DNA from: Thermanaerovibrio acidaminovorans DSM 6589
GTDB taxonomy: Bacteria; Synergistota; Synergistia; Synergistales; Synergistaceae
Assembly (NCBI RefSeq): GCF_000024905.1
Contig: NC_013522.1
Span: 1 to 64,000 of the forward strand
Direction: 5' to 3'
DNA length: 64,000 nt
Below the pieces are notes generated by a model. That model had not been told where the DNA came from and ran no database searches. It was given only the letters and a program-made list of their open reading frames with translations. Below are positions 1 to 64,000 of this stretch, in pieces (position 1 is the first letter of the stretch; each line of letters starts with the position of its first letter). The position numbers were made by a program, and so were the translations under genes.

Positions 1-8
1 TAAATTCG

Positions 9-17
9 TGGTACAAT
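9..17 (+). promoter_or_regulatory. Extended -10 promoter element upstream of dnaA
   Basis: A TG-N motif (9-11) sits directly in front of TACAAT (12-17), which matches an extended -10 sigma70-type promoter. Any -35 box would fall outside the window. It lies about 80 bases ahead of the chosen dnaA start, so the transcript would carry a DnaA box (66-74) in its 5' leader. Inferred from sequence only. Confidence 0.45.
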
Positions 18-65
18 GGTCTCCCCCGGTGGAAACCGGATCTTTAGGGGTTTTGCACCGGGATT

Positions 66-74
66 TTATCCACA
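66..74 (+). promoter_or_regulatory. DnaA box in the dnaA leader
   Basis: A perfect consensus DnaA box, TTATCCACA, lies between the probable dnaA promoter and the dnaA start. In many bacteria DnaA binding at such a site represses its own transcription, so autoregulation is the natural reading here. Confidence 0.7.
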
Positions 75-96
75 TGGGACGTGTGGAGGAGCCGTG

Positions 97-1440
97 GTGG
101 ATAGCGGAGAGGTGAATCACTTGGAAGACCTGAAGGTCCTGTGGAACGAGATACTGGACAAGGGCAGGGACGTGCTTCCCCCCGGTGCGGCGGGCACGTG
201 GCTCAAGACCTGCCTTCCCCTGGAGATATCCGGCGGGATGCTGGTGCTGGACGTCCCGAACGTGTTCATAAAGGAACAGATCCAGAGCCGGTTCCTCCTG
301 CCCCTGAAGGAGCTGGTCAGGGCCCTGGGGGTTGCGGAGGACGTGGAGCTAAAGGTTGGCTCCGAGATAAGGCCCAACGAGCAGAAGAGGGCGGAAGCGG
401 CGGCCATGCCCCTCCAGAGTCAGCGAGGGGGCCTCAACCCCAACTACGTGTTCGACAACTTCGTGGTGGGCAAGTCCAACCGGCTAGCCCACGCGGCGTC
501 CCTGGCGGCGGCGGAGTCCCCCGGGGTGGCCTACAACCCGCTGTTCATATGGGGTGGGGTGGGGCTTGGCAAGACCCACCTGATGCACGCCATAGGCCAT
601 TACGTGTGCGACAACCAGCCGGGGGCCAAGGTGGTTTACGTGAGCTCCGAGAAGTTCACCAACGAGCTCATATCTGCCATCCAGAACAACAGGACCCAGG
701 ACTTCAAGGCCAAGTACCGGAGCGTGGACGTGCTCCTGATCGACGACATCCAGTTCTTGGCGGACAAGGAGAGCACCCAGGAGGAGTTCTTTCACACCTT
801 CAACAGCCTCCACGATGCCAAGAAGCAGGTGGTCATAAGCTCCGACCGGCCCCCCAAGGACATCCAGCGGGTGGAGGAGCGGCTTGTATCCCGGTTCGAG
901 TGGGGACTGGTTACGGACATACAGCCCCCGGATCTGGAGACCCGGGTGGCCATACTCCAGAAGAAGGCGGAGATGAGGGGCTACGAGGTGCCCGAGGACG
1001 TGATCTTCTTCCTGGCCCAGAACATCCCCAGCAACATAAGGGAGCTGGAGGGGGCCTTGAACCGGGTGGTGGCCTGCTCGGAGCTCAACGGGGAGGTCAT
1101 ATCGGTGGAGAACGCCGCCGAGTGGCTCAAGGACATAATCCGCAACGTGATGCGCGGACCGGTGAGCATAGACCTGATCCAGCACCTGGTGGCGGAGAGC
1201 TTCGGCATGCCGGTGGATGACCTGCTGTCCACAAAGAGGACGTCGGACCTGGCGCTGGCCAGGCAGGTGGCCATGTACCTGTGCAGGGAGCACACGGAGG
1301 CGAGCCTTCAGCAGATAGGCTACGCGTTCAACAAGAAGGATCACACCACGGTGCTACATGCCTGCAGGAAGATAGACGAGCTCCTGAAGACCGATCTTAG
1401 GGTCAAGAGCGTTGTGGATAACGTAAGGAAGAAGCTGTAG
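97..1440 (+). CDS. dnaA: Chromosomal replication initiator protein DnaA
   Basis: DnaA binds DnaA boxes in oriC, opens the origin and recruits the replicative helicase. The protein of about 447 residues shows the AAA+ Walker A motif GVGLGKTH near residue 155, the Walker B motif LLIDDIQF near 213, and the domain IV box-binding signature DHTTVLHACRKI near 415. I chose GTG at 97 because a GGAGG stands 7 bases upstream; GTG at 94 is nearly as good, and the frame stays open to ATG at 16, which would add residues with no family match. It is the first gene of the dnaA-oriC-dnaN-recF block. A DnaA box at 1413-1421 lies inside its 3' end. Confidence 0.97.
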   Translation: MDSGEVNHLEDLKVLWNEILDKGRDVLPPGAAGTWLKTCLPLEISGGMLVLDVPNVFIKEQIQSRFLLPLKELVRALGVAEDVELKVGSEIRPNEQKRAEAAAMPLQSQRGGLNPNYVFDNFVVGKSNRLAHAASLAAAESPGVAYNPLFIWGGVGLGKTHLMHAIGHYVCDNQPGAKVVYVSSEKFTNELISAIQNNRTQDFKAKYRSVDVLLIDDIQFLADKESTQEEFFHTFNSLHDAKKQVVISSDRPPKDIQRVEERLVSRFEWGLVTDIQPPDLETRVAILQKKAEMRGYEVPEDVIFFLAQNIPSNIRELEGALNRVVACSELNGEVISVENAAEWLKDIIRNVMRGPVSIDLIQHLVAESFGMPVDDLLSTKRTSDLALARQVAMYLCREHTEASLQQIGYAFNKKDHTTVLHACRKIDELLKTDLRVKSVVDNVRKKL

Positions 1441-1688
1441 AAACGGCGGGCATCCACTGTGGACGATCCGGTGGATGAAACTCGAAGGGAACTATTCCAC
1501 AGTCATCCTGTGGAAAATGTGGATAACTTGAGGAGATCTTCTCTACGATCCGTCCACATGCAAAATGTGGAAAAAACCGCTGATCGCAAGGGGTTCATCG
1601 GGTTATCCACACCGTCCACCGCACCTACTGCTACGGCTCCTAGGTTCTAAAAGAAGAAAAGAAGATATAGGGGAAGGGGAGGATAACG
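1413..1688 (+). other. Putative replication origin (oriC) between dnaA and dnaN
   Basis: The dnaA-dnaN spacer is rich in DnaA-box sequences. Perfect TTATCCACA boxes occur at 1603-1611 (plus) and, as TGTGGATAA on the minus strand, at 1518-1526 and at 1413-1421 inside the end of dnaA. Variant TTTTCCACA boxes lie on the minus strand at 1509-1517 and 1566-1574, with a weaker TATTCCACA at 1493-1501. An A/G-rich tract at about 1649-1675 next to dnaN is a candidate unwinding element. Position next to dnaA and box density both support an origin. No protein is encoded here. Confidence 0.8.
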
Positions 1689-2828
1689 TTGAAGCTGAAC
1701 ATAGAGAAGGGGCCCTTCATAAGGGCATGGAACATGGCGGAGCGGTGCGCCGGGGCGTCATCGTCCGGTGCCTCCTCCAGCGTAATGATCCGGTCCTCCG
1801 CCGGCAGGGTGGAGCTCTTCGCCACGGACATGAAGACCAGCCTCAGGTGCCCGGTCCAGGGGGTCCAATCGGACCTGGACGGGGAAGCGCTGCTTCCCGT
1901 CAAGGTGCTGGGGGACCTCTTCAAGAAGTGCCCGGATCCCAGCTTCACCATAAACCTCGAGGAGGGCAGGGGGACCATGGTGTCCGGCCGGAGCCGCTAC
2001 CGGTTCAGCACCTACGACGTCTCCGAGTTCCCCAAGTTCCCCTCCTCCGCCTCCGCAGCCCAGTTCGGCACCGTTAAGGCCCAGGACCTCAGGAACGCCA
2101 TATCCGAGGGTGGCATAGCGGCCTCCACGTCGGACGAGTACCCCCAGTACCTGTCCTGCGTCTACCTGCAGGGGGACCAGGGGGCCCTGAGGATCGTCTC
2201 CACCGACTCCAGACGCCTGGCCTACTCCAAGTGCCCCATGGAGGGCTCCTCGTCGGAGAGCATGCTGCTTCCCATGAGGGCCATAAGGGAGTTGGACCGG
2301 ATGCTGTCCGGCCTCCAGGAGGACGGGGATGTAAGGATCCTGTTGGACCAGGCCCAGGCCTACTTCATATCCGACGACTTCGAGTTCGCCATAAGGCGGG
2401 TGGACGGCAAGTTCCCCCAGTACGAGCGGATAATCCCCAAGTCCTGCACCACCTTCATGGAGGTCTCCCGGTCCCAGATGATCGGCGCCCTGGAGAGGCT
2501 GGACCTGGTGGTCCGGGACTTCAACAAGATGGTGGCGGTGAACCTCTCCCCCGGGGGCAGCTGCACCCTGAGGAGCCGCTCCCCCGAGTTCGGGGACGCG
2601 GTGGAGGAGGTGGAGGGCGCCATCGAGGGCGAGCCCTTGAGGATAGCCTTCAACGTTAAGTTCCTCCTGGACGGGGTCAAGGGGCTCCAGGACAGCCTGG
2701 TCAGGCTTGAGTTCAACGGCCCCGGAGGCCACTTGTGCATCAAGCGCATAGGCTCCGACAGCTACCTTTACCTCCTGGCGCCGCTCGCCATGGACGAGTC
2801 GGAGCTGCCGGGGGACGATGCACTTTAG
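1689..2828 (+). CDS. dnaN: DNA polymerase III beta subunit (sliding clamp)
   Basis: DnaN forms the ring-shaped clamp that tethers DNA polymerase III to the template. The protein has 379 residues, the usual size, and begins MKLNIEKGPF from a TTG codon with a purine-rich ribosome site (GGGGAGG, about 1677-1683) in front of it. It is recognised by overall family pattern: the ATDMKTSL segment near residue 45, the RIVSTDSRRLAYS segment near 167-179, and the C-terminal LAPLA segment typical of beta clamps. It ends 11 bases inside the recF start, so translation of the two is probably coupled. Confidence 0.95.
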   Translation: MKLNIEKGPFIRAWNMAERCAGASSSGASSSVMIRSSAGRVELFATDMKTSLRCPVQGVQSDLDGEALLPVKVLGDLFKKCPDPSFTINLEEGRGTMVSGRSRYRFSTYDVSEFPKFPSSASAAQFGTVKAQDLRNAISEGGIAASTSDEYPQYLSCVYLQGDQGALRIVSTDSRRLAYSKCPMEGSSSESMLLPMRAIRELDRMLSGLQEDGDVRILLDQAQAYFISDDFEFAIRRVDGKFPQYERIIPKSCTTFMEVSRSQMIGALERLDLVVRDFNKMVAVNLSPGGSCTLRSRSPEFGDAVEEVEGAIEGEPLRIAFNVKFLLDGVKGLQDSLVRLEFNGPGGHLCIKRIGSDSYLYLLAPLAMDESELPGDDAL

Positions 2829-3882
2829 GTCAATCAAGCTATATAGGTACAGGAACCTGGAGGACCAGGCGGTTAACCTGTCGCCTGGCCTCAACCTTTT
2901 CTTCGGCCCCAACGGGGCGGGGAAGACCAACCTCCTGGAGGCCTTCTGCGCCGCCTCCGGCTGGGGGGGCTTCGGCAGGCCCTCCATGATCCCCCGTCGG
3001 GGTGACGGCTCCCCTTCCCCTATGTCCGCCGCGGTGGCCCAGGCCTCCGGGGAGGAGGAGATCACCTGCGCCTTCCAGTTCAACCGGCGTCCGCTGCTCA
3101 AGATCGACGGATCCGCGGTGACCGGATCGGAGCTGAGGCGCAGGATGCCGGTGCTGGCCTTCCTGCCGGACAGCGCCGCCCTGGTGGACGGGCCGCCGTC
3201 AATGAGGCGGCGCCTTTTGGACATGGTCTGCGTCCTGTGCGTCCCCGGCTACGGGGAGGCGCTGACCCGCTACCGGCGGGCTGTGAGGCAACGGATGGCG
3301 TCCCTCCGGTGCGGCCGGTGGGAGGAGATGACCTTGAGGGTCATGGCCCGGGAGGCGGTGGAGATATGGAGGGCCCGGTCCGTTGTGGCCCCCAGGCTCT
3401 GCCAGCTGTCCCAGGCCTTCGCCTCCCGCCTTGGGATCCACCTGGAGGCCTCCTACGTGGGGCAACACGAGTCCCTGGACCGGTTGGAGCCGGGGCGGTT
3501 CCTGGAGGCCGCCCGGTCCATCAAGGGGGAGGAGATGACCCACCGGCGCCCCCGGTTCGGTCCCCACAGGGACGATGTGGTGCTGACATCCGGTGGGCAC
3601 GCGGCGGGGCTTGCCCTCAGCCGGGGGCAGAGGAGGCGGGCCTTCGCCGCCCTGGTGATGGCCTCCGCCCAGGTGGTTTACAAGGCCCTGCGCAGGGGGC
3701 CGGTGCTGGTGATGGACGAGGTCTTCGCCGAGGTGGACCGGGAGGGCCGGACCCTCATGGCCCGGGGGCTTGTGGAGCTGGGGGTACAGGTTCTGGCCTC
3801 AACCGCGGACCTGCCGGAGGCGCCAGATGGGGCGTCCCTATACCGGGTCAGGTCCGGGGTGGTTACGCCCGTTGGGGGGTGA
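2818..3882 (+). CDS. recF: DNA replication and repair protein RecF
   Basis: RecF is an SMC-like ATPase that loads RecA at single-strand gaps with RecO and RecR. The 354-residue protein has Walker A GPNGAGKT at residues 30-37, the conserved RFGPHRDD segment near 241-248, an ABC-type signature LSRGQRRR near 266-273, and Walker B VLVMDE near 296-301. The ATG overlaps the end of dnaN. The usual LLDD of the Walker B region reads VMDE here, which still keeps the acidic pair. Its place after dnaN is the classical bacterial order. Confidence 0.94.
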   Translation: MHFRSIKLYRYRNLEDQAVNLSPGLNLFFGPNGAGKTNLLEAFCAASGWGGFGRPSMIPRRGDGSPSPMSAAVAQASGEEEITCAFQFNRRPLLKIDGSAVTGSELRRRMPVLAFLPDSAALVDGPPSMRRRLLDMVCVLCVPGYGEALTRYRRAVRQRMASLRCGRWEEMTLRVMAREAVEIWRARSVVAPRLCQLSQAFASRLGIHLEASYVGQHESLDRLEPGRFLEAARSIKGEEMTHRRPRFGPHRDDVVLTSGGHAAGLALSRGQRRRAFAALVMASAQVVYKALRRGPVLVMDEVFAEVDREGRTLMARGLVELGVQVLASTADLPEAPDGASLYRVRSGVVTPVGG

Positions 3883-3888
3883 TCTGTC

Positions 3889-5757
3889 TTGAATCGTGGG
3901 GATGACTTCTACCCGGTTGTGGTGGTGGGGGGCGGCCATGCGGGGTGCGAGGCGGCCCTGGCTTCCGCCCGGATGGGGGTGCGCACCCTGCTGCTCAACA
4001 TGAACCTGGAGAACACCGCCCTTATGGCCTGCAACCCCTCCATAGGGGGCCCCGCCAAGGGGCACCTAACCCGGGAGGTGGACGCCATGGGGGGCTTTCA
4101 GGCCAAGGCGGCGGACCGATCCGCCCTGCACGTCAGGTGGCTTAACACCTCCAAGGGGCCCGCAGTGAGGACCCTTCGGATCCAGTGCGACATGTGGGAG
4201 TTTCACAGGGCCTACCGGCTCCAGGTGGAGTCCCAGCCCAACCTCCACGTCCTCCAGGCGGAGGCGGTGGACCTATGGGTGGAGGATCGCCGGATAAGGG
4301 GGGTCAGGACCTCCCTTGGGCAGGTGGTGGAGTGCCTTGCGGTGATCCTCTCTCCTGGCACCTACAGCGGAGCTAGGGTGTACATAGGTCTGGATCGATT
4401 CCAGGCGGGGCCCATGGGGAACCTGGGGTCCTATCGTCTTGCGGAGTCGTTGATGTCCCTGGGGCTCAAGCTGGGCAGGCTCAAGACCGGGACCCCTCCC
4501 AGGCTCCACCGGGACTCCATAGACTGGGATTCGATACCGCACCAGGAGGGGGAGGAGGAGCCCTGCGCCATGAGCGTCTTCTCCGAGCCCCGGGTGGTGT
4601 CCGGCTTCTTCTGCGGTTGCACCAGGACCAACCTGGAGACCCACCGGATCATAATCGAGGCCCTGGACCGGAGCCCCCTCTACACTGGGCTCATAGAGGG
4701 AGTTGGGCCCAGGTACTGTCCGTCCATCGAGGACAAGGTGGTCCGTTTCCCCCACCGGGACTCCCATCCGGTCTTCCTGGAGCCGGTGGGCAAGGATTCC
4801 AACGAGGTCTACGTCCAGAACTTCTCCACGTCGTTGCCCTACGACGTTCAGGTCCGGATGGTTAGGACCCTGCCGGGATGCGAGGGGGCCAGGATACTTA
4901 AGCCCGGTTACGCCATAGAGTACTGGTACTCGGATCCAAGGCAGCTGGAGCCCTGGCTGGAGGTGAAGGGCCTTGCGGGGCTCTTCATGGCGGGGCAGGT
5001 GAACGGCACCTCCGGCTACGAGGAGGCGGCCTCCCAGGGTCTGGTGGCGGGGGTGAACGGGGCCCTGAGGGCCATGGGGGTCAACGAACCCTTCGTGCTG
5101 GGCCGTCACGAGGCCTACGTGGGGGTCCTGATCGACGATCTGGTGACCAAGGGGACCGACGAGCCCTACCGGATGCTCACCAGCCGCTGTGAGCACCGGC
5201 TGAGGCTTAGGCACGACAATGCGGACCGGAGGCTGTCCTTCAGGGCCCGGGAGCTGGGGCTCCTGGACGACCTTAGCTGGGGCGTGGTGATGTCCCGGAT
5301 GGAGGACCAGAGGAAGCTCCGGGAGGCGCTAGAAGGGGCGGTGCTGAAGCCGGACTTCGTGAACCCCAGGCTGAGGGAGCTGGGTTCCTCGCCGGTGGAA
5401 GAGCCCGTTAGGGCCCTGGAGCTCCTTAGAAGGCCGGAGGTGACCTGGGAGACGTTGAGGGATCTCACCCGCATCGGGGGCCCGTCTGAGTCGTGGCGGT
5501 CCGTGGAGGTGGAGGAGAAGTACCGGGGCTACGTGGCCCGGGAGGACCGGCGGGTGGAGCGGATGAGCCGGATGGACCAGGTGAGGATCCCGGAGGGATT
5601 CGACTTCGGGTCCGTGAGGGGGCTTCTAAGGGAGAGCCTGGAGAAGCTGAACCGGGTTCGGCCCAGGACGCTGGGCCAGGCGAGCCGCATATCCGGCGTG
5701 ACGCCCGCGGACGTGGAGCTCATCTGGATGCACCTCGAGGGGGGTGATGGCCCTTGA
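3889..5757 (+). CDS. mnmG: tRNA uridine-5-carboxymethylaminomethyl modification enzyme MnmG (GidA)
   Basis: MnmG is the FAD-containing partner of MnmE in making the cmnm5 group at U34 of certain tRNAs. The 622-residue protein starts with the dinucleotide-binding segment VVVGGGHAGCEAA near residues 10-22 and carries the family signatures ACNPSIGGPAKGHL (about 46-59), CPSIEDKVVRFP and GTSGYEEAASQG. The start is TTG, 6 bases after the recF stop, with the ribosome site inside the end of recF. mnmE is not in the window. It is most likely cotranscribed with recF and the following DciA-like gene. Confidence 0.95.
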   Translation: MNRGDDFYPVVVVGGGHAGCEAALASARMGVRTLLLNMNLENTALMACNPSIGGPAKGHLTREVDAMGGFQAKAADRSALHVRWLNTSKGPAVRTLRIQCDMWEFHRAYRLQVESQPNLHVLQAEAVDLWVEDRRIRGVRTSLGQVVECLAVILSPGTYSGARVYIGLDRFQAGPMGNLGSYRLAESLMSLGLKLGRLKTGTPPRLHRDSIDWDSIPHQEGEEEPCAMSVFSEPRVVSGFFCGCTRTNLETHRIIIEALDRSPLYTGLIEGVGPRYCPSIEDKVVRFPHRDSHPVFLEPVGKDSNEVYVQNFSTSLPYDVQVRMVRTLPGCEGARILKPGYAIEYWYSDPRQLEPWLEVKGLAGLFMAGQVNGTSGYEEAASQGLVAGVNGALRAMGVNEPFVLGRHEAYVGVLIDDLVTKGTDEPYRMLTSRCEHRLRLRHDNADRRLSFRARELGLLDDLSWGVVMSRMEDQRKLREALEGAVLKPDFVNPRLRELGSSPVEEPVRALELLRRPEVTWETLRDLTRIGGPSESWRSVEVEEKYRGYVAREDRRVERMSRMDQVRIPEGFDFGSVRGLLRESLEKLNRVRPRTLGQASRISGVTPADVELIWMHLEGGDGP

Positions 5758-6203
5758 GGTCCTTCAGGGAGGTCATATCCGAGGCCCGGGGTGAGGTGAG
5801 GATAGGCCTTGGGCTGGCGCACCTGAAGCGAATGTGGCGGGGTCTTGTGGGGGAGGAGCTGGGGTCCAGGAGCAGGCCCGCGTCGTTCGAGCGGGGCTGT
5901 CTTCTGGTGGTCTGTTCCAGCTCCTCCGCCCGGATGAAGATGATGATGTGCAAGAAGGGGGTCCTGGTGGCCTTGAGGCGCTTGGGGCTTCCGGTGGAGG
6001 ACATAAGGGCGGTGGTCGGGGGCGGCGGATTCGAGCGTCCCCTGGAGGTTAAGGTGTCGTCTCCGAGGCCCAAGGCTAGGCCCCGGCCCCAGGTGGACCC
6101 GGAGGCGCTGGAGAGGGCCCGGGAGCGCCTTGCGGGCCTTGTGAGCGACCCGGAGATACTGACCGCCCTTGCCAGGCTCATGGCCCTCCGGGGGGAGGGG
6201 TAG
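5754..6203 (+). CDS. DUF721 / DciA-like protein
   Basis: A 149-residue basic protein with the DUF721 layout: an N-terminal segment with LKRMWRGLVGEEL (about 24-36), then a short beta-rich part ending in KKGVLVALRRLG near 67-78. DUF721 includes DciA, the ancestral loader of the replicative helicase, often found near dnaA, recF or gyrB. The TTG start overlaps the mnmG stop by 4 bases (TTGA), which indicates coupling. The C-terminal 50 residues, rich in Arg, Pro and Glu, look disordered. The family assignment comes from pattern and position; a helicase-loading role is inferred. Confidence 0.7.
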   Translation: MRSFREVISEARGEVRIGLGLAHLKRMWRGLVGEELGSRSRPASFERGCLLVVCSSSSARMKMMMCKKGVLVALRRLGLPVEDIRAVVGGGGFERPLEVKVSSPRPKARPRPQVDPEALERARERLAGLVSDPEILTALARLMALRGEG

Positions 6204-6815
6204 GCATTAGGCGTCGGGGTCTATGGATTGGGGCATCCCACCGGGACCCTTCAAGTCCCTTTTGCGCTTCCCATGCGGGCAGGTTAATAACCTACAAAGC
6301 TACTGCGGTGACAATCTGCAGCGCCGTCGGATGGCCCCAAAGGTCTTCACCGCCATCTCTCCCATCCCTAACACCCCTTTCGGACACCCCACCAGGATGT
6401 CTTATTTGTGGCTTGCATAATCGGTCCGTGACCTTTTGGAGCTAAGGTGGGGCCCCATGGCCCTGGAGATCGATATACTGCAGGAGCTGATGAATCCCTA
6501 TCGCCCTTTCGATGTGAAGACGTCCAGCGGCTGAAGGGGACGGTTCCGGAGGAATCGGAACGGAGGATTTGCCAGGTGCTGTGGTGGTGGGGAGGTGCAG
6601 GATCCTCTTCCGGCCCAGTCTTGTCGAGTTTCGCCGCTGGTTAAAAGGCGATCCACAGAAGCGCGGGGGGAACCCCCTTTTCCCATCGGGAAAACCGGCT
6701 GTCGCCCTTTAGAGCTGATGCTGCTTTAGGGGCAAATCCCGGCGCCGCGGCCGGTGTTCAAATATTATATAATATCTAGATCCGCTGGGCGGAGACATAT
6801 GATAGCGAAGGGGTC
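6204..6815. other. Gene-poor spacer with one possible small or decayed ORF
   Basis: No gene here can be assigned to a family. A 25-codon frame at 6457-6534 starts with ATG behind AAGGTGGG and encodes MALEIDILQELMNPYRPFDV followed by a few residues and TGA. Another frame, open from about 6515 to 6712, contains the plausible stretch VVGRCRILFRPSLVEFRRWL. The two could be pieces of one frameshifted gene, but I recognise neither. There is an inverted repeat GGTTAATAACC at about 6283-6293 and a G6-AA-C5-T4 run at about 6663-6680 that could act as a weak terminator. Confidence 0.35.
6768..6773 (+). promoter_or_regulatory. -10 box upstream of the nitronate monooxygenase-like gene
   Basis: A perfect TATAAT in a short AT-rich island inside GC-rich DNA, 42 bases before the ATG of the next gene. 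No good -35 box is visible at the normal distance, so this is a likely but incomplete promoter call. Confidence 0.4.
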
Positions 6816-7892
6816 ATGAGGTTGAAGCTACCGGAACTCAAGATAGGAAAGCACAGTCCCAGGTATCCTCTGGTTCAGGGCGGCATGGGGGTCATGATAT
6901 CCGGCCCCAGGCTGGCGGGGGCCGTGGCGGCCTGCGGCGGGGTGGGCACCATAGCCAGCGTGGGGCTTGCGTGCGCATCCCCCCACTTCGACGGGAGGAA
7001 CTACTTCGAGGCCAACCAGCTGGCCATGGCGGACGCCCTCAGGGAGGCCAGGGCCATTGCCCCGGAGGGGGTCATAGCGGTGAACTGCATGTGTGCCCTC
7101 ACCGACTACGACACCCAGGTCCGGTCCGCCTGCGAGGCCGGGGCGGACGTGATCGTCTCCGGCGCGGGGCTGCCCCTCAATCTCCCGGAGCTCACCCGGG
7201 ATTTCCCGGACGTGGCGCTGGTTCCCATTGTCAGCTCCCTCAAGGCGGCGGAGCTGATCGTCCGCCGGTGGGAGAAGCAGCACGGCCGCCAGCCCGACGG
7301 GTTCGTGGTGGAGACCCCCCTTCACGCCGGGGGTCACCTGGGGGCCACCAAGATGGAGCACGTTACGGACCCGGAGTTTTCCCTGGAGACGGTGGTGCCC
7401 CAGCTGGTCCGGTACGTGGAGGACGTCTTGAAGAGCCCGATCCCGGTCATAGCCGCCGGGGGGATCTTCGACAGGTCCGACATGGAGCGGGCCTTCGCCC
7501 TGGGGGCCAAGGGGGTCCAGATGGGGACCCGGTTTGCCTGTACCGAGGAGTGCGACGCGGACGTGCGCTTCAAGGAGGCCTACGTTAACGCCACCGCCGA
7601 CGACGTGGTGGTCATCATGAGCCCCGTGGGCATACCCGGCAGGGCACTGAGGAACCCCTTCGTCCAGCGCTACCTGGAGGGCAAGGTGGAGAGCAAGCCC
7701 TGCATCGCCCGGTGTCTAAGCCACTGCACCTACATAAGGACCCGGGAGACCTTCTGCATAGCCCAGGCCCTGGTGGACGCCTACCGGGGCAACTGGGAGG
7801 AGGGGCTCTTCTTCTGCGGCGACAACGTGCACCGCTGCCAGAGGATCGAGCGGGTGAGGGACATCTTCGCCGAGCTCTTCCCCGGGGATTGA
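6816..7892 (+). CDS. NAD(P)H-dependent flavin oxidoreductase, nitronate monooxygenase family
   Basis: A 358-residue TIM-barrel FMN protein of the nitronate monooxygenase / 2-nitropropane dioxygenase family, which also contains FabK-type enoyl-ACP reductases. Visible marks are the N-terminal LVQGGMGVMISGP (about 19-31), the VSGAGLPL segment, the histidine-bearing HAGGHLGA motif near 167-174, and the FMN phosphate-binding AAGGIFDRSDMERAFALGAK with GVQMGTRF just after. The C-terminal part is rich in Cys (CIARCLSHCTY), unlike many relatives. The ATG at 6816 has GAAGGGG in front. The substrate cannot be set from sequence; oxidation of nitronates or reduction of an enoyl thioester are both possible. 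Confidence 0.82.
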   Translation: MRLKLPELKIGKHSPRYPLVQGGMGVMISGPRLAGAVAACGGVGTIASVGLACASPHFDGRNYFEANQLAMADALREARAIAPEGVIAVNCMCALTDYDTQVRSACEAGADVIVSGAGLPLNLPELTRDFPDVALVPIVSSLKAAELIVRRWEKQHGRQPDGFVVETPLHAGGHLGATKMEHVTDPEFSLETVVPQLVRYVEDVLKSPIPVIAAGGIFDRSDMERAFALGAKGVQMGTRFACTEECDADVRFKEAYVNATADDVVVIMSPVGIPGRALRNPFVQRYLEGKVESKPCIARCLSHCTYIRTRETFCIAQALVDAYRGNWEEGLFFCGDNVHRCQRIERVRDIFAELFPGD

Positions 7893-7968
7893 CAGCCGGA
7901 GCTCAAGGGGCTTAAATATGCCCTAGGGGTTAAACTAAATTCTTTTTAGATTGAGGGAGGTAGGGGAG

Positions 7969-8361
7969 ATGAAGATGGCGGATCTGATTCAGTCCGGCGA
8001 CTGGAAGGGCGAGAAGCACGTACCGGTCATAGAGGTCAAGGGGCCGGTGAAGGCCGGGGAGCCCTTTGAGGTTCAGGTTTCGGTGGGCAAGGAGATACCC
8101 CATCCCAACACCACGGAGCACCACATCCGCTGGATCCAGCTGATCTTCAAGCCCGAGGGGGGCAAGTTCCCCTACGAGGTTGGCCGGGTGACCTTCGACG
8201 TCCACGGGGAGTCAACCGACGGGGCCAACCAGGGTCCTGCCCACACGGAGCCCTTCGGGGTCTTCAGGCTGAAGGTGGCCAAGGGGGGCACCCTCACCGC
8301 CCTCTCCTACTGTAACATCCACGGCCTCTGGGAGAGCTCGGTGGACCTGGCGGCGGAGTAG
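7969..8361 (+). CDS. Superoxide reductase (neelaredoxin / desulfoferrodoxin iron-site domain)
   Basis: This cytoplasmic enzyme reduces superoxide to hydrogen peroxide without making oxygen, a common defence in anaerobes. The 130-residue protein holds the catalytic iron ligands of the family: GEKHVP near residues 15-20, the TEHHIRW motif, and CNIHGLW near the C-terminus (Cys and His ligands). The N-terminal rubredoxin-like desulforedoxin domain is absent, so it is a one-iron neelaredoxin type. I chose ATG at 7969 because a GGAGG stands 8 bases before it; TTG at 7951 is an in-frame alternative. It seems to be a single-gene unit closed by a strong terminator. Confidence 0.92.
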   Translation: MKMADLIQSGDWKGEKHVPVIEVKGPVKAGEPFEVQVSVGKEIPHPNTTEHHIRWIQLIFKPEGGKFPYEVGRVTFDVHGESTDGANQGPAHTEPFGVFRLKVAKGGTLTALSYCNIHGLWESSVDLAAE

Positions 8362-8393
8362 CGCCTTATACCGTTCCCATATCGATCGCCAAA

Positions 8394-8429
8394 CCGGGGC
8401 GGGGGAGATCCCCCGCCCCGGTCCTTTTT
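8394..8429 (+). terminator. Intrinsic terminator after the superoxide reductase gene
   Basis: A perfect 12-bp GC-rich stem (CCGGGGCGGGGG with its complement, 8394-8421, small AGAT loop) is followed by TCCTTTTT. Confidence 0.9.
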
Positions 8430-8509
8430 GCCGGTGATCCCCCGGTTGGTCACCGCGATTTGCTGTATGTCCCGTTAAATATATATGACAAAGGTCCCCT
8501 TTGATGCTA

Positions 8510-8555
8510 TGGACATTTAATCTTTTCCGTCGTATAGTTTGGAAAATACGGAAAA
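8510..8555 (+). promoter_or_regulatory. Promoter with inverted repeat for the first substrate-binding gene
   Basis: TGGACA (8510-8515), 17 bases, then TATAGT (8533-8538) form a sigma70-type promoter. The same arrangement is seen before the second copy of the gene. An 8-bp inverted repeat, TTTTCCGT (8523-8530) and ACGGAAAA (8548-8555), brackets the -10 box and may be an operator. Confidence 0.65.
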
Positions 8556-8643
8556 CCTGTGGGGGTGATAGCTGTTTAGTTGATATTTTAGGCTCAATTG
8601 TTTCGTTATCGCTGGTAATGCATCTGAGGGGAGGTAACTATGT

Positions 8644-10278
8644 ATGCGAAAAAAGGCGGTCCTGCTCCTGTTGGCACTGGGCGTCATGTCCCTTATGTCC
8701 CTTCCGGCCCTGGCGGCGGATAAGCCGGTCTACGGGGGAACCCTGGTCTACCGGGAAGCGTCGGATCCCCCCAAGATAGACCCGGCGTTCACCACTGACA
8801 CCACCTCCGATCGGGCGTCCAACCTGATATTCGAGACGTTGGTGATCAACTCCCCGGACGGCAAGAGGATCCTTCCCTGCCTTGCGGAGTCCTGGACCAT
8901 AAACAAGGACTCCACGGTGTTCACCTTCAAGCTCCGCAAGGGGGTCAAGTTCCACAGCGTGAGCGAGGGGAAGCCAACGCTGAACAAGGGCCGGGAGGTG
9001 AAGGCGGAGGACGTGAAGTACTCCTTCGAGCGTCTGGTCCGTCTCAAGAGCCCCCGGGCCTACTTCGTGGAGCAGATAAAGGGCTACAAGGAGTTCACCG
9101 AGGGTAAGGCCAAGGAGTGGACCGGGATAAAGGTTCTGGACCCCTACACGGTGCAGTTCACCCTGGAGTACCCCTTCGCGCCGTTCCTTGCGGTGCTGGC
9201 GTACCACGCGTTCAGCGTGGTTCCCCGGGAGGACGCGGAGAAGTGGGGCAAGGACTTCTCGTTCCACCCGGTGGGCACCGGTCCGTTCGTGTTCAAGGAG
9301 TGGAAGCACGACCAGCGTTTCGTGGTGGAGCGGAACCCCCATTACTGGGGCAAGGATGCCCAGGGGAACAGGCTTCCCTACGTGGACAGGGTGGAGATCC
9401 GGATCGTCCCGGACAACTCGGTGGCGTGGCTGGAGTTCAAAAAGGGCAACATCGACATCCTGTCCGCCATCCCCAACGAGTACTACAAGGAGTGCAAGGG
9501 CCTCTACGGTCCCAAGAAGCTGTTCGTGGAGCGTCCCGGGGTGGGCACCTTCTACATCGGCATGAACACCTCCAAGCCCCCCTTCAAGGACAACGTGAAG
9601 CTCCGCCAGGCGCTGAACTGGGCCATCGACCGGCAGGCCATCTCGGACCTGATCCTGAGCGGCCGGAACAGGCCAGTTAAGGGGGTCCTGCCCCCCAGCA
9701 TGCCGGGCTTCAACCCCAACCTGAAGGGCTACGGCTATGACCCCGCCAAGGCGAAGAAGCTCCTGGCGGAGGCGGGCTACCCCAAGGGGCTCACAGTGGA
9801 GTTCCAGTTCAACTCCGGGGGTAGCAACCGGCAGATAGCCGAGGCGGTCCAGGCCCAGCTATCCCAGATAGGGGTCAACGTGAAGCTGAAGGAGCTGGAC
9901 TGGGGGGCGCACCTGGACATGTGCGACCGGGGTGAGACCCAGATGTACCGGATGACCTGGGTGGTGGACTACATGGACCCGGACAACTTCCTGTTCGTGA
10001 ACCTCCACTCCTCCAATGCGGGCTCCAAGGGGAACTACTCCTTCTACAAGAACCCCAAGGTGGACCGGCTCCTGTCCGAGGCCCGGCGGGAGTCCAACTG
10101 GAACAAGCGGATGAAGCTCTACCAGGAGGCGGAGCAGCTGATCGTCAACGATGCCCCCTGGATCTTCATGATGGCCACCAGCAGCAGCATGGTGCACCAG
10201 CCCAACGTGAAGAACGTTGTCCTCCACGCCATGGGGGACTACATGACGGACCTCTCCAGGGTCTGGAAGGTCAAGTGA
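8644..10278 (+). CDS. ABC transporter substrate-binding protein, family 5 (dipeptide/oligopeptide), copy 1
   Basis: A periplasmic peptide-binding protein of 544 residues that would deliver di- or oligopeptides to the DppBCDF-type complex encoded downstream. Residues 1-24 form a signal peptide (two Lys, a Leu-rich core, ALAA cleavage site). The family 5 pattern is clear: RKGVKFH near 99-105, DVKYSFERL near 123-131, PVGTGPFVFKEW near 217-228 and LRQALNWAIDR near 323-333. The ATG follows GGGGAGGTAACT. Copy 2 begins 217 bases downstream and by my hand alignment is about 90% identical. A lipoprotein Cys is absent, so it is probably freely soluble. Confidence 0.93.
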   Translation: MRKKAVLLLLALGVMSLMSLPALAADKPVYGGTLVYREASDPPKIDPAFTTDTTSDRASNLIFETLVINSPDGKRILPCLAESWTINKDSTVFTFKLRKGVKFHSVSEGKPTLNKGREVKAEDVKYSFERLVRLKSPRAYFVEQIKGYKEFTEGKAKEWTGIKVLDPYTVQFTLEYPFAPFLAVLAYHAFSVVPREDAEKWGKDFSFHPVGTGPFVFKEWKHDQRFVVERNPHYWGKDAQGNRLPYVDRVEIRIVPDNSVAWLEFKKGNIDILSAIPNEYYKECKGLYGPKKLFVERPGVGTFYIGMNTSKPPFKDNVKLRQALNWAIDRQAISDLILSGRNRPVKGVLPPSMPGFNPNLKGYGYDPAKAKKLLAEAGYPKGLTVEFQFNSGGSNRQIAEAVQAQLSQIGVNVKLKELDWGAHLDMCDRGETQMYRMTWVVDYMDPDNFLFVNLHSSNAGSKGNYSFYKNPKVDRLLSEARRESNWNKRMKLYQEAEQLIVNDAPWIFMMATSSSMVHQPNVKNVVLHAMGDYMTDLSRVWKVK

Positions 10279-10287
10279 AGACCAGCC

Positions 10288-10313
10288 GGCGCCGGGGCGC
10301 TGTCCCCGGCGCC
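10288..10313 (+). terminator. Strong hairpin after substrate-binding gene copy 1
   Basis: GGCGCCGGGG and CCCCGGCGCC form a perfect 10-bp stem with a six-base loop. There is no T-run behind it, so it may stabilise or process the 3' end of the mRNA rather than terminate by itself. Confidence 0.55.
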
Positions 10314-10363
10314 GTGAGCCATTGAGATCCGCCCCTTTGTTGGATCGACCCCATATTGTTATA

Positions 10364-10403
10364 TGGACTTTTAATTAAGCCCGTTGTATAGTTTGAAAAG
10401 TCC
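10364..10403 (+). promoter_or_regulatory. Promoter with inverted repeat for the second substrate-binding gene
   Basis: TGGACT (10364-10369), 17 bases, TATAGT (10387-10392): the same architecture and partly the same bases as the promoter of copy 1. An 8-bp inverted repeat, GGACTTTT (10365-10372) and AAAAGTCC (10396-10403), brackets the promoter. Its sequence differs from the repeat at copy 1, which suggests the two copies may answer to different signals. Confidence 0.65.
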
Positions 10404-10494
10404 AAAAGGGGGTGGTCCATGGGGATAGGATTCGGGGCAACCAGAGGGTTTCATCAGCTTAGCTAAGTCGAGATCTGAGGGGAGGTAGTAGTGT

Positions 10495-12129
10495 ATGCGA
10501 AAAAAGGCGGTCCTGCTCCTGTTGGCACTGGGCGTCATGTCCCTTATGTCCCTTCCGGCCCTGGCGGCGGATAAGCCGGTCTACGGGGGAACCCTGGTCT
10601 ACCGGGAGGCGTCGGATCCCCCCAAGATAGACCCGGCGTTCACCACCGACACCGCCTCCGACCGGGCATCCAACCTTATCTTCGAGACGCTGGTCTTCAA
10701 CGATCCGGACGGCAAGAAGATCCTGCCGGGCCTTGCGGAGTCCTGGACCATAAACAAGGACTCCACGGTGTTCACCTTCAAGCTCCGCAAGGGTGTCAAG
10801 TTCCACAGCGTGAGCGAGGGCAAGCCCACGCTGAACAAGGGCCGGGAGGTGAAGGCGGAGGACGTGAAGTACTCCTTCGAGCGTCTGGTCCGTCTCAAGA
10901 GCCCCCGGGCCTACTTCGTGGAGCAGATAAAGGGCTACAAGGAGTTCACCGAGGGGAAGGCCAAGGAGTGGTCCGGGATAAAGGTTCTGGACCCCTACAC
11001 GGTGCAGTTCACCCTTGAGTACCCCTTCGCCCCGTTCCTTGCGGTGCTGGCGTACCACGCGTTCAGCGTGGTTCCCCGGGAGGACGCGGAGAAGTGGGGC
11101 AAGGACTTCTCGTTCCACCCGGTGGGCACCGGTCCGTTCGTGTTCAAGGAGTGGAAGCACGACCAGCGTTTCGTGGTGGAGCGGAACCCCCATTACTGGG
11201 GCAAGGATGCCCAGGGGAACAGGCTTCCCTACGTGGACCGGGTGGAGCTTCGGGTTATCCCCGACCAGTCGGTGGCGTGGCTGGAGTTCAAAAAGGGCAA
11301 CATCGATATCCTTACCGCCGTTCCCGACGAGGTCTACAAGGAGTGCGTGGCCACCTACGGTCCCAAGAAGCTGTTCGTGGAGCGTCCCTGGGTTGGGACC
11401 TACTACATCGGCATGAACACCTCCAAGCCCCCCTTCAAGGACAACGTGAAGCTCCGCCAGGCGCTGAACTGGGCCATCGACCGGCAGGCCATCAACCAGA
11501 TGATCCTCAACGGTCGGCGCAAGGTCAACAAGGGGGTCCTGCCCCCCGGCATGCCGGGCTTCAACCCCAACCTGAAGGGCTACGGCTATGACCCCGCCAA
11601 GGCGAAGAAGCTCCTGGCGGAGGCGGGCTACCCCAACGGGCTGGACGTGGAGCTCCAGTTCAATGCCGGTGCGGGCCACAAGGCCATCTGCGAGGCGGTC
11701 CAGGCCCAGCTGTCCCAGATAGGGGTCAACGTGAAGCTGAAGGAGCTGGACTGGGGGGTTCACCTGGATACCTGCGATCGTGGTGAGACCCAGATGTTCC
11801 GCATGGGTTGGGTGGTGGACTACATGGACCCGGACAACTTCCTGTTCGTGAACCTCCACTCCTCCAACTTCGGCTCCAAGGGGAACTACTCCTTCTACAA
11901 GAACCCCAAGGTGGACCAGCTCCTGTCCGAGGCCAGGCGGGAGTCCAACTGGGGCAAGCGGATGAAGCTTTACCAGGAGGCGGAGCAGCTGATCGTCAAC
12001 GACGCCCCCTGGATCTTCCTCTTCGCCTACACCACCAGCATGGTCCATCAGCCCAACGTGAAGAACGTGGTCCTACCTGCCATGGGAGACTATCAGATAG
12101 ACCTGTCCAGGGTCTGGAAGACGAAGTAG
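10495..12129 (+). CDS. ABC transporter substrate-binding protein, family 5 (dipeptide/oligopeptide), copy 2
   Basis: This 544-residue protein is a tandem duplicate of the preceding gene, with an identical signal peptide and ribosome site region. I count about 54 amino-acid differences by eye. They cluster near residues 54-80, 255-325, 335-440 and 510-544, while residues about 81-250 differ at one position only. The clustered changes are probably in the ligand-binding lobes, so the two copies may bind different peptides and share one membrane complex. It precedes dppB by 60 bases, with a hairpin in between. Confidence 0.93.
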   Translation: MRKKAVLLLLALGVMSLMSLPALAADKPVYGGTLVYREASDPPKIDPAFTTDTASDRASNLIFETLVFNDPDGKKILPGLAESWTINKDSTVFTFKLRKGVKFHSVSEGKPTLNKGREVKAEDVKYSFERLVRLKSPRAYFVEQIKGYKEFTEGKAKEWSGIKVLDPYTVQFTLEYPFAPFLAVLAYHAFSVVPREDAEKWGKDFSFHPVGTGPFVFKEWKHDQRFVVERNPHYWGKDAQGNRLPYVDRVELRVIPDQSVAWLEFKKGNIDILTAVPDEVYKECVATYGPKKLFVERPWVGTYYIGMNTSKPPFKDNVKLRQALNWAIDRQAINQMILNGRRKVNKGVLPPGMPGFNPNLKGYGYDPAKAKKLLAEAGYPNGLDVELQFNAGAGHKAICEAVQAQLSQIGVNVKLKELDWGVHLDTCDRGETQMFRMGWVVDYMDPDNFLFVNLHSSNFGSKGNYSFYKNPKVDQLLSEARRESNWGKRMKLYQEAEQLIVNDAPWIFLFAYTTSMVHQPNVKNVVLPAMGDYQIDLSRVWKTK

Positions 12130-12139
12130 ACATGACCAA

Positions 12140-12166
12140 GGGGAGGGGGTAGATCCCCCTCTCCCC
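12140..12166 (+). terminator. Intercistronic hairpin between the binding-protein gene and dppB
   Basis: GGGGAGGGGG (12140-12149) pairs with CCCCCTCTCCCC (12155-12166) around a five-base loop, without a following T-run. Such hairpins behind binding-protein genes commonly lower downstream expression or protect the upstream message, giving excess binding protein over permease. Confidence 0.55.
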
Positions 12167-12189
12167 CTCATTGAATTGGAGGTGCGGCC

Positions 12190-13116
12190 TTGTTTCAGTA
12201 CGTCCTTCGCAAGCTTCTGGTCTCCATACCGGTGGTGTGGGGAGTGGTGACCGTCATCTTCATCCTCATGGCGGTGGTCCCCGGCGATCCCGCCAGGATA
12301 ATGATGGGTCAGCGGGGAGATCCGGAGACGCTGGCCCGGATAAGGGCTGACCTGGGACTGGACAAGCCCTTGACGGTCCAGTACGTGGACTTCCTGTCCA
12401 AGCTGGTAAGGGGTGACCTTGGCAAGTCCTATAGGACCAACGAGCCGGTCTCCAAGGCCATAGGGGAGAGGTTCGGGGTCACCATGAGGCTCGCCATATG
12501 GTGCATCGTCCTGGCCACCATAGTGGGTGTGGCGGCGGGGATAATGTCCGCGGTCAAACAGTACTCCATCTTCGACTACTCCGCCATGTTCATAGCCATA
12601 GCGGGGGTGAGCGCCCCGGTCTTCTGGTTCAGCCTGTTGCTCCTCCTGGTCTTCGCCTACGGTCTCCACTGGGTGCCCGGGGTGGGTTACGAGGATGGGT
12701 CGTTCAGGTACATGGTGTTGCCCATCATAGCCCTGGGGCTGAGGCCCGCAGCCATAATAGCCCGGCTCACCCGGTCGTGCATGCTGGAGGTCCTCAGCAT
12801 GGACTACATAAGGACCGCCCGGGCCAAGGGGCTCTCGGAGCGGGCGGTGGTGTTAAAGCACGCCCTCAAGAACGCCATGATCCCGGTGGTCACCATCGTT
12901 GGGGCCGAGATGTCTGGGCTTTTGTCCGGGGCGGTGCTCACCGAGACGGTCTTCGCCCTGCCCGGGGTGGGGAGGCTGGCGGTGGAGGCCCTGGTGGCTC
13001 GGGACTTCCCCATGATAAGGGGCACCGTCATCGTCATAGCCCTCATCTTCCTGGTGGCCAACCTCTTGGTGGACCTCTCCTACGGGCTCTTCGATCCCAG
13101 GATACGCTACGAGTAG
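12190..13116 (+). CDS. dppB: Peptide ABC transporter permease, DppB/OppB family
   Basis: The first of two inner-membrane permease subunits. The 308-residue protein starts MFQYVLRKLL from TTG behind GGAGGTG and has about six membrane segments. The cytoplasmic EAA loop that contacts the ATPases reads DYIRTARAKGLSERAV near 206-221, followed by the usual HALKNAMIPVVT. The early PGDPARIMMGQRGDPE segment is the periplasmic signature of DppB proteins. Neighbouring genes supply DppC and both ATPases. Confidence 0.93.
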   Translation: MFQYVLRKLLVSIPVVWGVVTVIFILMAVVPGDPARIMMGQRGDPETLARIRADLGLDKPLTVQYVDFLSKLVRGDLGKSYRTNEPVSKAIGERFGVTMRLAIWCIVLATIVGVAAGIMSAVKQYSIFDYSAMFIAIAGVSAPVFWFSLLLLLVFAYGLHWVPGVGYEDGSFRYMVLPIIALGLRPAAIIARLTRSCMLEVLSMDYIRTARAKGLSERAVVLKHALKNAMIPVVTIVGAEMSGLLSGAVLTETVFALPGVGRLAVEALVARDFPMIRGTVIVIALIFLVANLLVDLSYGLFDPRIRYE

Positions 13117-13128
13117 GGGGTTTTGGAC

Positions 13129-14052
13129 ATGAGCGTTAGCGAGAACGTGACTCCTAATGTATGCACCGCGGTGGTGGAGGAGCCGAAGCCCCGGAGCCTC
13201 TGGGCGGACGCGTGGCTCAGGTTCAAGCGCAACAAGCTGGCCATGGCGGGGCTCATCATGACCATCACGGTGATCCTGGCGGCGGTCTTCGCCCCGGTGA
13301 TCGCCCCTTACGACCCGGTTAAGCAGCTCATCTGGACCGAGGGCATGTCCGCCCGGCTGGCGGCCCCCTCCGCCAAGCACATCATGGGCACCGACCTTTA
13401 CGGCCGGGACATCTTCAGCCGGATCCTCTACGGGGCCAGGATATCCCTGCAGATAGGCATCTTCGCCACCGTGGTCTCCCTGCTGATAGGCATCCCCATG
13501 GGGGCCATAGCGGGCTACGTGGGGGGCAAGGTGGACGACTTCATATCCTGGGTGATGAACGTCATCTACGCCTTCCCGTTCCTGCTGTTCGTCCTGGCGG
13601 TGGTGGCGGTCTTCAAGGACCCGGGGCTCAGCACCGTGTACGTGGCCATAGGGCTCATAAGCTGGGTCTCCATCGCCCGGGTGCTGCGGGCCCAGTTCAT
13701 GCAGCTTAGGGAGATGGAGTTCGTGGAGGCCGCCAAGGCCCTGGGGCTTCCATCCTGGCGGATCCTCTTCGTGCACATCCTGCCCTCCGCCATGGCGCCC
13801 GTCATCGTCCAGGCCACCATGGGCATGGGAGGCATCATCATGATCGAGGCGGGGCTGGCCTTCCTTGGCTTCGGCGCCCAACCCCCCACGCCTTCCTGGG
13901 GGCTCATGATATCCGAGGGGCAGCAGTACCTGGCGTCCGGAATTTGGTGGTGGTCCATCTTCCCGGGGCTGGCCATAATGTACACCGTTCTGGCCTTCAA
14001 CTTCCTGGGGGACGGCCTTCGGGACGCCCTGGACGTGCGGATGAAGCGATAG
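13129..14052 (+). CDS. dppC: Peptide ABC transporter permease, DppC/OppC family
   Basis: The second permease subunit, about 307 residues. It has the N-terminal OppC_N segment (LWADAWLRFKRNKLAMAGL), the HIMGTDLYGRDIFSRILYGA motif typical of DppC, and the EAA loop EFVEAAKALGLPSWRILF in the second half. I chose ATG at 13129, 8 bases after AGTAGGGGG; a TTG 6 bases earlier is possible. It lies 12 bases after dppB. Confidence 0.93.
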   Translation: MSVSENVTPNVCTAVVEEPKPRSLWADAWLRFKRNKLAMAGLIMTITVILAAVFAPVIAPYDPVKQLIWTEGMSARLAAPSAKHIMGTDLYGRDIFSRILYGARISLQIGIFATVVSLLIGIPMGAIAGYVGGKVDDFISWVMNVIYAFPFLLFVLAVVAVFKDPGLSTVYVAIGLISWVSIARVLRAQFMQLREMEFVEAAKALGLPSWRILFVHILPSAMAPVIVQATMGMGGIIMIEAGLAFLGFGAQPPTPSWGLMISEGQQYLASGIWWWSIFPGLAIMYTVLAFNFLGDGLRDALDVRMKR

Positions 14053-14064
14053 GGGGTGCTTGGG

Positions 14065-15051
14065 ATGTTGCTTTCTATAGAGTCCTTGAGGACCTCCTTC
14101 CACACGGATCACGGGGTGGTTCGGGCGGTTGACGGGGTCAGCTACCAGGTGAAGCCCGGGGAGACCCTCTGCGTGGTGGGCGAGTCGGGGTGCGGCAAGT
14201 CGGTCACCGCCCTGTCGGTCATGGGGCTCCTTCAGAAGCCCTCCGGTCGGGTGGACGGGGGCAAGATAGTCTTCCAGGGGGTGAACCTGCTGGAGCTCTC
14301 CGAGGCGGAGATGCGGAAGGTGCGGGGCAACTCCATATCCATGATCTTCCAGGAGCCCATGACCAGCCTTAACCCGGTCTTCACCGTAGGCGAGCAGATA
14401 AGGGAGCCCTTGATGCTCCACCAGGGGCTCACCAAGTCCCAGGCGGACGAGAGGGCCCTGGAGATGCTGGTGAAGGTGGGCATATCGGAGCCCCGCAAGA
14501 GGCTGGACTCGTACCCCCACCAGATGTCCGGTGGCATGAGGCAGCGGGTCATGATCGCCATGGCCCTGGCGTGCAACCCCAAGCTGTTGATCGCCGACGA
14601 GCCCACCACCGCCCTGGACGTGACGGTCCAGGCCCAGATACTGGACCTGATGCGGAACCTGAAGAAGGACTTCGGATCCGCCATAATGCTCATAACCCAC
14701 GACCTGGGGGTGGTGGCGGAGATGGCGGACCGGGTGGTGGTCATGTACGGGGGCCAGGTGGTGGAGGAGGCCCTGGTTCGGGAGGCCTTCAAGGACCCGC
14801 TGCACCCCTACACCCGGGGGCTTCTGGAGTCCATACCCCGGCTGAACGAGGACCGGGACCGACTGGCGGTGATCCCCGGCTCGGTGCCGGATCCAAGGTA
14901 CTTCCCCGCCGGCTGCCGGTTCTCCAACCGGTGCGCCAGCTGTCACGACCGGTGCGTGGTGGAGGGACCCCCCTTCTACCAGCTGAGCGACGGGCGCAAG
15001 GTCAGGTGTTTCCTCTACGACGGGGACTCTAGGGTTACGGGGGTGGAGTAG
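14065..15051 (+). CDS. dppD: Peptide ABC transporter ATP-binding protein, DppD/OppD family
   Basis: This ATPase subunit energises peptide uptake. The protein of about 328 residues has Walker A GESGCGKS near 39-46, Q-loop [12 protein letters not shown], signature [15 protein letters not shown], Walker B LLIADEPT and the C-terminal oligo_HPY region with [10 protein letters not shown], whose cysteines in this family can bind an iron-sulfur cluster. ATG at 14065 is preferred because AGGGGGTG lies 6 bases upstream; GTG at 14056 would overlap that site. Confidence 0.93.
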
Positions 15052-16017
15052 ATGGATGCCATTCTTAACGTGGAGGGGCTGGTGAAGCACTTCCCCATCC
15101 GCAAGGGGCTGTTCCAGTCGGTGGTGGGTCACGTGAAGGCGGTGGACGGGGTGAGCCTTAGGATCCCCAAGGGCAAGACCATGGGCCTGGTGGGGGAGAG
15201 CGGCTCCGGCAAGACCACCACCGGCAGGACCCTGCTTCACCTGATAGAGCCCACCGCGGGCAAGGTAACGTTCGACGGCCAGGACGTGTCCGCCAAGCTC
15301 AAGGAGGACCCCCGTTGGGTCCGGCGGTCCATGCAGATAATCTTCCAGGACCCATACGGGAGCCTCAACCCCCGCAGGACCGTTATGGACATAGTGGGGG
15401 AGGCGCCGCTGTACCACCGCATAGTGGACCGGTCCAGCCTTGCGGACTACGTGGGCCAGGTGCTGGAGATGAGCGGACTGAAGCCCAGCGACGCCATGCG
15501 GTATCCCCACGAGTTCTCCGGCGGCCAGCGGCAGAGGATAGGCATAGCCCGGGCCCTGGCGGTGAGGCCCCGGTTCCTGGTGTGCGACGAGCCGGTCTCC
15601 GCCCTGGACGTGTCCATCCGCAGCCAGATACTGAACCTGCTCAAGGACCTGAGGGACCAGCTGGGGCTAACGTACCTGTTCATATCCCACGACATGTCGG
15701 TGGTCCGTCACATATCGGACCACGTGGCGGTCATGTACCTGGGCAAGCTGGTGGAGTCCGCCCCCAAGGGGGCCTTCTTCAAGGAGCCCCTGCACCCCTA
15801 CTCCAAGGCGCTCCTCTCCGCCATCCCCCTTCCGGACCCGGATGCCAAGTCGGAGAGGATAATCCTGGAGGGGGACGTTCCCTCACCGGTCAACCCACCG
15901 TCGGGCTGCCGGTTCCATCCCCGGTGCGCCTACGCCATGGACCGGTGCAGGACCGACGAGCCCCCGTTGGCGGATGTGGGGGGGCGGGAGGTGGCCTGTT
16001 GGCTCCACTGCCGTTAG
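15052..16017 (+). CDS. dppF: Peptide ABC transporter ATP-binding protein, DppF/OppF family
   Basis: The second ATPase subunit, 321 residues, beginning directly after the dppD stop. It shows Walker A GESGSGKT near 44-51, IIFQDPYGSLNPRRTV, signature FSGGQRQRIGIARAL, Walker B FLVCDEPVSALD and the C-terminal CRFHPRCAYAMDRC segment. The LNPR after the Q-loop and the order after dppD mark it as the F type. It closes the transporter operon before a terminator. Confidence 0.93.
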   Translation: MDAILNVEGLVKHFPIRKGLFQSVVGHVKAVDGVSLRIPKGKTMGLVGESGSGKTTTGRTLLHLIEPTAGKVTFDGQDVSAKLKEDPRWVRRSMQIIFQDPYGSLNPRRTVMDIVGEAPLYHRIVDRSSLADYVGQVLEMSGLKPSDAMRYPHEFSGGQRQRIGIARALAVRPRFLVCDEPVSALDVSIRSQILNLLKDLRDQLGLTYLFISHDMSVVRHISDHVAVMYLGKLVESAPKGAFFKEPLHPYSKALLSAIPLPDPDAKSERIILEGDVPSPVNPPSGCRFHPRCAYAMDRCRTDEPPLADVGGREVACWLHCR

Positions 16018-16051
16018 GCTTGAAGGTATCGTTCAAGGGATATAACATGGT

Positions 16052-16090
16052 CGGCGGGAGGCTAACGAGCCCTCCCGCCGATCGGTTTTC
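16052..16090 (+). terminator. Terminator of the peptide transporter operon
   Basis: CGGCGGGAGG (16052-16061) and CCTCCCGCCG (16071-16080) form a perfect 10-bp stem around a nine-base loop, followed by ATCGGTTTTC. Confidence 0.8.
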
Positions 16091-16120
16091 ACTGCCTTAG
16101 GAAGGGGCCTTGATAGATAA

Positions 16121-17128
16121 ATGAAAGTAATGATGATCCTTCCGGAGTTGGTAGAAGGGGGGGTTGAACGTCATGTGCTGGATCTATCCAATCATCTCTG
16201 CACCATGGGACATCGGGTGTGGGTGGTTTCCGCCGGGGGTTCCCTGGAGGACCGGTTGTCACCGGACGTGGAGGTGCTCCACCTGCCGGTCCATCTAAAA
16301 AACCCGGCAACCGCCCTCTACTCCGCGGTTAGGATAGCCCGTATTGCAAGCAACAACAGGCTGGACGTGATCCACACCCACTCTAGGGTCCCCAATTGGA
16401 TAGGGTGGTGGGCTTCTAGGATGTCCCGGGTACCCTTGGTGATAACCGCGCACAGTTGCTACCGCAGGAACGTGGCCCTCCTTCCCATTAATAGAGCCGA
16501 TGGGGTTATATGTGTGAGCGAATCGGTGCGCGAGCACCTAGGAGAACTGCTGCCTGTGAGGTCTGCGGTGATTTTCAATGGCATGGAAGAGCCGTCGGTT
16601 ACTTGGGTCGGTGACCCAGGGGGTATTCCGTCTTTCCTTTTCGTGGGGCGGATAACCCAAAGCAAGGGGTTGGGGGTTCTCCTCGAAGCCCTTGGGGGTG
16701 TTGATGGGGATTGGCGGCTTGATGTGGTGGGCGATGGCCCCCAAAGGCACCAGATGGAGGCTCTATCTTGCCGGTTGGGCCTCTCAAACCGTGTAACCTT
16801 CCACGGCTTCAGGGATGACGTGGACCATTGGATGAGCCGTTGTTCCTGCTTCGTCTTCCCCTCCCTGGAGGAGGGGATGGGTAGGACCCTGATGAGGGCA
16901 GTTCAGATTGGAACCCCTGTCATGGCATCAAACCTGCCGGCGGTGAGGGAGCTCGCCTTGGATCCCTCGGAGCTTGTTCCAGCCGGGGACCCATGGGCCT
17001 GGAGGTTCGCCCTGGCCGGATTCCTCCGGGGGGAACGCCCGTCGGCCCGTTTTGACCCGGGGAGGATACCGTCGGTTCAAACCATGGCCCTAAGGGTCTT
17101 GGATGTCTACAGGGGCGTCTTGGCTTGA
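16121..17128 (+). CDS. Glycosyltransferase, family 4
   Basis: A GT-B fold glycosyltransferase of 335 residues. The N-terminus MKVMMILPELVEGGVERHVL is typical of family GT4, with the acceptor-side loop GGVERH. The donor side shows FLFVGRITQSKGLGVLLEAL near 171-190 and FVFPSLEEGMGRTLMRA near 246-262, the E-x7-E nucleotide-sugar motif region (EEGMGRTLMRA carries a changed spacing). It opens the surface-sugar block, right after the transporter terminator. Donor and acceptor are unknown; GDP-mannose or GDP-fucose would suit the neighbours but this is inference. Confidence 0.85.
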   Translation: MKVMMILPELVEGGVERHVLDLSNHLCTMGHRVWVVSAGGSLEDRLSPDVEVLHLPVHLKNPATALYSAVRIARIASNNRLDVIHTHSRVPNWIGWWASRMSRVPLVITAHSCYRRNVALLPINRADGVICVSESVREHLGELLPVRSAVIFNGMEEPSVTWVGDPGGIPSFLFVGRITQSKGLGVLLEALGGVDGDWRLDVVGDGPQRHQMEALSCRLGLSNRVTFHGFRDDVDHWMSRCSCFVFPSLEEGMGRTLMRAVQIGTPVMASNLPAVRELALDPSELVPAGDPWAWRFALAGFLRGERPSARFDPGRIPSVQTMALRVLDVYRGVLA

Positions 17129-17199
17129 TCTCCGGTTGGTTTGCTTTTCGTGTATATGCCATTATCATTTGAATTATAGAATCTGGAGGGGGGATCCGA

Positions 17200-17907
17200 A
17201 TGCCGAGGGTTTTTAGTCTTTCACTGTTGTCTTTGTTGGTTGCGATGTTGATTGCCTCCGGTGCCAGCGGGTTCGTCAGCAAGAAGGAAGAAGGGGAGAG
17301 GCTGGGAATGGAGGTGCGGGGGAGGATACTGTCGTCCCACTACCACTCCAAGAGTGACCTAGCCCTATGGCGTCAGCTGGTCCATGGTCAGGGTATATCC
17401 CCGGTTGAGAGGATAGGGGCTGGGCTTGCCTTGGTGGATCGGTTGTTTCCTGGTGGAGATCCCTCCATGTGGTCCAGCGTCTCTGGTCTGATGGAGGAGG
17501 AGGTCCCTAGGTCCCTTGTGGCGGCGGACGCGGTACTTTACACCGCCTACCTGGCATACGAGGCCCTGCCGGAACCGGAGGGTGCGTGGCTGGCTTACAT
17601 CCTGATGAAGCCCTTCTTCAGCTCCTCCGGGGCTCGCCTGACATTCGGAAGGATCTGTCCTGAGCCACTGGCGGAGCTGATGGACAGGATGAGCCGGGAC
17701 GGTGTGGAGCCTCCGGAGGGTTGGCCCGAGCCTTTCAGGGTGGTGGGCTACTTCCCGATGGCCCACCCGGTCTCCGGGTCGGTTGCCATGGACCAGGTGC
17801 TTCTGTATGGCATGGAGAGGCTGGATAATCAGGGAAGACCCTCCGAACAGGGTAACGCTTACGCCTGGGACCGGGAGGCGGGGGTCCTCTACCGGATATC
17901 TCGGTAG
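17200..17907 (+). CDS. Secreted protein of unknown family
   Basis: I do not recognise this 235-residue protein. Residues 1-25 look like a signal peptide (MPRVF, then a Leu/Val-rich core ending SGASG). The mature part is acidic, without Cys pairs or repeats, and has Trp-rich amphipathic segments such as DPSMWSSVSGLMEEEV and GAWLAYILMKPFFSS. The ATG stands 7 bases after GGAGGGG. It lies between a glycosyltransferase and GDP-mannose synthesis genes, so a role in export or maturation of the surface glycan is possible but unsupported by any motif. Confidence 0.7.
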   Translation: MPRVFSLSLLSLLVAMLIASGASGFVSKKEEGERLGMEVRGRILSSHYHSKSDLALWRQLVHGQGISPVERIGAGLALVDRLFPGGDPSMWSSVSGLMEEEVPRSLVAADAVLYTAYLAYEALPEPEGAWLAYILMKPFFSSSGARLTFGRICPEPLAELMDRMSRDGVEPPEGWPEPFRVVGYFPMAHPVSGSVAMDQVLLYGMERLDNQGRPSEQGNAYAWDREAGVLYRISR

Positions 17908-17952
17908 AACGCCGGTTTCAATGGATCTCGTTACCTGGAGTTCGATCTGCCC

Positions 17953-19296
17953 ATGAAGGTTGTCATACTTGCCGGTGGAGGTGGCACCAGGCTTTTCCCC
18001 CTTTCACGGTCCTGGCTGCCCAAACAGTTTCTTGAGTTCGATGGGAAGCGTTCCCTCTTGGGCTTGACCTTGGAGAGGGCCATGGGGATAGTCAGACCTT
18101 CTGATCTCGTGGTGGTGACAAACCCTAAGCACCGGGATCGGGTCATGTTGGAGCTGGAATCGGTGGGAGCATTGGGGGCTCACCTGGTGTTGGAACCCGT
18201 GGGCCGCAACACCGCATCCGCGGTGGCCCTCGGGGCGTCATATCTGCTGAACCTTGGTGTCCCGCGGGGGGAGGTTATTTTGGTGGCCCCGTCGGACCAC
18301 ATCATGGGTCCAGCTGGGGAATTCGTTGGGGCGGTGGATAAGGCCTGTGAGCTGGCCTTGAGGGGCCGTTGGGTGGTTTTTGGGGTTAGACCCGCAGGTC
18401 CCGAGACCGGTTACGGCTATATAGAGGTTGGAGGTCCCGTTGGTCCCGGGTTCTTGGTTAGGTCCTTTCGAGAGAAGCCGGACGTTGAGTCCGCCAGGGC
18501 CTATGCGGAGGACCCGCGATACTACTGGAACTCCGGCATGTACTGTCTCACCCTAGGGTGTCTCATGGATCAATTGGAGCGGCATATGGAGGATCTGTAC
18601 CGATTGGTATCCCGTGGCTACGATGAATTTATCTCCGCCTTTGCCGACTCCCCGAGCGTGTCCATAGACCGGGGCCTGGCTGAGAAGTCCAGCGATGGGG
18701 CAATGGTGCCATTTAATGGAGATTGGAGCGACATAGGTTCCTGGGACGCCATATACAAATGGCTTCAGAAGGACGGAGATGGCAACGTGATATCCGGCGA
18801 CTGCGTTGCCTTGAACTGTGAGGGGTCTCTCATAATGGGCCAGGGGCGGCTCATCGCTGCTCTGGGTCTGCGGGACATGCTGGTGGTGGACGGTGGAGAC
18901 GCCATTTTAGTGGCTCCCAGGAATGAGTCCCAGCGGGTTGGTCTGTTGGCGGAGAAGCTTGCGAGTTTAGGGGGCCGAGAGTTGCCCGAACTCCTGGCCG
19001 GATGCGTTAATGGGGTATCCTGCAGGTCCCTGATCCGAGGGGTGGGTTACGATGTGACGGAGGTCCAGGTGAAACCTGGCGGCGCCATCGATCCACATCA
19101 TCACGCTAAGTCCAGCGAAAGTTGGGGGGTCATCGAGGGCAAAGCCCGGGTCACTATTGGTAACCGGGAGATGACGGTTTTGGCTGGAGATGGGGTGTGG
19201 GTACCCGTTGGAGAAAGTTGCCGGATCGAAAACGTTGGCGATGGACCCCTTCGGTTGGTGGTGGTTCGGATCGGACATAAGGTCTTTGGTGGGTAA
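17953..19296 (+). CDS. manC: Mannose-1-phosphate guanylyltransferase / mannose-6-phosphate isomerase
   Basis: It makes GDP-mannose from mannose-1-phosphate and GTP; the C-terminal cupin isomerises mannose-6-phosphate and fructose-6-phosphate. The 447-residue protein has the nucleotidyltransferase signature [12 protein letters not shown] at 8-19, the VAPSDHIM segment near 113-120, [10 protein letters not shown] near 175 and, in the cupin half, [17 protein letters not shown] near 374-390 with its metal-binding histidines. Length is slightly below the usual 470. It feeds the two GDP-sugar enzymes directly downstream. Confidence 0.92.
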
Positions 19297-19360
19297 GAAT
19301 AAATCCGGTGCGGATTTCGCGATGGGAGAGGATAGTGGCAATGTGGGGAGTGCGGATAAA

Positions 19361-20455
19361 TTGAAAAGGGCCCTCATAACAGGGATAACGGGACAGGATG
19401 GGGCGTACCTGGCGGAGTTTCTTCTGTCCAAGGGATACGAGGTCCATGGTCTCAAGAGGAGGTCGTCCCTCTTTAACACCGGCCGGATAGACCACCTATA
19501 CCAGGACCCTCACGTGGAGGGCCGAAGGTTGTTTCTTCACTATGGAGATCTGACCGACTCATCAAGCGTGATCCGGATCCTCCAGGAGGTTAGGCCCCAC
19601 GAGATATACAACCTGGGGGCCCAGAGTCATGTCAAGGTGTCCTTTGAGACTCCGGAGTACACCGCAAACGGAGATGGTCTGGGGGTTTTGAGGGTACTGG
19701 AGGCCATAAGGATCCTAAAGATGGAGGACAGTTGCAGGTTCTATCAGGCCTCCACCAGCGAGCTGTACGGAAGGGCCTCTGAGGTGCCCCAGCGAGAGAC
19801 CACCCCTTTCTACCCCCGTAGCCCCTACGGAGCGGCAAAGTTGTACGGTTACTGGATCACGGTAAACTATCGGGAGGCCTACGGGATCTTCGGTTGCAAC
19901 GGTATCCTGTTCAACCACGAGTCGCCCCTTAGGGGAGAGACCTTTGTGACCAGGAAGATAACCCGCGGGGCCGCTAGGATATCCCTTGGACTTGATGATA
20001 GGCTATACCTGGGAAACCTGGACGCCCGGAGGGACTGGGGACATGCCAGGGACTATGTTAGGGCCATGTGGATGATGCTTCAACACCACGAGCCGGGGGA
20101 CTACGTGATAGCCACCGGACGCTGTCACACCGTGAGGGAGTTTGCCGAGTTGGCGTTCTCTAAGGTTGGCATATCGTTAAAGTGGATTGGCAGCGGGGTG
20201 GAGGAGAAGGGGATCGACGCCGATACCGGCCGGGTGTTGGTGGAAGTGGATCCAAGATACTTCCGCCCCACCGAGGTGGACGTGCTCCTGGGTGATTACA
20301 CCAAGGCCCGTGAGACGCTGGGCTGGGAACCCACCGTGACCCCGGAGGAGCTGGTGGATGAGATGGTGTCTTACGATCTAATGTTAGCCGAGCGGGAGAG
20401 GCTTTGCTCCAGGTCCGGTTATCCCGTGCATCCCCCCATGGAGGGGGCGTTGTGA
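19361..20455 (+). CDS. gmd: GDP-mannose 4,6-dehydratase
   Basis: The first committed step to GDP-L-fucose: GDP-mannose to GDP-4-keto-6-deoxymannose. It is an extended short-chain dehydrogenase with the NADP-binding TGITGQDG at residues 7-14 and catalytic SPYGAAK near 154-160. The N-terminus from TTG at 19361, [14 protein letters not shown], matches the family start exactly, with GGGGAG ten bases upstream. ATG at 19322 and GTG at 19343 are in-frame alternatives giving longer proteins. The protein has about 364 residues. It overlaps the next gene by one base. Confidence 0.93.
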
Positions 20456-21411
20456 TGGCCTTCGACGTTCCGGGCCCAATTTTCGTTGCGGGGCATAGGG
20501 GTCTTGTGGGATCTGCGGTTATTAGGCGCCTATCGTCTCTGGGCAGAGAGGATGTTATAACCGCTGATAGGTCTGAGCTGGATCTTACGGATCAGGCGGC
20601 GGTAAGATCCTTCATGCGGCGAGTTCGTCCCGGTTGCGTGTTCCTATGTGCAGCCAAGGTGGGTGGGATAATGGCCAACGCCAAATATCCCGCGGATTTC
20701 ATAGGTGAGAATCTGGCCATAGAGGTGAACGTTATCCGGGAGGCCTTTGGAGCTGGGGTTGGGTTGCTTCTGTTCCTCGGGAGTTCCTGCATATACCCCA
20801 AGCTATGTCCGCAGCCGATCCGGGAGGATTACCTTCTGAGCGGGCCACTGGAAGCCACGAACGAGGCCTATGCGGTGGCCAAGATAGCGGGGCTTAAGAT
20901 GTGCGAGGCCTACAGCCGCCAGTATGGCGTGTCCTATATATCCGTCATGCCGTCAAACCTGTATGGTCCTGGTGATAACTTCCATCTGGAGACGTCCCAC
21001 GTTTTGCCCGCCATGATCCGCAAGTTTCACGAGGCCAAGGCAAGGGGAGCGGAACAGGTGGTCCTCTGGGGAACCGGGAGCCCCCGCAGGGAGTTCCTAC
21101 ATGTGGATGACCTTGCATGTGCGAGCGTGTTCCTTCTGGAGAACTATCGAGGCTATGAGCCGATCAACGTTGGGACCGGTACCGATGTTACCATAGCGGA
21201 GTTGGCCGATATGGTAAGGAACGTGGTGGGTTTTCGAGGGCGGGTTGTCTGGGATTCCAGCAAGCCGGACGGAACACCGAGGAAGCTTCTGGACGTTTCC
21301 AAGATAAGATCCATGGGTTGGAGCCCCTCAATAGGGCTTGAGGAGGGAATTCGCTCCACCTATAGGTGGTTCCTGGATAACTGGCGGGATGCCAGGGGGT
21401 ATGCCGGATGA
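20455..21411 (+). CDS. fcl: GDP-L-fucose synthase
   Basis: It epimerises and reduces GDP-4-keto-6-deoxymannose to GDP-L-fucose. The protein of about 318 residues carries the NADPH-binding GHRGLVGSA near 13-21, the SSCIYPKLCPQPIRED segment near 118-133 and the catalytic YAVAK near 139-143. ATG at 20455 overlaps the gmd stop (TGATG) and lies 7 bases behind GGAGGGGG; GTG at 20452 is the alternative. With manC and gmd it completes GDP-fucose synthesis. Confidence 0.93.
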   Translation: MAFDVPGPIFVAGHRGLVGSAVIRRLSSLGREDVITADRSELDLTDQAAVRSFMRRVRPGCVFLCAAKVGGIMANAKYPADFIGENLAIEVNVIREAFGAGVGLLLFLGSSCIYPKLCPQPIREDYLLSGPLEATNEAYAVAKIAGLKMCEAYSRQYGVSYISVMPSNLYGPGDNFHLETSHVLPAMIRKFHEAKARGAEQVVLWGTGSPRREFLHVDDLACASVFLLENYRGYEPINVGTGTDVTIAELADMVRNVVGFRGRVVWDSSKPDGTPRKLLDVSKIRSMGWSPSIGLEEGIRSTYRWFLDNWRDARGYAG

Positions 21412-22402
21412 GGATAAGGGTAAGCACCGCCTTTCCCCATTGGCCTCTGAAGTTGCAGAGCCCATCCGGTAGCGGAGTCTGGGATGGGGTCGAGTTCCTG
21501 GTGGACCAGGAGGTGGATCGGGCGGATGGATAGTCTTCGAGGGCGTTAGAGAGGTCCAGAGTACCGTCTGTCCCGGCGAGAGGGTGGTTTTGGTAACCTT
21601 TGAGCCTCCGGCTATAAAGTCCTACGACCCAAGGTACACCAGACAGTTTGCCCGAGTTCTCACGTGTCATGCCATGGACCATGGAGGGTTGATCCTGGGG
21701 CAACAGTGTCTTCCGTGGCACTACGGAAGGAACGTGTCCGGAGAGGGAGACGACAGGTTCCTGGAGAGCTACGACTCCCTTGTTGCGGACGATCCATTTT
21801 CGTGTAAGGAACGTTTGGCCTCCGTTATATGCTCCGCCAAGCGGAGCCGGGATTGTCACCGCCGTAGGAACCGGTTCGTGGAGCTCCTTGGGGGGGCTGG
21901 AATCGATGGGCTCGATCTCTTCGGCCGGGGCCGGGCCCGGGAGGTTTCCTGCAAAAGGGATGCCATTAGGCCCTACAGGTACCACGTGGTGCTGGAAAAC
22001 TCGTCATGCCCGCACTATTGGTCCGAGAAGCTGGCGGATGCATACCTGGGGGGGGCTTTCCCAATCTACTGGGGCTGTCCCAACCTGGAGGAGTACTTCC
22101 CTGAGGGTTCCTTCGCCCGGATAGACATAGATGATCCGGAGGGGGCCGTGAATGCCATTCGGGAGATCATTCAAAGCGATGCCTACTCCAAGGCTGTTCC
22201 GTTGCTTCGGCTGTGCAGGGAGCTGATTCTCGAGAGGTACAACTTCTTCCCTACAATGGCTAAGCTGATTAGATCCCTTGATGCGGGGGAGACCAGGCGA
22301 GTGACGCTGAGGCCCGAGGAACTCTTCTCCATCAGGGGGCGTATACGGCGGATCAGGTTAGGGATAAAGCGAATGATGGGCGCCGAGTGCGATATGAGAT
22401 GA
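21408..22402 (+). pseudogene. Fucosyltransferase (GT10-like) split by a frameshift
   Basis: The gene overlaps the fcl stop by 4 bases (ATGA, with AGGGGG before it). Its first frame encodes MRIRVSTAFPHWPLKLQ and ends at TAG 21531-21533 after 41 codons. From 21527 the next frame continues as WIVFEGVREV and runs to 22402. That part holds the alpha-1,3-fucosyltransferase signature ENSSCPHYWSEKLADAYLGG with FPIYWGCPN just after. One added base near GAT-GGATAG (21524-21532) would restore a single protein of about 331 residues. The change may be a true mutation, a phase-variation state without an obvious repeat, or a sequencing error. An internal start at 21584 would give a 272-residue fragment lacking the N-terminal lobe. 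Confidence 0.8.
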
Positions 22403-22488
22403 AGGGTCTGGAATCCCGCAACCCTTTCATCGACAGCGCCGAAGAGGGATGCTAATTTACTGAAAAATATGTATTTTACAGTCTCCGC

Positions 22489-22517
22489 TTGACAAATTGT
22501 CGTTGAGCATGGAGAAT
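22489..22517 (+). promoter_or_regulatory. Promoter of the cobalamin riboswitch transcript
   Basis: A perfect -35 box TTGACA (22489-22494), a 17-base spacer and GAGAAT (22512-22517, four of six consensus bases). It lies about 45 bases ahead of the first helix of the riboswitch. Confidence 0.65.
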
Positions 22518-22560
22518 TCCCCCCAAGGGATCTAGGGTCCCGGTATTTAAAAAACTTGAA

Positions 22561-22710
22561 CTGCTTCGGGTGAACGGGAAGCCGGTGAAAGTCCGGCGCG
22601 GACCCGCCACTGTAAGCCTGACTCTGCGAGCGTTATCCACTGGGGATTTGGATCCCTGGGAAGGGGCCCGTTAGGGGATGAGGGTGAGCCAGGAGACCGG
22701 CCCGGGGCAG
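22561..22710 (+). promoter_or_regulatory. Cobalamin riboswitch aptamer
   Basis: The conserved cobalamin aptamer core is plain: GGGAAGCCGGTGAAAGTCCG (about 22576-22595), then GACCCGCCACTGTAA (about 22601-22615) and GAGCCAGGAGACC in the 3' half (22686-22698). The ends close as a 10-bp P1 helix, 22561-22570 with 22701-22710, using two G-U pairs. These are the classical B12-box features, so ligand class is safe; adenosyl versus aqua/methyl preference is not decided here. It controls the aconitase gene, not a cobalamin transport or synthesis gene. Confidence 0.95.
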
Positions 22711-22722
22711 CGGCGGGAGAAG

Positions 22723-22843
22723 TCCGCGGAGATCGGACGTTCTACCGGGGTGACGCCATCAGGGTGGGCTGGGTCCTTCGTACCCTCCTTGTGGCATTGC
22801 ACGGATAGTTGGATCTTCGCGGAAGCGGAGGTCCATTTTTTTT
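22723..22843 (+). terminator. Riboswitch expression platform: terminator with competing antiterminator
   Basis: The terminator stem is GGATCTTCGC (22811-22820) with GCGGAGGTCC (22825-22834), a GGAA tetraloop and eight T residues (22836-22843). An alternative helix pairs TCCGCGGAGATC (22723-22734), just 3' of the aptamer, with GATCTTCGCGGA (22812-22823), 12 bp with one G-U, and would disrupt the terminator. This predicts transcription attenuation: cobalamin bound, terminator on; cobalamin absent, read-through into aconitase. Confidence 0.9.
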
Positions 22844-22889
22844 GATGCGGTAGCTTTGCTTATCTATCTAAAGAAAGGAGCTGTTGACC

Positions 22890-24824
22890 GTGGGACTCAC
22901 GCTAACCGAGAAGATCTTGAACCCTCACGTGGTTGAGGGAAGGCCTGAGAGGGGGGAGAGGGTAGGTATCAGGATTGACCAGACCCTCACCCAGGATGCC
23001 ACCGGTACCATGACGTATCTCCAATTCGAGGCCATAGGAGTGGAGCGGGTGAGGACGGAGCTCTCGGTTAGCTACGTGGATCACAACATGATCCAGGAGG
23101 ATTTCAAGAACCCGGATGACCATCGGTACCTGATGGACGTGGCCAAGAAATACGGGATAGTCTTCTCCCCCCCGGGCAACGGCATCTGTCACCAGCTTCA
23201 CGTGGAGCGCTTCGCGGTTCCGGGCAGGACTCTCCTGGGCAGCGACTCTCACACCCCCACCTCCGGCGGGGTGGGGATGCTGGCCATCGGAGCGGGGGGC
23301 ATGGACGTGGCCTTGGCAATGGCGGGGGAGCCCTTCTACGTCAACTACCCTAGGATAGTAAAGGTGCACCTGACCGGCCGTCTTGGCCCCTTCGTCTCCG
23401 CCAAGGACGTGATCCTGGAGGTGCTGCGCCGCATAGGGGTCAAGGGCGGGGTTGGCAAGGTGCTGGAGTACTGCGGTCCCGGTGTTGAGACCCTGTCGGT
23501 GCCAGAGCGGGCCACCATGGCCAACATGGGGGCCGAGACGGGGGCCACCTCCTCCATCTTCCCCAGTGACCAGGTTACCCGCCGTTGGCTGGCCGCTCAG
23601 GGCAGGGAGGAGGCCTTCGTGCCCTTGGAGGCGGACCCGGACGGGGTCTACGACCAGGAGATAGAGATAGACCTGTCCCGAGTGGAGCCCCTGGTGGCGC
23701 TGCCCCACCAGCCGGACAACGTGGTCCCCGTGAGGGAGGTGGCGGGGATGGAGATCCAGCAGGTCATGTTCGGCTCCTGCACCAACTCCTCCCTCCGGGA
23801 CCTGGAGTCGGTGGCCCACATCCTGGGGGACGGGCCGGCGCACCCGGAGGTGGACGCGGGCGTATCCCCCGGGAGCCGCCAGGTGCTGCACCACATAGCC
23901 GCCTCCGGCGCCCTGGAGAGGATCCTCTCCGCCGGGGTCAGGATCCTGGAGGTGAGCTGTGGGGCCTGCATAGGCATGGGCTTCGCTCCCCCCACCGAGG
24001 GGGTCTCCCTGAGGACCATAAACCGCAACTTCCTGGGCCGCTGCGGCCATAAGACGGGTAAGGTTTGTCTGGTTAGTCCCGAAACTGCCGCCGCCTCCGC
24101 TGTGGAGGGGAGACTGACGGATCCAAGGGACTTCGCCCAGCGCCGGGGTCTTAAGCCCTTCGTCTTCGTCCAGCCCGAGAGGTTCCACGTGGACGACCGG
24201 CGGTTCGTGTTCCCCCCCGAGGACGGATCTTCGATCCAGATCCGCCGGGGGCCAAACATAGCGCCCTTGCCCGCCATGGAGCCCCTGGGGGAAATGGTCT
24301 GCGGCCTGGTGCTTCTGAAGGTTGGGGACGATATAACCACCGATCACATAATGCCCGCGGGGGCCAAGGTCCTGCCCCTGAGGAGCAACGTCCCGGCCAT
24401 ATCAAAACACGTTTTCCAGGTGGTGGACGGCACCTTCCCCGAGAGGGCCCTGGCCTCCGGCGGTGGCTTCGTTGTGGGGGGCGCCAACTACGGACAGGGT
24501 TCCAGCCGGGAGCACGCTGCCCTGGCCCCCCGCTACCTGGGGGTGAAGGCGGTGCTGGTGAAGAGCTTCGCCCGGATCCACCTGGCCAACCTGGTGAACT
24601 TCGGTATCCTGCCCCTGGTCTTCCAGGATCCGGCGGACTACGACCGGATAGACCAGGGGGACCGGTTGGAGCTGGCCACCGATGAGGTGCGGGCCGGATC
24701 GGTCTTCCGGGTTACCGACGTCACCAAGGGCATCCAGGTGCCCTGCACCACCCCGGTGGGGGAGGAGGACCTCAATGTGATAATGGCCGGCGGCAGGCTC
24801 AACTACGTTAAGGCCCGACGATAG
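22890..24824 (+). CDS. acnA: Aconitate hydratase (aconitase), short Aquifex-type
   Basis: It interconverts citrate and isocitrate using a 4Fe-4S cluster. Cluster ligands are visible as GSCTNSS (Cys about 297) and SCGACIG (Cys about 357 and 360). The active-site segments GSDSHTPTSGG and, in the swivel domain, NYGQGSSREHAAL are intact. The length of about 644 residues fits the short aconitase group found in Aquifex and anaerobes rather than the 890-residue AcnA of enterobacteria. GTG at 22890 lies 9 bases behind AAAGGAG and is preferred; TTG at 22884 is too close to it. The gene is under the cobalamin riboswitch and precedes isocitrate dehydrogenase and citrate lyase. Confidence 0.93.
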   Translation: MGLTLTEKILNPHVVEGRPERGERVGIRIDQTLTQDATGTMTYLQFEAIGVERVRTELSVSYVDHNMIQEDFKNPDDHRYLMDVAKKYGIVFSPPGNGICHQLHVERFAVPGRTLLGSDSHTPTSGGVGMLAIGAGGMDVALAMAGEPFYVNYPRIVKVHLTGRLGPFVSAKDVILEVLRRIGVKGGVGKVLEYCGPGVETLSVPERATMANMGAETGATSSIFPSDQVTRRWLAAQGREEAFVPLEADPDGVYDQEIEIDLSRVEPLVALPHQPDNVVPVREVAGMEIQQVMFGSCTNSSLRDLESVAHILGDGPAHPEVDAGVSPGSRQVLHHIAASGALERILSAGVRILEVSCGACIGMGFAPPTEGVSLRTINRNFLGRCGHKTGKVCLVSPETAAASAVEGRLTDPRDFAQRRGLKPFVFVQPERFHVDDRRFVFPPEDGSSIQIRRGPNIAPLPAMEPLGEMVCGLVLLKVGDDITTDHIMPAGAKVLPLRSNVPAISKHVFQVVDGTFPERALASGGGFVVGGANYGQGSSREHAALAPRYLGVKAVLVKSFARIHLANLVNFGILPLVFQDPADYDRIDQGDRLELATDEVRAGSVFRVTDVTKGIQVPCTTPVGEEDLNVIMAGGRLNYVKARR

Positions 24825-24867
24825 GGCAATTATGATAATTCGGTAAAGCGAAGCAAAGAAAAAGGTT

Positions 24868-24988
24868 CCCCGGGGGCGGCCCTCTCGGAAGACGTAAACC
24901 CTTGCCCAGTTTGCTCCCCTTCCGGAGACGGCCAAAAGGTACCGAACGGCAGTAGCGCCTCCGCTTCCGCACCCCGGGGCTTTTTTTT
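24868..24988 (+). promoter_or_regulatory. Unassigned structured RNA leader with terminator between acnA and icd
   Basis: The 301-base gap between acnA and icd contains a dense fold. A closing helix pairs CCCCGGGG (24868-24875) with CCCCGGGG (24972-24979), one base before a run of eight T (24981-24988). Inside is a long arm: GGCC (24878-24881) with GGCC (24930-24933), TCTC (24883-24886) with GAGA (24925-24928), GGAAG (24887-24891) with CTTCC (24919-24923) and GTAAAC (24894-24899) with GTTTGC (24909-24914), capped by a nine-base loop. A separate hairpin GGGGCC-TT-GGCCCC (25087-25100) lies just before the icd ribosome site. It matches no riboswitch class I know. An attenuator or riboswitch is inferred. 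Confidence 0.55.
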
Positions 24989-25125
24989 AACTACCGCCAC
25001 GTTTTGCCTCTTGATGAGGGCTACGCGGGCTACATGGGTTGCCCGGATCCGTTGGCCGCGGACGGGGTGACTTCGGATCCCATAGCGGGGCCTTGGCCCC
25101 GAAGGAAAGGGAGGGAGCAGGTGTG

Positions 25126-26379
25126 ATGAGGTTTGAGGGACTGGAGCTCAAGATCTACAAGGCCCCCGAGAGCGGGGAGAGGATCCTCTTCGATGGTGGC
25201 CGCCTTCAGGTGCCGGACGAGCCGGTGATCCCCTACGTGGAGGGGGACGGCATCGGGGTGGACATAACCCCCGCCATGAGGATGGTGCTGGACCAGGCGG
25301 TGAGGAAGGCCTACGGGGGCAGGAGGAGGCTCCACTGGTGGGAGATCTACGCGGGTCAGAAGGCCATGGACATGTTCGGCACCGCGATCCCCGAGGACTC
25401 CTTCAACGCGGTGCGCTACTTCCGGGTGGCCATAAAGGGTCCCCTCACCACCCCGGTTGGAGGCGGCTTCAGGAGCCTGAACGTGGCGTTCAGGCAGGAG
25501 CTGGATCTCTTCGCCTGCGTGAGGCCCGTTAGGTGGTTCGAGGGGGTCCCCGCCCCTCTGAAGCGTCCCCAGGACGTGGACATGGTGATCTTCCGGGAGA
25601 ACACCGAGGACCTGTACGCGGGGATAGAGTGGGAGGAGGGTACCGATGAGTGCCGCCGGGTGATAGAGTTCCTCAAGGGTATGGGGAAGGAGATCCGGGT
25701 GGACTCAGGCATAGGCATAAAGCCCATCTCCAGGACGGGGACCGAGCGGCTGGTCCGGATGGCTATCCAGTACGCCATCGCCAACCGCCGCAAGTCCGTA
25801 ACCCTGGTCCACAAGGGGAACATAATGAAGTTCACCGAGGGGGCCTTCATGAAGTGGGGCTACGAGCTGGCCAAGCGGGAGTTCGGGCACGTGTGCATCA
25901 CCGAGCAGGAGGTGTCGGAGCTCCACGGGGGCGTGGTGCCGGAGGGTAAGATAGTGATAAAGGACCGGATCGCAGACGCCATGTTCCAGCAGATCCTCCT
26001 GCGTCCTTCGGAGTACGACGTTTTGGCCATGCCCAACCTGAACGGGGACTACATGTCCGACGCCCTGGCGGCGGCGGTGGGGGGCCTTGGTCTGGCCCCG
26101 GGGGCCAACATGAACGACCAGGTGGCCTTCTTCGAGGCCACCCACGGCACCGCCCCCAAGTACGCCGGTCAGGACAAGGTTAACCCCGGCTCCCTGATCC
26201 TCTCCGGGGTGCTCATGTTGGAGCACCTGGGCTGGAGGGAGGCGGCGGAGCTGGTGATAAGGGGCATGGAGAGGGCCATAAGCGAAGGGGTGGTAACCTA
26301 CGACCTGGCCCGCCAGCGGGAGGGGGCCCGGGAGGTCTCCTGCTCCGCCTTCGCCAGGGCCATATGCGAGAGGATGTAG
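25126..26379 (+). CDS. icd: Isocitrate dehydrogenase, NADP-dependent
   Basis: It interconverts isocitrate and 2-oxoglutarate plus CO2. The protein of about 417 residues is the length of the E. coli enzyme. The substrate-binding serine lies in [15 protein letters not shown] (Ser about 117), and the coenzyme site [17 protein letters not shown] carries Lys 345-Tyr 346, the pair that selects NADP over NAD. I chose ATG at 25126 because of GGGAG 8 bases before it and because upstream codons have no family match. In this operon the enzyme may run toward isocitrate, since citrate lyase follows. Confidence 0.94.
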
Positions 26380-26397
26380 GTTAGCGGGGCGGATGAT

Positions 26398-26427
26398 GGC
26401 GGGGGATGGATCCCCCGCCGTTTGTTT
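26398..26427 (+). terminator. Intrinsic terminator between icd and citD
   Basis: GGCGGGGGA (26398-26406) pairs perfectly with TCCCCCGCC (26411-26419) around TGGA, followed by GTTTGTTT. It sits in the 64-base gap between icd and the chosen citD start and could make citDEF expression partly separate. Confidence 0.7.
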
Positions 26428-26443
26428 GGGGGGGGTGTTAGAG

Positions 26444-26710
26444 TTGATTGTGGAGTCTCGAGCGGGCACGCTGGAGTCCTCGGACTGTCTGGTGTGCGTG
26501 TACCCGTCGGACCGAGTGGAGGTTCGCCTCAAGGGGGTCTGCGCCAGGATGTACCCGGAGCGGACCCGGGCGCTGGTGGAGGAGGGGCTATGCCGGATGG
26601 GCATAACCGGTGCGCTGGTGGAGATCCAGGACCAGGGGGCCATCCTTCCCACCCTCAGGGCCCGGCTTAAGACCGCCCTGAGCAGGGCCGTTGGGGGTGT
26701 AGAGGGATGA
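26444..26710 (+). CDS. citD: Citrate lyase acyl carrier protein (gamma subunit)
   Basis: CitD carries the phosphoribosyl-dephospho-CoA prosthetic group that shuttles acetyl and citryl groups in citrate lyase. The 88-residue protein has the attachment motif AGTLESSD at residues 7-14 (the Ser of GTLES is the attachment site in the family) and a C-terminal DQGAILPTLRARLKTAL matching the family pattern. I chose TTG at 26444, preceded by a G-rich ribosome site at about 26427-26436; GTG 26435 or ATG 26393 would extend it. It overlaps citE by 4 bases. citC, citX and citG, needed for activation, are not in the window. Confidence 0.88.
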   Translation: MIVESRAGTLESSDCLVCVYPSDRVEVRLKGVCARMYPERTRALVEEGLCRMGITGALVEIQDQGAILPTLRARLKTALSRAVGGVEG

Positions 26711-27585
26711 GGCCCGTGAGGTCCATGCTTTACGTGCCGGGTAACAGCCCGGGGATGCTGCAGCACTGCGCCACCTTCGGGGCGGACAGCGTGCTTCTGG
26801 ACCTGGAGGACGCGGTGGCCCTGTCGGAGAAGGACGCGGCCCGGGACCTGGTGTGCGAGATGCTCAAGGTGCTGGACTTCGGGTCCGTGGTGGTCACCGT
26901 TCGGGTGAACGGGGCGGACACGGAGTTCTTCCAGGAGGACCTTAGGGCGGTGGTTCCCTTGAGGCCCCACGCGGTGAGGATCCCCAAGTGCTCCTCCCCG
27001 GAGGACGTGATCCTGGCGGACCGCCTCATGGGCCGGATAGAGGAGGAGCATGGGTTGCCGGTGGGCAGCGTGAGGATCCACGCCATGCTGGAGACCGCCC
27101 GCGGGGTGGTGAACGCCCTTGAGATAGGTCGCAGTAGCCCCCGGGTGGAGGCGCTGACTCTGGGAGGTCAGGACCTGACGGCGGACATGGGGGTGAGCAA
27201 GACCCGGGAGGGCTGGGAGCTCTTCGTGGCCCGTAGCCAGGTGGCGCTGGCGGCCCGGAGCCTTGGCCTTCAGGCGCTGGACACGGTTTGGGCTGACGTG
27301 GATGACCACCAGGGGCTTTACGAGGAGGCCCGCCGGGTGGTGGGGCTTGGCTTCACTGGCAAGGCGGCCATCCACCCGAGCCAGATAGAGTGGATCCACC
27401 GGGCCTTCGTGCCGGAGTTGTCGGAGGTGGAGCGGGCCCGCCGGATAGTGGATGCCGCCTGTAGGGCCCATGCGGAGGGCAAGGGGGTTGTGTCCGTGGA
27501 CGGCCGGATGGTGGACGCGCCGGTGGTGAGGCGGGCGGAGAACACCCTTCGTCTCTGGGAGATGGGGGAGGTGGAAGGTCTGTGA
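26707..27585 (+). CDS. citE: Citrate lyase beta subunit (citryl-ACP lyase)
   Basis: It cleaves citryl-ACP to acetyl-ACP and oxaloacetate. The 292-residue protein begins MRPVRSMLYVPGNSP and has the HpcH/HpaI aldolase-type motifs LLDLEDAV near residues 30-37, VRIPK near 93, and LGGQDLTADMGV. The C-terminal part holds AAIHPSQIEWIH, standard for CitE. The ATG overlaps citD (ATGA) and the end overlaps citF (GTGA), so D, E and F should be translated together. Confidence 0.94.
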   Translation: MRPVRSMLYVPGNSPGMLQHCATFGADSVLLDLEDAVALSEKDAARDLVCEMLKVLDFGSVVVTVRVNGADTEFFQEDLRAVVPLRPHAVRIPKCSSPEDVILADRLMGRIEEEHGLPVGSVRIHAMLETARGVVNALEIGRSSPRVEALTLGGQDLTADMGVSKTREGWELFVARSQVALAARSLGLQALDTVWADVDDHQGLYEEARRVVGLGFTGKAAIHPSQIEWIHRAFVPELSEVERARRIVDAACRAHAEGKGVVSVDGRMVDAPVVRRAENTLRLWEMGEVEGL

Positions 27586-29138
27586 GGTTTGTGGAGAACG
27601 CCATAGGACGTCCGGTGCCCCTTGAGGTTCCCGGTTTCGGTGCCGTGATCCCCTATGGTGGTCCGTTCTGCCGCCTGGGAGAGGAGGTTCCCCGGGTGAG
27701 CCCCCCAATGAGGGGCTATCCGGCCCGGAGGGACAAGGTGACCCATGACGTGGAGGAGGCCATAAGGAGGTCCGGGCTGGAGAGCGGCATGACCGTGTCG
27801 TTCCACCATCATCTGAGGAACGGTGACGCGGTGATGTGCCGTGTGCTGGAGGCCTGCGAGAGGCTTGGTATAAGGGATCTTACGCTGGCGCCCAGCTCGC
27901 TGACCGACGCCCACGAGGAGGTGTCGGGTTTCGTCCGGCGCGGTGTGGTGAGGATGATCCACACCTCCGGCGTTAGGGGTGAGGTTGGTAAGGCCATAAG
28001 CCGGGGAGAGCTGGAGGTTCCGGTGGTGATCCACAGCCACGGCGGCCGGGCCCGGGCGATAGAGGAGGGAAGCATAAGGATAGACGTGGCGTTCCTTGGG
28101 GCCCCCAAGTGCGACCGGATGGGGAACTTTACCGGCATGCTGGGCAGGTCCGCGTGCGGGTCGCTGGGTTACGCCCAGCAGGACGCCCGCTACGCCCGTC
28201 ACGTGGTGGCGGTGACGGACGACCTTTCGGAGGATCCGCTTGGTGTGGTGTCGGTGCCCCAGTATCTGGTGGACCAGGTGCTGGTGGTGGACAGCCTTGG
28301 TGATCCCCGGAAGATAGCCACCGGTGCGGCCCGGATAACCCGCAACCCTGTGGACCTGAAGATTGCCCGGGACGCGTTTCGGCTGATCCTGGCGTCGGGA
28401 CTGATGGAGGACGGGGTGTCGTTTCAGGTGGGTGCTGGAGGGGCGAGCCTTGCGGTGGCCCGCTACGTGAGGGAGCACATGAGCGCCAAGGGTATCCGTG
28501 GCAGCTTCGGGTGTGGCGGTGTGACGGGTTACATGGCGCAGATGCTGGAGGAGGGTCTCTTCCGGGTCCTTTACGACGTTCAGAGCTTCGACGCGTCGGT
28601 GACGGGATCCATGTTGAGGAACCGGAACCACGTGGAGATAGACCAGTCGTGGTACGCGAACCCGCTGAACCGTGGTTGCGTGGTGAACCATTTGGACGTG
28701 GTGGTTCTTGCGGCGCTGGAGGTGGACGTGGATTTCAACGTGAACGTGCTGACCGGCCATGATGGTGTGTTGCGTGGTGCATCCGGTGGCCACTGCGACA
28801 CCGCGGCGGGGTCGAAGCTGTCGGTGGTGGTGCTTCCGTCGTTCCGGGGTGGAGTGCCGTCGATCCGGGAGCGGGTGGGATGTGTGGTGACCCCGGGGGA
28901 GACGGTGGACGCCATAGTGACCGAGCGGGGAGTGTGCGTGAACCCCCGTTGTGTGGATCTTGCGGAGTCCGCCAGGCGGATGGGCCTTTGCGTGAAGGAC
29001 ATAAGGGAGCTGAAGGAGGAGGTGGAGAGGCTGACCGGAGTTCCCCGGGAGGTTGAGGAGGACAGGAGCCGGGTGGTGGCGCTGGTGGAGTACCGGGACG
29101 GGAGCGTGATAGACACCGTTTTCCGGGTGGATTGCTGA
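27582..29138 (+). CDS. citF: Citrate lyase alpha subunit (citrate:acetyl-ACP transferase)
   Basis: CitF exchanges the acetyl group on the carrier protein for citrate. The 518-residue protein is of family length and starts with GTG overlapping citE. It shows the CitF N-terminus (FVENAIGRPVP) and the conserved stretch GGHCDTAAGSKLSVVVLP, with VFLG-type CoA-transferase architecture throughout. Together with CitD and CitE it forms the lyase that converts citrate to acetate and oxaloacetate. The operon appears to end 33-56 bases later at a GC-rich hairpin. Confidence 0.94.
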   Translation: MRFVENAIGRPVPLEVPGFGAVIPYGGPFCRLGEEVPRVSPPMRGYPARRDKVTHDVEEAIRRSGLESGMTVSFHHHLRNGDAVMCRVLEACERLGIRDLTLAPSSLTDAHEEVSGFVRRGVVRMIHTSGVRGEVGKAISRGELEVPVVIHSHGGRARAIEEGSIRIDVAFLGAPKCDRMGNFTGMLGRSACGSLGYAQQDARYARHVVAVTDDLSEDPLGVVSVPQYLVDQVLVVDSLGDPRKIATGAARITRNPVDLKIARDAFRLILASGLMEDGVSFQVGAGGASLAVARYVREHMSAKGIRGSFGCGGVTGYMAQMLEEGLFRVLYDVQSFDASVTGSMLRNRNHVEIDQSWYANPLNRGCVVNHLDVVVLAALEVDVDFNVNVLTGHDGVLRGASGGHCDTAAGSKLSVVVLPSFRGGVPSIRERVGCVVTPGETVDAIVTERGVCVNPRCVDLAESARRMGLCVKDIRELKEEVERLTGVPREVEEDRSRVVALVEYRDGSVIDTVFRVDC

Positions 29139-29170
29139 GCCGGGTGTGATCGTCGAGTTGGATGTGGCGC

Positions 29171-29194
29171 GGCGGCCCCGTAAATGGGGCCGCC
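29171..29194 (+). terminator. Hairpin closing the citrate operon
   Basis: GGCGGCCCC (29171-29179) and GGGGCCGCC (29186-29194) form a perfect 9-bp stem with a six-base loop. The following bases are GGCTTACG rather than a T-run, and a second weaker GGGCCCTTTT motif follows. It lies between convergent genes and could serve both. Confidence 0.6.
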
Positions 29195-29217
29195 GGCTTA
29201 CGTGGGCCCTTTTAGGG

Positions 29218-29685
29218 TCAAGGATCGCACTTGTCCAGGTCCAGCCTGGGGACCGGGCGGGAGACCCCCAATTGGGACAGTTTCCTTAGGCCATGGTCGT
29301 TGGATCTAATGTGTACCCCATCGGTGGCGATCCAGTAGATTCGGTGCTTCATCCCCCAGAGCTCTTTGGCGTTCGTCTCGGCCCACTTTTTGAGCCATTG
29401 GGCCTTCTTGACGATCTGGCTTACCTCGCTGGTGTGGGCCGGGTGGACCTCCACGAAGAAGGCCTTATCCTCTTTGTTGTTTTCATATCCTATCACGTAG
29501 TCCCACCGGCTATCCTGGGGCATCTGGTCCTTCAGGTCCTTGTCCAGGTCCACGCTGCCCAGGATCATACGGCTGTCCTTGCAGGTGACCTTGCTGGAGT
29601 TGTTCCCCAGGGCCTTGAGCCCCCGTTGCATCCTAAGGCCCCCCACCGCCTGGAGGGCCCTCTCGAATTTGCTGGGACCGGTCAC
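29218..29685 (-). CDS. Small nuclease-like partner of an ATPase (family not recognised)
   Basis: A 155-residue protein starting GTG at 29685, overlapping the ATPase stop by 4 bases (GTGA) behind a strong GAGAGGGGGG. I do not recognise the family. The core RWDYVIGYENN (60-70) followed by KAFFVEVHPAH (74-84) has the shape of a PD-(D/E)xK nuclease strand: Asp 62, then Glu 79-x-His 81 in place of E-x-K. A Lys-rich helix follows (IVKKAQWLKKW, 91-101). With the ATPase it resembles two-gene ATPase/effector defence modules. Nuclease function is inferred from this motif and the gene pairing. Confidence 0.6.
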   Translation of the reverse strand: MTGPSKFERALQAVGGLRMQRGLKALGNNSSKVTCKDSRMILGSVDLDKDLKDQMPQDSRWDYVIGYENNKEDKAFFVEVHPAHTSEVSQIVKKAQWLKKWAETNAKELWGMKHRIYWIATDGVHIRSNDHGLRKLSQLGVSRPVPRLDLDKCDP

Positions 29686-30878
29686 CGGATGGCCCCCCTC
29701 TCCGCCTTGGCCACCGTCTCGGAGATCCCGCAGCTGTAGGATACGATCCCCCCCCATCCGGATATGTCCGGGTCGTCGCTGGAGGGGTCCAGGGTGGATA
29801 TGTCCTTGACATGCACCAGGTGGTCCTTCCCTTGCCCCAGCTGGAACCCGTAGACCTGGATCTTCTTTTCCAGGAGACTGTCCACCATGTCCTTCACGTC
29901 CCCCCGGGCGGTTTTTAGCCCCATCATCTCCGATATGAGCTTCACCTTGTTGCTCCTGTCCCTGGCGTTGTATTTGGACAGGATCCTGGCATTTATCTCC
30001 CTGATGGCCCACAGGGCCTCCAGCACGCTGGGGGAGTGGGTGGAGATGACCACCCGGTAGCCCCTGTGCAGCATGTCGAACACCAGGGGGAGGACGGAGG
30101 AGAAGATGGCCCGGGGGTGAAGCCCCATCTCGGGCTCCTCGATCACCACCCACTGGATGTTGTCGTCCTTGGTTTTCTTAGAGGAGGGGAGCAGCCGGTA
30201 GCAGCTCATCAGGAAGGGGAAGAACTCCCTCTGTCCGGTCGACCAGGCGGTGTAGGATACTCCGTAGTTATCCCTCCCTCCCCCCACCTTGAGGACCACC
30301 TGTCTCTGCATTGACAGGTCCCCCATGGAGACCTTGGCCCCGTGGAAGACCCCCCAGTCGATCTGCTTCCGCATGGGGCCCTTGAGCTTCCACTTGGTGG
30401 GGAAGATGTTATCTCGGGAGGAGATGTTATCCATGTGGGTTCGGAGGGCTTCGCTGAAGTTCTTGAGCACGAAAGGGTCCGTGGAGCGGTAGGCCCTGTA
30501 TGGCTGGGGCCAGCCGGCGGGCATGGATATGGCCCTCTGGGCGGGGATGTAGAACAGGGCCTCCTGGGTGGGGTGACCCTTCGGTTCGGAAGCCAGGTCC
30601 ACCGGTTCCCCCTGGAGCAGCATCTGGCTCGATTCATTCCAGCTGCGCCCCATGCCCAGCCCCAGGTAGGCGTCCAGCAGGGCCCTTGGGTTGCCCCTTT
30701 GCCAGTCCTGGCCGAAACTGGCCATGGTGTCCTCCACGTAGGCCCTGTCGATGGCCAGCTTGAACAGCTGGAGTAACACGCTCTTGCCCGCCCCCTGGGG
30801 GCCCACCAGAACGGTGAGGTCCCCGAACCGCATATCCGCCTGGGCGATCTGTGCCACGTTCCTGACCTGAAACTCCAT
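29682..30878 (-). CDS. AAA/ABC-type ATPase of a two-gene module
   Basis: A 398-residue SMC/OLD-like ATPase without a membrane segment. It has Walker A GPQGAGKS at 26-33, an ABC-signature-like WSTGQREFF at 212-220, Walker B WVVIEEPEMGLHP at 243-255 and the switch STHSPS near 279-284. This is the ATPase-core layout of AAA_15/AAA_21 proteins such as those in PARIS, Septu, AbiL and OLD systems. No TOPRIM or coiled-coil insert is evident. The ATG has GGGGGTTGAC in front. It forms an overlapping pair with the small nuclease-like gene and stands alone among metabolic genes. Confidence 0.8.
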   Translation of the reverse strand: MEFQVRNVAQIAQADMRFGDLTVLVGPQGAGKSVLLQLFKLAIDRAYVEDTMASFGQDWQRGNPRALLDAYLGLGMGRSWNESSQMLLQGEPVDLASEPKGHPTQEALFYIPAQRAISMPAGWPQPYRAYRSTDPFVLKNFSEALRTHMDNISSRDNIFPTKWKLKGPMRKQIDWGVFHGAKVSMGDLSMQRQVVLKVGGGRDNYGVSYTAWSTGQREFFPFLMSCYRLLPSSKKTKDDNIQWVVIEEPEMGLHPRAIFSSVLPLVFDMLHRGYRVVISTHSPSVLEALWAIREINARILSKYNARDRSNKVKLISEMMGLKTARGDVKDMVDSLLEKKIQVYGFQLGQGKDHLVHVKDISTLDPSSDDPDISGWGGIVSYSCGISETVAKAERGAIR

Positions 30879-30913
30879 GAGTCAACCCCCAAATTTTGGT
30901 CGAATACCAGGCT

Positions 30914-30919
30914 ATTATA
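30914..30919 (-). promoter_or_regulatory. -10 box of the ATPase/nuclease-like pair
   Basis: TATAAT on the minus strand, 36 bases before the ATPase ATG, within the small palindrome GGCTATAATAGCC. No clear -35 box lies upstream, because the preceding hairpin occupies that space. The palindrome over the -10 box might be an operator. Confidence 0.5.
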
Positions 30920-30927
30920 GCCGACAA

Positions 30928-30960
30928 GGGCCCCCAGGGTGATGAGGACTCGGGGGGCCC
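30928..30960 (-). terminator. Hairpin downstream of the M20 peptidase gene
   Basis: GGGCCCCC (30928-30935) and GGGGGCCC (30953-30960) can form an 8-bp stem downstream of the peptidase stop. In the minus direction it is followed by TTGTCGGC, a poor T-run, so it is a weak terminator at best. Confidence 0.45.
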
Positions 30961-30980
30961 GTCCTTGGGGCCTTGGGGGC

Positions 30981-32099
30981 CTAGGCGCCGGCGAAGGAGC
31001 GGATTATCTCCAGCACCATCCGGGCGGAGGTCTCCAGGTCCTTCACGTGGATGTGCTCCTCCAGGGTGTGGACCTTCCTCATGCCAACCCCCAGGTTAAC
31101 CGAGGGGATCCCCTTGGAGTTGAGCACGTTGGTGTCGCTGCCGCCGCCGGTGGAGGTGGTGGTGGGGGTCACCCCCATGCGCTCCAGGGCCCTCTTCACC
31201 ATGGCCACCGTGGGGTGTTGGTCGTCCAGCCGGAAGGGGGGGTACGCCCGGGTGACGGTCACCTCTGCGGAGCCCCCGAAGTGGGAGGCCGCCTCCTCCA
31301 GGCATTGAACCATGTGGCGGCTCTGGCGGTCCAGCTTCTCCTGGTCCAGGCTTCGGGCCTCGGCCCTTATGGTAACCTCGGGGGTGACGATGTTGGTGGC
31401 CCCGCCCCCCATGATGTAGCCCACGTTGGCGGTGGTCTCCGGGTCTATCCTCAGCAGGTTCATCCGGTCGATGGCCCGGGCAGCGATCATGATGGCGCTT
31501 ACGCCTTCCTCCGGCGCCACCCCCGCGTGGGCGCTGCGTCCCCGGATCACCGCGTCTATCTTGTCCTGGGCGGGGCCGGAGGTGATGATCTGTCCCACAT
31601 CCCCGCCGCTGTCCAGCACGTAGCCGTGCTTAGCCCTGAGGGCGGATGTGTCCAGGTTGAAGGCCCCCTTGAGGCCCCCCTCCTCCCATATGGAGAAGAC
31701 CACCTCCACGTCACCGTGGGGGATGGAGTTCTCCTTGAGGACCCGCAGGGCCTCCAGGATGGCGGTGATGCCCCCCTTGTCGTCCGCCCCGAGTACGCTG
31801 GTGCCGTCGCTGTAGACCGTGTCGTTCTTGACGATGGGGTTGATGGCGTCGCAGGGGGTGACGGTGTCCATGTGGGCGCTGAATAGGATGGTTGGGGCCT
31901 CCACGGTGCCCTTGAGGCGGCCTATCACGTTCCCCGTCTGGCCCCCCACCTTGTCGCCCGCATCGTCCACGGTGACCTGAAGCCCCATCTGGGCGAGCTT
32001 GGCCACCAAGAGGTCCGCCATGGCCTTCTCCCTTCCAGAGGGGCTAGGTATGCGCACCAGCTCCAGGAACTCCTCCAGCAGCCTTTCCCGGTTTATCAA
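30981..32099 (-). CDS. M20 family peptidase, PepT-like
   Basis: A zinc exopeptidase of 372 residues that would hydrolyse small peptides or N-acyl amino acids in the cytoplasm. Metal ligands are visible in FSAHMDTV (His, Asp), LGADDKGG (bridging Asp) and SIWEEGG (catalytic Glu plus ligand Glu). The C-terminus carries GVGMRKVHTLEEHIHV, with the last His ligand. Length and motif wording are closest to the PepT-like tripeptidase group. The gene follows an AbgT transporter on the same strand, so transporter and hydrolase may handle the same peptide-like substrate. Confidence 0.88.
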   Translation of the reverse strand: MINRERLLEEFLELVRIPSPSGREKAMADLLVAKLAQMGLQVTVDDAGDKVGGQTGNVIGRLKGTVEAPTILFSAHMDTVTPCDAINPIVKNDTVYSDGTSVLGADDKGGITAILEALRVLKENSIPHGDVEVVFSIWEEGGLKGAFNLDTSALRAKHGYVLDSGGDVGQIITSGPAQDKIDAVIRGRSAHAGVAPEEGVSAIMIAARAIDRMNLLRIDPETTANVGYIMGGGATNIVTPEVTIRAEARSLDQEKLDRQSRHMVQCLEEAASHFGGSAEVTVTRAYPPFRLDDQHPTVAMVKRALERMGVTPTTTSTGGGSDTNVLNSKGIPSVNLGVGMRKVHTLEEHIHVKDLETSARMVLEIIRSFAGA

Positions 32100-32124
32100 G
32101 TCGAGTCGCCTCCTTCTAACGTTA

Positions 32125-32146
32125 GAGGGGGCCTTTGGGCCCCCTC
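32125..32146 (-). terminator. Hairpin between the AbgT gene and the M20 peptidase gene
   Basis: GAGGGGGCC (32125-32133) and GGCCCCCTC (32138-32146) form a perfect 9-bp stem with a TTTG loop in the short gap between the two genes. There is no T-run on the minus strand, so it is more likely an mRNA processing or attenuation site. Confidence 0.5.
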
Positions 32147-32159
32147 GGGACTTCTTGGA

Positions 32160-33698
32160 TTATAGCCTTATGAACGCTCCGGGTCCTATGGGGAGTCCCA
32201 GCAGGAACCAGATGACCAGCAGGGCGGTCCAGCCCACCAGAAAGGCCAGGGAGTAGGGGAGCATCATGGATATGAGGGTCCCCATGCCGATGTCCTTCCG
32301 GTACTTCTGGGCGAAGGCCACGATGACCGCGAAGTAGGACATGAGGGGGGTGATTATGTTGGTGCAGGAGTCCCCGATACGGTAGACCAGCTGGGTGAAA
32401 GCGGGGGTGTAGCCCAGGGCCATGAACATGGGGACGAAGACCGGGGCCATTATGGCCCACTTGGCGGAGGCGCTTCCGATGAAGAGGTTAATGAAGGCCG
32501 CCACCAGGACGAATCCGATTATTAGGCTGACGCCGGTCATGCCCGTGGCCTTGAGGAGCTCCGCCCCCTTGACCGCCAGGATTATGCCCAGGTTGGACCA
32601 GCCGAAGTAGGCCACGAACTGGGCGGCGAAGAAGGCCAGGACCAGGTAGCTGCCCATGGTGGACATGCCCTTGCCCATGATGTTGGCCACGTGCTTGTCG
32701 TTCTTCACCGAGCCGGTGGCGATGCCGTAGAAGACCCCGGGGATGAGGAACGAGGCGGCGATGAGGGGCACCAGGCCCATCATGAATGGGGTGTGTCCCA
32801 GGATCTTGCCCTCGTCATCCCGGAGGATGCCGTTTGAGGGGGCCACCAGGACGGCCACGATGGCCACGAAGATAAGCAGGCTCAGCCCCGCCCAGCGGAG
32901 GCCCTTGCGCTCCTGGTCGGTGATGGTGGATATGTCGTGGTCATCGTGATCTCCCCCGTGGTACTCTCCCAGCCGAGGCTCCACCACCTTCTCGGTGATG
33001 ACGGTGCCTATGATGGAGAGGACGAAGGTGGAGGCCGCCATGAAGAAGTAGTTATCCGTGGGGTTCACGATGTAGCCCGGCTGGAAGATGTTGGCCGCCG
33101 CCTGGCTTATGCCCGAGAGGAGGGGGTCCAGGGTGCCCACCAGAAGGTTGGCGCTGAAGCCCCCGGAGACGCCGGCGAAGGCGGCGGCCAGTCCCGCCAG
33201 GGGATGCCGCTTGAAGCCCATGAATACTATGGCCCCCAGGGGAACCAGCACCACGTAGCCCGCGTCGGAGGCTATGTTGGACATGACCCCCGCGAAGACC
33301 ACCACGAAGGTGATGAGCCTCTTGGGGGTGCTGAGCACCAGCTTCTTGAGGCACGCCTGGATGAGCCCCGTGCCCTCCGCCACCGCCACTCCCAGCATGG
33401 CCACCAACACGGTGCCCAACGGGGCGAAGCCGGTGAAGTTGGTCACCGCCTCGGAGACGATCCGGCGGATCCCTTCCTTATTGGTGAGGCTGACCGCCTC
33501 CACGGTGACCTGCTCCGCCACCCCCTTGGCGATCCTCTCGTAGGTGACCTTGAGTCCCATGGATCCCGCTATGCCGGATATGATGATTATGGCCACCCCA
33601 AGGATGAGGAACAGGGTTGCCGGGTGGGGTAACTTGTTGCCCCCCTTCTCCACCAGGTCCAGGAACCGGTTGAACAGCCCTCGTCGCTTCTGACTCAA
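32160..33698 (-). CDS. AbgT family transporter
   Basis: An inner-membrane protein of 512 residues with about 11-13 hydrophobic segments. The AbgT family includes p-aminobenzoyl-glutamate importers and sulfonamide exporters. Family landmarks include the N-terminal NKLPHPATLFLIL, the loop KRLITFVVVFAGVMSNIASDAGYVV, ISGGFSANL-like text (reads VSGGFSANLL) and the C-terminal region with two-fold hairpin FAQKYRKDIGMGTLISMMLPYS. The start is TTG with GGAGGG 7 bases upstream. A peptidase gene follows downstream, consistent with uptake and cleavage of an acyl-glutamate or dipeptide. Confidence 0.9.
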   Translation of the reverse strand: MSQKRRGLFNRFLDLVEKGGNKLPHPATLFLILGVAIIIISGIAGSMGLKVTYERIAKGVAEQVTVEAVSLTNKEGIRRIVSEAVTNFTGFAPLGTVLVAMLGVAVAEGTGLIQACLKKLVLSTPKRLITFVVVFAGVMSNIASDAGYVVLVPLGAIVFMGFKRHPLAGLAAAFAGVSGGFSANLLVGTLDPLLSGISQAAANIFQPGYIVNPTDNYFFMAASTFVLSIIGTVITEKVVEPRLGEYHGGDHDDHDISTITDQERKGLRWAGLSLLIFVAIVAVLVAPSNGILRDDEGKILGHTPFMMGLVPLIAASFLIPGVFYGIATGSVKNDKHVANIMGKGMSTMGSYLVLAFFAAQFVAYFGWSNLGIILAVKGAELLKATGMTGVSLIIGFVLVAAFINLFIGSASAKWAIMAPVFVPMFMALGYTPAFTQLVYRIGDSCTNIITPLMSYFAVIVAFAQKYRKDIGMGTLISMMLPYSLAFLVGWTALLVIWFLLGLPIGPGAFIRL

Positions 33699-33972
33699 AA
33701 TGCATCCCTCCGTTTGGTTTATGATGATGAAGATGAAGCGCCCCTTGGTGGGGGTTCATTGCCATGCGGCCTTGGTTCGAACCATCACCTCACTTAAGAA
33801 ACACAATTCAAATTCGGGATATTTTTCCAGATTTTGCGTCGCAACGGAAGGATACCATGAAAACCGATCTTCAAAAGGCACGGATATTACTTTTTCTTTT
33901 CTGGCTATTATGCGGGAGTTCTGGTAAGATCTGGATCGGTAGCCGGGCCCGCCGCGGCGAATCATGGGGGGG

Positions 33973-34001
33973 TTGCCCTTCAATCCCGAATGGTGTAAAC
34001 T
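33973..34001 (+). promoter_or_regulatory. Probable promoter of rocD, in a 410-base divergent spacer
   Basis: TTGCCC (33973-33978), 17 bases, TAAACT (33996-34001). It lies about 107 bases before the rocD start, leaving a leader that contains several in-frame codons but no recognised gene or riboswitch. The rest of the 33699-34108 spacer between the divergent abgT and rocD genes shows only AT-rich tracts (about 33800-33910), which probably hold the abgT promoter. Confidence 0.5.
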
Positions 34002-34108
34002 TTCGAAAGAAAATAGTTCAATGCCCCGCCGCGGATCTCGCATGGAAGGCCCAGTCGACGGAGGACGGTCCCAACCTGGCGAGGCTACAAAAAAGGAGGA
34101 GAGGCCGG

Positions 34109-35317
34109 ATGTACACTTCCAAGGAGCTCATGGAGATGGAGCACAAGTACGGTGCCCACAACTACCATCCCCTCGAGGTGGTTATCAGCAAGGCGGAGGG
34201 CATATGGGTGGAGGATCCGGAGGGGCGCCGCTACATGGACATGCTTTCCGCCTACTCGGCGGTTAACCAGGGGCATCGCCATCCCAAGATAATACAGGCC
34301 CTGAAGGATCAGGCGGACTTGGTGACCCTCACCTCCCGGGCGTTCTACAACGATCGTTGGCCCCTCTTCGCCAAGAAGCTGGCGGAGTTCGTGGGCAAGG
34401 ACATGGTGCTTCCCATGAACACCGGCGCCGAGGCGGTGGAGACCGCAATAAAGACCATGCGCAAGTGGGGCTACCTGGTGAAGGGGGTTGAGCAGGACAA
34501 GGCGGAGATAATCGTCTTCGAGGAGAACTTCCACGGCCGGACCACCACCATCATCTCCTTCTCGGTGGATCCGGACGCCAGGGACCACTACGGCCCCTAC
34601 ACGCCGGGCTTCGTCATCGTCCCCTACGACGATCTGGAGGCGGTCAAGCGGGCGGTCAACAAGAACACGGTGGGCATCCTGGTGGAGCCCATCCAGGGTG
34701 AGGCGGGTATCCGGGTTCCCAGCGACGGGTTCCTCAAGGGACTTGAGCGGATCTGCCGGGAGAACAACGTGCTGCTGGCGGTGGACGAGGTCCAGACCGG
34801 CTTCTGCCGCACCGGCAAGACCTTCGCATTCCAGCACGAGGGGGTTGACCCGGACATCATAATCATGGGCAAGGCCCTGGGCGGTGGGGTGTTCCCCGTC
34901 TCCGCCGTGGCGGCCAACGAGAACGTCCTTGGGGTCTTCAAGCCCGGCACCCACGGTTCCACCTTCGGCGGCAACCCCCTGGCCTGTGCGGTGGCCATGG
35001 CGGCCATTGACGTGCTGGTGGAGGAGAAGCTGGCGGACCGGGCAGCGGAGCTGGGCAAGTACTTCATGGATGGGCTCAAGGCCATCCAGGCCAAGACGGA
35101 CAAGATAAAGGAGGTCCGGGGCAAGGGGCTGCTGATCGGGCTGGTGCTGAACGAGTCCGCCGGCAAGGCCCGGATCTACACCACCGCCCTGAAGGACAAG
35201 GGGCTCCTCTGCAAGGAGACCCACAGCTGGATCATCCGCTTCGCTCCCCCTCTGGTGATCACCAAGGAGGAGATCGACCGGGCCCTCAAGATGATCGAGG
35301 AGGTCTTCGTGGGGTAG
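34109..35317 (+). CDS. rocD: Ornithine aminotransferase
   Basis: A PLP enzyme that moves the delta-amino group of ornithine to 2-oxoglutarate, giving glutamate semialdehyde and glutamate. The protein of about 402 residues begins MYTSKELMEMEHKYGAHNYH, typical of OAT. It has the cofactor aspartate in LLAVDEVQTGFCRTG and the PLP lysine in IIIMGKALGGGVFP. I chose ATG at 34109, 9 bases after AAAAGGAGG; the frame is open upstream to 33764 but without family match. It fits an amino-acid-fermenting organism. A strong terminator follows. Confidence 0.92.
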   Translation: MYTSKELMEMEHKYGAHNYHPLEVVISKAEGIWVEDPEGRRYMDMLSAYSAVNQGHRHPKIIQALKDQADLVTLTSRAFYNDRWPLFAKKLAEFVGKDMVLPMNTGAEAVETAIKTMRKWGYLVKGVEQDKAEIIVFEENFHGRTTTIISFSVDPDARDHYGPYTPGFVIVPYDDLEAVKRAVNKNTVGILVEPIQGEAGIRVPSDGFLKGLERICRENNVLLAVDEVQTGFCRTGKTFAFQHEGVDPDIIIMGKALGGGVFPVSAVAANENVLGVFKPGTHGSTFGGNPLACAVAMAAIDVLVEEKLADRAAELGKYFMDGLKAIQAKTDKIKEVRGKGLLIGLVLNESAGKARIYTTALKDKGLLCKETHSWIIRFAPPLVITKEEIDRALKMIEEVFVG

Positions 35318-35332
35318 GCTTGCGATCCGTCA

Positions 35333-35367
35333 CCCCCGGCCACGGGATAACCGGGCCGGGGGTTTTT
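35333..35367 (+). terminator. Terminator of rocD
   Basis: CCCCCGGCC (35333-35341) and GGCCGGGGG (35354-35362) form a perfect 9-bp stem followed by TTTTTGTT. Confidence 0.9.
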
Positions 35368-35544
35368 GTTCTATGGGGGCTGGGCTTTAAACAGTGGTAG
35401 GGTGATAAAATAAAAAAATAAGCAGGGACTCTTAAGGTAACGAGGGACTGTTATCCTAGAGATATGGTTTGCCAACTTTGATCCAACGGAGAAATTGTTG
35501 CACTTTCCCCCAAATGAAGGTGTTTGAGGTGGATGCTTAGATAG

Positions 35545-35583
35545 AAAACGAGGCGAGAGAGGACATGCCCATCCTCTCTCGCC
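35545..35583 (-). terminator. Terminator of the RND efflux operon; flanking spacer otherwise empty
   Basis: On the minus strand GGCGAGAGAGGA and TCCTCTCTCGCC form a perfect 12-bp stem (35552-35583) followed by TCGTTTTCT. The spacer from about 35371 to 35545 is AT-rich, including A-rich tracts near 35405-35420, and I see no gene in it. Confidence 0.88.
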
Positions 35584-35609
35584 CCTATAAAGAAGGCGCC
35601 CCTTTCGCC

Positions 35610-38600
35610 TCATCCCTTCCCCCCATCCCCTCCCCGGCGGGACTTCCACTCCAGGTGAACTATGTAGAGGAGGGGAATCACGAACAGGGCCAGCAGCCCC
35701 GACATTGCCACCCCACCGGCGGAGGCGATGCCTATGCCGGTGGTGAACTCGCTGCCCATCCCACGGGACAGCGCCAGGGGCATCATCCCAAGCACCGCCG
35801 CCAGCGTGACCATCAACACTGGGCGGAACGACTCCTTGAGCGCCATGAGCATCAGCTCCGCACTGTCCAGCCCAGGCCTTTGGGCCCTCAGAGACCTGAA
35901 CTGGTCCACCACCAGGATGGCGTTGTTGACCACGATGCCTATCAGCATCACCGCCCCGAGAAGCACGAAGATGTTCATCCCCGTTGATGTTAGCCACAGG
36001 GCCCAGAATACCCCCACCATCCCCAGGGGAACAGTGGTGAGGATCAACACCGGCCACTTGAAGGACTCCAGTATGGCCGACAGCGTGAGGAACGTGAGGA
36101 TCACCGACAGAACCCCCGCCTCCAGGAACGCCTGGTTGGCGTCCGCCATCCGCTCGTAGTCCCCCCGGAACTTCACCGTGTAGCCTGGGGGCAACAGGTT
36201 CTCCCGCTTCACCATGTCCTCCACGTCCTCCACCGCGGTGCCCAGCGGATACCCAGGGGAGAGGCTGGCGAACAGCTTGCTGGTCCTCATCTTGTCTGAC
36301 CTGTAAACCTTGATGGGGGACAGGCCCTGGCTCACTTGGGCTACCGAAGCCAACGGCACCGTGGAACCCCCGGGCCCGGGCAGCTGGAAGCTGGCCACCC
36401 GCTGGGTTCCGGACACCTCCTGGAACTTGACCCGGATGTCGTAGTTCTTGTCCAGGGTCTTGAAGACCGCCGCCTTCTGCCCCTCCAGGTTGTTCCTCAA
36501 CATGCCCCCTATGGCCAGGGGGGGCACCCCCAGGTCCGCCAGCACCGCCCTGTTGGGCCGCACCAGCAACTCCCGCTTGCCCTCCCTCACCGAGGTGTCC
36601 ACGTCGAAGAAGCCCCCCTTCTCCTGGACCCGACGCTGAACTTCAAGGGCTATCCGGTCCAGCTGCTCGAAGTCGTCCCCCATTATGTCCATCTGGATGG
36701 GCACGTTCTGCCCCCCTATGAATGAAGGTATGCTTACCGACACCTTGGCCCCCGGGAAGTCCCTCATGCGCCGCCGAGCCTCCTCCACCAGCTGGAAGAT
36801 GCTCTCCCGTCTCTCGGTCTTGTCGGAGAAATTGAGCAGCAGCTGCGCTAGGTACACCCCCTCCTCGTTCTCCCCGATGCCTTCCACGGTGCCCACGGTG
36901 GAGAACACGTGCCTCAGGTGAGGAAGGTCCCTGAGCCGCTCCTCCGCCTCTCTCACCCCCTGGACCGTGGCGTCCAGGTTCTGGCGGGTTGGGAACTCCA
37001 GCTTCACGTAAACGTTCCCCTTGTCCACGTCGGGGGCGAAGTTGAACCCTATCCTCTTGGGCAACGTCATGGCGTGCAGGAAGAGCACCAGCACCAGGAC
37101 CAGTACCCCGGTGGCCCGGGCCCGGCTGGACACCAGGTGCCGCACCGCCCCCACGTACCTATCCGATAGCCGGTCCAGCCACCGGTTGAACCGCTCCTCC
37201 AGCCTCTCCAGCCTCCCGCCGGAGGTCACCTTGAGGAGGTACGCGGATAGGATGGGGGTCAGTGTGAATGATATGAAGATGGACATGGCGTTCACCGTCA
37301 GGGACGTGATAGCGAAGGGGCGGAAGAAGAGCCCCACCATGCTGCCCATGAGCCCTATGGGTAGCAACACCACCACGTTGGTGCCCGCGCTGGCCAGCAC
37401 CGCCAGGGCCACCTCCGACGTGCCCTCCAGGGCGGCCCTCTTGGGGTCCCCGTGCTCCTTCAGCTTGGACAGCACCCGCTCCAGCACCACCAGGCTGTTG
37501 GACACCAAAATCCCCACCGACAGCCCCAGGGCCAGCAGGGTGGAGGTGTTCAGCGTGTAGCCCATGAGCTGCATGAAGAACAGGGACATGATTATGGTGA
37601 GGGGCATGGTGACCGACACCACCAGGGTGGACCGCAGGTTGTACAGGAAGAAGAAGAGGATGCCGGCGGTGAGGACTATCCCCTGGACTATGCTGGAGAT
37701 GGTGTTCCGCACCGAGGAGCGGATGTAGGTCCCCTCATCGGTGACCCATACCAGCCTCATCCCCCCGGGGAGCTCCCCCTTAAGGGACTCGAAGGTCCTC
37801 ATCACCCGGTCCACCAACTCCACCGCGTTGGCGTCCGCCTTCTTGACGATCCGGATGCCCACCGCCTGACGGCCGTCCAGGAAGACCGCCTGACGCCTCT
37901 CCGCGGTGTCGAACCGGATTTGGGCCACGTCCCTCAGGTACACCCTGGCCCCGTTCCGGGCCGCTATGGGCATCATGGCCAGGTCCTGGACGCTCCGGTA
38001 GTCCCCGTCGAACCGGACGGACCACTCGTCCTCCCCGTCCTTGATCCGCCCGGAAGGTATGGTCCGGACCCCCTCCGCCAGGGCCCGGGTCACCTGGCTG
38101 GAGGTGAGCCCCCGCTCCGCCAGCCGGAAAGGGTCCAGTAGCACGTGGAGCTCCCGCTTGGAGCCCCCGGTGAGCCTCACCTCCGCCACCCCCGGAATGG
38201 TTGAGAACCGGTCCTTGAGCCGGGAGTCCGCGTAGTCGTACAGCTCGTCCAGCCTCATGTCCCCCACCAGCGCCATGGTGATGATGGGGGAGGCGTTGAT
38301 GTCGAACTTCTGGATTATGGGCTTCTCCACCCCCTCGGGCAGGTCCGGCACGATGGGGTCGATCTTCTCCCGGACGTCGTTGGCCGCCACGTTGACGTCG
38401 GTGCCCAGCTCGAACTCCAGGCTCACCACCGCCACGTTCTCCATGCAGGTGGACTTTATGTGCTTTATCCCGTCCACGGAGGAGACCGCGTCCTCGATCT
38501 TCTTGGCCACGTCGGTTTCTATATCCCGGGGGGAGGCGCCGGGCCAGATGGCGACCACCGTGACGTACGGCACGTCCGCCTTGGGCATCAGCTCCAGCCC

Positions 38601-38696
38601 CATCTTCCGGTAGGCGTTGATCCCCAGTAGCGACAGGGCGATCAGCAGACACCCCATGGCGATGGGGCGCCTCAGGGAGGCCCGGTGAAGCATCAC
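35610..38696 (-). CDS. RND efflux transporter, AcrB/HAE1 family
   Basis: A proton-driven inner-membrane pump of 1028 residues, the usual AcrB length, with 12 membrane segments: one near the N-terminus (PIAMGCLLIALSLLGI), a middle block and a C-terminal block, separated by two large periplasmic domains. The family pattern GLELMPKADVPYVTV near 33-47 and the late segment MLIGIVVNNAILVVDQ are clear. It starts with ATG overlapping the adaptor gene by 4 bases. No outer-membrane channel gene lies nearby, so a TolC partner must be elsewhere. Substrate is unknown; drugs, bile salts or fermentation products are possible. Confidence 0.93.
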   Translation of the reverse strand: MMLHRASLRRPIAMGCLLIALSLLGINAYRKMGLELMPKADVPYVTVVAIWPGASPRDIETDVAKKIEDAVSSVDGIKHIKSTCMENVAVVSLEFELGTDVNVAANDVREKIDPIVPDLPEGVEKPIIQKFDINASPIITMALVGDMRLDELYDYADSRLKDRFSTIPGVAEVRLTGGSKRELHVLLDPFRLAERGLTSSQVTRALAEGVRTIPSGRIKDGEDEWSVRFDGDYRSVQDLAMMPIAARNGARVYLRDVAQIRFDTAERRQAVFLDGRQAVGIRIVKKADANAVELVDRVMRTFESLKGELPGGMRLVWVTDEGTYIRSSVRNTISSIVQGIVLTAGILFFFLYNLRSTLVVSVTMPLTIIMSLFFMQLMGYTLNTSTLLALGLSVGILVSNSLVVLERVLSKLKEHGDPKRAALEGTSEVALAVLASAGTNVVVLLPIGLMGSMVGLFFRPFAITSLTVNAMSIFISFTLTPILSAYLLKVTSGGRLERLEERFNRWLDRLSDRYVGAVRHLVSSRARATGVLVLVLVLFLHAMTLPKRIGFNFAPDVDKGNVYVKLEFPTRQNLDATVQGVREAEERLRDLPHLRHVFSTVGTVEGIGENEEGVYLAQLLLNFSDKTERRESIFQLVEEARRRMRDFPGAKVSVSIPSFIGGQNVPIQMDIMGDDFEQLDRIALEVQRRVQEKGGFFDVDTSVREGKRELLVRPNRAVLADLGVPPLAIGGMLRNNLEGQKAAVFKTLDKNYDIRVKFQEVSGTQRVASFQLPGPGGSTVPLASVAQVSQGLSPIKVYRSDKMRTSKLFASLSPGYPLGTAVEDVEDMVKRENLLPPGYTVKFRGDYERMADANQAFLEAGVLSVILTFLTLSAILESFKWPVLILTTVPLGMVGVFWALWLTSTGMNIFVLLGAVMLIGIVVNNAILVVDQFRSLRAQRPGLDSAELMLMALKESFRPVLMVTLAAVLGMMPLALSRGMGSEFTTGIGIASAGGVAMSGLLALFVIPLLYIVHLEWKSRRGGDGGKG

Positions 38697-39871
38697 TTGG
38701 ACCTCCTCACTACCTTGACCTTGGACCCCTGATCCAGCATCTGGGCCCCGTCCACCACCACCAGGTCCCCGGCCTTCACGTCCCCGGAGACCAGCTCCAC
38801 GTGTCCGTCGGTGGACAGGCCGGTGACCACCCGCACCATCCGGGCCACGTCACCGCTCACCGTGTAGATCACGTCCCCCTCCTCCCGGTGGACCACCGAC
38901 CTTCTGGGGATACCCAGGGACCTGCTGCTACCCAGCAGGAACCGGAGCTCCGCCATGGCGCCGGGCACCTTGGAGGGGCCCCCCTCCGCAAGACACCGGA
39001 CCTCGAAGGACCGGGATGTGGGATCCACCACCGGGCTCTTGATCTTTACGGTGAGCACCTCCACCGGGGCCCCCGACGAGTCCAGCAGCTCAACCCGGGT
39101 CACCCCGGGCACCACCTTGGGGTACATCTCCGATGGCAGGTACGCCAGAACCTCCACCTGGGAGGGATCGTCTATCCGGAGAACCGGCACCCCCGCCCGG
39201 CCCATCTCCCCGGGCTCCATCAGGCGGCGGCTCACCATCCCGTCCATGGGGGAGACCACCGTGGTGTCTGAAAGGTTCTTCCTGGCTATGTTAAGCGCCC
39301 CCTGGGCCTTCCTCAGAGAAGCCTGGGCGGAGTTGAGCATGCTCTGGGCGGAGGCGTACATGGCCTTCGCTTGCCTATATCGGGTGGATACATCGTCGAA
39401 CATGCTCTGGCTTATGGCCCCCTCGTCCAGCAACTCCCGGAAGCGCTTCAGGTCCAGCTCCACCCGCTCCAGCTCCGCCCGGGCCCGGATCACCGCATGG
39501 GTCCGCTCCTCCACCGCGAAGCTGGCGGCGTCCACGTCCCGCTGGGCGATCCGGTACGCCTCCTCCTGCCGCACGTTGTCGGTCCTGAACAGGGGCTGAC
39601 CACGACGCACCCGGTCCCCCTCCCGGACGTACACCTCCAGGATGGTACCGTCCGCCTTGGGCGTAACCGCCGCGAACCGAAGGGCCCGGATGGTCCCCTG
39701 GGTGGAGAAGTCCTCCCGAAAGTCCATGGGCCCCACCTCCCGAACCGACACCGGCTGGGCCTTGCCCACCGTCTCCTCGTCGGGAGGGGAGAAGTGCCTC
39801 AGCCCCCAAAACACCCCAAGGGCCGCCAGCACCGCCAGGGCCCCCAACCGCCAGTCTGCCTTTATCCTCAT
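38693..39871 (-). CDS. RND efflux periplasmic adaptor (membrane fusion protein)
   Basis: It links the RND pump to an outer-membrane channel. The protein of about 392 residues has an N-terminal membrane anchor (LGALAVLAALGVFWGL), a lipoyl half-motif EVYVREGDRVRRGQPLF near 81-97, a coiled-coil hairpin of about 100 residues, the second lipoyl part VVSPMDGMVSRRLMEPGEM, and C-terminal beta-barrel and membrane-proximal domains. I chose ATG at 39871 because AAGGGGG precedes it; the open frame continues to 40000 without family match. It is the first gene of the operon, behind a palindromic operator. Confidence 0.9.
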   Translation of the reverse strand: MRIKADWRLGALAVLAALGVFWGLRHFSPPDEETVGKAQPVSVREVGPMDFREDFSTQGTIRALRFAAVTPKADGTILEVYVREGDRVRRGQPLFRTDNVRQEEAYRIAQRDVDAASFAVEERTHAVIRARAELERVELDLKRFRELLDEGAISQSMFDDVSTRYRQAKAMYASAQSMLNSAQASLRKAQGALNIARKNLSDTTVVSPMDGMVSRRLMEPGEMGRAGVPVLRIDDPSQVEVLAYLPSEMYPKVVPGVTRVELLDSSGAPVEVLTVKIKSPVVDPTSRSFEVRCLAEGGPSKVPGAMAELRFLLGSSRSLGIPRRSVVHREEGDVIYTVSGDVARMVRVVTGLSTDGHVELVSGDVKAGDLVVVDGAQMLDQGSKVKVVRRSK

Positions 39872-39905
39872 CCGGATCCCCCTTCTGGTGAACCTGCAAA
39901 TTCCA

Positions 39906-39949
39906 GACCGTACGGTCGGTATCTTATGGTCAAAGACTCCCCATGTCAA
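39906..39949 (-). promoter_or_regulatory. Promoter and palindromic operator of the RND efflux operon
   Basis: On the minus strand TTGACA (39944-39949), 17 bases, TAAGAT (39921-39926) form a good promoter. Four bases downstream is the perfect 12-bp palindrome GACCGTACGGTC (39906-39917), covering the expected transcription start. The form is like operators of TetR/AcrR-type repressors, which often guard RND pumps. No such regulator is encoded in the window. Confidence 0.7.
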
Positions 39950-40006
39950 CTTCCAATGGAAAGGGGGCCGGGGACCCAGCCCCGACCCCCGGACTGCCAA
40001 GGTGGT

Positions 40007-40711
40007 TCAGTGGAACCGCACCGCCGCCTCCCGGGCCAGGTGTCTCAGCTCCCGCAGTGGGATCTCGAAGGCCACCACCCCCACGTACCCGGGGGTGAAC
40101 CGGTACCTCTCCCAGTAGATCACCAGCCGGTCCCTGGAGAGATAGAAGCTGTCCTTGTACTCCTCTGCGGAGGGGATGTCCTGGTCCTGGTTGATCTCCA
40201 GCTTCCCCGATCCGATCCGGTCCATGGCCATCCTCCCCACCCGGTCCTGGACCAACTGCTTCCACTGGGGCAGGAAGAGCCGGTCCAGCGTCACCGCCTC
40301 CCCAGTGGAGGCGTCGTAGGTGCGCCCCACGAGGCCCGAGTCCGGGTGGGCCATGTTGGGAAGGCTCACGAACTGCTCAGCGGTGAAGCTGAAGAGGTTC
40401 CCCCGGCGGAACGTGACCCTAACCCTCCTCTCGCACCGGTAGAGCTTCGGATCCCCCCTGTCCCCTGCCTCCCTGGCCAGGGCCTCCATTTGGCGGAGGA
40501 CCCTCACAGCCTCCTCCTTGAAGGCCCGGTTCATCCGAAGCAGCACCTTGGGATCCCCCCCGGTCTCCACCCGGGGGTACTGGACCGATATCCTTAGGTC
40601 CCCCAGGGTCCTTCGCAGGGTCACCACCGACACCCTGGGAGCCCCCAGGGCGGAGGCGCAGAGGAGCAGCACCAGCACAGATGCCAGTGACACCGCCTTG
40701 AGGGTCCTCAT
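40007..40711 (-). CDS. Secreted DUF3298 domain protein
   Basis: A protein of about 234 residues with a signal peptide (MRTLKAVSLASVLVLLLCASALG) and a C-terminal DUF3298-like region, seen in DSFYLSRDRLVIYWERYRF and the ending FEIPLRELRHL. This domain occurs in RsiV-type anti-sigma factors and in cell-wall proteins. There is no membrane anchor, so it is not a normal RsiV. ATG at 40711 is preferred because AGGGGTGAT lies at the right distance; ATG at 40717, overlapping the hisD stop, is the alternative. Its role beside hisD is unclear. Confidence 0.75.
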   Translation of the reverse strand: MRTLKAVSLASVLVLLLCASALGAPRVSVVTLRRTLGDLRISVQYPRVETGGDPKVLLRMNRAFKEEAVRVLRQMEALAREAGDRGDPKLYRCERRVRVTFRRGNLFSFTAEQFVSLPNMAHPDSGLVGRTYDASTGEAVTLDRLFLPQWKQLVQDRVGRMAMDRIGSGKLEINQDQDIPSAEEYKDSFYLSRDRLVIYWERYRFTPGYVGVVAFEIPLRELRHLAREAAVRFH

Positions 40712-40716
40712 CCCCA

Positions 40717-41991
40717 TCACCCCTTCCGGGATCTCGCAAGCGCCGCCCCCCGGTGGGCCATGAGCCCCTCCGCCTGGGCCAGGAGGGCGGAGACCCGGGC
40801 CAGTTCCCGGGCCCCCTCCCGGGTCACCCGCTGGGAGGTCAGCACCTTGAGGAACGTTCCAACCCATAGCCCACCGGTGTACCGGGATGCCCCGGCGGTG
40901 GGCAACGTGTGGTTGCTCCCCGAGGCGTAGTCCCCGAAGACCTCCGCGGAGTGCTCCCCGATGAAAAGGGCTCCGTAGTTCCGAAGGCGCGGTATCCACC
41001 GGTCCGGGTCCTGGACCATCAGCTCCAGGTGCTCCGGTGCCATCCGGTTGGAAAACTCCACCGCCTCGTCCATCCCCTCCGCCGCCAGCACCTCCCCGTG
41101 GTCCTCCCAGGAGGACCGGGCCACCGGGGAGGTCACTATCTCCCCCAGTATGGTCTCCACCCGGTCCATCACCTGCCGGGCCAGGGCAGGGGAGGTGGTC
41201 ACCAGCACCCCCTTGGCGTCCGGGTCGTGCTCCGCCTGGGCCAGGAGGTCCCAGGCGATGAAGTCCGGATCCCCCTCCTGGGCGATTATGAGCACCTCGC
41301 TGGGGCCCGCCACGAAGTCGATGCCCACCTTGCCGAAGCACTGCCGTTTGGCCTCGGTGACGTACTTGTTGCCCGGGCCAACGATCACGTCCACCGGCGG
41401 GATCGACTCGGTCCCGTGGGCCATGGCGGCCACCGCGTAGGCCCCCCCGGCGGCGTACACCTCCGTTACCCCCAGCTCGTAGAGGGTCCCCAGGACCGAC
41501 GGATCCGGGGAGTTGGTGCCGCGCCTCACGGGGGTGCAGGCGCATATGCGGCCCACCCCAGCTACCCGGGCGGGCACCGCCAGCATCACCGCGGTGGAGA
41601 TAAGGGGGTACGAGCCCCCGGGGATGTAGATGCCGCAGGAGTCCACCGGAACAACTCGGTGACCCAGGTACACCCCATCCCGGACCTCCGATTCCTCCAG
41701 GGGCATCAGGGCCCCCTTCTGTCGCTGGGCGAAGGTCTCCACGTTGGAGGCCGCATACCGGACCGCCTCCAGAAGCTCCGGATCCATGGACCGGTGGGCC
41801 CGCTGGAGCTCCTCCACGGGCACCAGGATGCTGTCCCGGGAGGATCTGTCGTGTAGTCGGGAGCCCTCCAGCACCGCCCGGTCCCCGTGGAGCACCACCC
41901 AGTCGATTATCCGCCGCACCTCATGGCTCACCCCGTACAGGTCCGAGCTGGAGGCCCGGTCCTTCACCCTTGGAGATTTCAACACCTTCAT
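40717..41991 (-). CDS. hisD: Histidinol dehydrogenase family protein
   Basis: HisD oxidises L-histidinol to histidine in two NAD-dependent steps. The 424-residue protein keeps the zinc and catalytic residues: DLLAQAEHDP (Gln, His), MAPEHLEL (Glu, His), GDYASGSNHTLPT (Asp) and the C-terminal LMAHRGAAL (His). The glycine-rich CGIYIPGG segment is present. No other his gene lies near it. The neighbours are a sugar kinase, a DsbA-like protein and a DUF3298 protein, so it may be a paralog acting on another amino alcohol. By sequence alone histidine synthesis remains possible. Confidence 0.88.
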   Translation of the reverse strand: MKVLKSPRVKDRASSSDLYGVSHEVRRIIDWVVLHGDRAVLEGSRLHDRSSRDSILVPVEELQRAHRSMDPELLEAVRYAASNVETFAQRQKGALMPLEESEVRDGVYLGHRVVPVDSCGIYIPGGSYPLISTAVMLAVPARVAGVGRICACTPVRRGTNSPDPSVLGTLYELGVTEVYAAGGAYAVAAMAHGTESIPPVDVIVGPGNKYVTEAKRQCFGKVGIDFVAGPSEVLIIAQEGDPDFIAWDLLAQAEHDPDAKGVLVTTSPALARQVMDRVETILGEIVTSPVARSSWEDHGEVLAAEGMDEAVEFSNRMAPEHLELMVQDPDRWIPRLRNYGALFIGEHSAEVFGDYASGSNHTLPTAGASRYTGGLWVGTFLKVLTSQRVTREGARELARVSALLAQAEGLMAHRGAALARSRKG

Positions 41992-42033
41992 GGGGGTTTT
42001 TCACATCCCTTCGGTGGATATCGTGTGGATAAG

Positions 42034-42960
42034 TCACGTCCTCCCCGGGGAGGGTTGGGAGACGAGCAGTCCCTCCACCTGCTGTCTGGCGGGGAAGGCG
42101 TTCAGGGTGCCCTCCCGGGTGCAGGCCAGGGCCCCGGCGGCACAGCCGAACCGGACCGCCTCCTCCATGTCCATCCCCTCCGAGAGGGCCACCGTCACCC
42201 CGGCGGCGAAGGCGTCCCCCGCGCCGTCGTGATCCACAGTGTCCACCCGGAAGGCCTGGAACGACCGGGGCCTGGATCCCCTGGAGTAGAGGATGGCCCC
42301 CAGGGGCCCCAGGTGGGCTGCCACCGCCTGGACCCCCAGGTCCATGAGCCTCCCCGCCCCCTCGTCCGGGTCGTCCTTGCCGGTTATGCGGGCCATCTCC
42401 TCCGCGTTGGGCAGCACTACCTGGGTCAAGCTCCAGATCTCCGGCGGCAGGTTCCCGGTGGCGGGGTAGGGGTCCAGGAGCACCACCGCCCCCGCCCGCC
42501 TAGCGCACCGCATCCCCTCCATCACCGCCTCAACCGGCAGCTCCAGCTGAAAGAGGGCGCAGGCCACCCCCTGGAATGTCTTGGATGCCTCCAAAACGTG
42601 CTGGGAGGTGAGCATAGCGCACGCCCCCGGGTAGACCACCCTGCTCTGTCCCCCGAAGGCCATGCGAAGGGTCACCTCCCGCATGGTCTGGGCCCCCCGG
42701 ATGACCTTGGAGGAGCGCATGTTGACCCGCTGGTCCTGCATGTCCTCCAGAACTGCCCGCTCGGAGCCGTCGCTGCCCACCGCGGATATGAGGCTCACCT
42801 GCCCCCTGAGCCTGGAGCAGGCCGCCGCCTGCCTGGCCCCCCGGCCGGAGGTTCGCTCCTCGAAGCTATCGGCCAGCACCGGGTGGTTCACGTTGGGATG
42901 GTGCGCCACCTTGAGTAGCATCTCCCGGCCGGAGGCGCCCATCACCACTATCCGCGGCAC
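42034..42960 (-). CDS. PfkB family (ribokinase-like) sugar kinase
   Basis: A cytoplasmic kinase of 308 residues that phosphorylates a sugar or nucleoside. The family is recognised by the second PfkB signature VDHDGAGDAFAAG near 240-252, where the Asp of GAGD is the catalytic base, and by the N-terminal region with GRGARQAAACSRL in place of the usual GGKGANQA. The LPNAEEM segment, typical of ribokinases, is also present. It lies 42 bases before hisD and directly follows the DsbA-like gene. The substrate cannot be assigned. Confidence 0.85.
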   Translation of the reverse strand: MPRIVVMGASGREMLLKVAHHPNVNHPVLADSFEERTSGRGARQAAACSRLRGQVSLISAVGSDGSERAVLEDMQDQRVNMRSSKVIRGAQTMREVTLRMAFGGQSRVVYPGACAMLTSQHVLEASKTFQGVACALFQLELPVEAVMEGMRCARRAGAVVLLDPYPATGNLPPEIWSLTQVVLPNAEEMARITGKDDPDEGAGRLMDLGVQAVAAHLGPLGAILYSRGSRPRSFQAFRVDTVDHDGAGDAFAAGVTVALSEGMDMEEAVRFGCAAGALACTREGTLNAFPARQQVEGLLVSQPSPGRT

Positions 42961-42961
42961 C

Positions 42962-43522
42962 TCAGATCCCCCGTCCCCTCATGAACTCCGCCAGGTCCTT
43001 CATTACGAAGCTGGTCCGCCAGGAGAGCACCACCCGGTCCCCCTCTACGAAGGAGGGCACCACCTCCACCCCGATGGCCTCCGCCCGCACGTCCAACTGC
43101 CCCAGCCGCTCCATGAGGGCCACGTCCTCGAAGGCCTGGGAGGGATCCGGCAGCCCCCCTTCAGCGTAGAGGGCGCACAGCTCCCTGGGGTCCCCTATGT
43201 CCCGCCCCTGGGCGAAGAACCCGAGGAACGTGGCCTTCAACGCCTCCCTGGATAGCCCCCGCTGGTCCGCCCAAAGGTACGCCAATAGCGCCCGCCGGGT
43301 ATTGGGGATGATCTCCAGCTCCGCGAAGGGGACCTCCGCGTCGGAGCCAAGGCGCCTAAGCTCGTCCAGCAATGGCCAGCGCCTCCTGAGCCCCCCCTGG
43401 GGCACGTCGGGCCTTATCATCCAGGGGGACCATTTGAGGTCCCCCTCCAGCATGCCGAGCCTGCCCAGGAAGCTCCAGACAAGGTAACAGTACGGGCACG
43501 CGAAGTCGAAGAAAACCTCCAC
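42962..43522 (-). CDS. DsbA-family thioredoxin-fold protein (FrnE / HCCA isomerase group)
   Basis: A 186-residue thioredoxin-fold protein without a signal peptide. The active site CPYC lies at residues 9-12 and the cis-proline loop is VEVVPSFVEG near 149-158. The FFDFACPYCYLVW start and lack of export signal place it with cytoplasmic FrnE-like dithiol oxidoreductases and 2-hydroxychromene-2-carboxylate isomerases rather than periplasmic DsbA. It is the first gene of the dsbA-kinase-hisD-DUF3298 set. The natural substrate is unknown. Confidence 0.82.
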   Translation of the reverse strand: MEVFFDFACPYCYLVWSFLGRLGMLEGDLKWSPWMIRPDVPQGGLRRRWPLLDELRRLGSDAEVPFAELEIIPNTRRALLAYLWADQRGLSREALKATFLGFFAQGRDIGDPRELCALYAEGGLPDPSQAFEDVALMERLGQLDVRAEAIGVEVVPSFVEGDRVVLSWRTSFVMKDLAEFMRGRGI

Positions 43523-44106
43523 CCCAACCGCCCCCTCGCTCCAGTGTTTAGCCTATCATACTATCACCAAAACCCAGGGGCGCAAGGGTGGGGGCAATGT
43601 GGGGCCCAATATCTCCCCGATAAAGCGGTCTCAGCGGGGGAAAACGGATTTTTCGCCTTCTACCGCTACTTCTTCGGCGAACACCATCCATAGGGGAGCG
43701 CGGAACCTTGCGATGCGGGAAAAGCTATAGTAGCGCTTGAGCTGGTATATGTATATGCAAAGGCAGAAGTAAGGAAATGTCCGCCGGTGCCTGGCTGGAG
43801 GCGGTGTTGCTTTTTACCGGATCCAGGTGGTCCTTCCCCCAGGGCGGGTGACCTTATCAAAACTACTCACATCTGGACAGCGGTAGATATGGCTACGCGA
43901 TGACGCTATGCATGTGAGACATCTCTCGGGCTCTTTAAGGGGGTGAGTAAATCTTAACTTACCCCCAGAGGGTTGCAATCGTCAAGAGCAGGATGAAGAA
44001 AAAACTTGTATCTGTGTACGGGATCCATACTGGGACTGGTGCCCCTATGGCCAGTAGATAGTATCCCAAGCGCCAAGGGGTTAGACACGGCGAGCTTAAT
44101 TGCTAG
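43523..44106. other. Intergenic region with weak minus-strand terminator, no recognised gene
   Basis: No frame in this stretch resembles a known protein. Base composition is more AT-rich than the neighbours, and frames break often, which fits a regulatory or decayed region. An imperfect inverted repeat, GGGGGT (43939-43944) with ACCCCC (43961-43966), extended by three further pairs, can serve as a weak terminator for the glycan operon that ends at 44107. Confidence 0.4.
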
Positions 44107-45252
44107 CTAAGCGATGACTCCCATTACCTCCATTATCCGCCGGTTGGCTGACCGCATGTCGAACCGCTCCTCCGCCATCCGGCGGCTCTCGAGCCCCATC
44201 CGGACTATGAGCTCCGGCTCCATCACGAACCTCTCCATGGCCTCCGCCAGGGCCGCCACGTCCCTGGGGGGCACCAGGAACCCGTTCACCCGGTCCTCCA
44301 CCGTGTCCCTGCAGCCCACCGAGTCGGTGGTGATAACCGGCCGCCCCATGGCCATGGCCTCCTGGGTACTTCTGGGCACTCCCTCCCGGTAGTAGGAGGG
44401 GAGGACGAAAACGCTGGTCCTCTCTAGCCAGGGCTTAACGTCCACCATGCCGGGCCAGCAGACGGTGCCGTCCTCCACATAGGGTTTTATGTCCATGGCG
44501 GAGAGGGTGCCGGGGTTGTCAAACAGGGGACCCAAAAGGTTGAACCTAACCTCCGGGTGACGGCTCTTTACAATCCGAGCCGCTTCAAGGTACTCCATTA
44601 CCCCCTTCTCGCGAAGGATGCGACCAACCATGGTGAAGGTGATCGGGTTTAGGTGGGGTTCCCGCATGGGCCAATCTTCGAGGGGGATCCCTATGGGGCC
44701 CAGAAGGTACGCCTTGGATTCATCTAGGCCACATAGGTTAGTTAAATCTCTAAGGTCGTCCTGGTTTAACAGCACCACCCGGTGTGCCGATGCGAAGGCC
44801 AGGCGGTAGAGCATCCGGAGGATCCATCGCAGAAGACCACGATTAACCCCCCCTCCGGGGGAGTCGGTGAATGCATAGCCCATCCCCTCCACCATGGCTA
44901 CCCGGCGGGGAACCCGGGCCATTCGGGCAGCTACCATGCCCCAAACGTTGGTCTTTGCTCCAAAGGAAAACACAACCTGGGGTTTGGAGTTGCGGAAGTG
45001 ACGGTACAGGTGCCAAAGGGTTCTTATGTCCCACAGGGGGTTTATGCCGGTTCTCTGGAGGGGGAACGTAAGACCCCGGGCCCCAGCACTGCGCAGAATT
45101 TCAAGCTGCTCTCCTGGCCAGTCAGGGGATAGAACCTCTACGGAACAGCCGTTAGCCACCAGGTCCCTTATGAGTGGTAGTCGAAAGTTAACCACCGGCC
45201 ATGACATATTGGCCGCCAGTATCACCTTGACACCCTGGGAGTTAGATCGCAA
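44107..45252 (-). CDS. Glycosyltransferase, family 4
   Basis: A GT-B glycosyltransferase of about 381 residues at the end of the glycan set. The donor-binding half shows FTMVGRILREKGVMEYLEAA and FVLPSYYREGVPRSTQEAMAMGRPVI, the usual GT4 E-x7-E region. The N-terminal half has KVILAANMSWPVVNFRLPLI. I chose TTG at 45252 because AGGAGGTG lies 8 bases before it; the frame extends to GTG at 45297 without a ribosome site. It resembles PglA/EpsD-type enzymes that add the second sugar to an undecaprenyl-linked bacillosamine. Acceptor and donor are inferred from neighbours. Confidence 0.85.
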   Translation of the reverse strand: MRSNSQGVKVILAANMSWPVVNFRLPLIRDLVANGCSVEVLSPDWPGEQLEILRSAGARGLTFPLQRTGINPLWDIRTLWHLYRHFRNSKPQVVFSFGAKTNVWGMVAARMARVPRRVAMVEGMGYAFTDSPGGGVNRGLLRWILRMLYRLAFASAHRVVLLNQDDLRDLTNLCGLDESKAYLLGPIGIPLEDWPMREPHLNPITFTMVGRILREKGVMEYLEAARIVKSRHPEVRFNLLGPLFDNPGTLSAMDIKPYVEDGTVCWPGMVDVKPWLERTSVFVLPSYYREGVPRSTQEAMAMGRPVITTDSVGCRDTVEDRVNGFLVPPRDVAALAEAMERFVMEPELIVRMGLESRRMAEERFDMRSANRRIMEVMGVIA

Positions 45253-45309
45253 AAGGCACACCTCCTGTCCGGTCCATTCTGGTGAACAGCGTTTCACCGG
45301 CTGGTTACG

Positions 45310-46449
45310 CTAAGCCCCCATGGCCTCTCGGATGATCTGGATAACCAGGTCCTGCTGATCCTCCCGGAGGGACGATCCGGAGGGAAGGCACAGTCCCCGC
45401 TGGAAAAGCCGGTCCGATACGCTGTAACCCTCCCGGTGGGGAAAGTAAGCCTTACCCCGGTACAATGGCTGAAGATGCATGGGCTTCCAAGCCGGCCGAG
45501 ACTCCACGTGCCGCTCCTCCAGACGCTTCATTAACTCAAGGGGAGTAACCGGGGATTCCTCCCCCAGCTGGATCACCGTGAGCCACCGGTTGCTCCTGCC
45601 GTAGGGCGCCTCGGGCATGAAGCTCAGCCCCGGCAGATCCCCAAGCCCCTCAACGTACCGGTCGAAAATCCGACGGCGGCACGCCACCCGGTCCTCTATG
45701 ACCTTCAGCTGCCCTCGGCCTATGGCGGCCAGAATGTTGCTTAGACGATAATTGTAACCCACCTGACGGTGCTCGTACCAGGGAACCTTCTCCCTGGCCT
45801 GGGTGGAAAGGAATCGGCCCCTCTCCAAATCATCTGCCCGATCCGAAACCAGCATTCCACCGCCTCCGCAGGTTATTATCTTGTTCCCGTTGAATGAGAG
45901 CACTCCGAACTCCCCAAGCGTGCCGCATCTGCGATCCCCGTAAGTGGCGCCTAAGGCCTCCGCAGCGTCCTCCAACACCGGGATATCCCAAAGGTCGCAG
46001 ATCTCCCTTATCCGACGGTAGTCCGCACTATGACCGTACAGGTCCACCGGGATAACCGCCTTGGGCCGCCGACCCTGGGCATGGAGCCAGCGAATTGCCC
46101 GTTCCAGTGCCTCGGGCGACATGTTCCAGGTCTCCTCGTCGGAGTCCACGAAGATCGGCTCCGCCCCAAGGTAAACCACGGGATTAACGCTGGCAGCGAA
46201 GGTCAAGGTAGAGCAGATCACCGGGTCACCGGGGCCTACCCCCAGCAACACCAACCCCAGGTGGACCGCTGCGGTACCGGACGAGAGAGCAAGGGCACCT
46301 TTGACGCCTAGATACTCACACATCTCTGCCTCAAATGCGTCCACGTGGGGGCCCAAGGGGGTCACCCAGTTGCTTTCGAAAGCCTCCTTAACCAGCGCCA
46401 GCTCCTCCCCGGTCATGTGGGGAGGCGACAGGTGTATCCGCTCAACCAT
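45310..46449 (-). CDS. pglE: DegT/DnrJ/EryC1 aminotransferase, PglE-like
   Basis: A PLP-dependent sugar aminotransferase of 379 residues. It starts VERIHLSPPHMTGEEL, the PglE-like N-terminus, and has the PLP lysine in SFNGNKIITCGGGG and the aspartate in IPVLEDAAEALGA. The dehydratase product expected from the neighbouring PglF-type gene, a UDP-4-keto sugar, is the likely substrate, giving a UDP-4-amino sugar. The stop precedes the glycosyltransferase and its start overlaps pglC by 8 bases. Substrate is inferred from the cluster. Confidence 0.85.
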   Translation of the reverse strand: MVERIHLSPPHMTGEELALVKEAFESNWVTPLGPHVDAFEAEMCEYLGVKGALALSSGTAAVHLGLVLLGVGPGDPVICSTLTFAASVNPVVYLGAEPIFVDSDEETWNMSPEALERAIRWLHAQGRRPKAVIPVDLYGHSADYRRIREICDLWDIPVLEDAAEALGATYGDRRCGTLGEFGVLSFNGNKIITCGGGGMLVSDRADDLERGRFLSTQAREKVPWYEHRQVGYNYRLSNILAAIGRGQLKVIEDRVACRRRIFDRYVEGLGDLPGLSFMPEAPYGRSNRWLTVIQLGEESPVTPLELMKRLEERHVESRPAWKPMHLQPLYRGKAYFPHREGYSVSDRLFQRGLCLPSGSSLREDQQDLVIQIIREAMGA

Positions 46450-47074
46450 TCTCGCTTCCTCCTCCCGAAACTCCGCTGCCCCGGAACCTCTCCACCGTGG
46501 CTTGCCCCTCCTGGGAGATGCCCTCCCGCCGGATGACCTTACAGACCGTCATGGCCAGGATCTTGAGGTCCAGCGTCAGCGACAGGTTGTCTACGTACCA
46601 GACGTCCAGCCGGAACCGCTCCTCCCACGGGAGGGCGTTTCGTCCCATCACCTGCGCAATGCCGGTTATACCCGGGCGAACCTGATGACGCCTCATCTGC
46701 TCCGGGGTGTAGAGATCTAGATACTCCATCAGAAGCGGCCTGGGGCCGACTAGGCTCATTTCCCCCTTGAGAACGTTGAAGAGCTCCGGAAGCTCATCCA
46801 GGCTGGTGGACCTGAGGAAAACGCCGAAGGGGGTCAGCCTGTCCCGATCTGGTAGAGGGGCCCCGTCGCTCCCATGGAGGTCCCTCATGGTCCTGAACTT
46901 GTACAGGGTGAAGGGCTTGCCCTCAAGGCCGGGACGCACCTGCCTGAAGATCACTGGTGATCCCAGCTTGATCCTGACCAGCAGGCCCACCAGCAACATC
47001 AAGGGCCAAAGAAGGAGCAGCCCCAGGGAGGCCAGCAGCAGATCCATAAGCCTCTTGCCAAACCGGAGGTACAC
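46442..47074 (-). CDS. pglC: Undecaprenyl-phosphate sugar phosphotransferase, PglC-like
   Basis: A monotopic phosphoglycosyltransferase of 210 residues that would load the first sugar-phosphate onto undecaprenyl phosphate. The N-terminal re-entrant membrane helix is LMDLLLASLGLLLLWPLMLL. The bacterial sugar transferase signatures follow: KFRTMRD, STSLDELPELFNVLKGEMSLVGPRPLL (with the catalytic Asp-Glu pair) and VRPGITGIAQV. The small size without extra membrane helices matches PglC rather than WbaP. With PglF- and PglE-like genes it points to a bacillosamine-type first sugar. Confidence 0.9.
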   Translation of the reverse strand: MYLRFGKRLMDLLLASLGLLLLWPLMLLVGLLVRIKLGSPVIFRQVRPGLEGKPFTLYKFRTMRDLHGSDGAPLPDRDRLTPFGVFLRSTSLDELPELFNVLKGEMSLVGPRPLLMEYLDLYTPEQMRRHQVRPGITGIAQVMGRNALPWEERFRLDVWYVDNLSLTLDLKILAMTVCKVIRREGISQEGQATVERFRGSGVSGGGSENG

Positions 47075-47077
47075 CCC

Positions 47078-48940
47078 TCAATCCCCCCCGGGGCCAATGC
47101 CCTCCAAACGGCTGGTCGGGATCGCCTCCGACAGGATCCGCCTTATGGCTTCCTGGTCCCCAACCTCCGCAGCAAAGCTGAGACGTTGGATGACCTGGTC
47201 CAGCTCCAGACCCATATGCTCCGTCCTGGCCACGAAGATCTTACTGTGCCGGCTGGCCTCGGTTCCCTCCTCGGCGGTCAAGAGCTCCTCGTACAGCTTC
47301 TCTCCCGGGCGACGGCCGGTGAACTCTATACGGATGTCCCTATCGGGCTCCAAGCCCGATAGGCGGATCAGGTCCCTCGCCATGTCCACGATCCTCACCG
47401 GTTCCCCCATGTCCAACACGAACACCGCCCCGTTCATCCCCATGCCCCCCGCCTGAAGCACCAGCTGCGCCGCCTCCGGGATGGTCATAAAGTAGCGTAC
47501 CATCTCCGGATCGGTAACCGTAACCGGTCCTCCGCGTCGGATCTGCTCCTTGAACAGGGGGACCACGCTCCCTCGACTGCCCAGCACGTTGCCGAACCGA
47601 ACCGACACGTAAGCTCCGCCCGGAGGCACCCGGTCCGCCACCCGGCGTACCACCATCTCCGCCAGCCGCTTGGATGCTCCCATCACCGACGTTGGGTTCA
47701 CCGCCTTGTCGGTGGATATGTTGACCAGGGTTGATACACCAGCCTCAATGCAACACTCCACCACGTTCAGCGTCCCCAGCACGTTGTTCTTTACCGCCTC
47801 CTCCGGGTGTTCCTCCATCATGGGAACGTGCTTGTGGGCCGCCGCGTGAAACACCACCGATGGACGGTAACGGGCTATAACCCTTCCGAGTCTGGTCCTG
47901 TCCCTCACGTCCGCAACTACGGTGACGAAGGGAGGCACCGGGTCCATCCCCTTTAGCTCCATCTCAAGTTGGTGCAGGCTGTTCTCCCCTCGACCGAGGA
48001 GCACCAGGAGCGACGGACCGAAGGGGATCGCTTGTCGGACCAACTCGCTTCCTATCGATCCTCCTGCGCCGGTTATCATAACCCGCTGACCTCGCAGGTA
48101 GCTGCCGATCTCATCCAGGTCCAGCCGCACCGCCTCACGGCGAAGCAGGTCCTCCACCTCCACGTCCCTCACCAGGTCCAGGGAGACCCGGCCGGAGAGG
48201 ACCTCCGCTATGGCGGGGATTATCCTGGCCCGGACCCGCCTGGATGAGGCCTGCTCCATGACGAGCCTCACCGCCGAACCCGGGGCGGATGGCATCGCGA
48301 TCAAAACCTCGCTGGCCCCGAACCGGTCCAGCACCTCCCCAAGCTGGTCCAGCGTCCCCGCCACAGGCACGCCCAGGATGGTCATCTTCAGCTTCGCCGG
48401 GTCATCGTCCAGAAAGGCCGCTACCCTCATGCCGCAGGACCGGTTTCTCTGGATCTCCCGGGCCAACGACGTGCCTGCGGATCCCGCTCCGGCTATGACC
48501 ACCGGCCTGAGGTGGGACCCGCTATGCCCCTCCCGTTCGTGAAAACCCCGGGCCAGAAGCCTAATGCCCCCCCACAAGAGGAGAGTGATGGCCCCGTCAA
48601 TGAAGGGTATCCCCCGGGGGAGGGGCATGTTTGCGGGGCCCAGTACGAAGCCCACCCCGGACATGATCACCACGAAGGCGACCATGACCTTCAGAAGCTG
48701 GATCAGATCCGGCACCGAGGAGTTCCGCCAGGACTGGCGCCATGTGCCCAACCAAAGGATCAGACCCAGCTTAGTGGCCGTCGCCAGGATAGAGTAGGGG
48801 ACCAGCGATGGGGCGAAATTGACCGGCAGCGGCAGATCCAGCCTGAGGACGAAGGTTGCGAGGGACGAAACGAGAGCACAGGCCACATCCAGCAGGATCT
48901 TGCGAACCGCCGACGTGTGGGCGGGGAGCGATTTCTTCAT
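47078..48940 (-). CDS. pglF: UDP-GlcNAc 4,6-dehydratase, membrane-bound PglF/CapD type
   Basis: It converts UDP-GlcNAc to the 4-keto-6-deoxy sugar. The 620-residue protein has four N-terminal membrane segments (first 125 residues), a first Rossmann domain with VVIAGAGSAGTSLAREI near 147-163, and the catalytic dehydratase domain with VMITGAGGSIGSELVRQ near 287-303. The expected SYK-type triad of this group appears as the STDKAVNPTSVMGASKR segment. It starts with ATG overlapping the acetyltransferase-like gene by 4 bases. Confidence 0.9.
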   Translation of the reverse strand: MKKSLPAHTSAVRKILLDVACALVSSLATFVLRLDLPLPVNFAPSLVPYSILATATKLGLILWLGTWRQSWRNSSVPDLIQLLKVMVAFVVIMSGVGFVLGPANMPLPRGIPFIDGAITLLLWGGIRLLARGFHEREGHSGSHLRPVVIAGAGSAGTSLAREIQRNRSCGMRVAAFLDDDPAKLKMTILGVPVAGTLDQLGEVLDRFGASEVLIAMPSAPGSAVRLVMEQASSRRVRARIIPAIAEVLSGRVSLDLVRDVEVEDLLRREAVRLDLDEIGSYLRGQRVMITGAGGSIGSELVRQAIPFGPSLLVLLGRGENSLHQLEMELKGMDPVPPFVTVVADVRDRTRLGRVIARYRPSVVFHAAAHKHVPMMEEHPEEAVKNNVLGTLNVVECCIEAGVSTLVNISTDKAVNPTSVMGASKRLAEMVVRRVADRVPPGGAYVSVRFGNVLGSRGSVVPLFKEQIRRGGPVTVTDPEMVRYFMTIPEAAQLVLQAGGMGMNGAVFVLDMGEPVRIVDMARDLIRLSGLEPDRDIRIEFTGRRPGEKLYEELLTAEEGTEASRHSKIFVARTEHMGLELDQVIQRLSFAAEVGDQEAIRRILSEAIPTSRLEGIGPGGD

Positions 48941-49686
48941 TGATCGTACATCTTCCTCCTCATCAGCAGCTGCTCGGTGGGGACCGGCCTAAGCAGCCGG
49001 GCGGGGACTCCCGCCACGATCACCCCGGCGGGAACGTCCCGAGTGACCACGCTGCCCGCTCCCACCAGGGCGTCCTCGCCGATCTGAACGCCGGGAAGGA
49101 GTGTGGCGTTGCCGCCTATCCGAGCCCCCCTAAGCAGCGTTGGGCCCCCGCTGGACCTGCTCCGATCCCGGGTCTCCCCGAGAAGATTGTCGTTGGTGAA
49201 CGTAACCTCCGGGGCGATGAAGCAGTGGTCCCCTATGTTGGAAAGGGCAGTAACGTAGGCCTCCGCCTCGATCTTGACCTTCCGACCGATGGTTACCTTA
49301 TTTTCTATTGTAACCCCCCGGCAGATCACCGTCATCTCCCCGATGGTCACGTCCTCCCGGACGCTAACCAGGTCCCCTATCTGGACCAGCTGGTTTATCA
49401 GGGCACCCCGGTAGATGACGCACAGAGAACCGATGGTCACGTTGGGGGCCACCACCAGGGGGGGCAACTCCCTGGGGGTCCCCCCATCGGCGGGGGCGGT
49501 ACGCCCCAGCACCGTGTTGGACCCTATACGGCACCCGGGGCCTATCCTGACCCCCCTATGGATCACCACGTTGTGTCCTATACTCACGTTGGGACCTATC
49601 AGCACGTCTTCTTCGATTACCACCCCGAAGCCCATGACCACGCTGTCGTCCACGGTGGAGCGCGGATCCACGTAACGGCCCTCCAT
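48937..49686 (-). CDS. Left-handed beta-helix acyltransferase
   Basis: A protein of about 249 residues made almost wholly of hexapeptide repeats ([LIV]-G-x4), for example VLIGPNVSIGHNVVIHRGV and VTIGRKVKIEAEAYV, ending in AGVPARLLRP. Such proteins form trimeric N- or O-acyltransferases. Next to PglF-, PglE- and PglC-like genes it is a candidate for acetylating the 4-amino sugar, although the usual PglD N-terminal Rossmann domain is missing. The ATG lies 2 bases after the hemB stop, with GGGGGTGTG as ribosome site inside hemB, so it is coupled to the tetrapyrrole operon. Confidence 0.8.
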   Translation of the reverse strand: MEGRYVDPRSTVDDSVVMGFGVVIEEDVLIGPNVSIGHNVVIHRGVRIGPGCRIGSNTVLGRTAPADGGTPRELPPLVVAPNVTIGSLCVIYRGALINQLVQIGDLVSVREDVTIGEMTVICRGVTIENKVTIGRKVKIEAEAYVTALSNIGDHCFIAPEVTFTNDNLLGETRDRSRSSGGPTLLRGARIGGNATLLPGVQIGEDALVGAGSVVTRDVPAGVIVAGVPARLLRPVPTEQLLMRRKMYDQ

Positions 49687-49688
49687 CT

Positions 49689-50678
49689 TCACACCCCCAG
49701 TAGCCGTCTCACCCTCCGGGCCAGGTCCACCGCCCCGTAGGTTATGATCACCGAACAGCCCGCTCGCTTGACGCAAAGGTGATACTCCAGGTAAGCATCC
49801 TCCCTAAGCAACCCCGCCGATATGGCACCGGCCAGCATGGAGTGCTCGCCGCTAACCACGTAGCCCCCCAGGGGTAACCGGGCCTCCTCCCGCAGGTCCC
49901 TCACCACGTCCAGCGACGTCCCCGCGGGCTTCACGATCAACAGATCCGCCCCCTCATCCTGGTCCATCAGGGCGTCCCTTATCGCCTCAAGCCGGTTCTC
50001 TACCGGCAGTTGGTGGCTCCTCCGGTCCCCGAAGGCGGGGGTACTCTCCGCCGCATCCCTGAAGGGACCGTAGAAGGCGGAGGCAAACTTGGCAGCGTAG
50101 CTCCATACACCAACGTCCGAGAACCCCGATCCATCCAGCTCCTGTCTGATTACGGAAACCCTACCGTCCATCATATCCGACGGGGCCACCGCGTGAGCCC
50201 CAGCCTCCGCATGGCTCAGCGCCACTGAAGCCAGCCTCTTCAAGGTGAGGTCGTTATCGATATTGCCTTCCTTAATAATACCGCAATGGCCGTGGGACGT
50301 GTACTCGCATAGGCAAACGTCCCCCACCAGGTACGCCTCCGGGTACCGGTCCCGGAGAAGCCTCAGGGCCCGTTGGACCGGCTGGTCAAGTCGGTCCGCG
50401 GACGTTCCGTCCGGGTCCTTGTAGGAGGGGATGCCGAACAGCAGGAAGCATCGGACACCCGCTTCCATAGCTTCTTCCACCGGCTTCCCCAGCCGATCTA
50501 CGCTCCATCGCTGAACCCCCGGCATGGAGGACACCGGCTCCTCCACGGATTCGCCGGGCACCACAAAGAGGGGAAGCACCAGGTTGGAGGGGGTGATCAC
50601 CGTTTCCATGAGGGCCTGGCGGATGGTGGGGTAGAGTCTGTTGCGCCGGCACCTCGATTGAGGGAAGGAGCCCGTCAT
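49689..50678 (-). CDS. hemB: Porphobilinogen synthase (delta-aminolevulinic acid dehydratase)
   Basis: It condenses two 5-aminolevulinates to porphobilinogen. The 329-residue protein has the zinc-type cysteine site DVCLCEYTSHGHCG near 121-134, the first active-site lysine in SYAAKFASAFYGPFRDA and the Schiff-base lysine in LIVKPAGTSLDVV. The cysteines mark the zinc rather than magnesium-only type. The gene follows hemL with a one-base gap and precedes the acyltransferase gene. Confidence 0.95.
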   Translation of the reverse strand: MTGSFPQSRCRRNRLYPTIRQALMETVITPSNLVLPLFVVPGESVEEPVSSMPGVQRWSVDRLGKPVEEAMEAGVRCFLLFGIPSYKDPDGTSADRLDQPVQRALRLLRDRYPEAYLVGDVCLCEYTSHGHCGIIKEGNIDNDLTLKRLASVALSHAEAGAHAVAPSDMMDGRVSVIRQELDGSGFSDVGVWSYAAKFASAFYGPFRDAAESTPAFGDRRSHQLPVENRLEAIRDALMDQDEGADLLIVKPAGTSLDVVRDLREEARLPLGGYVVSGEHSMLAGAISAGLLREDAYLEYHLCVKRAGCSVIITYGAVDLARRVRRLLGV

Positions 50679-50679
50679 C

Positions 50680-51975
50680 CTACATCATCCCCTTTAAGGC
50701 CCTGAAGGCCTCGGCGAAGGCCCGTCCAGTTTGCTCCAGGTCCTCCGTCCCGTGGGCCAGAGATACGAAGAAGGTCTCGAAGGCGCTGGGGGGCAGGTAT
50801 ACCCCCTGGTCCAACATGAGGTGGAACAGCCTGGGATACAGGTCCACCCGGGTGGCCTTAACCTCCTCCAGGTTCCGGGGAACCGGGCCCAGGAAGAGCC
50901 CAAGGGCGGATCCCAGCCGGGTTACCGACCCGGGGATTCCTGCGGACCGGGCGGCCTCCAGTATGGCCCCCTCCAGATAGGCCCCCTTCTCCTCCAGCTC
51001 GACGTAAGCTCGGTCCGTGAGGCACCTTAGGGTGGCGATGCCGCAGGCCATGGCCACCGGATTACCCGACAGGGTCCCCGCCTGGTAGACCGGCCCCAGG
51101 GGGGACAGGTGCTCCATCACGTCCCTCCGGCCCCCGAAGGCCCCCACCGGCATGCCGCCCCCTATCACCTTGCCGAGGCACGTGATGTCCGGCCGGATCC
51201 CCAGAAGGCCCTGCACGCCCCCCTGGGGCACCCGGAAGCCGGTTATCACCTCGTCGAAGATCAGAAGCGCCCCATCCTCCAAGGTCACCTCCCGGAGCCC
51301 CTCAAGGAACCCCTCCACCGGGGGCACCAGCCCCATGTTGCCCCCCCAGGGCTCCACCAGGACCCCCGCTATCTGCCCCCCGAAACGACGGAACGCCTCC
51401 CGGGCGGCGGAGATGTCGTTGTAGGGGAGCACCAGCGTCTGGGCCCCGCAGGCCCGGGTGACCCCCGGGGACGAGGGGGTGCCGAAGGTGAGGGCCCCGC
51501 TACCGGCGGACACCAGAAGGGAGTCCCCGTGGCCGTGGTAGCAGCCTGCGAACTTGACGATCAGATCCCTGCGGGTGAAACCCCGGGCGAGCCGCACCGC
51601 CCCCATGACCGCCTCGGTGCCGGAGGAGGTGAACCGGATCAGGTCCATGGAGGGGAACTTGGCCTTGATCATCTCCGCCAGATCTGCCTCCAGCGGAGAG
51701 CAGGCCCCGAATGTGAGCGCCGCATCCACCGCCCGGTGCACCGCCTCCAGGACCTCCGGATGCCCGTGACCTAAGATCATGGGCCCCCAGCTCATCACGT
51801 GATCCACGTAGCGGTTGCCCTCCACGTCGTAAAGGTGACATCCCCTGGCACGCTCAAAGAACCTGGGCGTCCCACCCACCGCCCCGAAGGCCCGAACCGG
51901 GCTGTTGACCCCCCCGACCAAGCTCCGCTGGGCACGCTCGAAACACTCCAGATTGCTCTTGCCGGACGACATCAT
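50680..51975 (-). CDS. hemL: Glutamate-1-semialdehyde 2,1-aminomutase
   Basis: The second step of the C5 route: glutamate-1-semialdehyde to 5-aminolevulinate, using PLP. The protein of about 431 residues shows the family opening RAQRSLVGGVNSPVRAF, cofactor aspartate in LLIFDEVITGFR and PLP lysine in TCLGKVIGGGMPVGAFGG. ATG at 51975 is chosen from a cluster of TTG, ATG and ATG codons behind GGAAGGGG. It works directly on the product of the hemA gene in the same cluster. Confidence 0.95.
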   Translation of the reverse strand: MMSSGKSNLECFERAQRSLVGGVNSPVRAFGAVGGTPRFFERARGCHLYDVEGNRYVDHVMSWGPMILGHGHPEVLEAVHRAVDAALTFGACSPLEADLAEMIKAKFPSMDLIRFTSSGTEAVMGAVRLARGFTRRDLIVKFAGCYHGHGDSLLVSAGSGALTFGTPSSPGVTRACGAQTLVLPYNDISAAREAFRRFGGQIAGVLVEPWGGNMGLVPPVEGFLEGLREVTLEDGALLIFDEVITGFRVPQGGVQGLLGIRPDITCLGKVIGGGMPVGAFGGRRDVMEHLSPLGPVYQAGTLSGNPVAMACGIATLRCLTDRAYVELEEKGAYLEGAILEAARSAGIPGSVTRLGSALGLFLGPVPRNLEEVKATRVDLYPRLFHLMLDQGVYLPPSAFETFFVSLAHGTEDLEQTGRAFAEAFRALKGMM

Positions 51976-51981
51976 CAAGAA

Positions 51982-53466
51982 TCATCCCCTTCCACGATGC
52001 TTAGGGGGATGCTCGCTCCCCCTTATCTCCAACAGGGCCGATACCAGACCATCAAGGTCCTGGGAGGCCATGACGACCCCCCGGCGGCGGAAGAGCTCCC
52101 CACACCGCTTGGCGCACTCCTCACCCCACGCCACCGGCACCGCCCCGGCGGGAAGGGGGCCGAACTCATCCGCAAAGGCCTCCGCCAGGGCGGCGCTGCC
52201 GAACACCACCGCATGGGGCCTCGTGTCCTGCCAGTGCTCCAGTATCAGCTCCCGCCAGGGCAGACCACGGGGGACCATCTCGTAAATGGGCAGCTCCAAA
52301 GCCAGGGCACCAGCCCGGCGGACCGCCTCCACCGGCAGGGGGGAGCACCGCCGGTTCCGAAGGAACAGGATCCTCTCCCCGGGGCGCACGCAGGACACCA
52401 AAAGCTCCGCCAAGGACCGGCTGTCCGCCCGCTCCGGCATAAGGTCCACCCCTATGCCCATCTCCTCCAGGGACCTGCGGGTCCCCTCTCCGATGGCCAC
52501 GGTCCGGCACCGGAGGAGCCTAAGGTCCATCACCAGGTCCCTGAAGACCTTGGGCCCCCTTGGGCTGGTGAAGACCACCGTGTCCGCCCCCTCCAGGGAT
52601 GCAAGCAGCTCCTCCCGGGAGGCGGTGGGCCTCACCTCCAGCAACGGGAGGGTGAACGCATCCGCCCCCAGGGCCTCCAGCCGCCGGGCGGTCTGGTACC
52701 CCTCCGGCATGGGCCGGCAGACCGCCACGGTGAGCCCCTTGAGTGGCAGCTCCGCGGGGGTGAGCCTCACTCGGGCGGAACCACCGATCATCACCACCGA
52801 TGGGCTCCGGACCTGGGACGCCCAGCCCCCTCGGGCCCCCTCCCCGGCGGTGCCCCCCACGACGTAGCTCCTGCCCCAGCCCCCCCAGGTCACCGCCACG
52901 CACGGCTCGTTCTCCGGAAGCCCCAGGGATATTAGGCGCCCCAGGTTCTCTGGCAGGTTCGATGCGGACATGTACAGCACCCGGCTTCCATCGAACCGGG
53001 CCAGGGACCCCCAGTAGGACTCGGAGGGGGCCTCCAGGTGGCCGGTGGCAAGGCACACCGCCGATGCGGCCCCCCGGTGGGTAACCGGGATCCCCTCCTT
53101 CAGCAGGCCCCCCAGGGCGGCGGTCACCCCCGGGACCGCCCGCCAGGGTATCCCGTGACGGTCCAGCTCCTGGGCCTCCTCGCCCCCCCGGCCGAACACG
53201 AAGGGGTCCCCCCCCTTGAGGCGCACCACGTGGGGGTGGTCCGCCGCCAGCTCCACCAGCAGGCGGTTTATCTCCTCCTGGGACATGGTGTGGTCCGAGC
53301 CCCGCTTCCCCGCCTGGATGAACAGGGCCCCGGGGGGGCAGAGGAGAAGCAGGTCCGGGTGGATCAGCCGGTCGTAGACCACCGCCGATGCGGACCCCAG
53401 GGCCTCCGCCCCCTCCTGGGTTAGCCACCGGGGGGAGGCACAGCCGCCCCCTGTCAGCCATATCAT
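51982..53466 (-). CDS. cobA-hemD: Fused uroporphyrinogen-III C-methyltransferase and uroporphyrinogen-III synthase
   Basis: A protein of about 494 residues. Residues 1-245 form a SUMT (CobA) domain that makes precorrin-2, with VRLKGGDPFVFGRGGEE and AVPGVTAALGGLLKEGIPVTHRG intact. Residues about 250-494 form a HemD domain (LTVAVCRPMPEGYQTARRL, TVVFTSPRGPKVF). The order means the enzyme closes the macrocycle and methylates it. Odd point: the N-terminal SAM loop, normally GPGDP, reads LTGGGCASPRWLT. The ATG overlaps hemC by 4 bases. Confidence 0.92.
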   Translation of the reverse strand: MIWLTGGGCASPRWLTQEGAEALGSASAVVYDRLIHPDLLLLCPPGALFIQAGKRGSDHTMSQEEINRLLVELAADHPHVVRLKGGDPFVFGRGGEEAQELDRHGIPWRAVPGVTAALGGLLKEGIPVTHRGAASAVCLATGHLEAPSESYWGSLARFDGSRVLYMSASNLPENLGRLISLGLPENEPCVAVTWGGWGRSYVVGGTAGEGARGGWASQVRSPSVVMIGGSARVRLTPAELPLKGLTVAVCRPMPEGYQTARRLEALGADAFTLPLLEVRPTASREELLASLEGADTVVFTSPRGPKVFRDLVMDLRLLRCRTVAIGEGTRRSLEEMGIGVDLMPERADSRSLAELLVSCVRPGERILFLRNRRCSPLPVEAVRRAGALALELPIYEMVPRGLPWRELILEHWQDTRPHAVVFGSAALAEAFADEFGPLPAGAVPVAWGEECAKRCGELFRRRGVVMASQDLDGLVSALLEIRGSEHPPKHRGRG

Positions 53467-54386
53467 GGGCCGCACACCTCCCGGGCGGCGGACCCGGCGG
53501 AGAGGACCTCCGGCGATCCGGAGATCTCCCTGAACGCCGCCTCCCCCAGGGCGTATGCGTCCTCCTCCCCCCAGGGTACGCAGGACACCTCCGCCTCCGC
53601 GGCGGAGGTGCCGTTGGGGGAGAGTACCTGAACCTTGAGGGTCAGGGTGTCCCGGTCCATCACCGCCGAGGCGGCCACCGGGGCGGAGCAGCCCATCCCG
53701 AAGGCCTTCAGGAACGACCGCTCCGCCAGCACCTCCAGCCAGGTGGACCGATGGGTCAGCCGGGCCCCCAGGAGGTGTAGCTCCGATCCCTCCCGGGCCT
53801 CCAGCGCCACCGCCCCCTGGCCGGGGGAGGTGATGAAGGGAAGTTCCGCCATGGGGGCCCTTATCCCAAGCCGCTCCAGCCCCGCCCGGGCCAGCACGAT
53901 CCCGTGAAAGAGCCCCTGCTCCAGCTTCCTCAGCCGGGAGTGCACGTTGCCCCGGCAACACTCCACGTTCAGATCCCCCCTTAGCATCCTCACCTGGGCT
54001 GCCCTCCGGATGCTGGAGGTGCCGATCACCGCCCCGGAAGGCAGCTCCTCCAGGCTCAGCCCCTCCCGGGTCACCAGCACGTCCCCCCTGGGCCCCCGCT
54101 CCAGCACGCCGGCTATCACCAGCCCATCCGGCTGCACTGAGGGCACGTCCTTTAGGCTGTGCACCGCCCCGTGGCCCTGCCCCGACAGGAGTCGGTCCTC
54201 CAGGGCCTTCACGAAGGCCCCGAAGCCTCCGAAGCAGGCCAGGTGACGGCGACGGTCCCGGTCCCCGTGGGTGCTCACGTCCAGCAGCCTCACCGAGTGC
54301 CCAAGGGACTCTATCCTGTCCTTCCACATCCTGGCCTGGGCCATGGCCAGGGGGCTGGAGCGGGTCAACAGATCGAACCGGGTCAT
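53463..54386 (-). CDS. hemC: Porphobilinogen deaminase (hydroxymethylbilane synthase)
   Basis: It polymerises four porphobilinogens to hydroxymethylbilane. The protein of about 307 residues begins MTRFDLLTRSSPLAMAQ and has the HSLKDVPS segment, IGTSSIRRAAQV and the dipyrromethane-binding cysteine in AFGMGCSAPVAA. ATG at 54386 overlaps the upstream stop as ATGA. Longer open sequence upstream in the frame lies inside the neighbour and has no family match. Confidence 0.95.
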   Translation of the reverse strand: MTRFDLLTRSSPLAMAQARMWKDRIESLGHSVRLLDVSTHGDRDRRRHLACFGGFGAFVKALEDRLLSGQGHGAVHSLKDVPSVQPDGLVIAGVLERGPRGDVLVTREGLSLEELPSGAVIGTSSIRRAAQVRMLRGDLNVECCRGNVHSRLRKLEQGLFHGIVLARAGLERLGIRAPMAELPFITSPGQGAVALEAREGSELHLLGARLTHRSTWLEVLAERSFLKAFGMGCSAPVAASAVMDRDTLTLKVQVLSPNGTSAAEAEVSCVPWGEEDAYALGEAAFREISGSPEVLSAGSAAREVCGP

Positions 54387-54844
54387 CGCCTGAGCCTCTT
54401 CCCCTCCAGGAAGGCCCGGATCAGGCCCTTGAGCTTCGCCGCCCCGGCGGGGTCCGTGCCGCCGCTGGAGATCCCAACCCGGAAGTTGCCGTGGCTCCAC
54501 TGGGCCGCCAGCGCGAAGTCCCCCATATCAGGAAGGGAGCAGCAGCACACCAGACACCGGGTCCCCTCCCGCATCCTGAGGGCCTCCAACGTGGCCTCCG
54601 GCGGCAGGGCCAGAACAGCGAAGCGGAAGCGCTCGAAGTCCCCCCTCTGGACCCCTCTCTCCTCGGCGGTCACTATGTCCTTGCCGATCAGCTCCCGAAG
54701 CTCCGGACAGAACTCCAGGGACACCAACGTCACCGACGCCCCCCCGTCCAGGAGGCTACAGGTCTTCCTGTATCCCACGGGACCGCCCCCAACCACCAGA
54801 ATGGGCTCGTCCCTCCTCAAGGCCACCATGGGGCCGAAACTCAT
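54383..54844 (-). CDS. Precorrin-2 dehydrogenase (siroheme synthase N-domain type)
   Basis: It oxidises precorrin-2 to sirohydrochlorin with NAD, the substrate for cobalt insertion. The protein of about 153 residues starts MSFGPMVALRRDEPILVVGGGPVGYRKT, with the NAD-binding GGGPVGYRK near 19-27, and has SSGGTDPAGAAKL late in the chain, as in CysG/Met8/SirC enzymes. It is shorter than stand-alone SirC (about 200 residues), lacking most of the helical C-terminal part. Both ends overlap neighbours by 4 bases. Confidence 0.88.
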   Translation of the reverse strand: MSFGPMVALRRDEPILVVGGGPVGYRKTCSLLDGGASVTLVSLEFCPELRELIGKDIVTAEERGVQRGDFERFRFAVLALPPEATLEALRMREGTRCLVCCCSLPDMGDFALAAQWSHGNFRVGISSGGTDPAGAAKLKGLIRAFLEGKRLRR

Positions 54845-55704
54845 ACCGCTATCCCTCCGGTCTTGGAGCCCCCTCCCAGGATCTCCGGGAATCGGCCCAG
54901 CATCTCCTCCCAAACCACCAGCGCCGCCTCCGACGCCGCCTCCTCCATCGCCGCCAGCTCCTGCCGGTAGGACCGTAGGGCCCCACGGCTGGCCTCCGCT
55001 ATCTCCCCGATGCCCACGTACCTATAGCCCTCCCCGGGGCCGCACTGGGGAGGGCTGCCCAGGTCCACCACCCAGATCCCGCTACCCCGCAGATCCTTGG
55101 GCTCCACAACGAACCGGTCCGCCCCGGTGCAGAGGAATAGCCCCTGGATGCCTCGAAGGGCCCCGCCGGAGAGGAACTCCCCCCAGCCCACCCATGGAAG
55201 CCCCGGCGGGGGAGGGGAGGAGCGGGAGGTGCAGGTGACGTGACAACCCAAGTAGGATAGCACCTTGGCGGCCTCCCGTCCCATCTCACCCATGCCCGCC
55301 ACCAGGACCCGCAGTCGGGGAAAGCCTGGGTGATCCTTGAGTGCCGAGGCGGCCAGGTAGGGGATGGAGGGGGCCCGGCCGGGGTGCTTGGTCCCCCTTA
55401 TCAGCCGGGCGGCCCGGAAGCTGCGCTGGAAGAGCCGGTGGAGCACCGGACCGCAGGAGGCATGTTGCTCCCGGTAGCACCGCTTCACCTGGTTAACTAT
55501 GTGGAACTCACCGACCGCGAAGCTCTCGAGCCCCAGGAGCACTCGGATCAGGTGCATCGCCGCCTTGGGGCCCGTGAACTCCGCCCCGTCCGGATTTTCG
55601 CATAGGGCGTACCACTCGTCCCTCCAGCAGGTCTTGAGGTTCAGCGCCTCCAGGGCCCCATCGGGCCTCCTGGGCCATACCCCCAGCGCAAGGGGCCCGG
55701 TCAC
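54841..55704 (-). CDS. hemA: Glutamyl-tRNA reductase, short divergent form
   Basis: It reduces glutamyl-tRNA to glutamate-1-semialdehyde, starting tetrapyrrole synthesis. The catalytic cysteine is probably Cys 26 in NLKTCWRDEWYA (family: STCNRTE), and GLESFAVGEFHIVNQVK near 58-74 is the classic signature. The NADPH domain has VLVAGMGEMGREAAKVL near 133-149. With about 287 residues it is well below the usual 400-430: about 24 residues before the catalytic Cys and most of the C-terminal dimerisation helix bundle are missing. The GTG at 55704 makes a 4-base overlap like its neighbours; ATG at 55719 is possible. Confidence 0.85.
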   Translation of the reverse strand: MTGPLALGVWPRRPDGALEALNLKTCWRDEWYALCENPDGAEFTGPKAAMHLIRVLLGLESFAVGEFHIVNQVKRCYREQHASCGPVLHRLFQRSFRAARLIRGTKHPGRAPSIPYLAASALKDHPGFPRLRVLVAGMGEMGREAAKVLSYLGCHVTCTSRSSPPPPGLPWVGWGEFLSGGALRGIQGLFLCTGADRFVVEPKDLRGSGIWVVDLGSPPQCGPGEGYRYVGIGEIAEASRGALRSYRQELAAMEEAASEAALVVWEEMLGRFPEILGGGSKTGGIAV

Positions 55705-56609
55705 CGGCTCCACCCCCACCAGAGGAGAACCAGGCCGATCGACAGGGCCTCGAAGAGGAGCAGGGTACCCAGGTGCCAGATCCCAAGGGGACGAAGCACC
55801 TCCCCGGGGAAGATCCCAACCCAGTAGCCCACGTTCTGTCTAAGCACCCGGGTGAAGGTGCCCAGGGCGTTGCCCATGAGTAGCGCCAGGAGGGCCCCGG
55901 GCAGGGACAGGGAGCCCGCCTCCAGCGCCCCCTTGGCGGAGGCCAGCGAGGCGGTGCTGTGGGCCAGGGCGGAGGTGACCACCGTGAGGCCCGAGGGGGA
56001 TACGAGCCATCTGAGGTTGTCCAGGGCCCAGGCCTCCACCGCCGGCATGGCCCAGTAGGTTACCCCAAAGAAGATCCAGGCCAGGGGAAGGGACCTGAGG
56101 CCCTGACGGAGGAACCGTCCCTCCGACGCCGTGGCGGTCCTGCCCTCCGCTGGGTCATCAACCGCCGGCGAGCTGCCCCCGGAGCCCCGGCGCCGCAGCA
56201 GGTGAAGGCACAGGAGGAACCGGGCGGCGCTCCGGAAGATCAACACCGATGAGTAGAGTACCCCCAGGGGCCCCGCCAGGGCGGCCGCCATGGGGGCGGT
56301 GACCAGCCAGCGCTTCACGTAGGCGGGGAACGCCAGGCACAGGGTGCCGAACACCGCGTCCTCCTGGGTTATCTCCCCCCTGGAGTGGGCGGAGGCCAGC
56401 ATCGCGGCCCCAACCCGGGGGCTTGCCACCGAAACGGTCATGGCGCTGATGGCCTGGGGGTTCACCTTCAGGCGGCGAACCAGCCTCTCCACCGGCCGGA
56501 AGACCCGGTCCGTGACCCGGTACCTCACCATCAGCTCCCCCGCCAGGGCCCCCGCTATCAGGCTCAACGTTAGCCTCGCCTCCCCGATCAGAAGCCCCCT
56601 CAGCGCCAA
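55701..56609 (-). CDS. Membrane protein with nucleoside-recognition (Gate) type domains
   Basis: An inner-membrane protein of 302 residues with about seven hydrophobic segments. The repeated pattern with AISAMTVSVASPRVGAAML and, later, TVVTSALAHSTASLASAKG resembles the two halves of nucleoside-recognition/Gate proteins (spore maturation A/B-like). It lies inside the cobalamin operon between cbiL and hemA, so transport of a cobalamin precursor, cobalt or a related compound is an attractive guess. The start is TTG, overlapping the end of cbiL by 10 bases. The assignment is tentative. Confidence 0.65.
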   Translation of the reverse strand: MALRGLLIGEARLTLSLIAGALAGELMVRYRVTDRVFRPVERLVRRLKVNPQAISAMTVSVASPRVGAAMLASAHSRGEITQEDAVFGTLCLAFPAYVKRWLVTAPMAAALAGPLGVLYSSVLIFRSAARFLLCLHLLRRRGSGGSSPAVDDPAEGRTATASEGRFLRQGLRSLPLAWIFFGVTYWAMPAVEAWALDNLRWLVSPSGLTVVTSALAHSTASLASAKGALEAGSLSLPGALLALLMGNALGTFTRVLRQNVGYWVGIFPGEVLRPLGIWHLGTLLLFEALSIGLVLLWWGWSR

Positions 56610-57289
56610 AGGAGCATCACCGCCAGGTAGTCATCGGTGGGCTCCAGGGCCTCCTGCCCCTCCACCCACCTCTCCCCCTCTAGCCCCACCCGGTGGACCC
56701 GGACCACCCGTTCCCAGGGACCCGAGGAGGTCACCACCTCCCCAAGGCGGTCCTTCAGGGCCGATGGCTTGTAGAGGGCGGCGCTGTCGCAGGCCCTGAG
56801 GGCCTCCAGAACCCTCTCCGGACCCGCCGATCCGGGGATCACCGATAAGACCTGGTTCCGCATGGCCATGAAGCTCGATAGCAGCGAAGCCGCCGCGGAA
56901 TGGGCCGATATGCCCGGCACCAGCCGGAGCTCCACCTCCTCCCCCAGGGCCTCCAGCCCCCGCTTAAGGCTCAGCACCGTGGAGTAGAGGGCCGAGTCGC
57001 CTATGACCGGCATGGCCAGAGTCGACCTGCCCCCCCAGCTGGGGGAGGTGGACCTGAGGGCCTCGGTGACGGAGCTCATCAGCTCCCCGTCGTCCCCCGT
57101 CATAGGGAAGATGACCGGCACGGTGACCAGCCCCGGCACCAGGTCCCGGGCCAGATCCCCCGCCACGCTCCGCCTCCCCCGGCCGGACAGGGGCTCGAAC
57201 ACCACCTCCGCCTCCTTTAGAACTTCAACCGCCCTCAGGGTGACCAAACCCCGGTCACCGGGCCCCATGCCAACCCCGTACAGTATCAA
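56600..57289 (-). CDS. cbiL: Cobalt-precorrin-2 C20-methyltransferase
   Basis: It methylates C20 of the macrocycle with SAM. The protein of about 229 residues has the tetrapyrrole methylase opening LYGVGMGPGDRGLVTLRAVEVLK, where VGMGPGD is the SAM loop, then VIGDSALYSTVLSLK and LVPGISAHSAAAS. CbiL and CobI share these; the AVEVL and GDSALYST text favours this step. TTG at 57289 is chosen since GGGAGG lies 8 bases before it; TTG 57295 would be too close. It follows the cbiGHJ fusion after a 45-base gap. Confidence 0.9.
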   Translation of the reverse strand: MILYGVGMGPGDRGLVTLRAVEVLKEAEVVFEPLSGRGRRSVAGDLARDLVPGLVTVPVIFPMTGDDGELMSSVTEALRSTSPSWGGRSTLAMPVIGDSALYSTVLSLKRGLEALGEEVELRLVPGISAHSAAASLLSSFMAMRNQVLSVIPGSAGPERVLEALRACDSAALYKPSALKDRLGEVVTSSGPWERVVRVHRVGLEGERWVEGQEALEPTDDYLAVMLLWR

Positions 57290-57334
57290 ACCCAAGACCT
57301 CCCAACTTTACGAATCCAATCCCCTGCCGGACCA

Positions 57335-59809
57335 TCAGCGGCCCAGCATGGCCCTGACCCTCTCGAGCGCCTCCGCCATCTCCAGCCCCTCGAACCGGGG
57401 GGGGACCAGGAGCACCAGGGGGATCCCCATCTCCATGCACGCCCGGCGCTTACCCTCCAGCCCCGAAGGATCCCCGCTGGCCTTGGCGGCGCAGGCTCGG
57501 GCCCCCGCGTCCTCCATAATGGCCCGGTCGCTGACCGCCCCCAGGGACCCCCAGGAGCAGAGGATCTCCCGGCCGGAGAGCCCCGCCGAAAGGGCACCCC
57601 GGAGGCTATCCTCCGTGGGCAGCACCCGAGCCAGGACCCGCCTGCCCGCCCCCTTGAGGGGGCCTGCCACCTCCACAAGCCCCTTGACCCCGAAGGTGAG
57701 GAACACCAGGTCCCCCGGACCGGTGCGGGATATCAGCGCCTCCGCCATCTCCCCGTAGCTGCCCACCCTTACCGCCTCCGTGGGGATCCGGATGGGACGG
57801 CTCAGCCGGACCAGGGGGATCGACAGGGCCCCGCAGGCCCCGTCCAGGTGCCCCTTCACCTCCGACGCGAAGGGGTGGGTGGCGTCCAGCACCGCCCGGA
57901 GGCCCCTTCGGCTCAGCTCCCGGAGGCGATCCTCCCAGCCCATCCGGTCCAGGGGCCCCACCAGCGCCGCAGCCCCCGGGGGCACCACCGACAGCCCGGT
58001 CCCGTAGGCCACCGAGACCCCAACCCGAAGACCCAGCTCGAGCAGCTCCCGGGCCGCCTCATATCCATCGGAGGTGCCCCCCGCCACCAGCACGTCCAAC
58101 TCCGGCATCTCCCGGTGGGACCCCTCGCTGGAGTAGCCCCGAAGGTCCCGCCACTGGCCCTGGGGGGTCCTCTCGCAGCCCCTGCCGGGCACGATTATCA
58201 TGCTCCTCATTGTCACCAGGTCCTTGGTCAGCTCCTCCACCGCAACCTCCCGCACCTCCTCCCCGGGCCGGGAGATGTCGGTGCAGACCAGGGCCCGCCT
58301 GCCCCGGAACGCCCTCCGGACCGCCTCCAGCTTCTCCTCCCTGCCCCGGGAGACCGGGTTGTAGATCCCCGCCGAGAGCCCACCACCAGCGGCGGACTCC
58401 AGGGCCTCCCGCACCCGGTCCCAGTCCTGGAGGTAGTCCGACAGGGAGAGGAGGCTGAGGCCGTTGGTGTAGTAGGGTCCCACGGCCCTCGCCGCCCCCT
58501 GGGCGGCGCTAAGCCCCGGAACGATGCGAAAGCTCACCCGCCCTTCCGCGTGCCGTTGCGCCAGGGCCCCGAGGCCGAAGAGCACCGGGTCCCCGCCGCA
58601 CACCAGCGCCACCCGATACCCCGCCTCCGCCAGCTCCACCGCCCGGACCACCCGGTCCTCCTCCTGACCCATCCGGTAGGACTCCAGCCGCTTGGCGCCC
58701 CGGATGTGGGAGGGCACCAGGTCCACGTAGAGGGAGTAGCCCACGATCACGTCGCACCCCTCCAGCTCCTCCAGGGCCTCCACGGTCATGAGCCGGGGAT
58801 CACCGGGGCCTATCCCCACCACCGACAGGGAACCCGCAAACGGCGGATCCTCCAGCGCCAGGGCGGCGGTGATCCCCCCAAGCACCATGCGGCCCCCCAA
58901 CGGCCGGCCCATCAGGGCCGCGCAGGGCTCCGACACCCCGGGTAGCCCCAGGTGACGCTCCGCCGCCGAGGGGGAGAATGGCCCCTCAGCTCCTAGGATC
59001 TCCCCCTGGCGGAAGAAGCGGACCTCCGCCCCCAGGGACCCTGCGGCCTCCATCAGGGACCTGGAGCCCTCCTTGCCCTCCCAGGTGCCCAGGCGCCTTA
59101 GCGCCTCCGGGAGGAAGGGCCCCTCCGGGTGGGACCTCAACGCATCGAGGACGCCGGATCGGATCTCCTCCCCGGCGGCGTCCCTCCGGAACCCCACCCC
59201 AACCGAGATGGCCCGGGGCACCAGAACCAGCCGATCCTCCAGCCCCAGGTCCCTCACGGTGTAGAGCACCTGGGCCTCCTCGGGGGTTCCTGCCTCCACC
59301 GCCCCGTGGGGCAGGGGAGGGTGGGGCAGGAGCGGGTCGCACCACCAGCGGAGCTCCCCCCGGTCCAGGAGCCCCCTTATCAGCCCCGGCAGGAGGCGCT
59401 TGTTGAGGAGCCGGAGGTCGTGCCGCCGGGCCCATCGGTCCGGGGCGGTGATCAGCCGCCGGTCCGTGGCGGTGCTGGGGATCCACCTGGCGCCGGTCCG
59501 GGAGGCGATCTCCCAGGCCAGGTCCGATCCGCCCCCCAGATGACCCCCCGCCAGAACCATCACCCACGAGAGGTCCTCCGGGAGGGCCAACACCGCCGGG
59601 TCCGATGCCTTGTCGCTCAGCAGATGCGCCATGGCCCGGATCGCTATGGGCACCGCCCCCACGAACACCAGGGCGTCGTGGCCCCCCCAGGCCATCTCGA
59701 ACCGGGCCTTGAGGTCCCCTTCCGCCAGCTCCACCGGCACCCTCAGGAGAGATCCGAGCCTCTCGGCCCCCTCCCGGGCCCCCTTGAGGCCCAACACCAG
59801 CGCCCTCAA
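57335..59809 (-). CDS. cbiGHJ: Triple fusion CbiG-CbiH-CbiJ
   Basis: An 824-residue protein joining three cobalamin enzymes. Residues 1-325 are CbiG (delta-lactone opening, acetaldehyde release): MRALVLGLKG, HDALVFVGAVPIAIRAM, LGGGSDLAWEIA and RAISVGVGFRRD. Residues about 327-560 are CbiH/CobJ (C17 methylation and ring contraction): SVVGIGPGDPRLMT, LVCGGDPVLFGLGA, RPGEEV. Residues about 568-824 are CbiJ/CobK (precorrin-6A reductase): LDVLVAGGTSDGYEAARELL, LDATHPFASEV. The TTG start overlaps the cbiF stop (TTGA). No stop or frameshift interrupts the frame. All three act on neighbouring intermediates. Confidence 0.93.
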   Translation of the reverse strand: MRALVLGLKGAREGAERLGSLLRVPVELAEGDLKARFEMAWGGHDALVFVGAVPIAIRAMAHLLSDKASDPAVLALPEDLSWVMVLAGGHLGGGSDLAWEIASRTGARWIPSTATDRRLITAPDRWARRHDLRLLNKRLLPGLIRGLLDRGELRWWCDPLLPHPPLPHGAVEAGTPEEAQVLYTVRDLGLEDRLVLVPRAISVGVGFRRDAAGEEIRSGVLDALRSHPEGPFLPEALRRLGTWEGKEGSRSLMEAAGSLGAEVRFFRQGEILGAEGPFSPSAAERHLGLPGVSEPCAALMGRPLGGRMVLGGITAALALEDPPFAGSLSVVGIGPGDPRLMTVEALEELEGCDVIVGYSLYVDLVPSHIRGAKRLESYRMGQEEDRVVRAVELAEAGYRVALVCGGDPVLFGLGALAQRHAEGRVSFRIVPGLSAAQGAARAVGPYYTNGLSLLSLSDYLQDWDRVREALESAAGGGLSAGIYNPVSRGREEKLEAVRRAFRGRRALVCTDISRPGEEVREVAVEELTKDLVTMRSMIIVPGRGCERTPQGQWRDLRGYSSEGSHREMPELDVLVAGGTSDGYEAARELLELGLRVGVSVAYGTGLSVVPPGAAALVGPLDRMGWEDRLRELSRRGLRAVLDATHPFASEVKGHLDGACGALSIPLVRLSRPIRIPTEAVRVGSYGEMAEALISRTGPGDLVFLTFGVKGLVEVAGPLKGAGRRVLARVLPTEDSLRGALSAGLSGREILCSWGSLGAVSDRAIMEDAGARACAAKASGDPSGLEGKRRACMEMGIPLVLLVPPRFEGLEMAEALERVRAMLGR

Positions 59810-60573
59810 TCCTCCGGGGCCCCCTTCCGGTACATGTGGTGGAACGAGGGGTGGTAGAGCAGGCTCCGTCCCTGGGGATCGAGGCACTGCCCCACCACCA
59901 TCAGCGCGTGCCGGGTGATGCCCCGGGATGCCATGTGCTCCCCCAGGCGATCCAGGGTGGTCCTGCCCATCCGCTGGTCCGGCCAGGTGGCCCGGTAGAC
60001 CCAGGCGGCGGGGGTGCGGGGGTCCAGCCCCCCCTCGATGCACAGCTCCGATGCCCGCTGGGCCATCTCGGAGGAGAGGAAGATGGCCAGGGTGGCCCCG
60101 GTGGAGGCGTAGACCCTCAGGTCCTCCCCCCCGGGCACCGGGGTCCTGCCGGGCAGGCGGGTGCAGACCAGCGTCTGGGGCCCGCCGGGCACGGTGTACT
60201 CTATCTTGAGGGCCGATGCGGCCCCCTGGAGGCTGGAGACCCCGGGCACGATCCGGCACTCCACCCCCCGGGCCTCCAGCGCCCGGATCTGCTCCCCTAT
60301 GGCCCCGTAGAGGCTTGGGTCCCCGGTGTGGAGCCGCACCACCTTGAGCCCCCGGCCGCACCGGTCTGCCATGAGCTCCACCTGGTCCTCCAGCGACAGC
60401 CGGGAGGAATCCACCTTCTCGCAGGTATCCCGGCAGTGCTCGAGAACCTGGGGGTTCACCAGGCTCCCAGCGTAGAGCACCAGATCCGCCTCCATCAGGA
60501 GCCGGGCCCCCTTGAGGGTGATGAGCTCCGGATCCCCGGGTCCCGCCCCAACTATCCAAACCGGTCCTTTCAC
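59806..60573 (-). CDS. cbiF: Cobalt-precorrin-4 C11-methyltransferase
   Basis: A SAM-dependent methylase of 255 residues acting at C11. It opens VWIVGAGPGDPELITLKGARLL, the standard SAM loop, and has LHTGDPSLYGAIGEQ near 101-115, typical of CbiF/CobM, and VPGVSSLQGAASAL. The GTG overlaps the end of cbiET by 4 bases. Confidence 0.94.
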   Translation of the reverse strand: MKGPVWIVGAGPGDPELITLKGARLLMEADLVLYAGSLVNPQVLEHCRDTCEKVDSSRLSLEDQVELMADRCGRGLKVVRLHTGDPSLYGAIGEQIRALEARGVECRIVPGVSSLQGAASALKIEYTVPGGPQTLVCTRLPGRTPVPGGEDLRVYASTGATLAIFLSSEMAQRASELCIEGGLDPRTPAAWVYRATWPDQRMGRTTLDRLGEHMASRGITRHALMVVGQCLDPQGRSLLYHPSFHHMYRKGAPED

Positions 60574-61808
60574 GTTAGATCACCCCAAACCAAGTCAACC
60601 GGGTTCATGCCCTCCGCCATCCAATCCCCCCCGAGGGGTCTGCCCCAGGTGGGGAAGAGCCGGGTCATGCCGCACTTCAGATCCGCCTCCTCAAGGGCCT
60701 GGAGCGCCCTGGGGCCGGAGCGGGCCAGAACGCAGGGCACCAGGACCCTGCCCCCGGGGACCAGCAGGTCCCGGGCCCAGCGGATCACGTCCTCCAATGC
60801 GCCCCCGTGGCCGCCGATCACGATCCGGTCGAAGGTCCCCCGCAAGTCCAACGGGGCGCTGCCCCCCACTAGATGAACCCCAAGGGCCAGCCCCAGCCGC
60901 TCCAGGTTCCCTCGGGCCAGCTCCATGGCCTCCGGGTCCCGCTCGATGGAGACCACCACCCCGGGCCCCGCCTGCCGGGCCAGCTCGCAGGTGAGCGCCC
61001 CGGTGCCGGTCCCCACCTCCAGGATGCGGGCCCCCCACAGGGGCTGAAGGAGGCCGGTGACGAGGCCCCTCACCGGGCTCTTGGTCATGGGCACCCGTTG
61101 GAGGCGCTGAAAGGCGGAGTCGTCCATGGGCCCCGGCGGCAGGCAGCTAAGGGACTGCTCCCCGAAGAATCCCTGGGGGCCCGCGGAGAGCCACAGGATC
61201 GATAGGTTCCCCGTGTATGGCAGGTGTGCCAGCTGGTCCAGCCCCCCGTGGAACACCTGCTCCCGGGGGGTGCCCAGGTCCCACCCCAGGTGACCGGTCA
61301 CGTCCGGCCGCACCAGCTCCCCAAGGCGCAGAAGGGTTTCCCGGACATCCTGGGGCCTTCCCAGTAGCACCGCTCCCTCGGGCCTGCCCCAGAGGAACCG
61401 GCGGAGCTCCAGGGCCTCCAGCGGGGGACGGCCGTGGACGGAGATCACCGGCACGTTGGCCCAGCTTCGCTTCAGACGGGAGGCCATGAGCTGGAGGCTG
61501 GACACGTTGGGGAAGAGGCGCACCCGGTGGGGGAAAAGGCCGCACACCCGCTGGGCCAGGCTGAAGAGCCCCACATCCCCGCTCACCAGGATCCCCAGGG
61601 GCTTGGGGGCCCCCTCTATGGCGGGCCCCAGCTGGTCCCCGTAGGCCAGGGGCAACCTTACCTGGTGCTCCCTCACCTCCAGGGCCTCCAGGATCCGCCG
61701 GTCCCCCATGAGGGACGAACAGCCCATGATCAGCCACATGACCCGGTCGGTCAGGTGCCATGGCCCCGCCCCGGTGCCAAAGACGTTTATCTCCCCAAGC
61801 TCCAGCAT
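60570..61808 (-). CDS. cbiET: Fused precorrin-6B C5- and C15-methyltransferase (CbiE-CbiT)
   Basis: It methylates C5 and C15 and decarboxylates the acetate side chain on C12. The protein of about 412 residues joins CbiE (1 to about 215, INVFGTGAGPWHLTDRV; RLFPNVSSLQLM) and CbiT (about 225-412, with the class I SAM motif ILEVGTGTGALTCELAR). In CbiE the usual GxGPG loop reads GTGAGPWHLT, still typical of CbiE proteins. ATG at 61808 overlaps the cbiD stop by one base. The fused order E-T is the CobL arrangement. Confidence 0.93.
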   Translation of the reverse strand: MLELGEINVFGTGAGPWHLTDRVMWLIMGCSSLMGDRRILEALEVREHQVRLPLAYGDQLGPAIEGAPKPLGILVSGDVGLFSLAQRVCGLFPHRVRLFPNVSSLQLMASRLKRSWANVPVISVHGRPPLEALELRRFLWGRPEGAVLLGRPQDVRETLLRLGELVRPDVTGHLGWDLGTPREQVFHGGLDQLAHLPYTGNLSILWLSAGPQGFFGEQSLSCLPPGPMDDSAFQRLQRVPMTKSPVRGLVTGLLQPLWGARILEVGTGTGALTCELARQAGPGVVVSIERDPEAMELARGNLERLGLALGVHLVGGSAPLDLRGTFDRIVIGGHGGALEDVIRWARDLLVPGGRVLVPCVLARSGPRALQALEEADLKCGMTRLFPTWGRPLGGDWMAEGMNPVDLVWGDLT

Positions 61809-62893
61809 CAACCGTCCCCCCTCATGGACCTTATAAGGTCCTCCACCGGCCCGGACCGGGCCAGCTCCAGGTTGGGCAACGCGAAGGTGACCGCCGCCCC
61901 AGAAGCCTCAGACCTTTCGCTCACCCTTCTGGAGGCCCGGCGGCAGAGCTCCTCCAGCGCCAGGCGTCCCCGGGGGTCCTGGATCATCATGGTGGCCGCC
62001 TGGTCAGCGGTGTTGCAGTCCATTATGCGCCGGATCCAGCAGGAGTCCATGCCCATCAGGGCCCCGTAGGCGCAGAGGGCCTCCATCCGGCCGTCGCTTT
62101 TGGCGCTGTGGGTGTCCATGGAGCCCGACGCCACCTTGGCCATCTTGCCAACCTGGGCCACGAACAGCACCCCTCGGAAGCTAAGCTGCCGGCACCGGTC
62201 CAGGGAGGGCCCCACGTAGTTGCTCACGTTGACCACCCTGTGGACCGGAACCCCCAGGCGGACCGCCACGTCCCGGCCGTAGTTCCCCGGCGCCAGGCAC
62301 ACGGACGTGGCCCCCTCCGCCCGAAGGACCGACAGCTCGGCGCCTATGGTCTCCACCACCGCGTCCTCGCTCATGGGGCGAACCACCCCGGTGGTCCCCA
62401 GGATGGATATGCCCCCCTCTATCCCCAGCTTGGGGTTGAAGGTCCCCTTGGCCACCCTCTCCCCCTCGGGGGCCCAGATCTCCACCCGGGCCCCCAGCCC
62501 CCGGGGGAGGGCGCCCAGGAGGTTCTCCCGGATCATCCTCAGGGGGGCGGGGTTTATGGCCCTGCCCCCAACCGGCACCGGGAGCCCTGGCCGGGTCACC
62601 AGCCCTATCCCGTGGCCCCCGTCCACCTCCACGCCTCCCCCCGGACGGAGCCACACCTTGGCGGCTATGGCCATCCGGTCCGTCACGTCCGGGTCGTCCC
62701 CCGCGTCCTTGAAGACCCAGGCCTGGGCTCCCCCCTCTATCCGCTCGCAACCCCCCAGCGGTATGGGGAGAACCTGCCCGGAGGGGAGCGTCACCTTGAC
62801 CCACCAGGAGGGCCTGCCCAGAAGCCAAAGGGCGGCCCCAAGGGTAGCGGCGGCGGCGGCGGTGCCGGTGGTGAAGCCGTACCTCAAGCTCAC
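61808..62893 (-). CDS. cbiD: Cobalt-precorrin-5B C1-methyltransferase
   Basis: CbiD methylates C1 in the anaerobic pathway. The 361-residue protein starts SLRYGFTTGTAAAAATLGAAL, the family signature, and includes GGISILGTTGVVRPMSEDA and VGKMAKVASGSMDTHS, both well conserved in CbiD. Its presence supports the anaerobic, early-cobalt route. GTG at 62893 overlaps the preceding stop (GTGA). Confidence 0.94.
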   Translation of the reverse strand: MSLRYGFTTGTAAAAATLGAALWLLGRPSWWVKVTLPSGQVLPIPLGGCERIEGGAQAWVFKDAGDDPDVTDRMAIAAKVWLRPGGGVEVDGGHGIGLVTRPGLPVPVGGRAINPAPLRMIRENLLGALPRGLGARVEIWAPEGERVAKGTFNPKLGIEGGISILGTTGVVRPMSEDAVVETIGAELSVLRAEGATSVCLAPGNYGRDVAVRLGVPVHRVVNVSNYVGPSLDRCRQLSFRGVLFVAQVGKMAKVASGSMDTHSAKSDGRMEALCAYGALMGMDSCWIRRIMDCNTADQAATMMIQDPRGRLALEELCRRASRRVSERSEASGAAVTFALPNLELARSGPVEDLIRSMRGDG

Positions 62894-63786
62894 TTGGCCC
62901 CCTCCCGGATGGAGGAGAGGAGGTTGAGGCCCCGCTGGAGCCTCATGAGGCTCGGCCGGGACACGTCCCGCTCGTCCACCTGGAAGACGCTACCCCGGCG
63001 CACCGCCTCCATGGGGGCGAAGCGCTGGTCCCGGAGGAAGTCCTCCAGGCCCCCGGGGTTCATGGGGCCCCGCTGGACCAGGATCACCTTGATTTTGGGG
63101 GAGGCGGCCAGTAGCCCCTCCGCCCCCAGCCGGGCCACCGCGCTCCCCTCCGAGGTGGGGACCCCCTGGACCGCCGGGGGAAGTCCCGAGGCCTCCATCA
63201 GGCGGCTGGGCCAGGTGCCGGGGCTACAGGTGGTCGCGTCCCGATTGTTGACTATGAGGACCGCCCCCAGGGACCGGCCTCGGTTCCGCCGCCGGCTCTC
63301 CTCCAGGATACCCAGGGCCCACTTGAGCTTCGCCTGGGCCTCCTTGCGGCGGCCCACCAGGGTGCCCAGGCGAAGCACGTAGGACTCCAGCCCATCGAAG
63401 GACGGGGGGTCCAGCACCGCCACCGGCACGAACCCCTCAAGCTGGGATATGAGCTGGGGCTGCATGGAGGACTGCAGGGACCGCATGACCACCAGGTCCG
63501 GCTTGAGGGACAGTATGGTCTCCGGCGAGGGCCTCAAGGGTAGCTGCCGGGCCCCCTTTACCAGATCCGGATCGTCCCCCTGGGAGATCCCCACGATCCG
63601 GTCCCGGACCCCAAGGGCCACCAGGTTCTCCGTGTGGGCCGGGTAGAGGGACACGATCCGCCGGACCTGACCCTTGACCGTAACCCGGCGCCCCAGGTCG
63701 TCCATCACCGTAACAGCCCAGGAAAAGCGGGGCAACGCCGCCAACAGGAGCACCGCAAGGAGGATTACCAGTCTTCTTTTATGCAT
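62890..63786 (-). CDS. Periplasmic substrate-binding protein, BtuF/FepB-like
   Basis: A class III binding protein of about 298 residues with a signal peptide (MHKRRLVILLAVLLLAALPRF, then SWA). The mature start VTVMDDLGRRVTVKGQVRRIVSL and LSLKPDLVVMRS are typical of proteins that bind cobalamin, haem or siderophores for BtuCD-like transporters. Its place between cbiK and cbiD favours a corrinoid or cobalt-related ligand. No permease or ATPase is adjacent. I chose ATG at 63786 for the signal peptide; ATG at 63822 is open but adds a non-typical head. Confidence 0.82.
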   Translation of the reverse strand: MHKRRLVILLAVLLLAALPRFSWAVTVMDDLGRRVTVKGQVRRIVSLYPAHTENLVALGVRDRIVGISQGDDPDLVKGARQLPLRPSPETILSLKPDLVVMRSLQSSMQPQLISQLEGFVPVAVLDPPSFDGLESYVLRLGTLVGRRKEAQAKLKWALGILEESRRRNRGRSLGAVLIVNNRDATTCSPGTWPSRLMEASGLPPAVQGVPTSEGSAVARLGAEGLLAASPKIKVILVQRGPMNPGGLEDFLRDQRFAPMEAVRRGSVFQVDERDVSRPSLMRLQRGLNLLSSIREGAK

Positions 63787-63830
63787 GCAGGATGTCGCTT
63801 CCCTTCCCGCCCGGTGGGGCATACGTTCAC

Positions 63831-63852
63831 GAGGGGGCCCATGGGCCCCCTC
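63831..63852 (-). terminator. Hairpin between cbiK and the binding-protein gene
   Basis: GAGGGGGCC (63831-63839) and GGCCCCCTC (63844-63852) form a perfect stem with a very short loop. No T-run follows on the minus strand, so an mRNA processing or partial attenuation site is more likely than full termination. Confidence 0.5.
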
Positions 63853-63869
63853 GTCGTGGCGCCGTTGGG

Positions 63870-64000
63870 CTAGAAGCCCGCCTCCTTGGCCGCCTCCCGC
63901 AGGTGCTCCACGAGAAGGGCCCGGACCTCCGGGTTCTCCCCGAGCCCCGCCAGGTGGACGTCCACCCTTATGCCCTCCTTGGAGAGCACGCTCTTCCAGG
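63870..64000 (-). CDS. cbiK: Sirohydrochlorin cobaltochelatase CbiK (C-terminal part, cut by window edge)
   Basis: Only the last 43 codons are inside the window. They read WKSVLSKEGIRVDVHLAGLG, then EN, PEV and a final helix ending KEAGF before TAG. The WKS-x-L and HLxGLGENP pattern is that of the anaerobic cobalt chelatase CbiK, which inserts cobalt into sirohydrochlorin. Its position at the head of the cbi run supports this. The start and the metal-binding histidines lie beyond the edge. Confidence 0.8.
   Translation of the reverse strand, partial: WKSVLSKEGIRVDVHLAGLGENPEVRALLVEHLREAAKEAGF

Follow-up and report, generated by a model that had tools for sequence, protein, structure and literature searches.

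The spacer between acnA and icd in Thermanaerovibrio acidaminovorans contains a helix followed by a run of Ts, and a preliminary description had proposed a new riboswitch or attenuator there. Does this spacer encode a regulatory RNA, and how might such an RNA act on the genes below acnA? We analyzed the window (the whole stretch of 64,000 nucleotides, from the closed 1,848,474-bp genome) and compared the locus across 188 Synergistota genomes. We concluded that the element is a real, evolutionarily conserved folded RNA, common to four related species only.

Position and fold of the element

The features of the locus are collected in Table 1. The closing helix P1, in which CCCCGGGG pairs with a second CCCCGGGG, was confirmed by sequence and fold, as were the T8 run, separated from P1 by the single base C24980, and the stepped arm of 4+4+5+6 = 19 bp with its nine-base loop CCTTGCCCA (24900-24908). 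The earlier placement inside a citrate operon agrees with the Pfam assignments of the neighboring genes to aconitase, isocitrate dehydrogenase, and subunits of citrate lyase; citD, citE, and citF (26393..29138) form the putative remainder of the same operon as acnA-icd. The C-box CGCCTCCGCnTCC has one exact copy in the 64-kb window. T runs of at least 7 on the + strand of the window number only two, the T8 of the element, directly after a G+C-rich helix, and the T8 after the terminator-like hairpin of the cobalamin riboswitch. The folding energy is unexceptional for G+C-rich sequence (z = -0.86 for 24863-24988; 32 of 200 shuffles were equally stable).

Table 1. Features of the acnA-icd-citDEF locus, in window coordinates.
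Feature	Position	Strand	Sequence or evidence
Cobalamin riboswitch aptamer, operon head, before acnA	22518..22719	+	RF00174, 105.5 bits
Terminator-like hairpin (followed by T8), downstream of cobalamin riboswitch	22810-22835	+	Sequence scan
acnA, aconitase, upstream of element	22884..24824	+	PF00330 and PF00694
P1 5' strand	24868..24875	+	CCCCGGGG; MFE folds; conserved in three congeners, compensated in G006
Alternative, P1-excluding strand	24871..24878	+	CGGGGGCG; predicted partner CGCCTCCG at 24956-24963
Stepped arm P2/P3, 19 bp	24878..24933	+	MFE folds; both-side pair changes in G006
Arm helices	24878-24881/24930-24933, 24883-24886/24925-24928, 24887-24891/24919-24923, 24894-24899/24909-24914	+	MFE folds
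Invariant TGCCC, apical loop of arm	24903..24907	+	Same in four of four genomes
Invariant C-rich box (C-box)	24956..24968	+	CGCCTCCGCnTCC; mostly unpaired once P1 forms
P1 3' strand	24972..24979	+	CCCCGGGG; would form the descending arm of the terminator; MFE folds
T8 run	24981..24988	+	Candidate intrinsic terminator tail
icd, isocitrate dehydrogenase family, downstream of element	25126..26379	+	PF00180
citD, citrate lyase subunit	26393-26710	+	citDEF Pfams: PF06857, PF03328, PF04223
citE, citrate lyase subunit	26707-27585	+	citDEF Pfams: PF06857, PF03328, PF04223
citF, citrate lyase subunit	27582-29138	+	citDEF Pfams: PF06857, PF03328, PF04223

The statement that the element matches no recognised class held, as no gathering-level match in Rfam 15 was obtained at 24868-24988. 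A permissive Rfam search of 24600-25250 returned chance-level matches only (E 1.4-9.6), and there was no Rfam match to a T-box or tRNA-sensing leader up to E 10. No + strand frame of at least 20 aa overlaps the element, as was looked for with a leader-peptide attenuator in mind; the sole small + strand frame near it (40 aa, 25004-25126) lies downstream. Structured RNAs have been surveyed in one Synergistetes genome, that of Thermovirga lienii (PMC6429828), and nothing on riboswitches in Thermanaerovibrio was found in the open literature.

Distribution and conservation in Synergistota

The carriers of the element are T. acidaminovorans, its congeners G001 and G002, which have a clear homologue in the same acnA-icd spacer, and G006, from another Synergistaceae genus (icd 81% identical), which has a diverged one there. 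A covariance model of the four sequences detected exactly four loci in the 188 genomes (E <= 5e-11, one per genome), all between acnA and icd, and the element was not found by this search in the remaining 184. The acnA-icd spacer measures 226-302 nt in the four carriers vs. 37-201 nt elsewhere; the element was not found in these other, short spacers of the phylum. A whole-spacer DNA search recovered only G001 and G002, besides one match of chance length, confined to the part of the query that comes from the 3' end of acnA. With a model built without G006, the G006 copy was weakly detected within its own locus (16.3 bits, E 0.13) and missed in a search of the whole G006 genome.

The next matches of the four-sequence model, from E 0.02 upward, were rejected as lying inside reading frames or being partial to the model. 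The weak match in G069 falls within a long reading frame, and that in G042 aligns only over the C-box and its flanks. A loop/box/P1 pattern scan of wider genome contigs gave 35 matches scattered over mostly G+C-rich taxa, which were rejected as chance; the best of them (29 bits, Phycisphaerae record L071) overlaps predicted reading frames. The four matches in a scan of viral contigs were judged chance as well. Taken by itself, the C-box lacks specificity in genomes this rich in G+C. The structure-free pattern of TGCCCnG, 28-58 bases, and CGCCTCCGCnTCC matched 8 times in the 188 Synergistota genomes, at the four spacers and four scattered sites, and the reversed pattern, used as a control, matched 5 times in the same genomes.

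When folded separately, each of the four homologues gave a long stepped arm that is closed by P1 and bears TGCCC in its apical loop; in all of them the C-box precedes the P1 3' strand. The runs TTCCCCGGGGGCGGC and GCGCCTCCGC are identical across the three congeners. In the flanking genes, 4-fold-degenerate sites are only 52-61% identical, even from congener to congener; silent sites are thus near saturation and the conservation of the element reflects selection. The preliminary description had named covariation across relatives as a test, and compensating stem changes are indeed present in a hand-fitted alignment of the 4 sequences. This structural alignment (N for gaps, few insertions trimmed) was made by hand because MAFFT failed to align the G006 arm. 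In the G006 stems, 11 pairs were changed on both sides vs. 3.0 in shuffles (0 of 500 shuffles as high), counts that lean towards structure because the alignment was fitted to it. Shifting the partner strand as a sliding control abolished the pairing in this comparison. The covariation score was 0.42 vs. 0.16 shuffled, from 4 sequences, one of them divergent, hand-fitted and with insertions trimmed; given such an alignment, the covariation is support and not proof.

Candidate modes of action

In the three congeners, P1 has a predicted competitor. The alternative helix comprises 8 bp (the duplex including the C-box has approximately -16.4 kcal/mol), and in folds of the growing transcript it appeared first and was replaced by P1 once the P1 3' strand was made. 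An antiterminator/terminator switch in these three species is plausible from the folding models. The alternative helix was not found in G006 folds despite an unchanged C-box, which may therefore be conserved for another reason. P1 had also been taken for a terminator in the preliminary description. The succession of P1 helix and T-run stands, but only the window (T8) and G002 (T6) have a good T-run, and those of G001 (TTTTCCC) and G006 (TTCTCCTTTT) are poor, so that termination cannot be what all four copies are conserved for.

We see an even chance that the element is a lineage-specific cis-acting transcription attenuator within the acnA-icd-citDEF operon. The most defensible statement is that of a conserved cis-acting RNA that would attenuate transcription in T. 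acidaminovorans and G002, if not more widely, setting icd-citDEF below acnA. The stepped arm would fold first as RNA polymerase copies the spacer, and the P1 5' strand would then pair transiently with the C-box (24871-24878 with 24956-24963) in an antiterminator-like helix, which the emerging P1 3' strand would displace. P1 and T8 would halt a fraction of transcripts, with the proposed consequence of a lower level of icd-citDEF than of acnA. The invariant TGCCC and C-box may be contacted by a ligand, by a protein, or by other parts of the RNA. The published description of the species reports citrate lyase activity, whereas isocitrate dehydrogenase went undetected (PMC3035242). A low level of icd expression would agree with the latter result, a match that is only suggestive because the genome has two more citF loci (G000:C1:364573-365967 and 1417251-1418642) that could supply lyase. 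A genome search showed no repeat of the RNA element at either citF locus.

The aptamer-like architecture proposed earlier is borne out as far as a structured RNA, conserved single-stranded motifs, and exclusive P1 pairing (three congeners) are concerned, but its spread is limited to four species in two genera, narrower than that of most riboswitch classes. An orphan riboswitch, with the TGCCC loop and C-box as its pocket and a ligand tipping the RNA towards either the P1 terminator or the alternative helix, appears unlikely. The unpaired motifs are invariant while the stems compensate, the helices are mutually exclusive in three congeners, and the element directly precedes icd, before which riboswitch candidates are known in Proteobacteria (the icd and icd-II motifs; PMC8632094). 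These points have to be set against a single locus in only four species, a switch helix that is not kept in G006, and an intercistronic position, with a cobalamin riboswitch already controlling the operon. The ligand would be a citrate-, isocitrate- or 2-oxoglutarate-like metabolite; citrate, isocitrate, and 2-oxoglutarate themselves, as named in the preliminary description, are guesses. It is rather unlikely that the element represents a narrowly distributed new intercistronic riboswitch class, through which the head of the operon would respond to B12 and its interior to a metabolite of the citrate cycle. A fixed terminator or processing barrier at the acnA mRNA 3' end, stabilizing the message and setting the acnA:icd ratio with no switch, is an unlikely account too: P1 plus T8 would be enough for partial termination, and the long spacer occurs only in carriers of the element, but the invariant TGCCC and 12 defined C-box bases would be left unexplained while the stems vary.

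The invariance of these unpaired C-rich motifs (TGCCC and CGCCTCC, with the Shine-Dalgarno-complementary CCTCC) could also point to action on ribosome-binding sites, either of targets, by a trans-acting small RNA from the acnA 3' region, or of icd itself, masked in cis by the C-box. Consistent with such a role, two copies have a 3' end resembling a terminator, and duplexes of the C-box with the icd start are predicted (-18.4, -17.3, -14.3, and -11.7 kcal/mol, values that have no control). We hold it to be improbable, as CCTCC-GGAGG complementarity is expected by chance with any gene, a scan before the element gave no conserved promoter, the G002 element begins ∼10 nt past the acnA stop codon, and the G001 and G006 copies have poor 3' ends. 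Bacterial aconitases are known to bind mRNA in other species, and the location of the element at the acnA 3' end would suit autoregulation, with apo-aconitase or a different protein bound there. The element sequence lacks an iron-responsive-element-like CAGUGN loop, however, and acnA homologues occur in many relatives without the element, which makes a protein site of this kind highly improbable.

The proposed attenuator shares predicted exclusive helices and a G+C-rich helix followed by a T-run with general transcription attenuators and attenuating riboswitches. It differs from them in that the aptamer-closing helix itself would terminate and in that only two copies out of four retain the T-run. 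Its likeness to the icd and icd-II motif RNAs of Proteobacteria is that of a structured candidate RNA right before icd (PMC8632094). The latter are three-stem junctions, with icd-II base-paired to the ribosome-binding site (PMC8632094), whereas the element has a closing helix round a single arm and a terminator-like tail, and resides in the acnA-icd spacer of Synergistaceae; it has no icd-family Rfam match at E up to 10. The cobalamin riboswitch of the same operon resembles the proposed attenuator as an RNA that regulates in cis, and a terminator-like hairpin lies downstream of it, but its sequence and architecture are unrelated to those of the element, which scores nothing against RF00174.

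If functional, the element would add a second point of RNA control to the operon, besides the cobalamin riboswitch at its head, and this point would lie precisely where aconitase gives way to isocitrate dehydrogenase/citrate lyase. A simple system would then be at hand for studying how an anaerobe divides its carbon between the cleavage of citrate and the oxidative route. Should a ligand be bound, the element would represent a new aptamer class.

Further observations on the operon

A cobalamin riboswitch precedes acnA-icd-citDEF operons in at least 7 Synergistota genomes (L104, L105, L106, L108, L110, L111, L112), and some of these operon-heading riboswitches are doubled, in tandem or divergent arrangement. 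G049 and G057 (L107-L110) each carry the operon twice, with cobalamin riboswitches before one copy only. The T. acidaminovorans genome encodes methylmalonyl-CoA mutase, and glutamate mutase E was looked for in it and not found; because of this combination, the operon could serve as a bypass that does not depend on B12 and is turned on under B12 shortage.

The icd gene of G001 (L105 4581-4706) contains one extra base around codon 40 (GGCGATAGGGG vs. GGCATCGGGG) that splits the frame; the gene is either a pseudogene or affected by a sequencing error. A short motif is present in the spacer downstream of the element, TTGGCCGCGG at 25040-25062 of the window and CTGGCCGC in the congeners (L006, ∼4025-4050; L007, ∼1346-1372 on the - strand). 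The motif is complementary to GCGGC(C) at 24877-24881.
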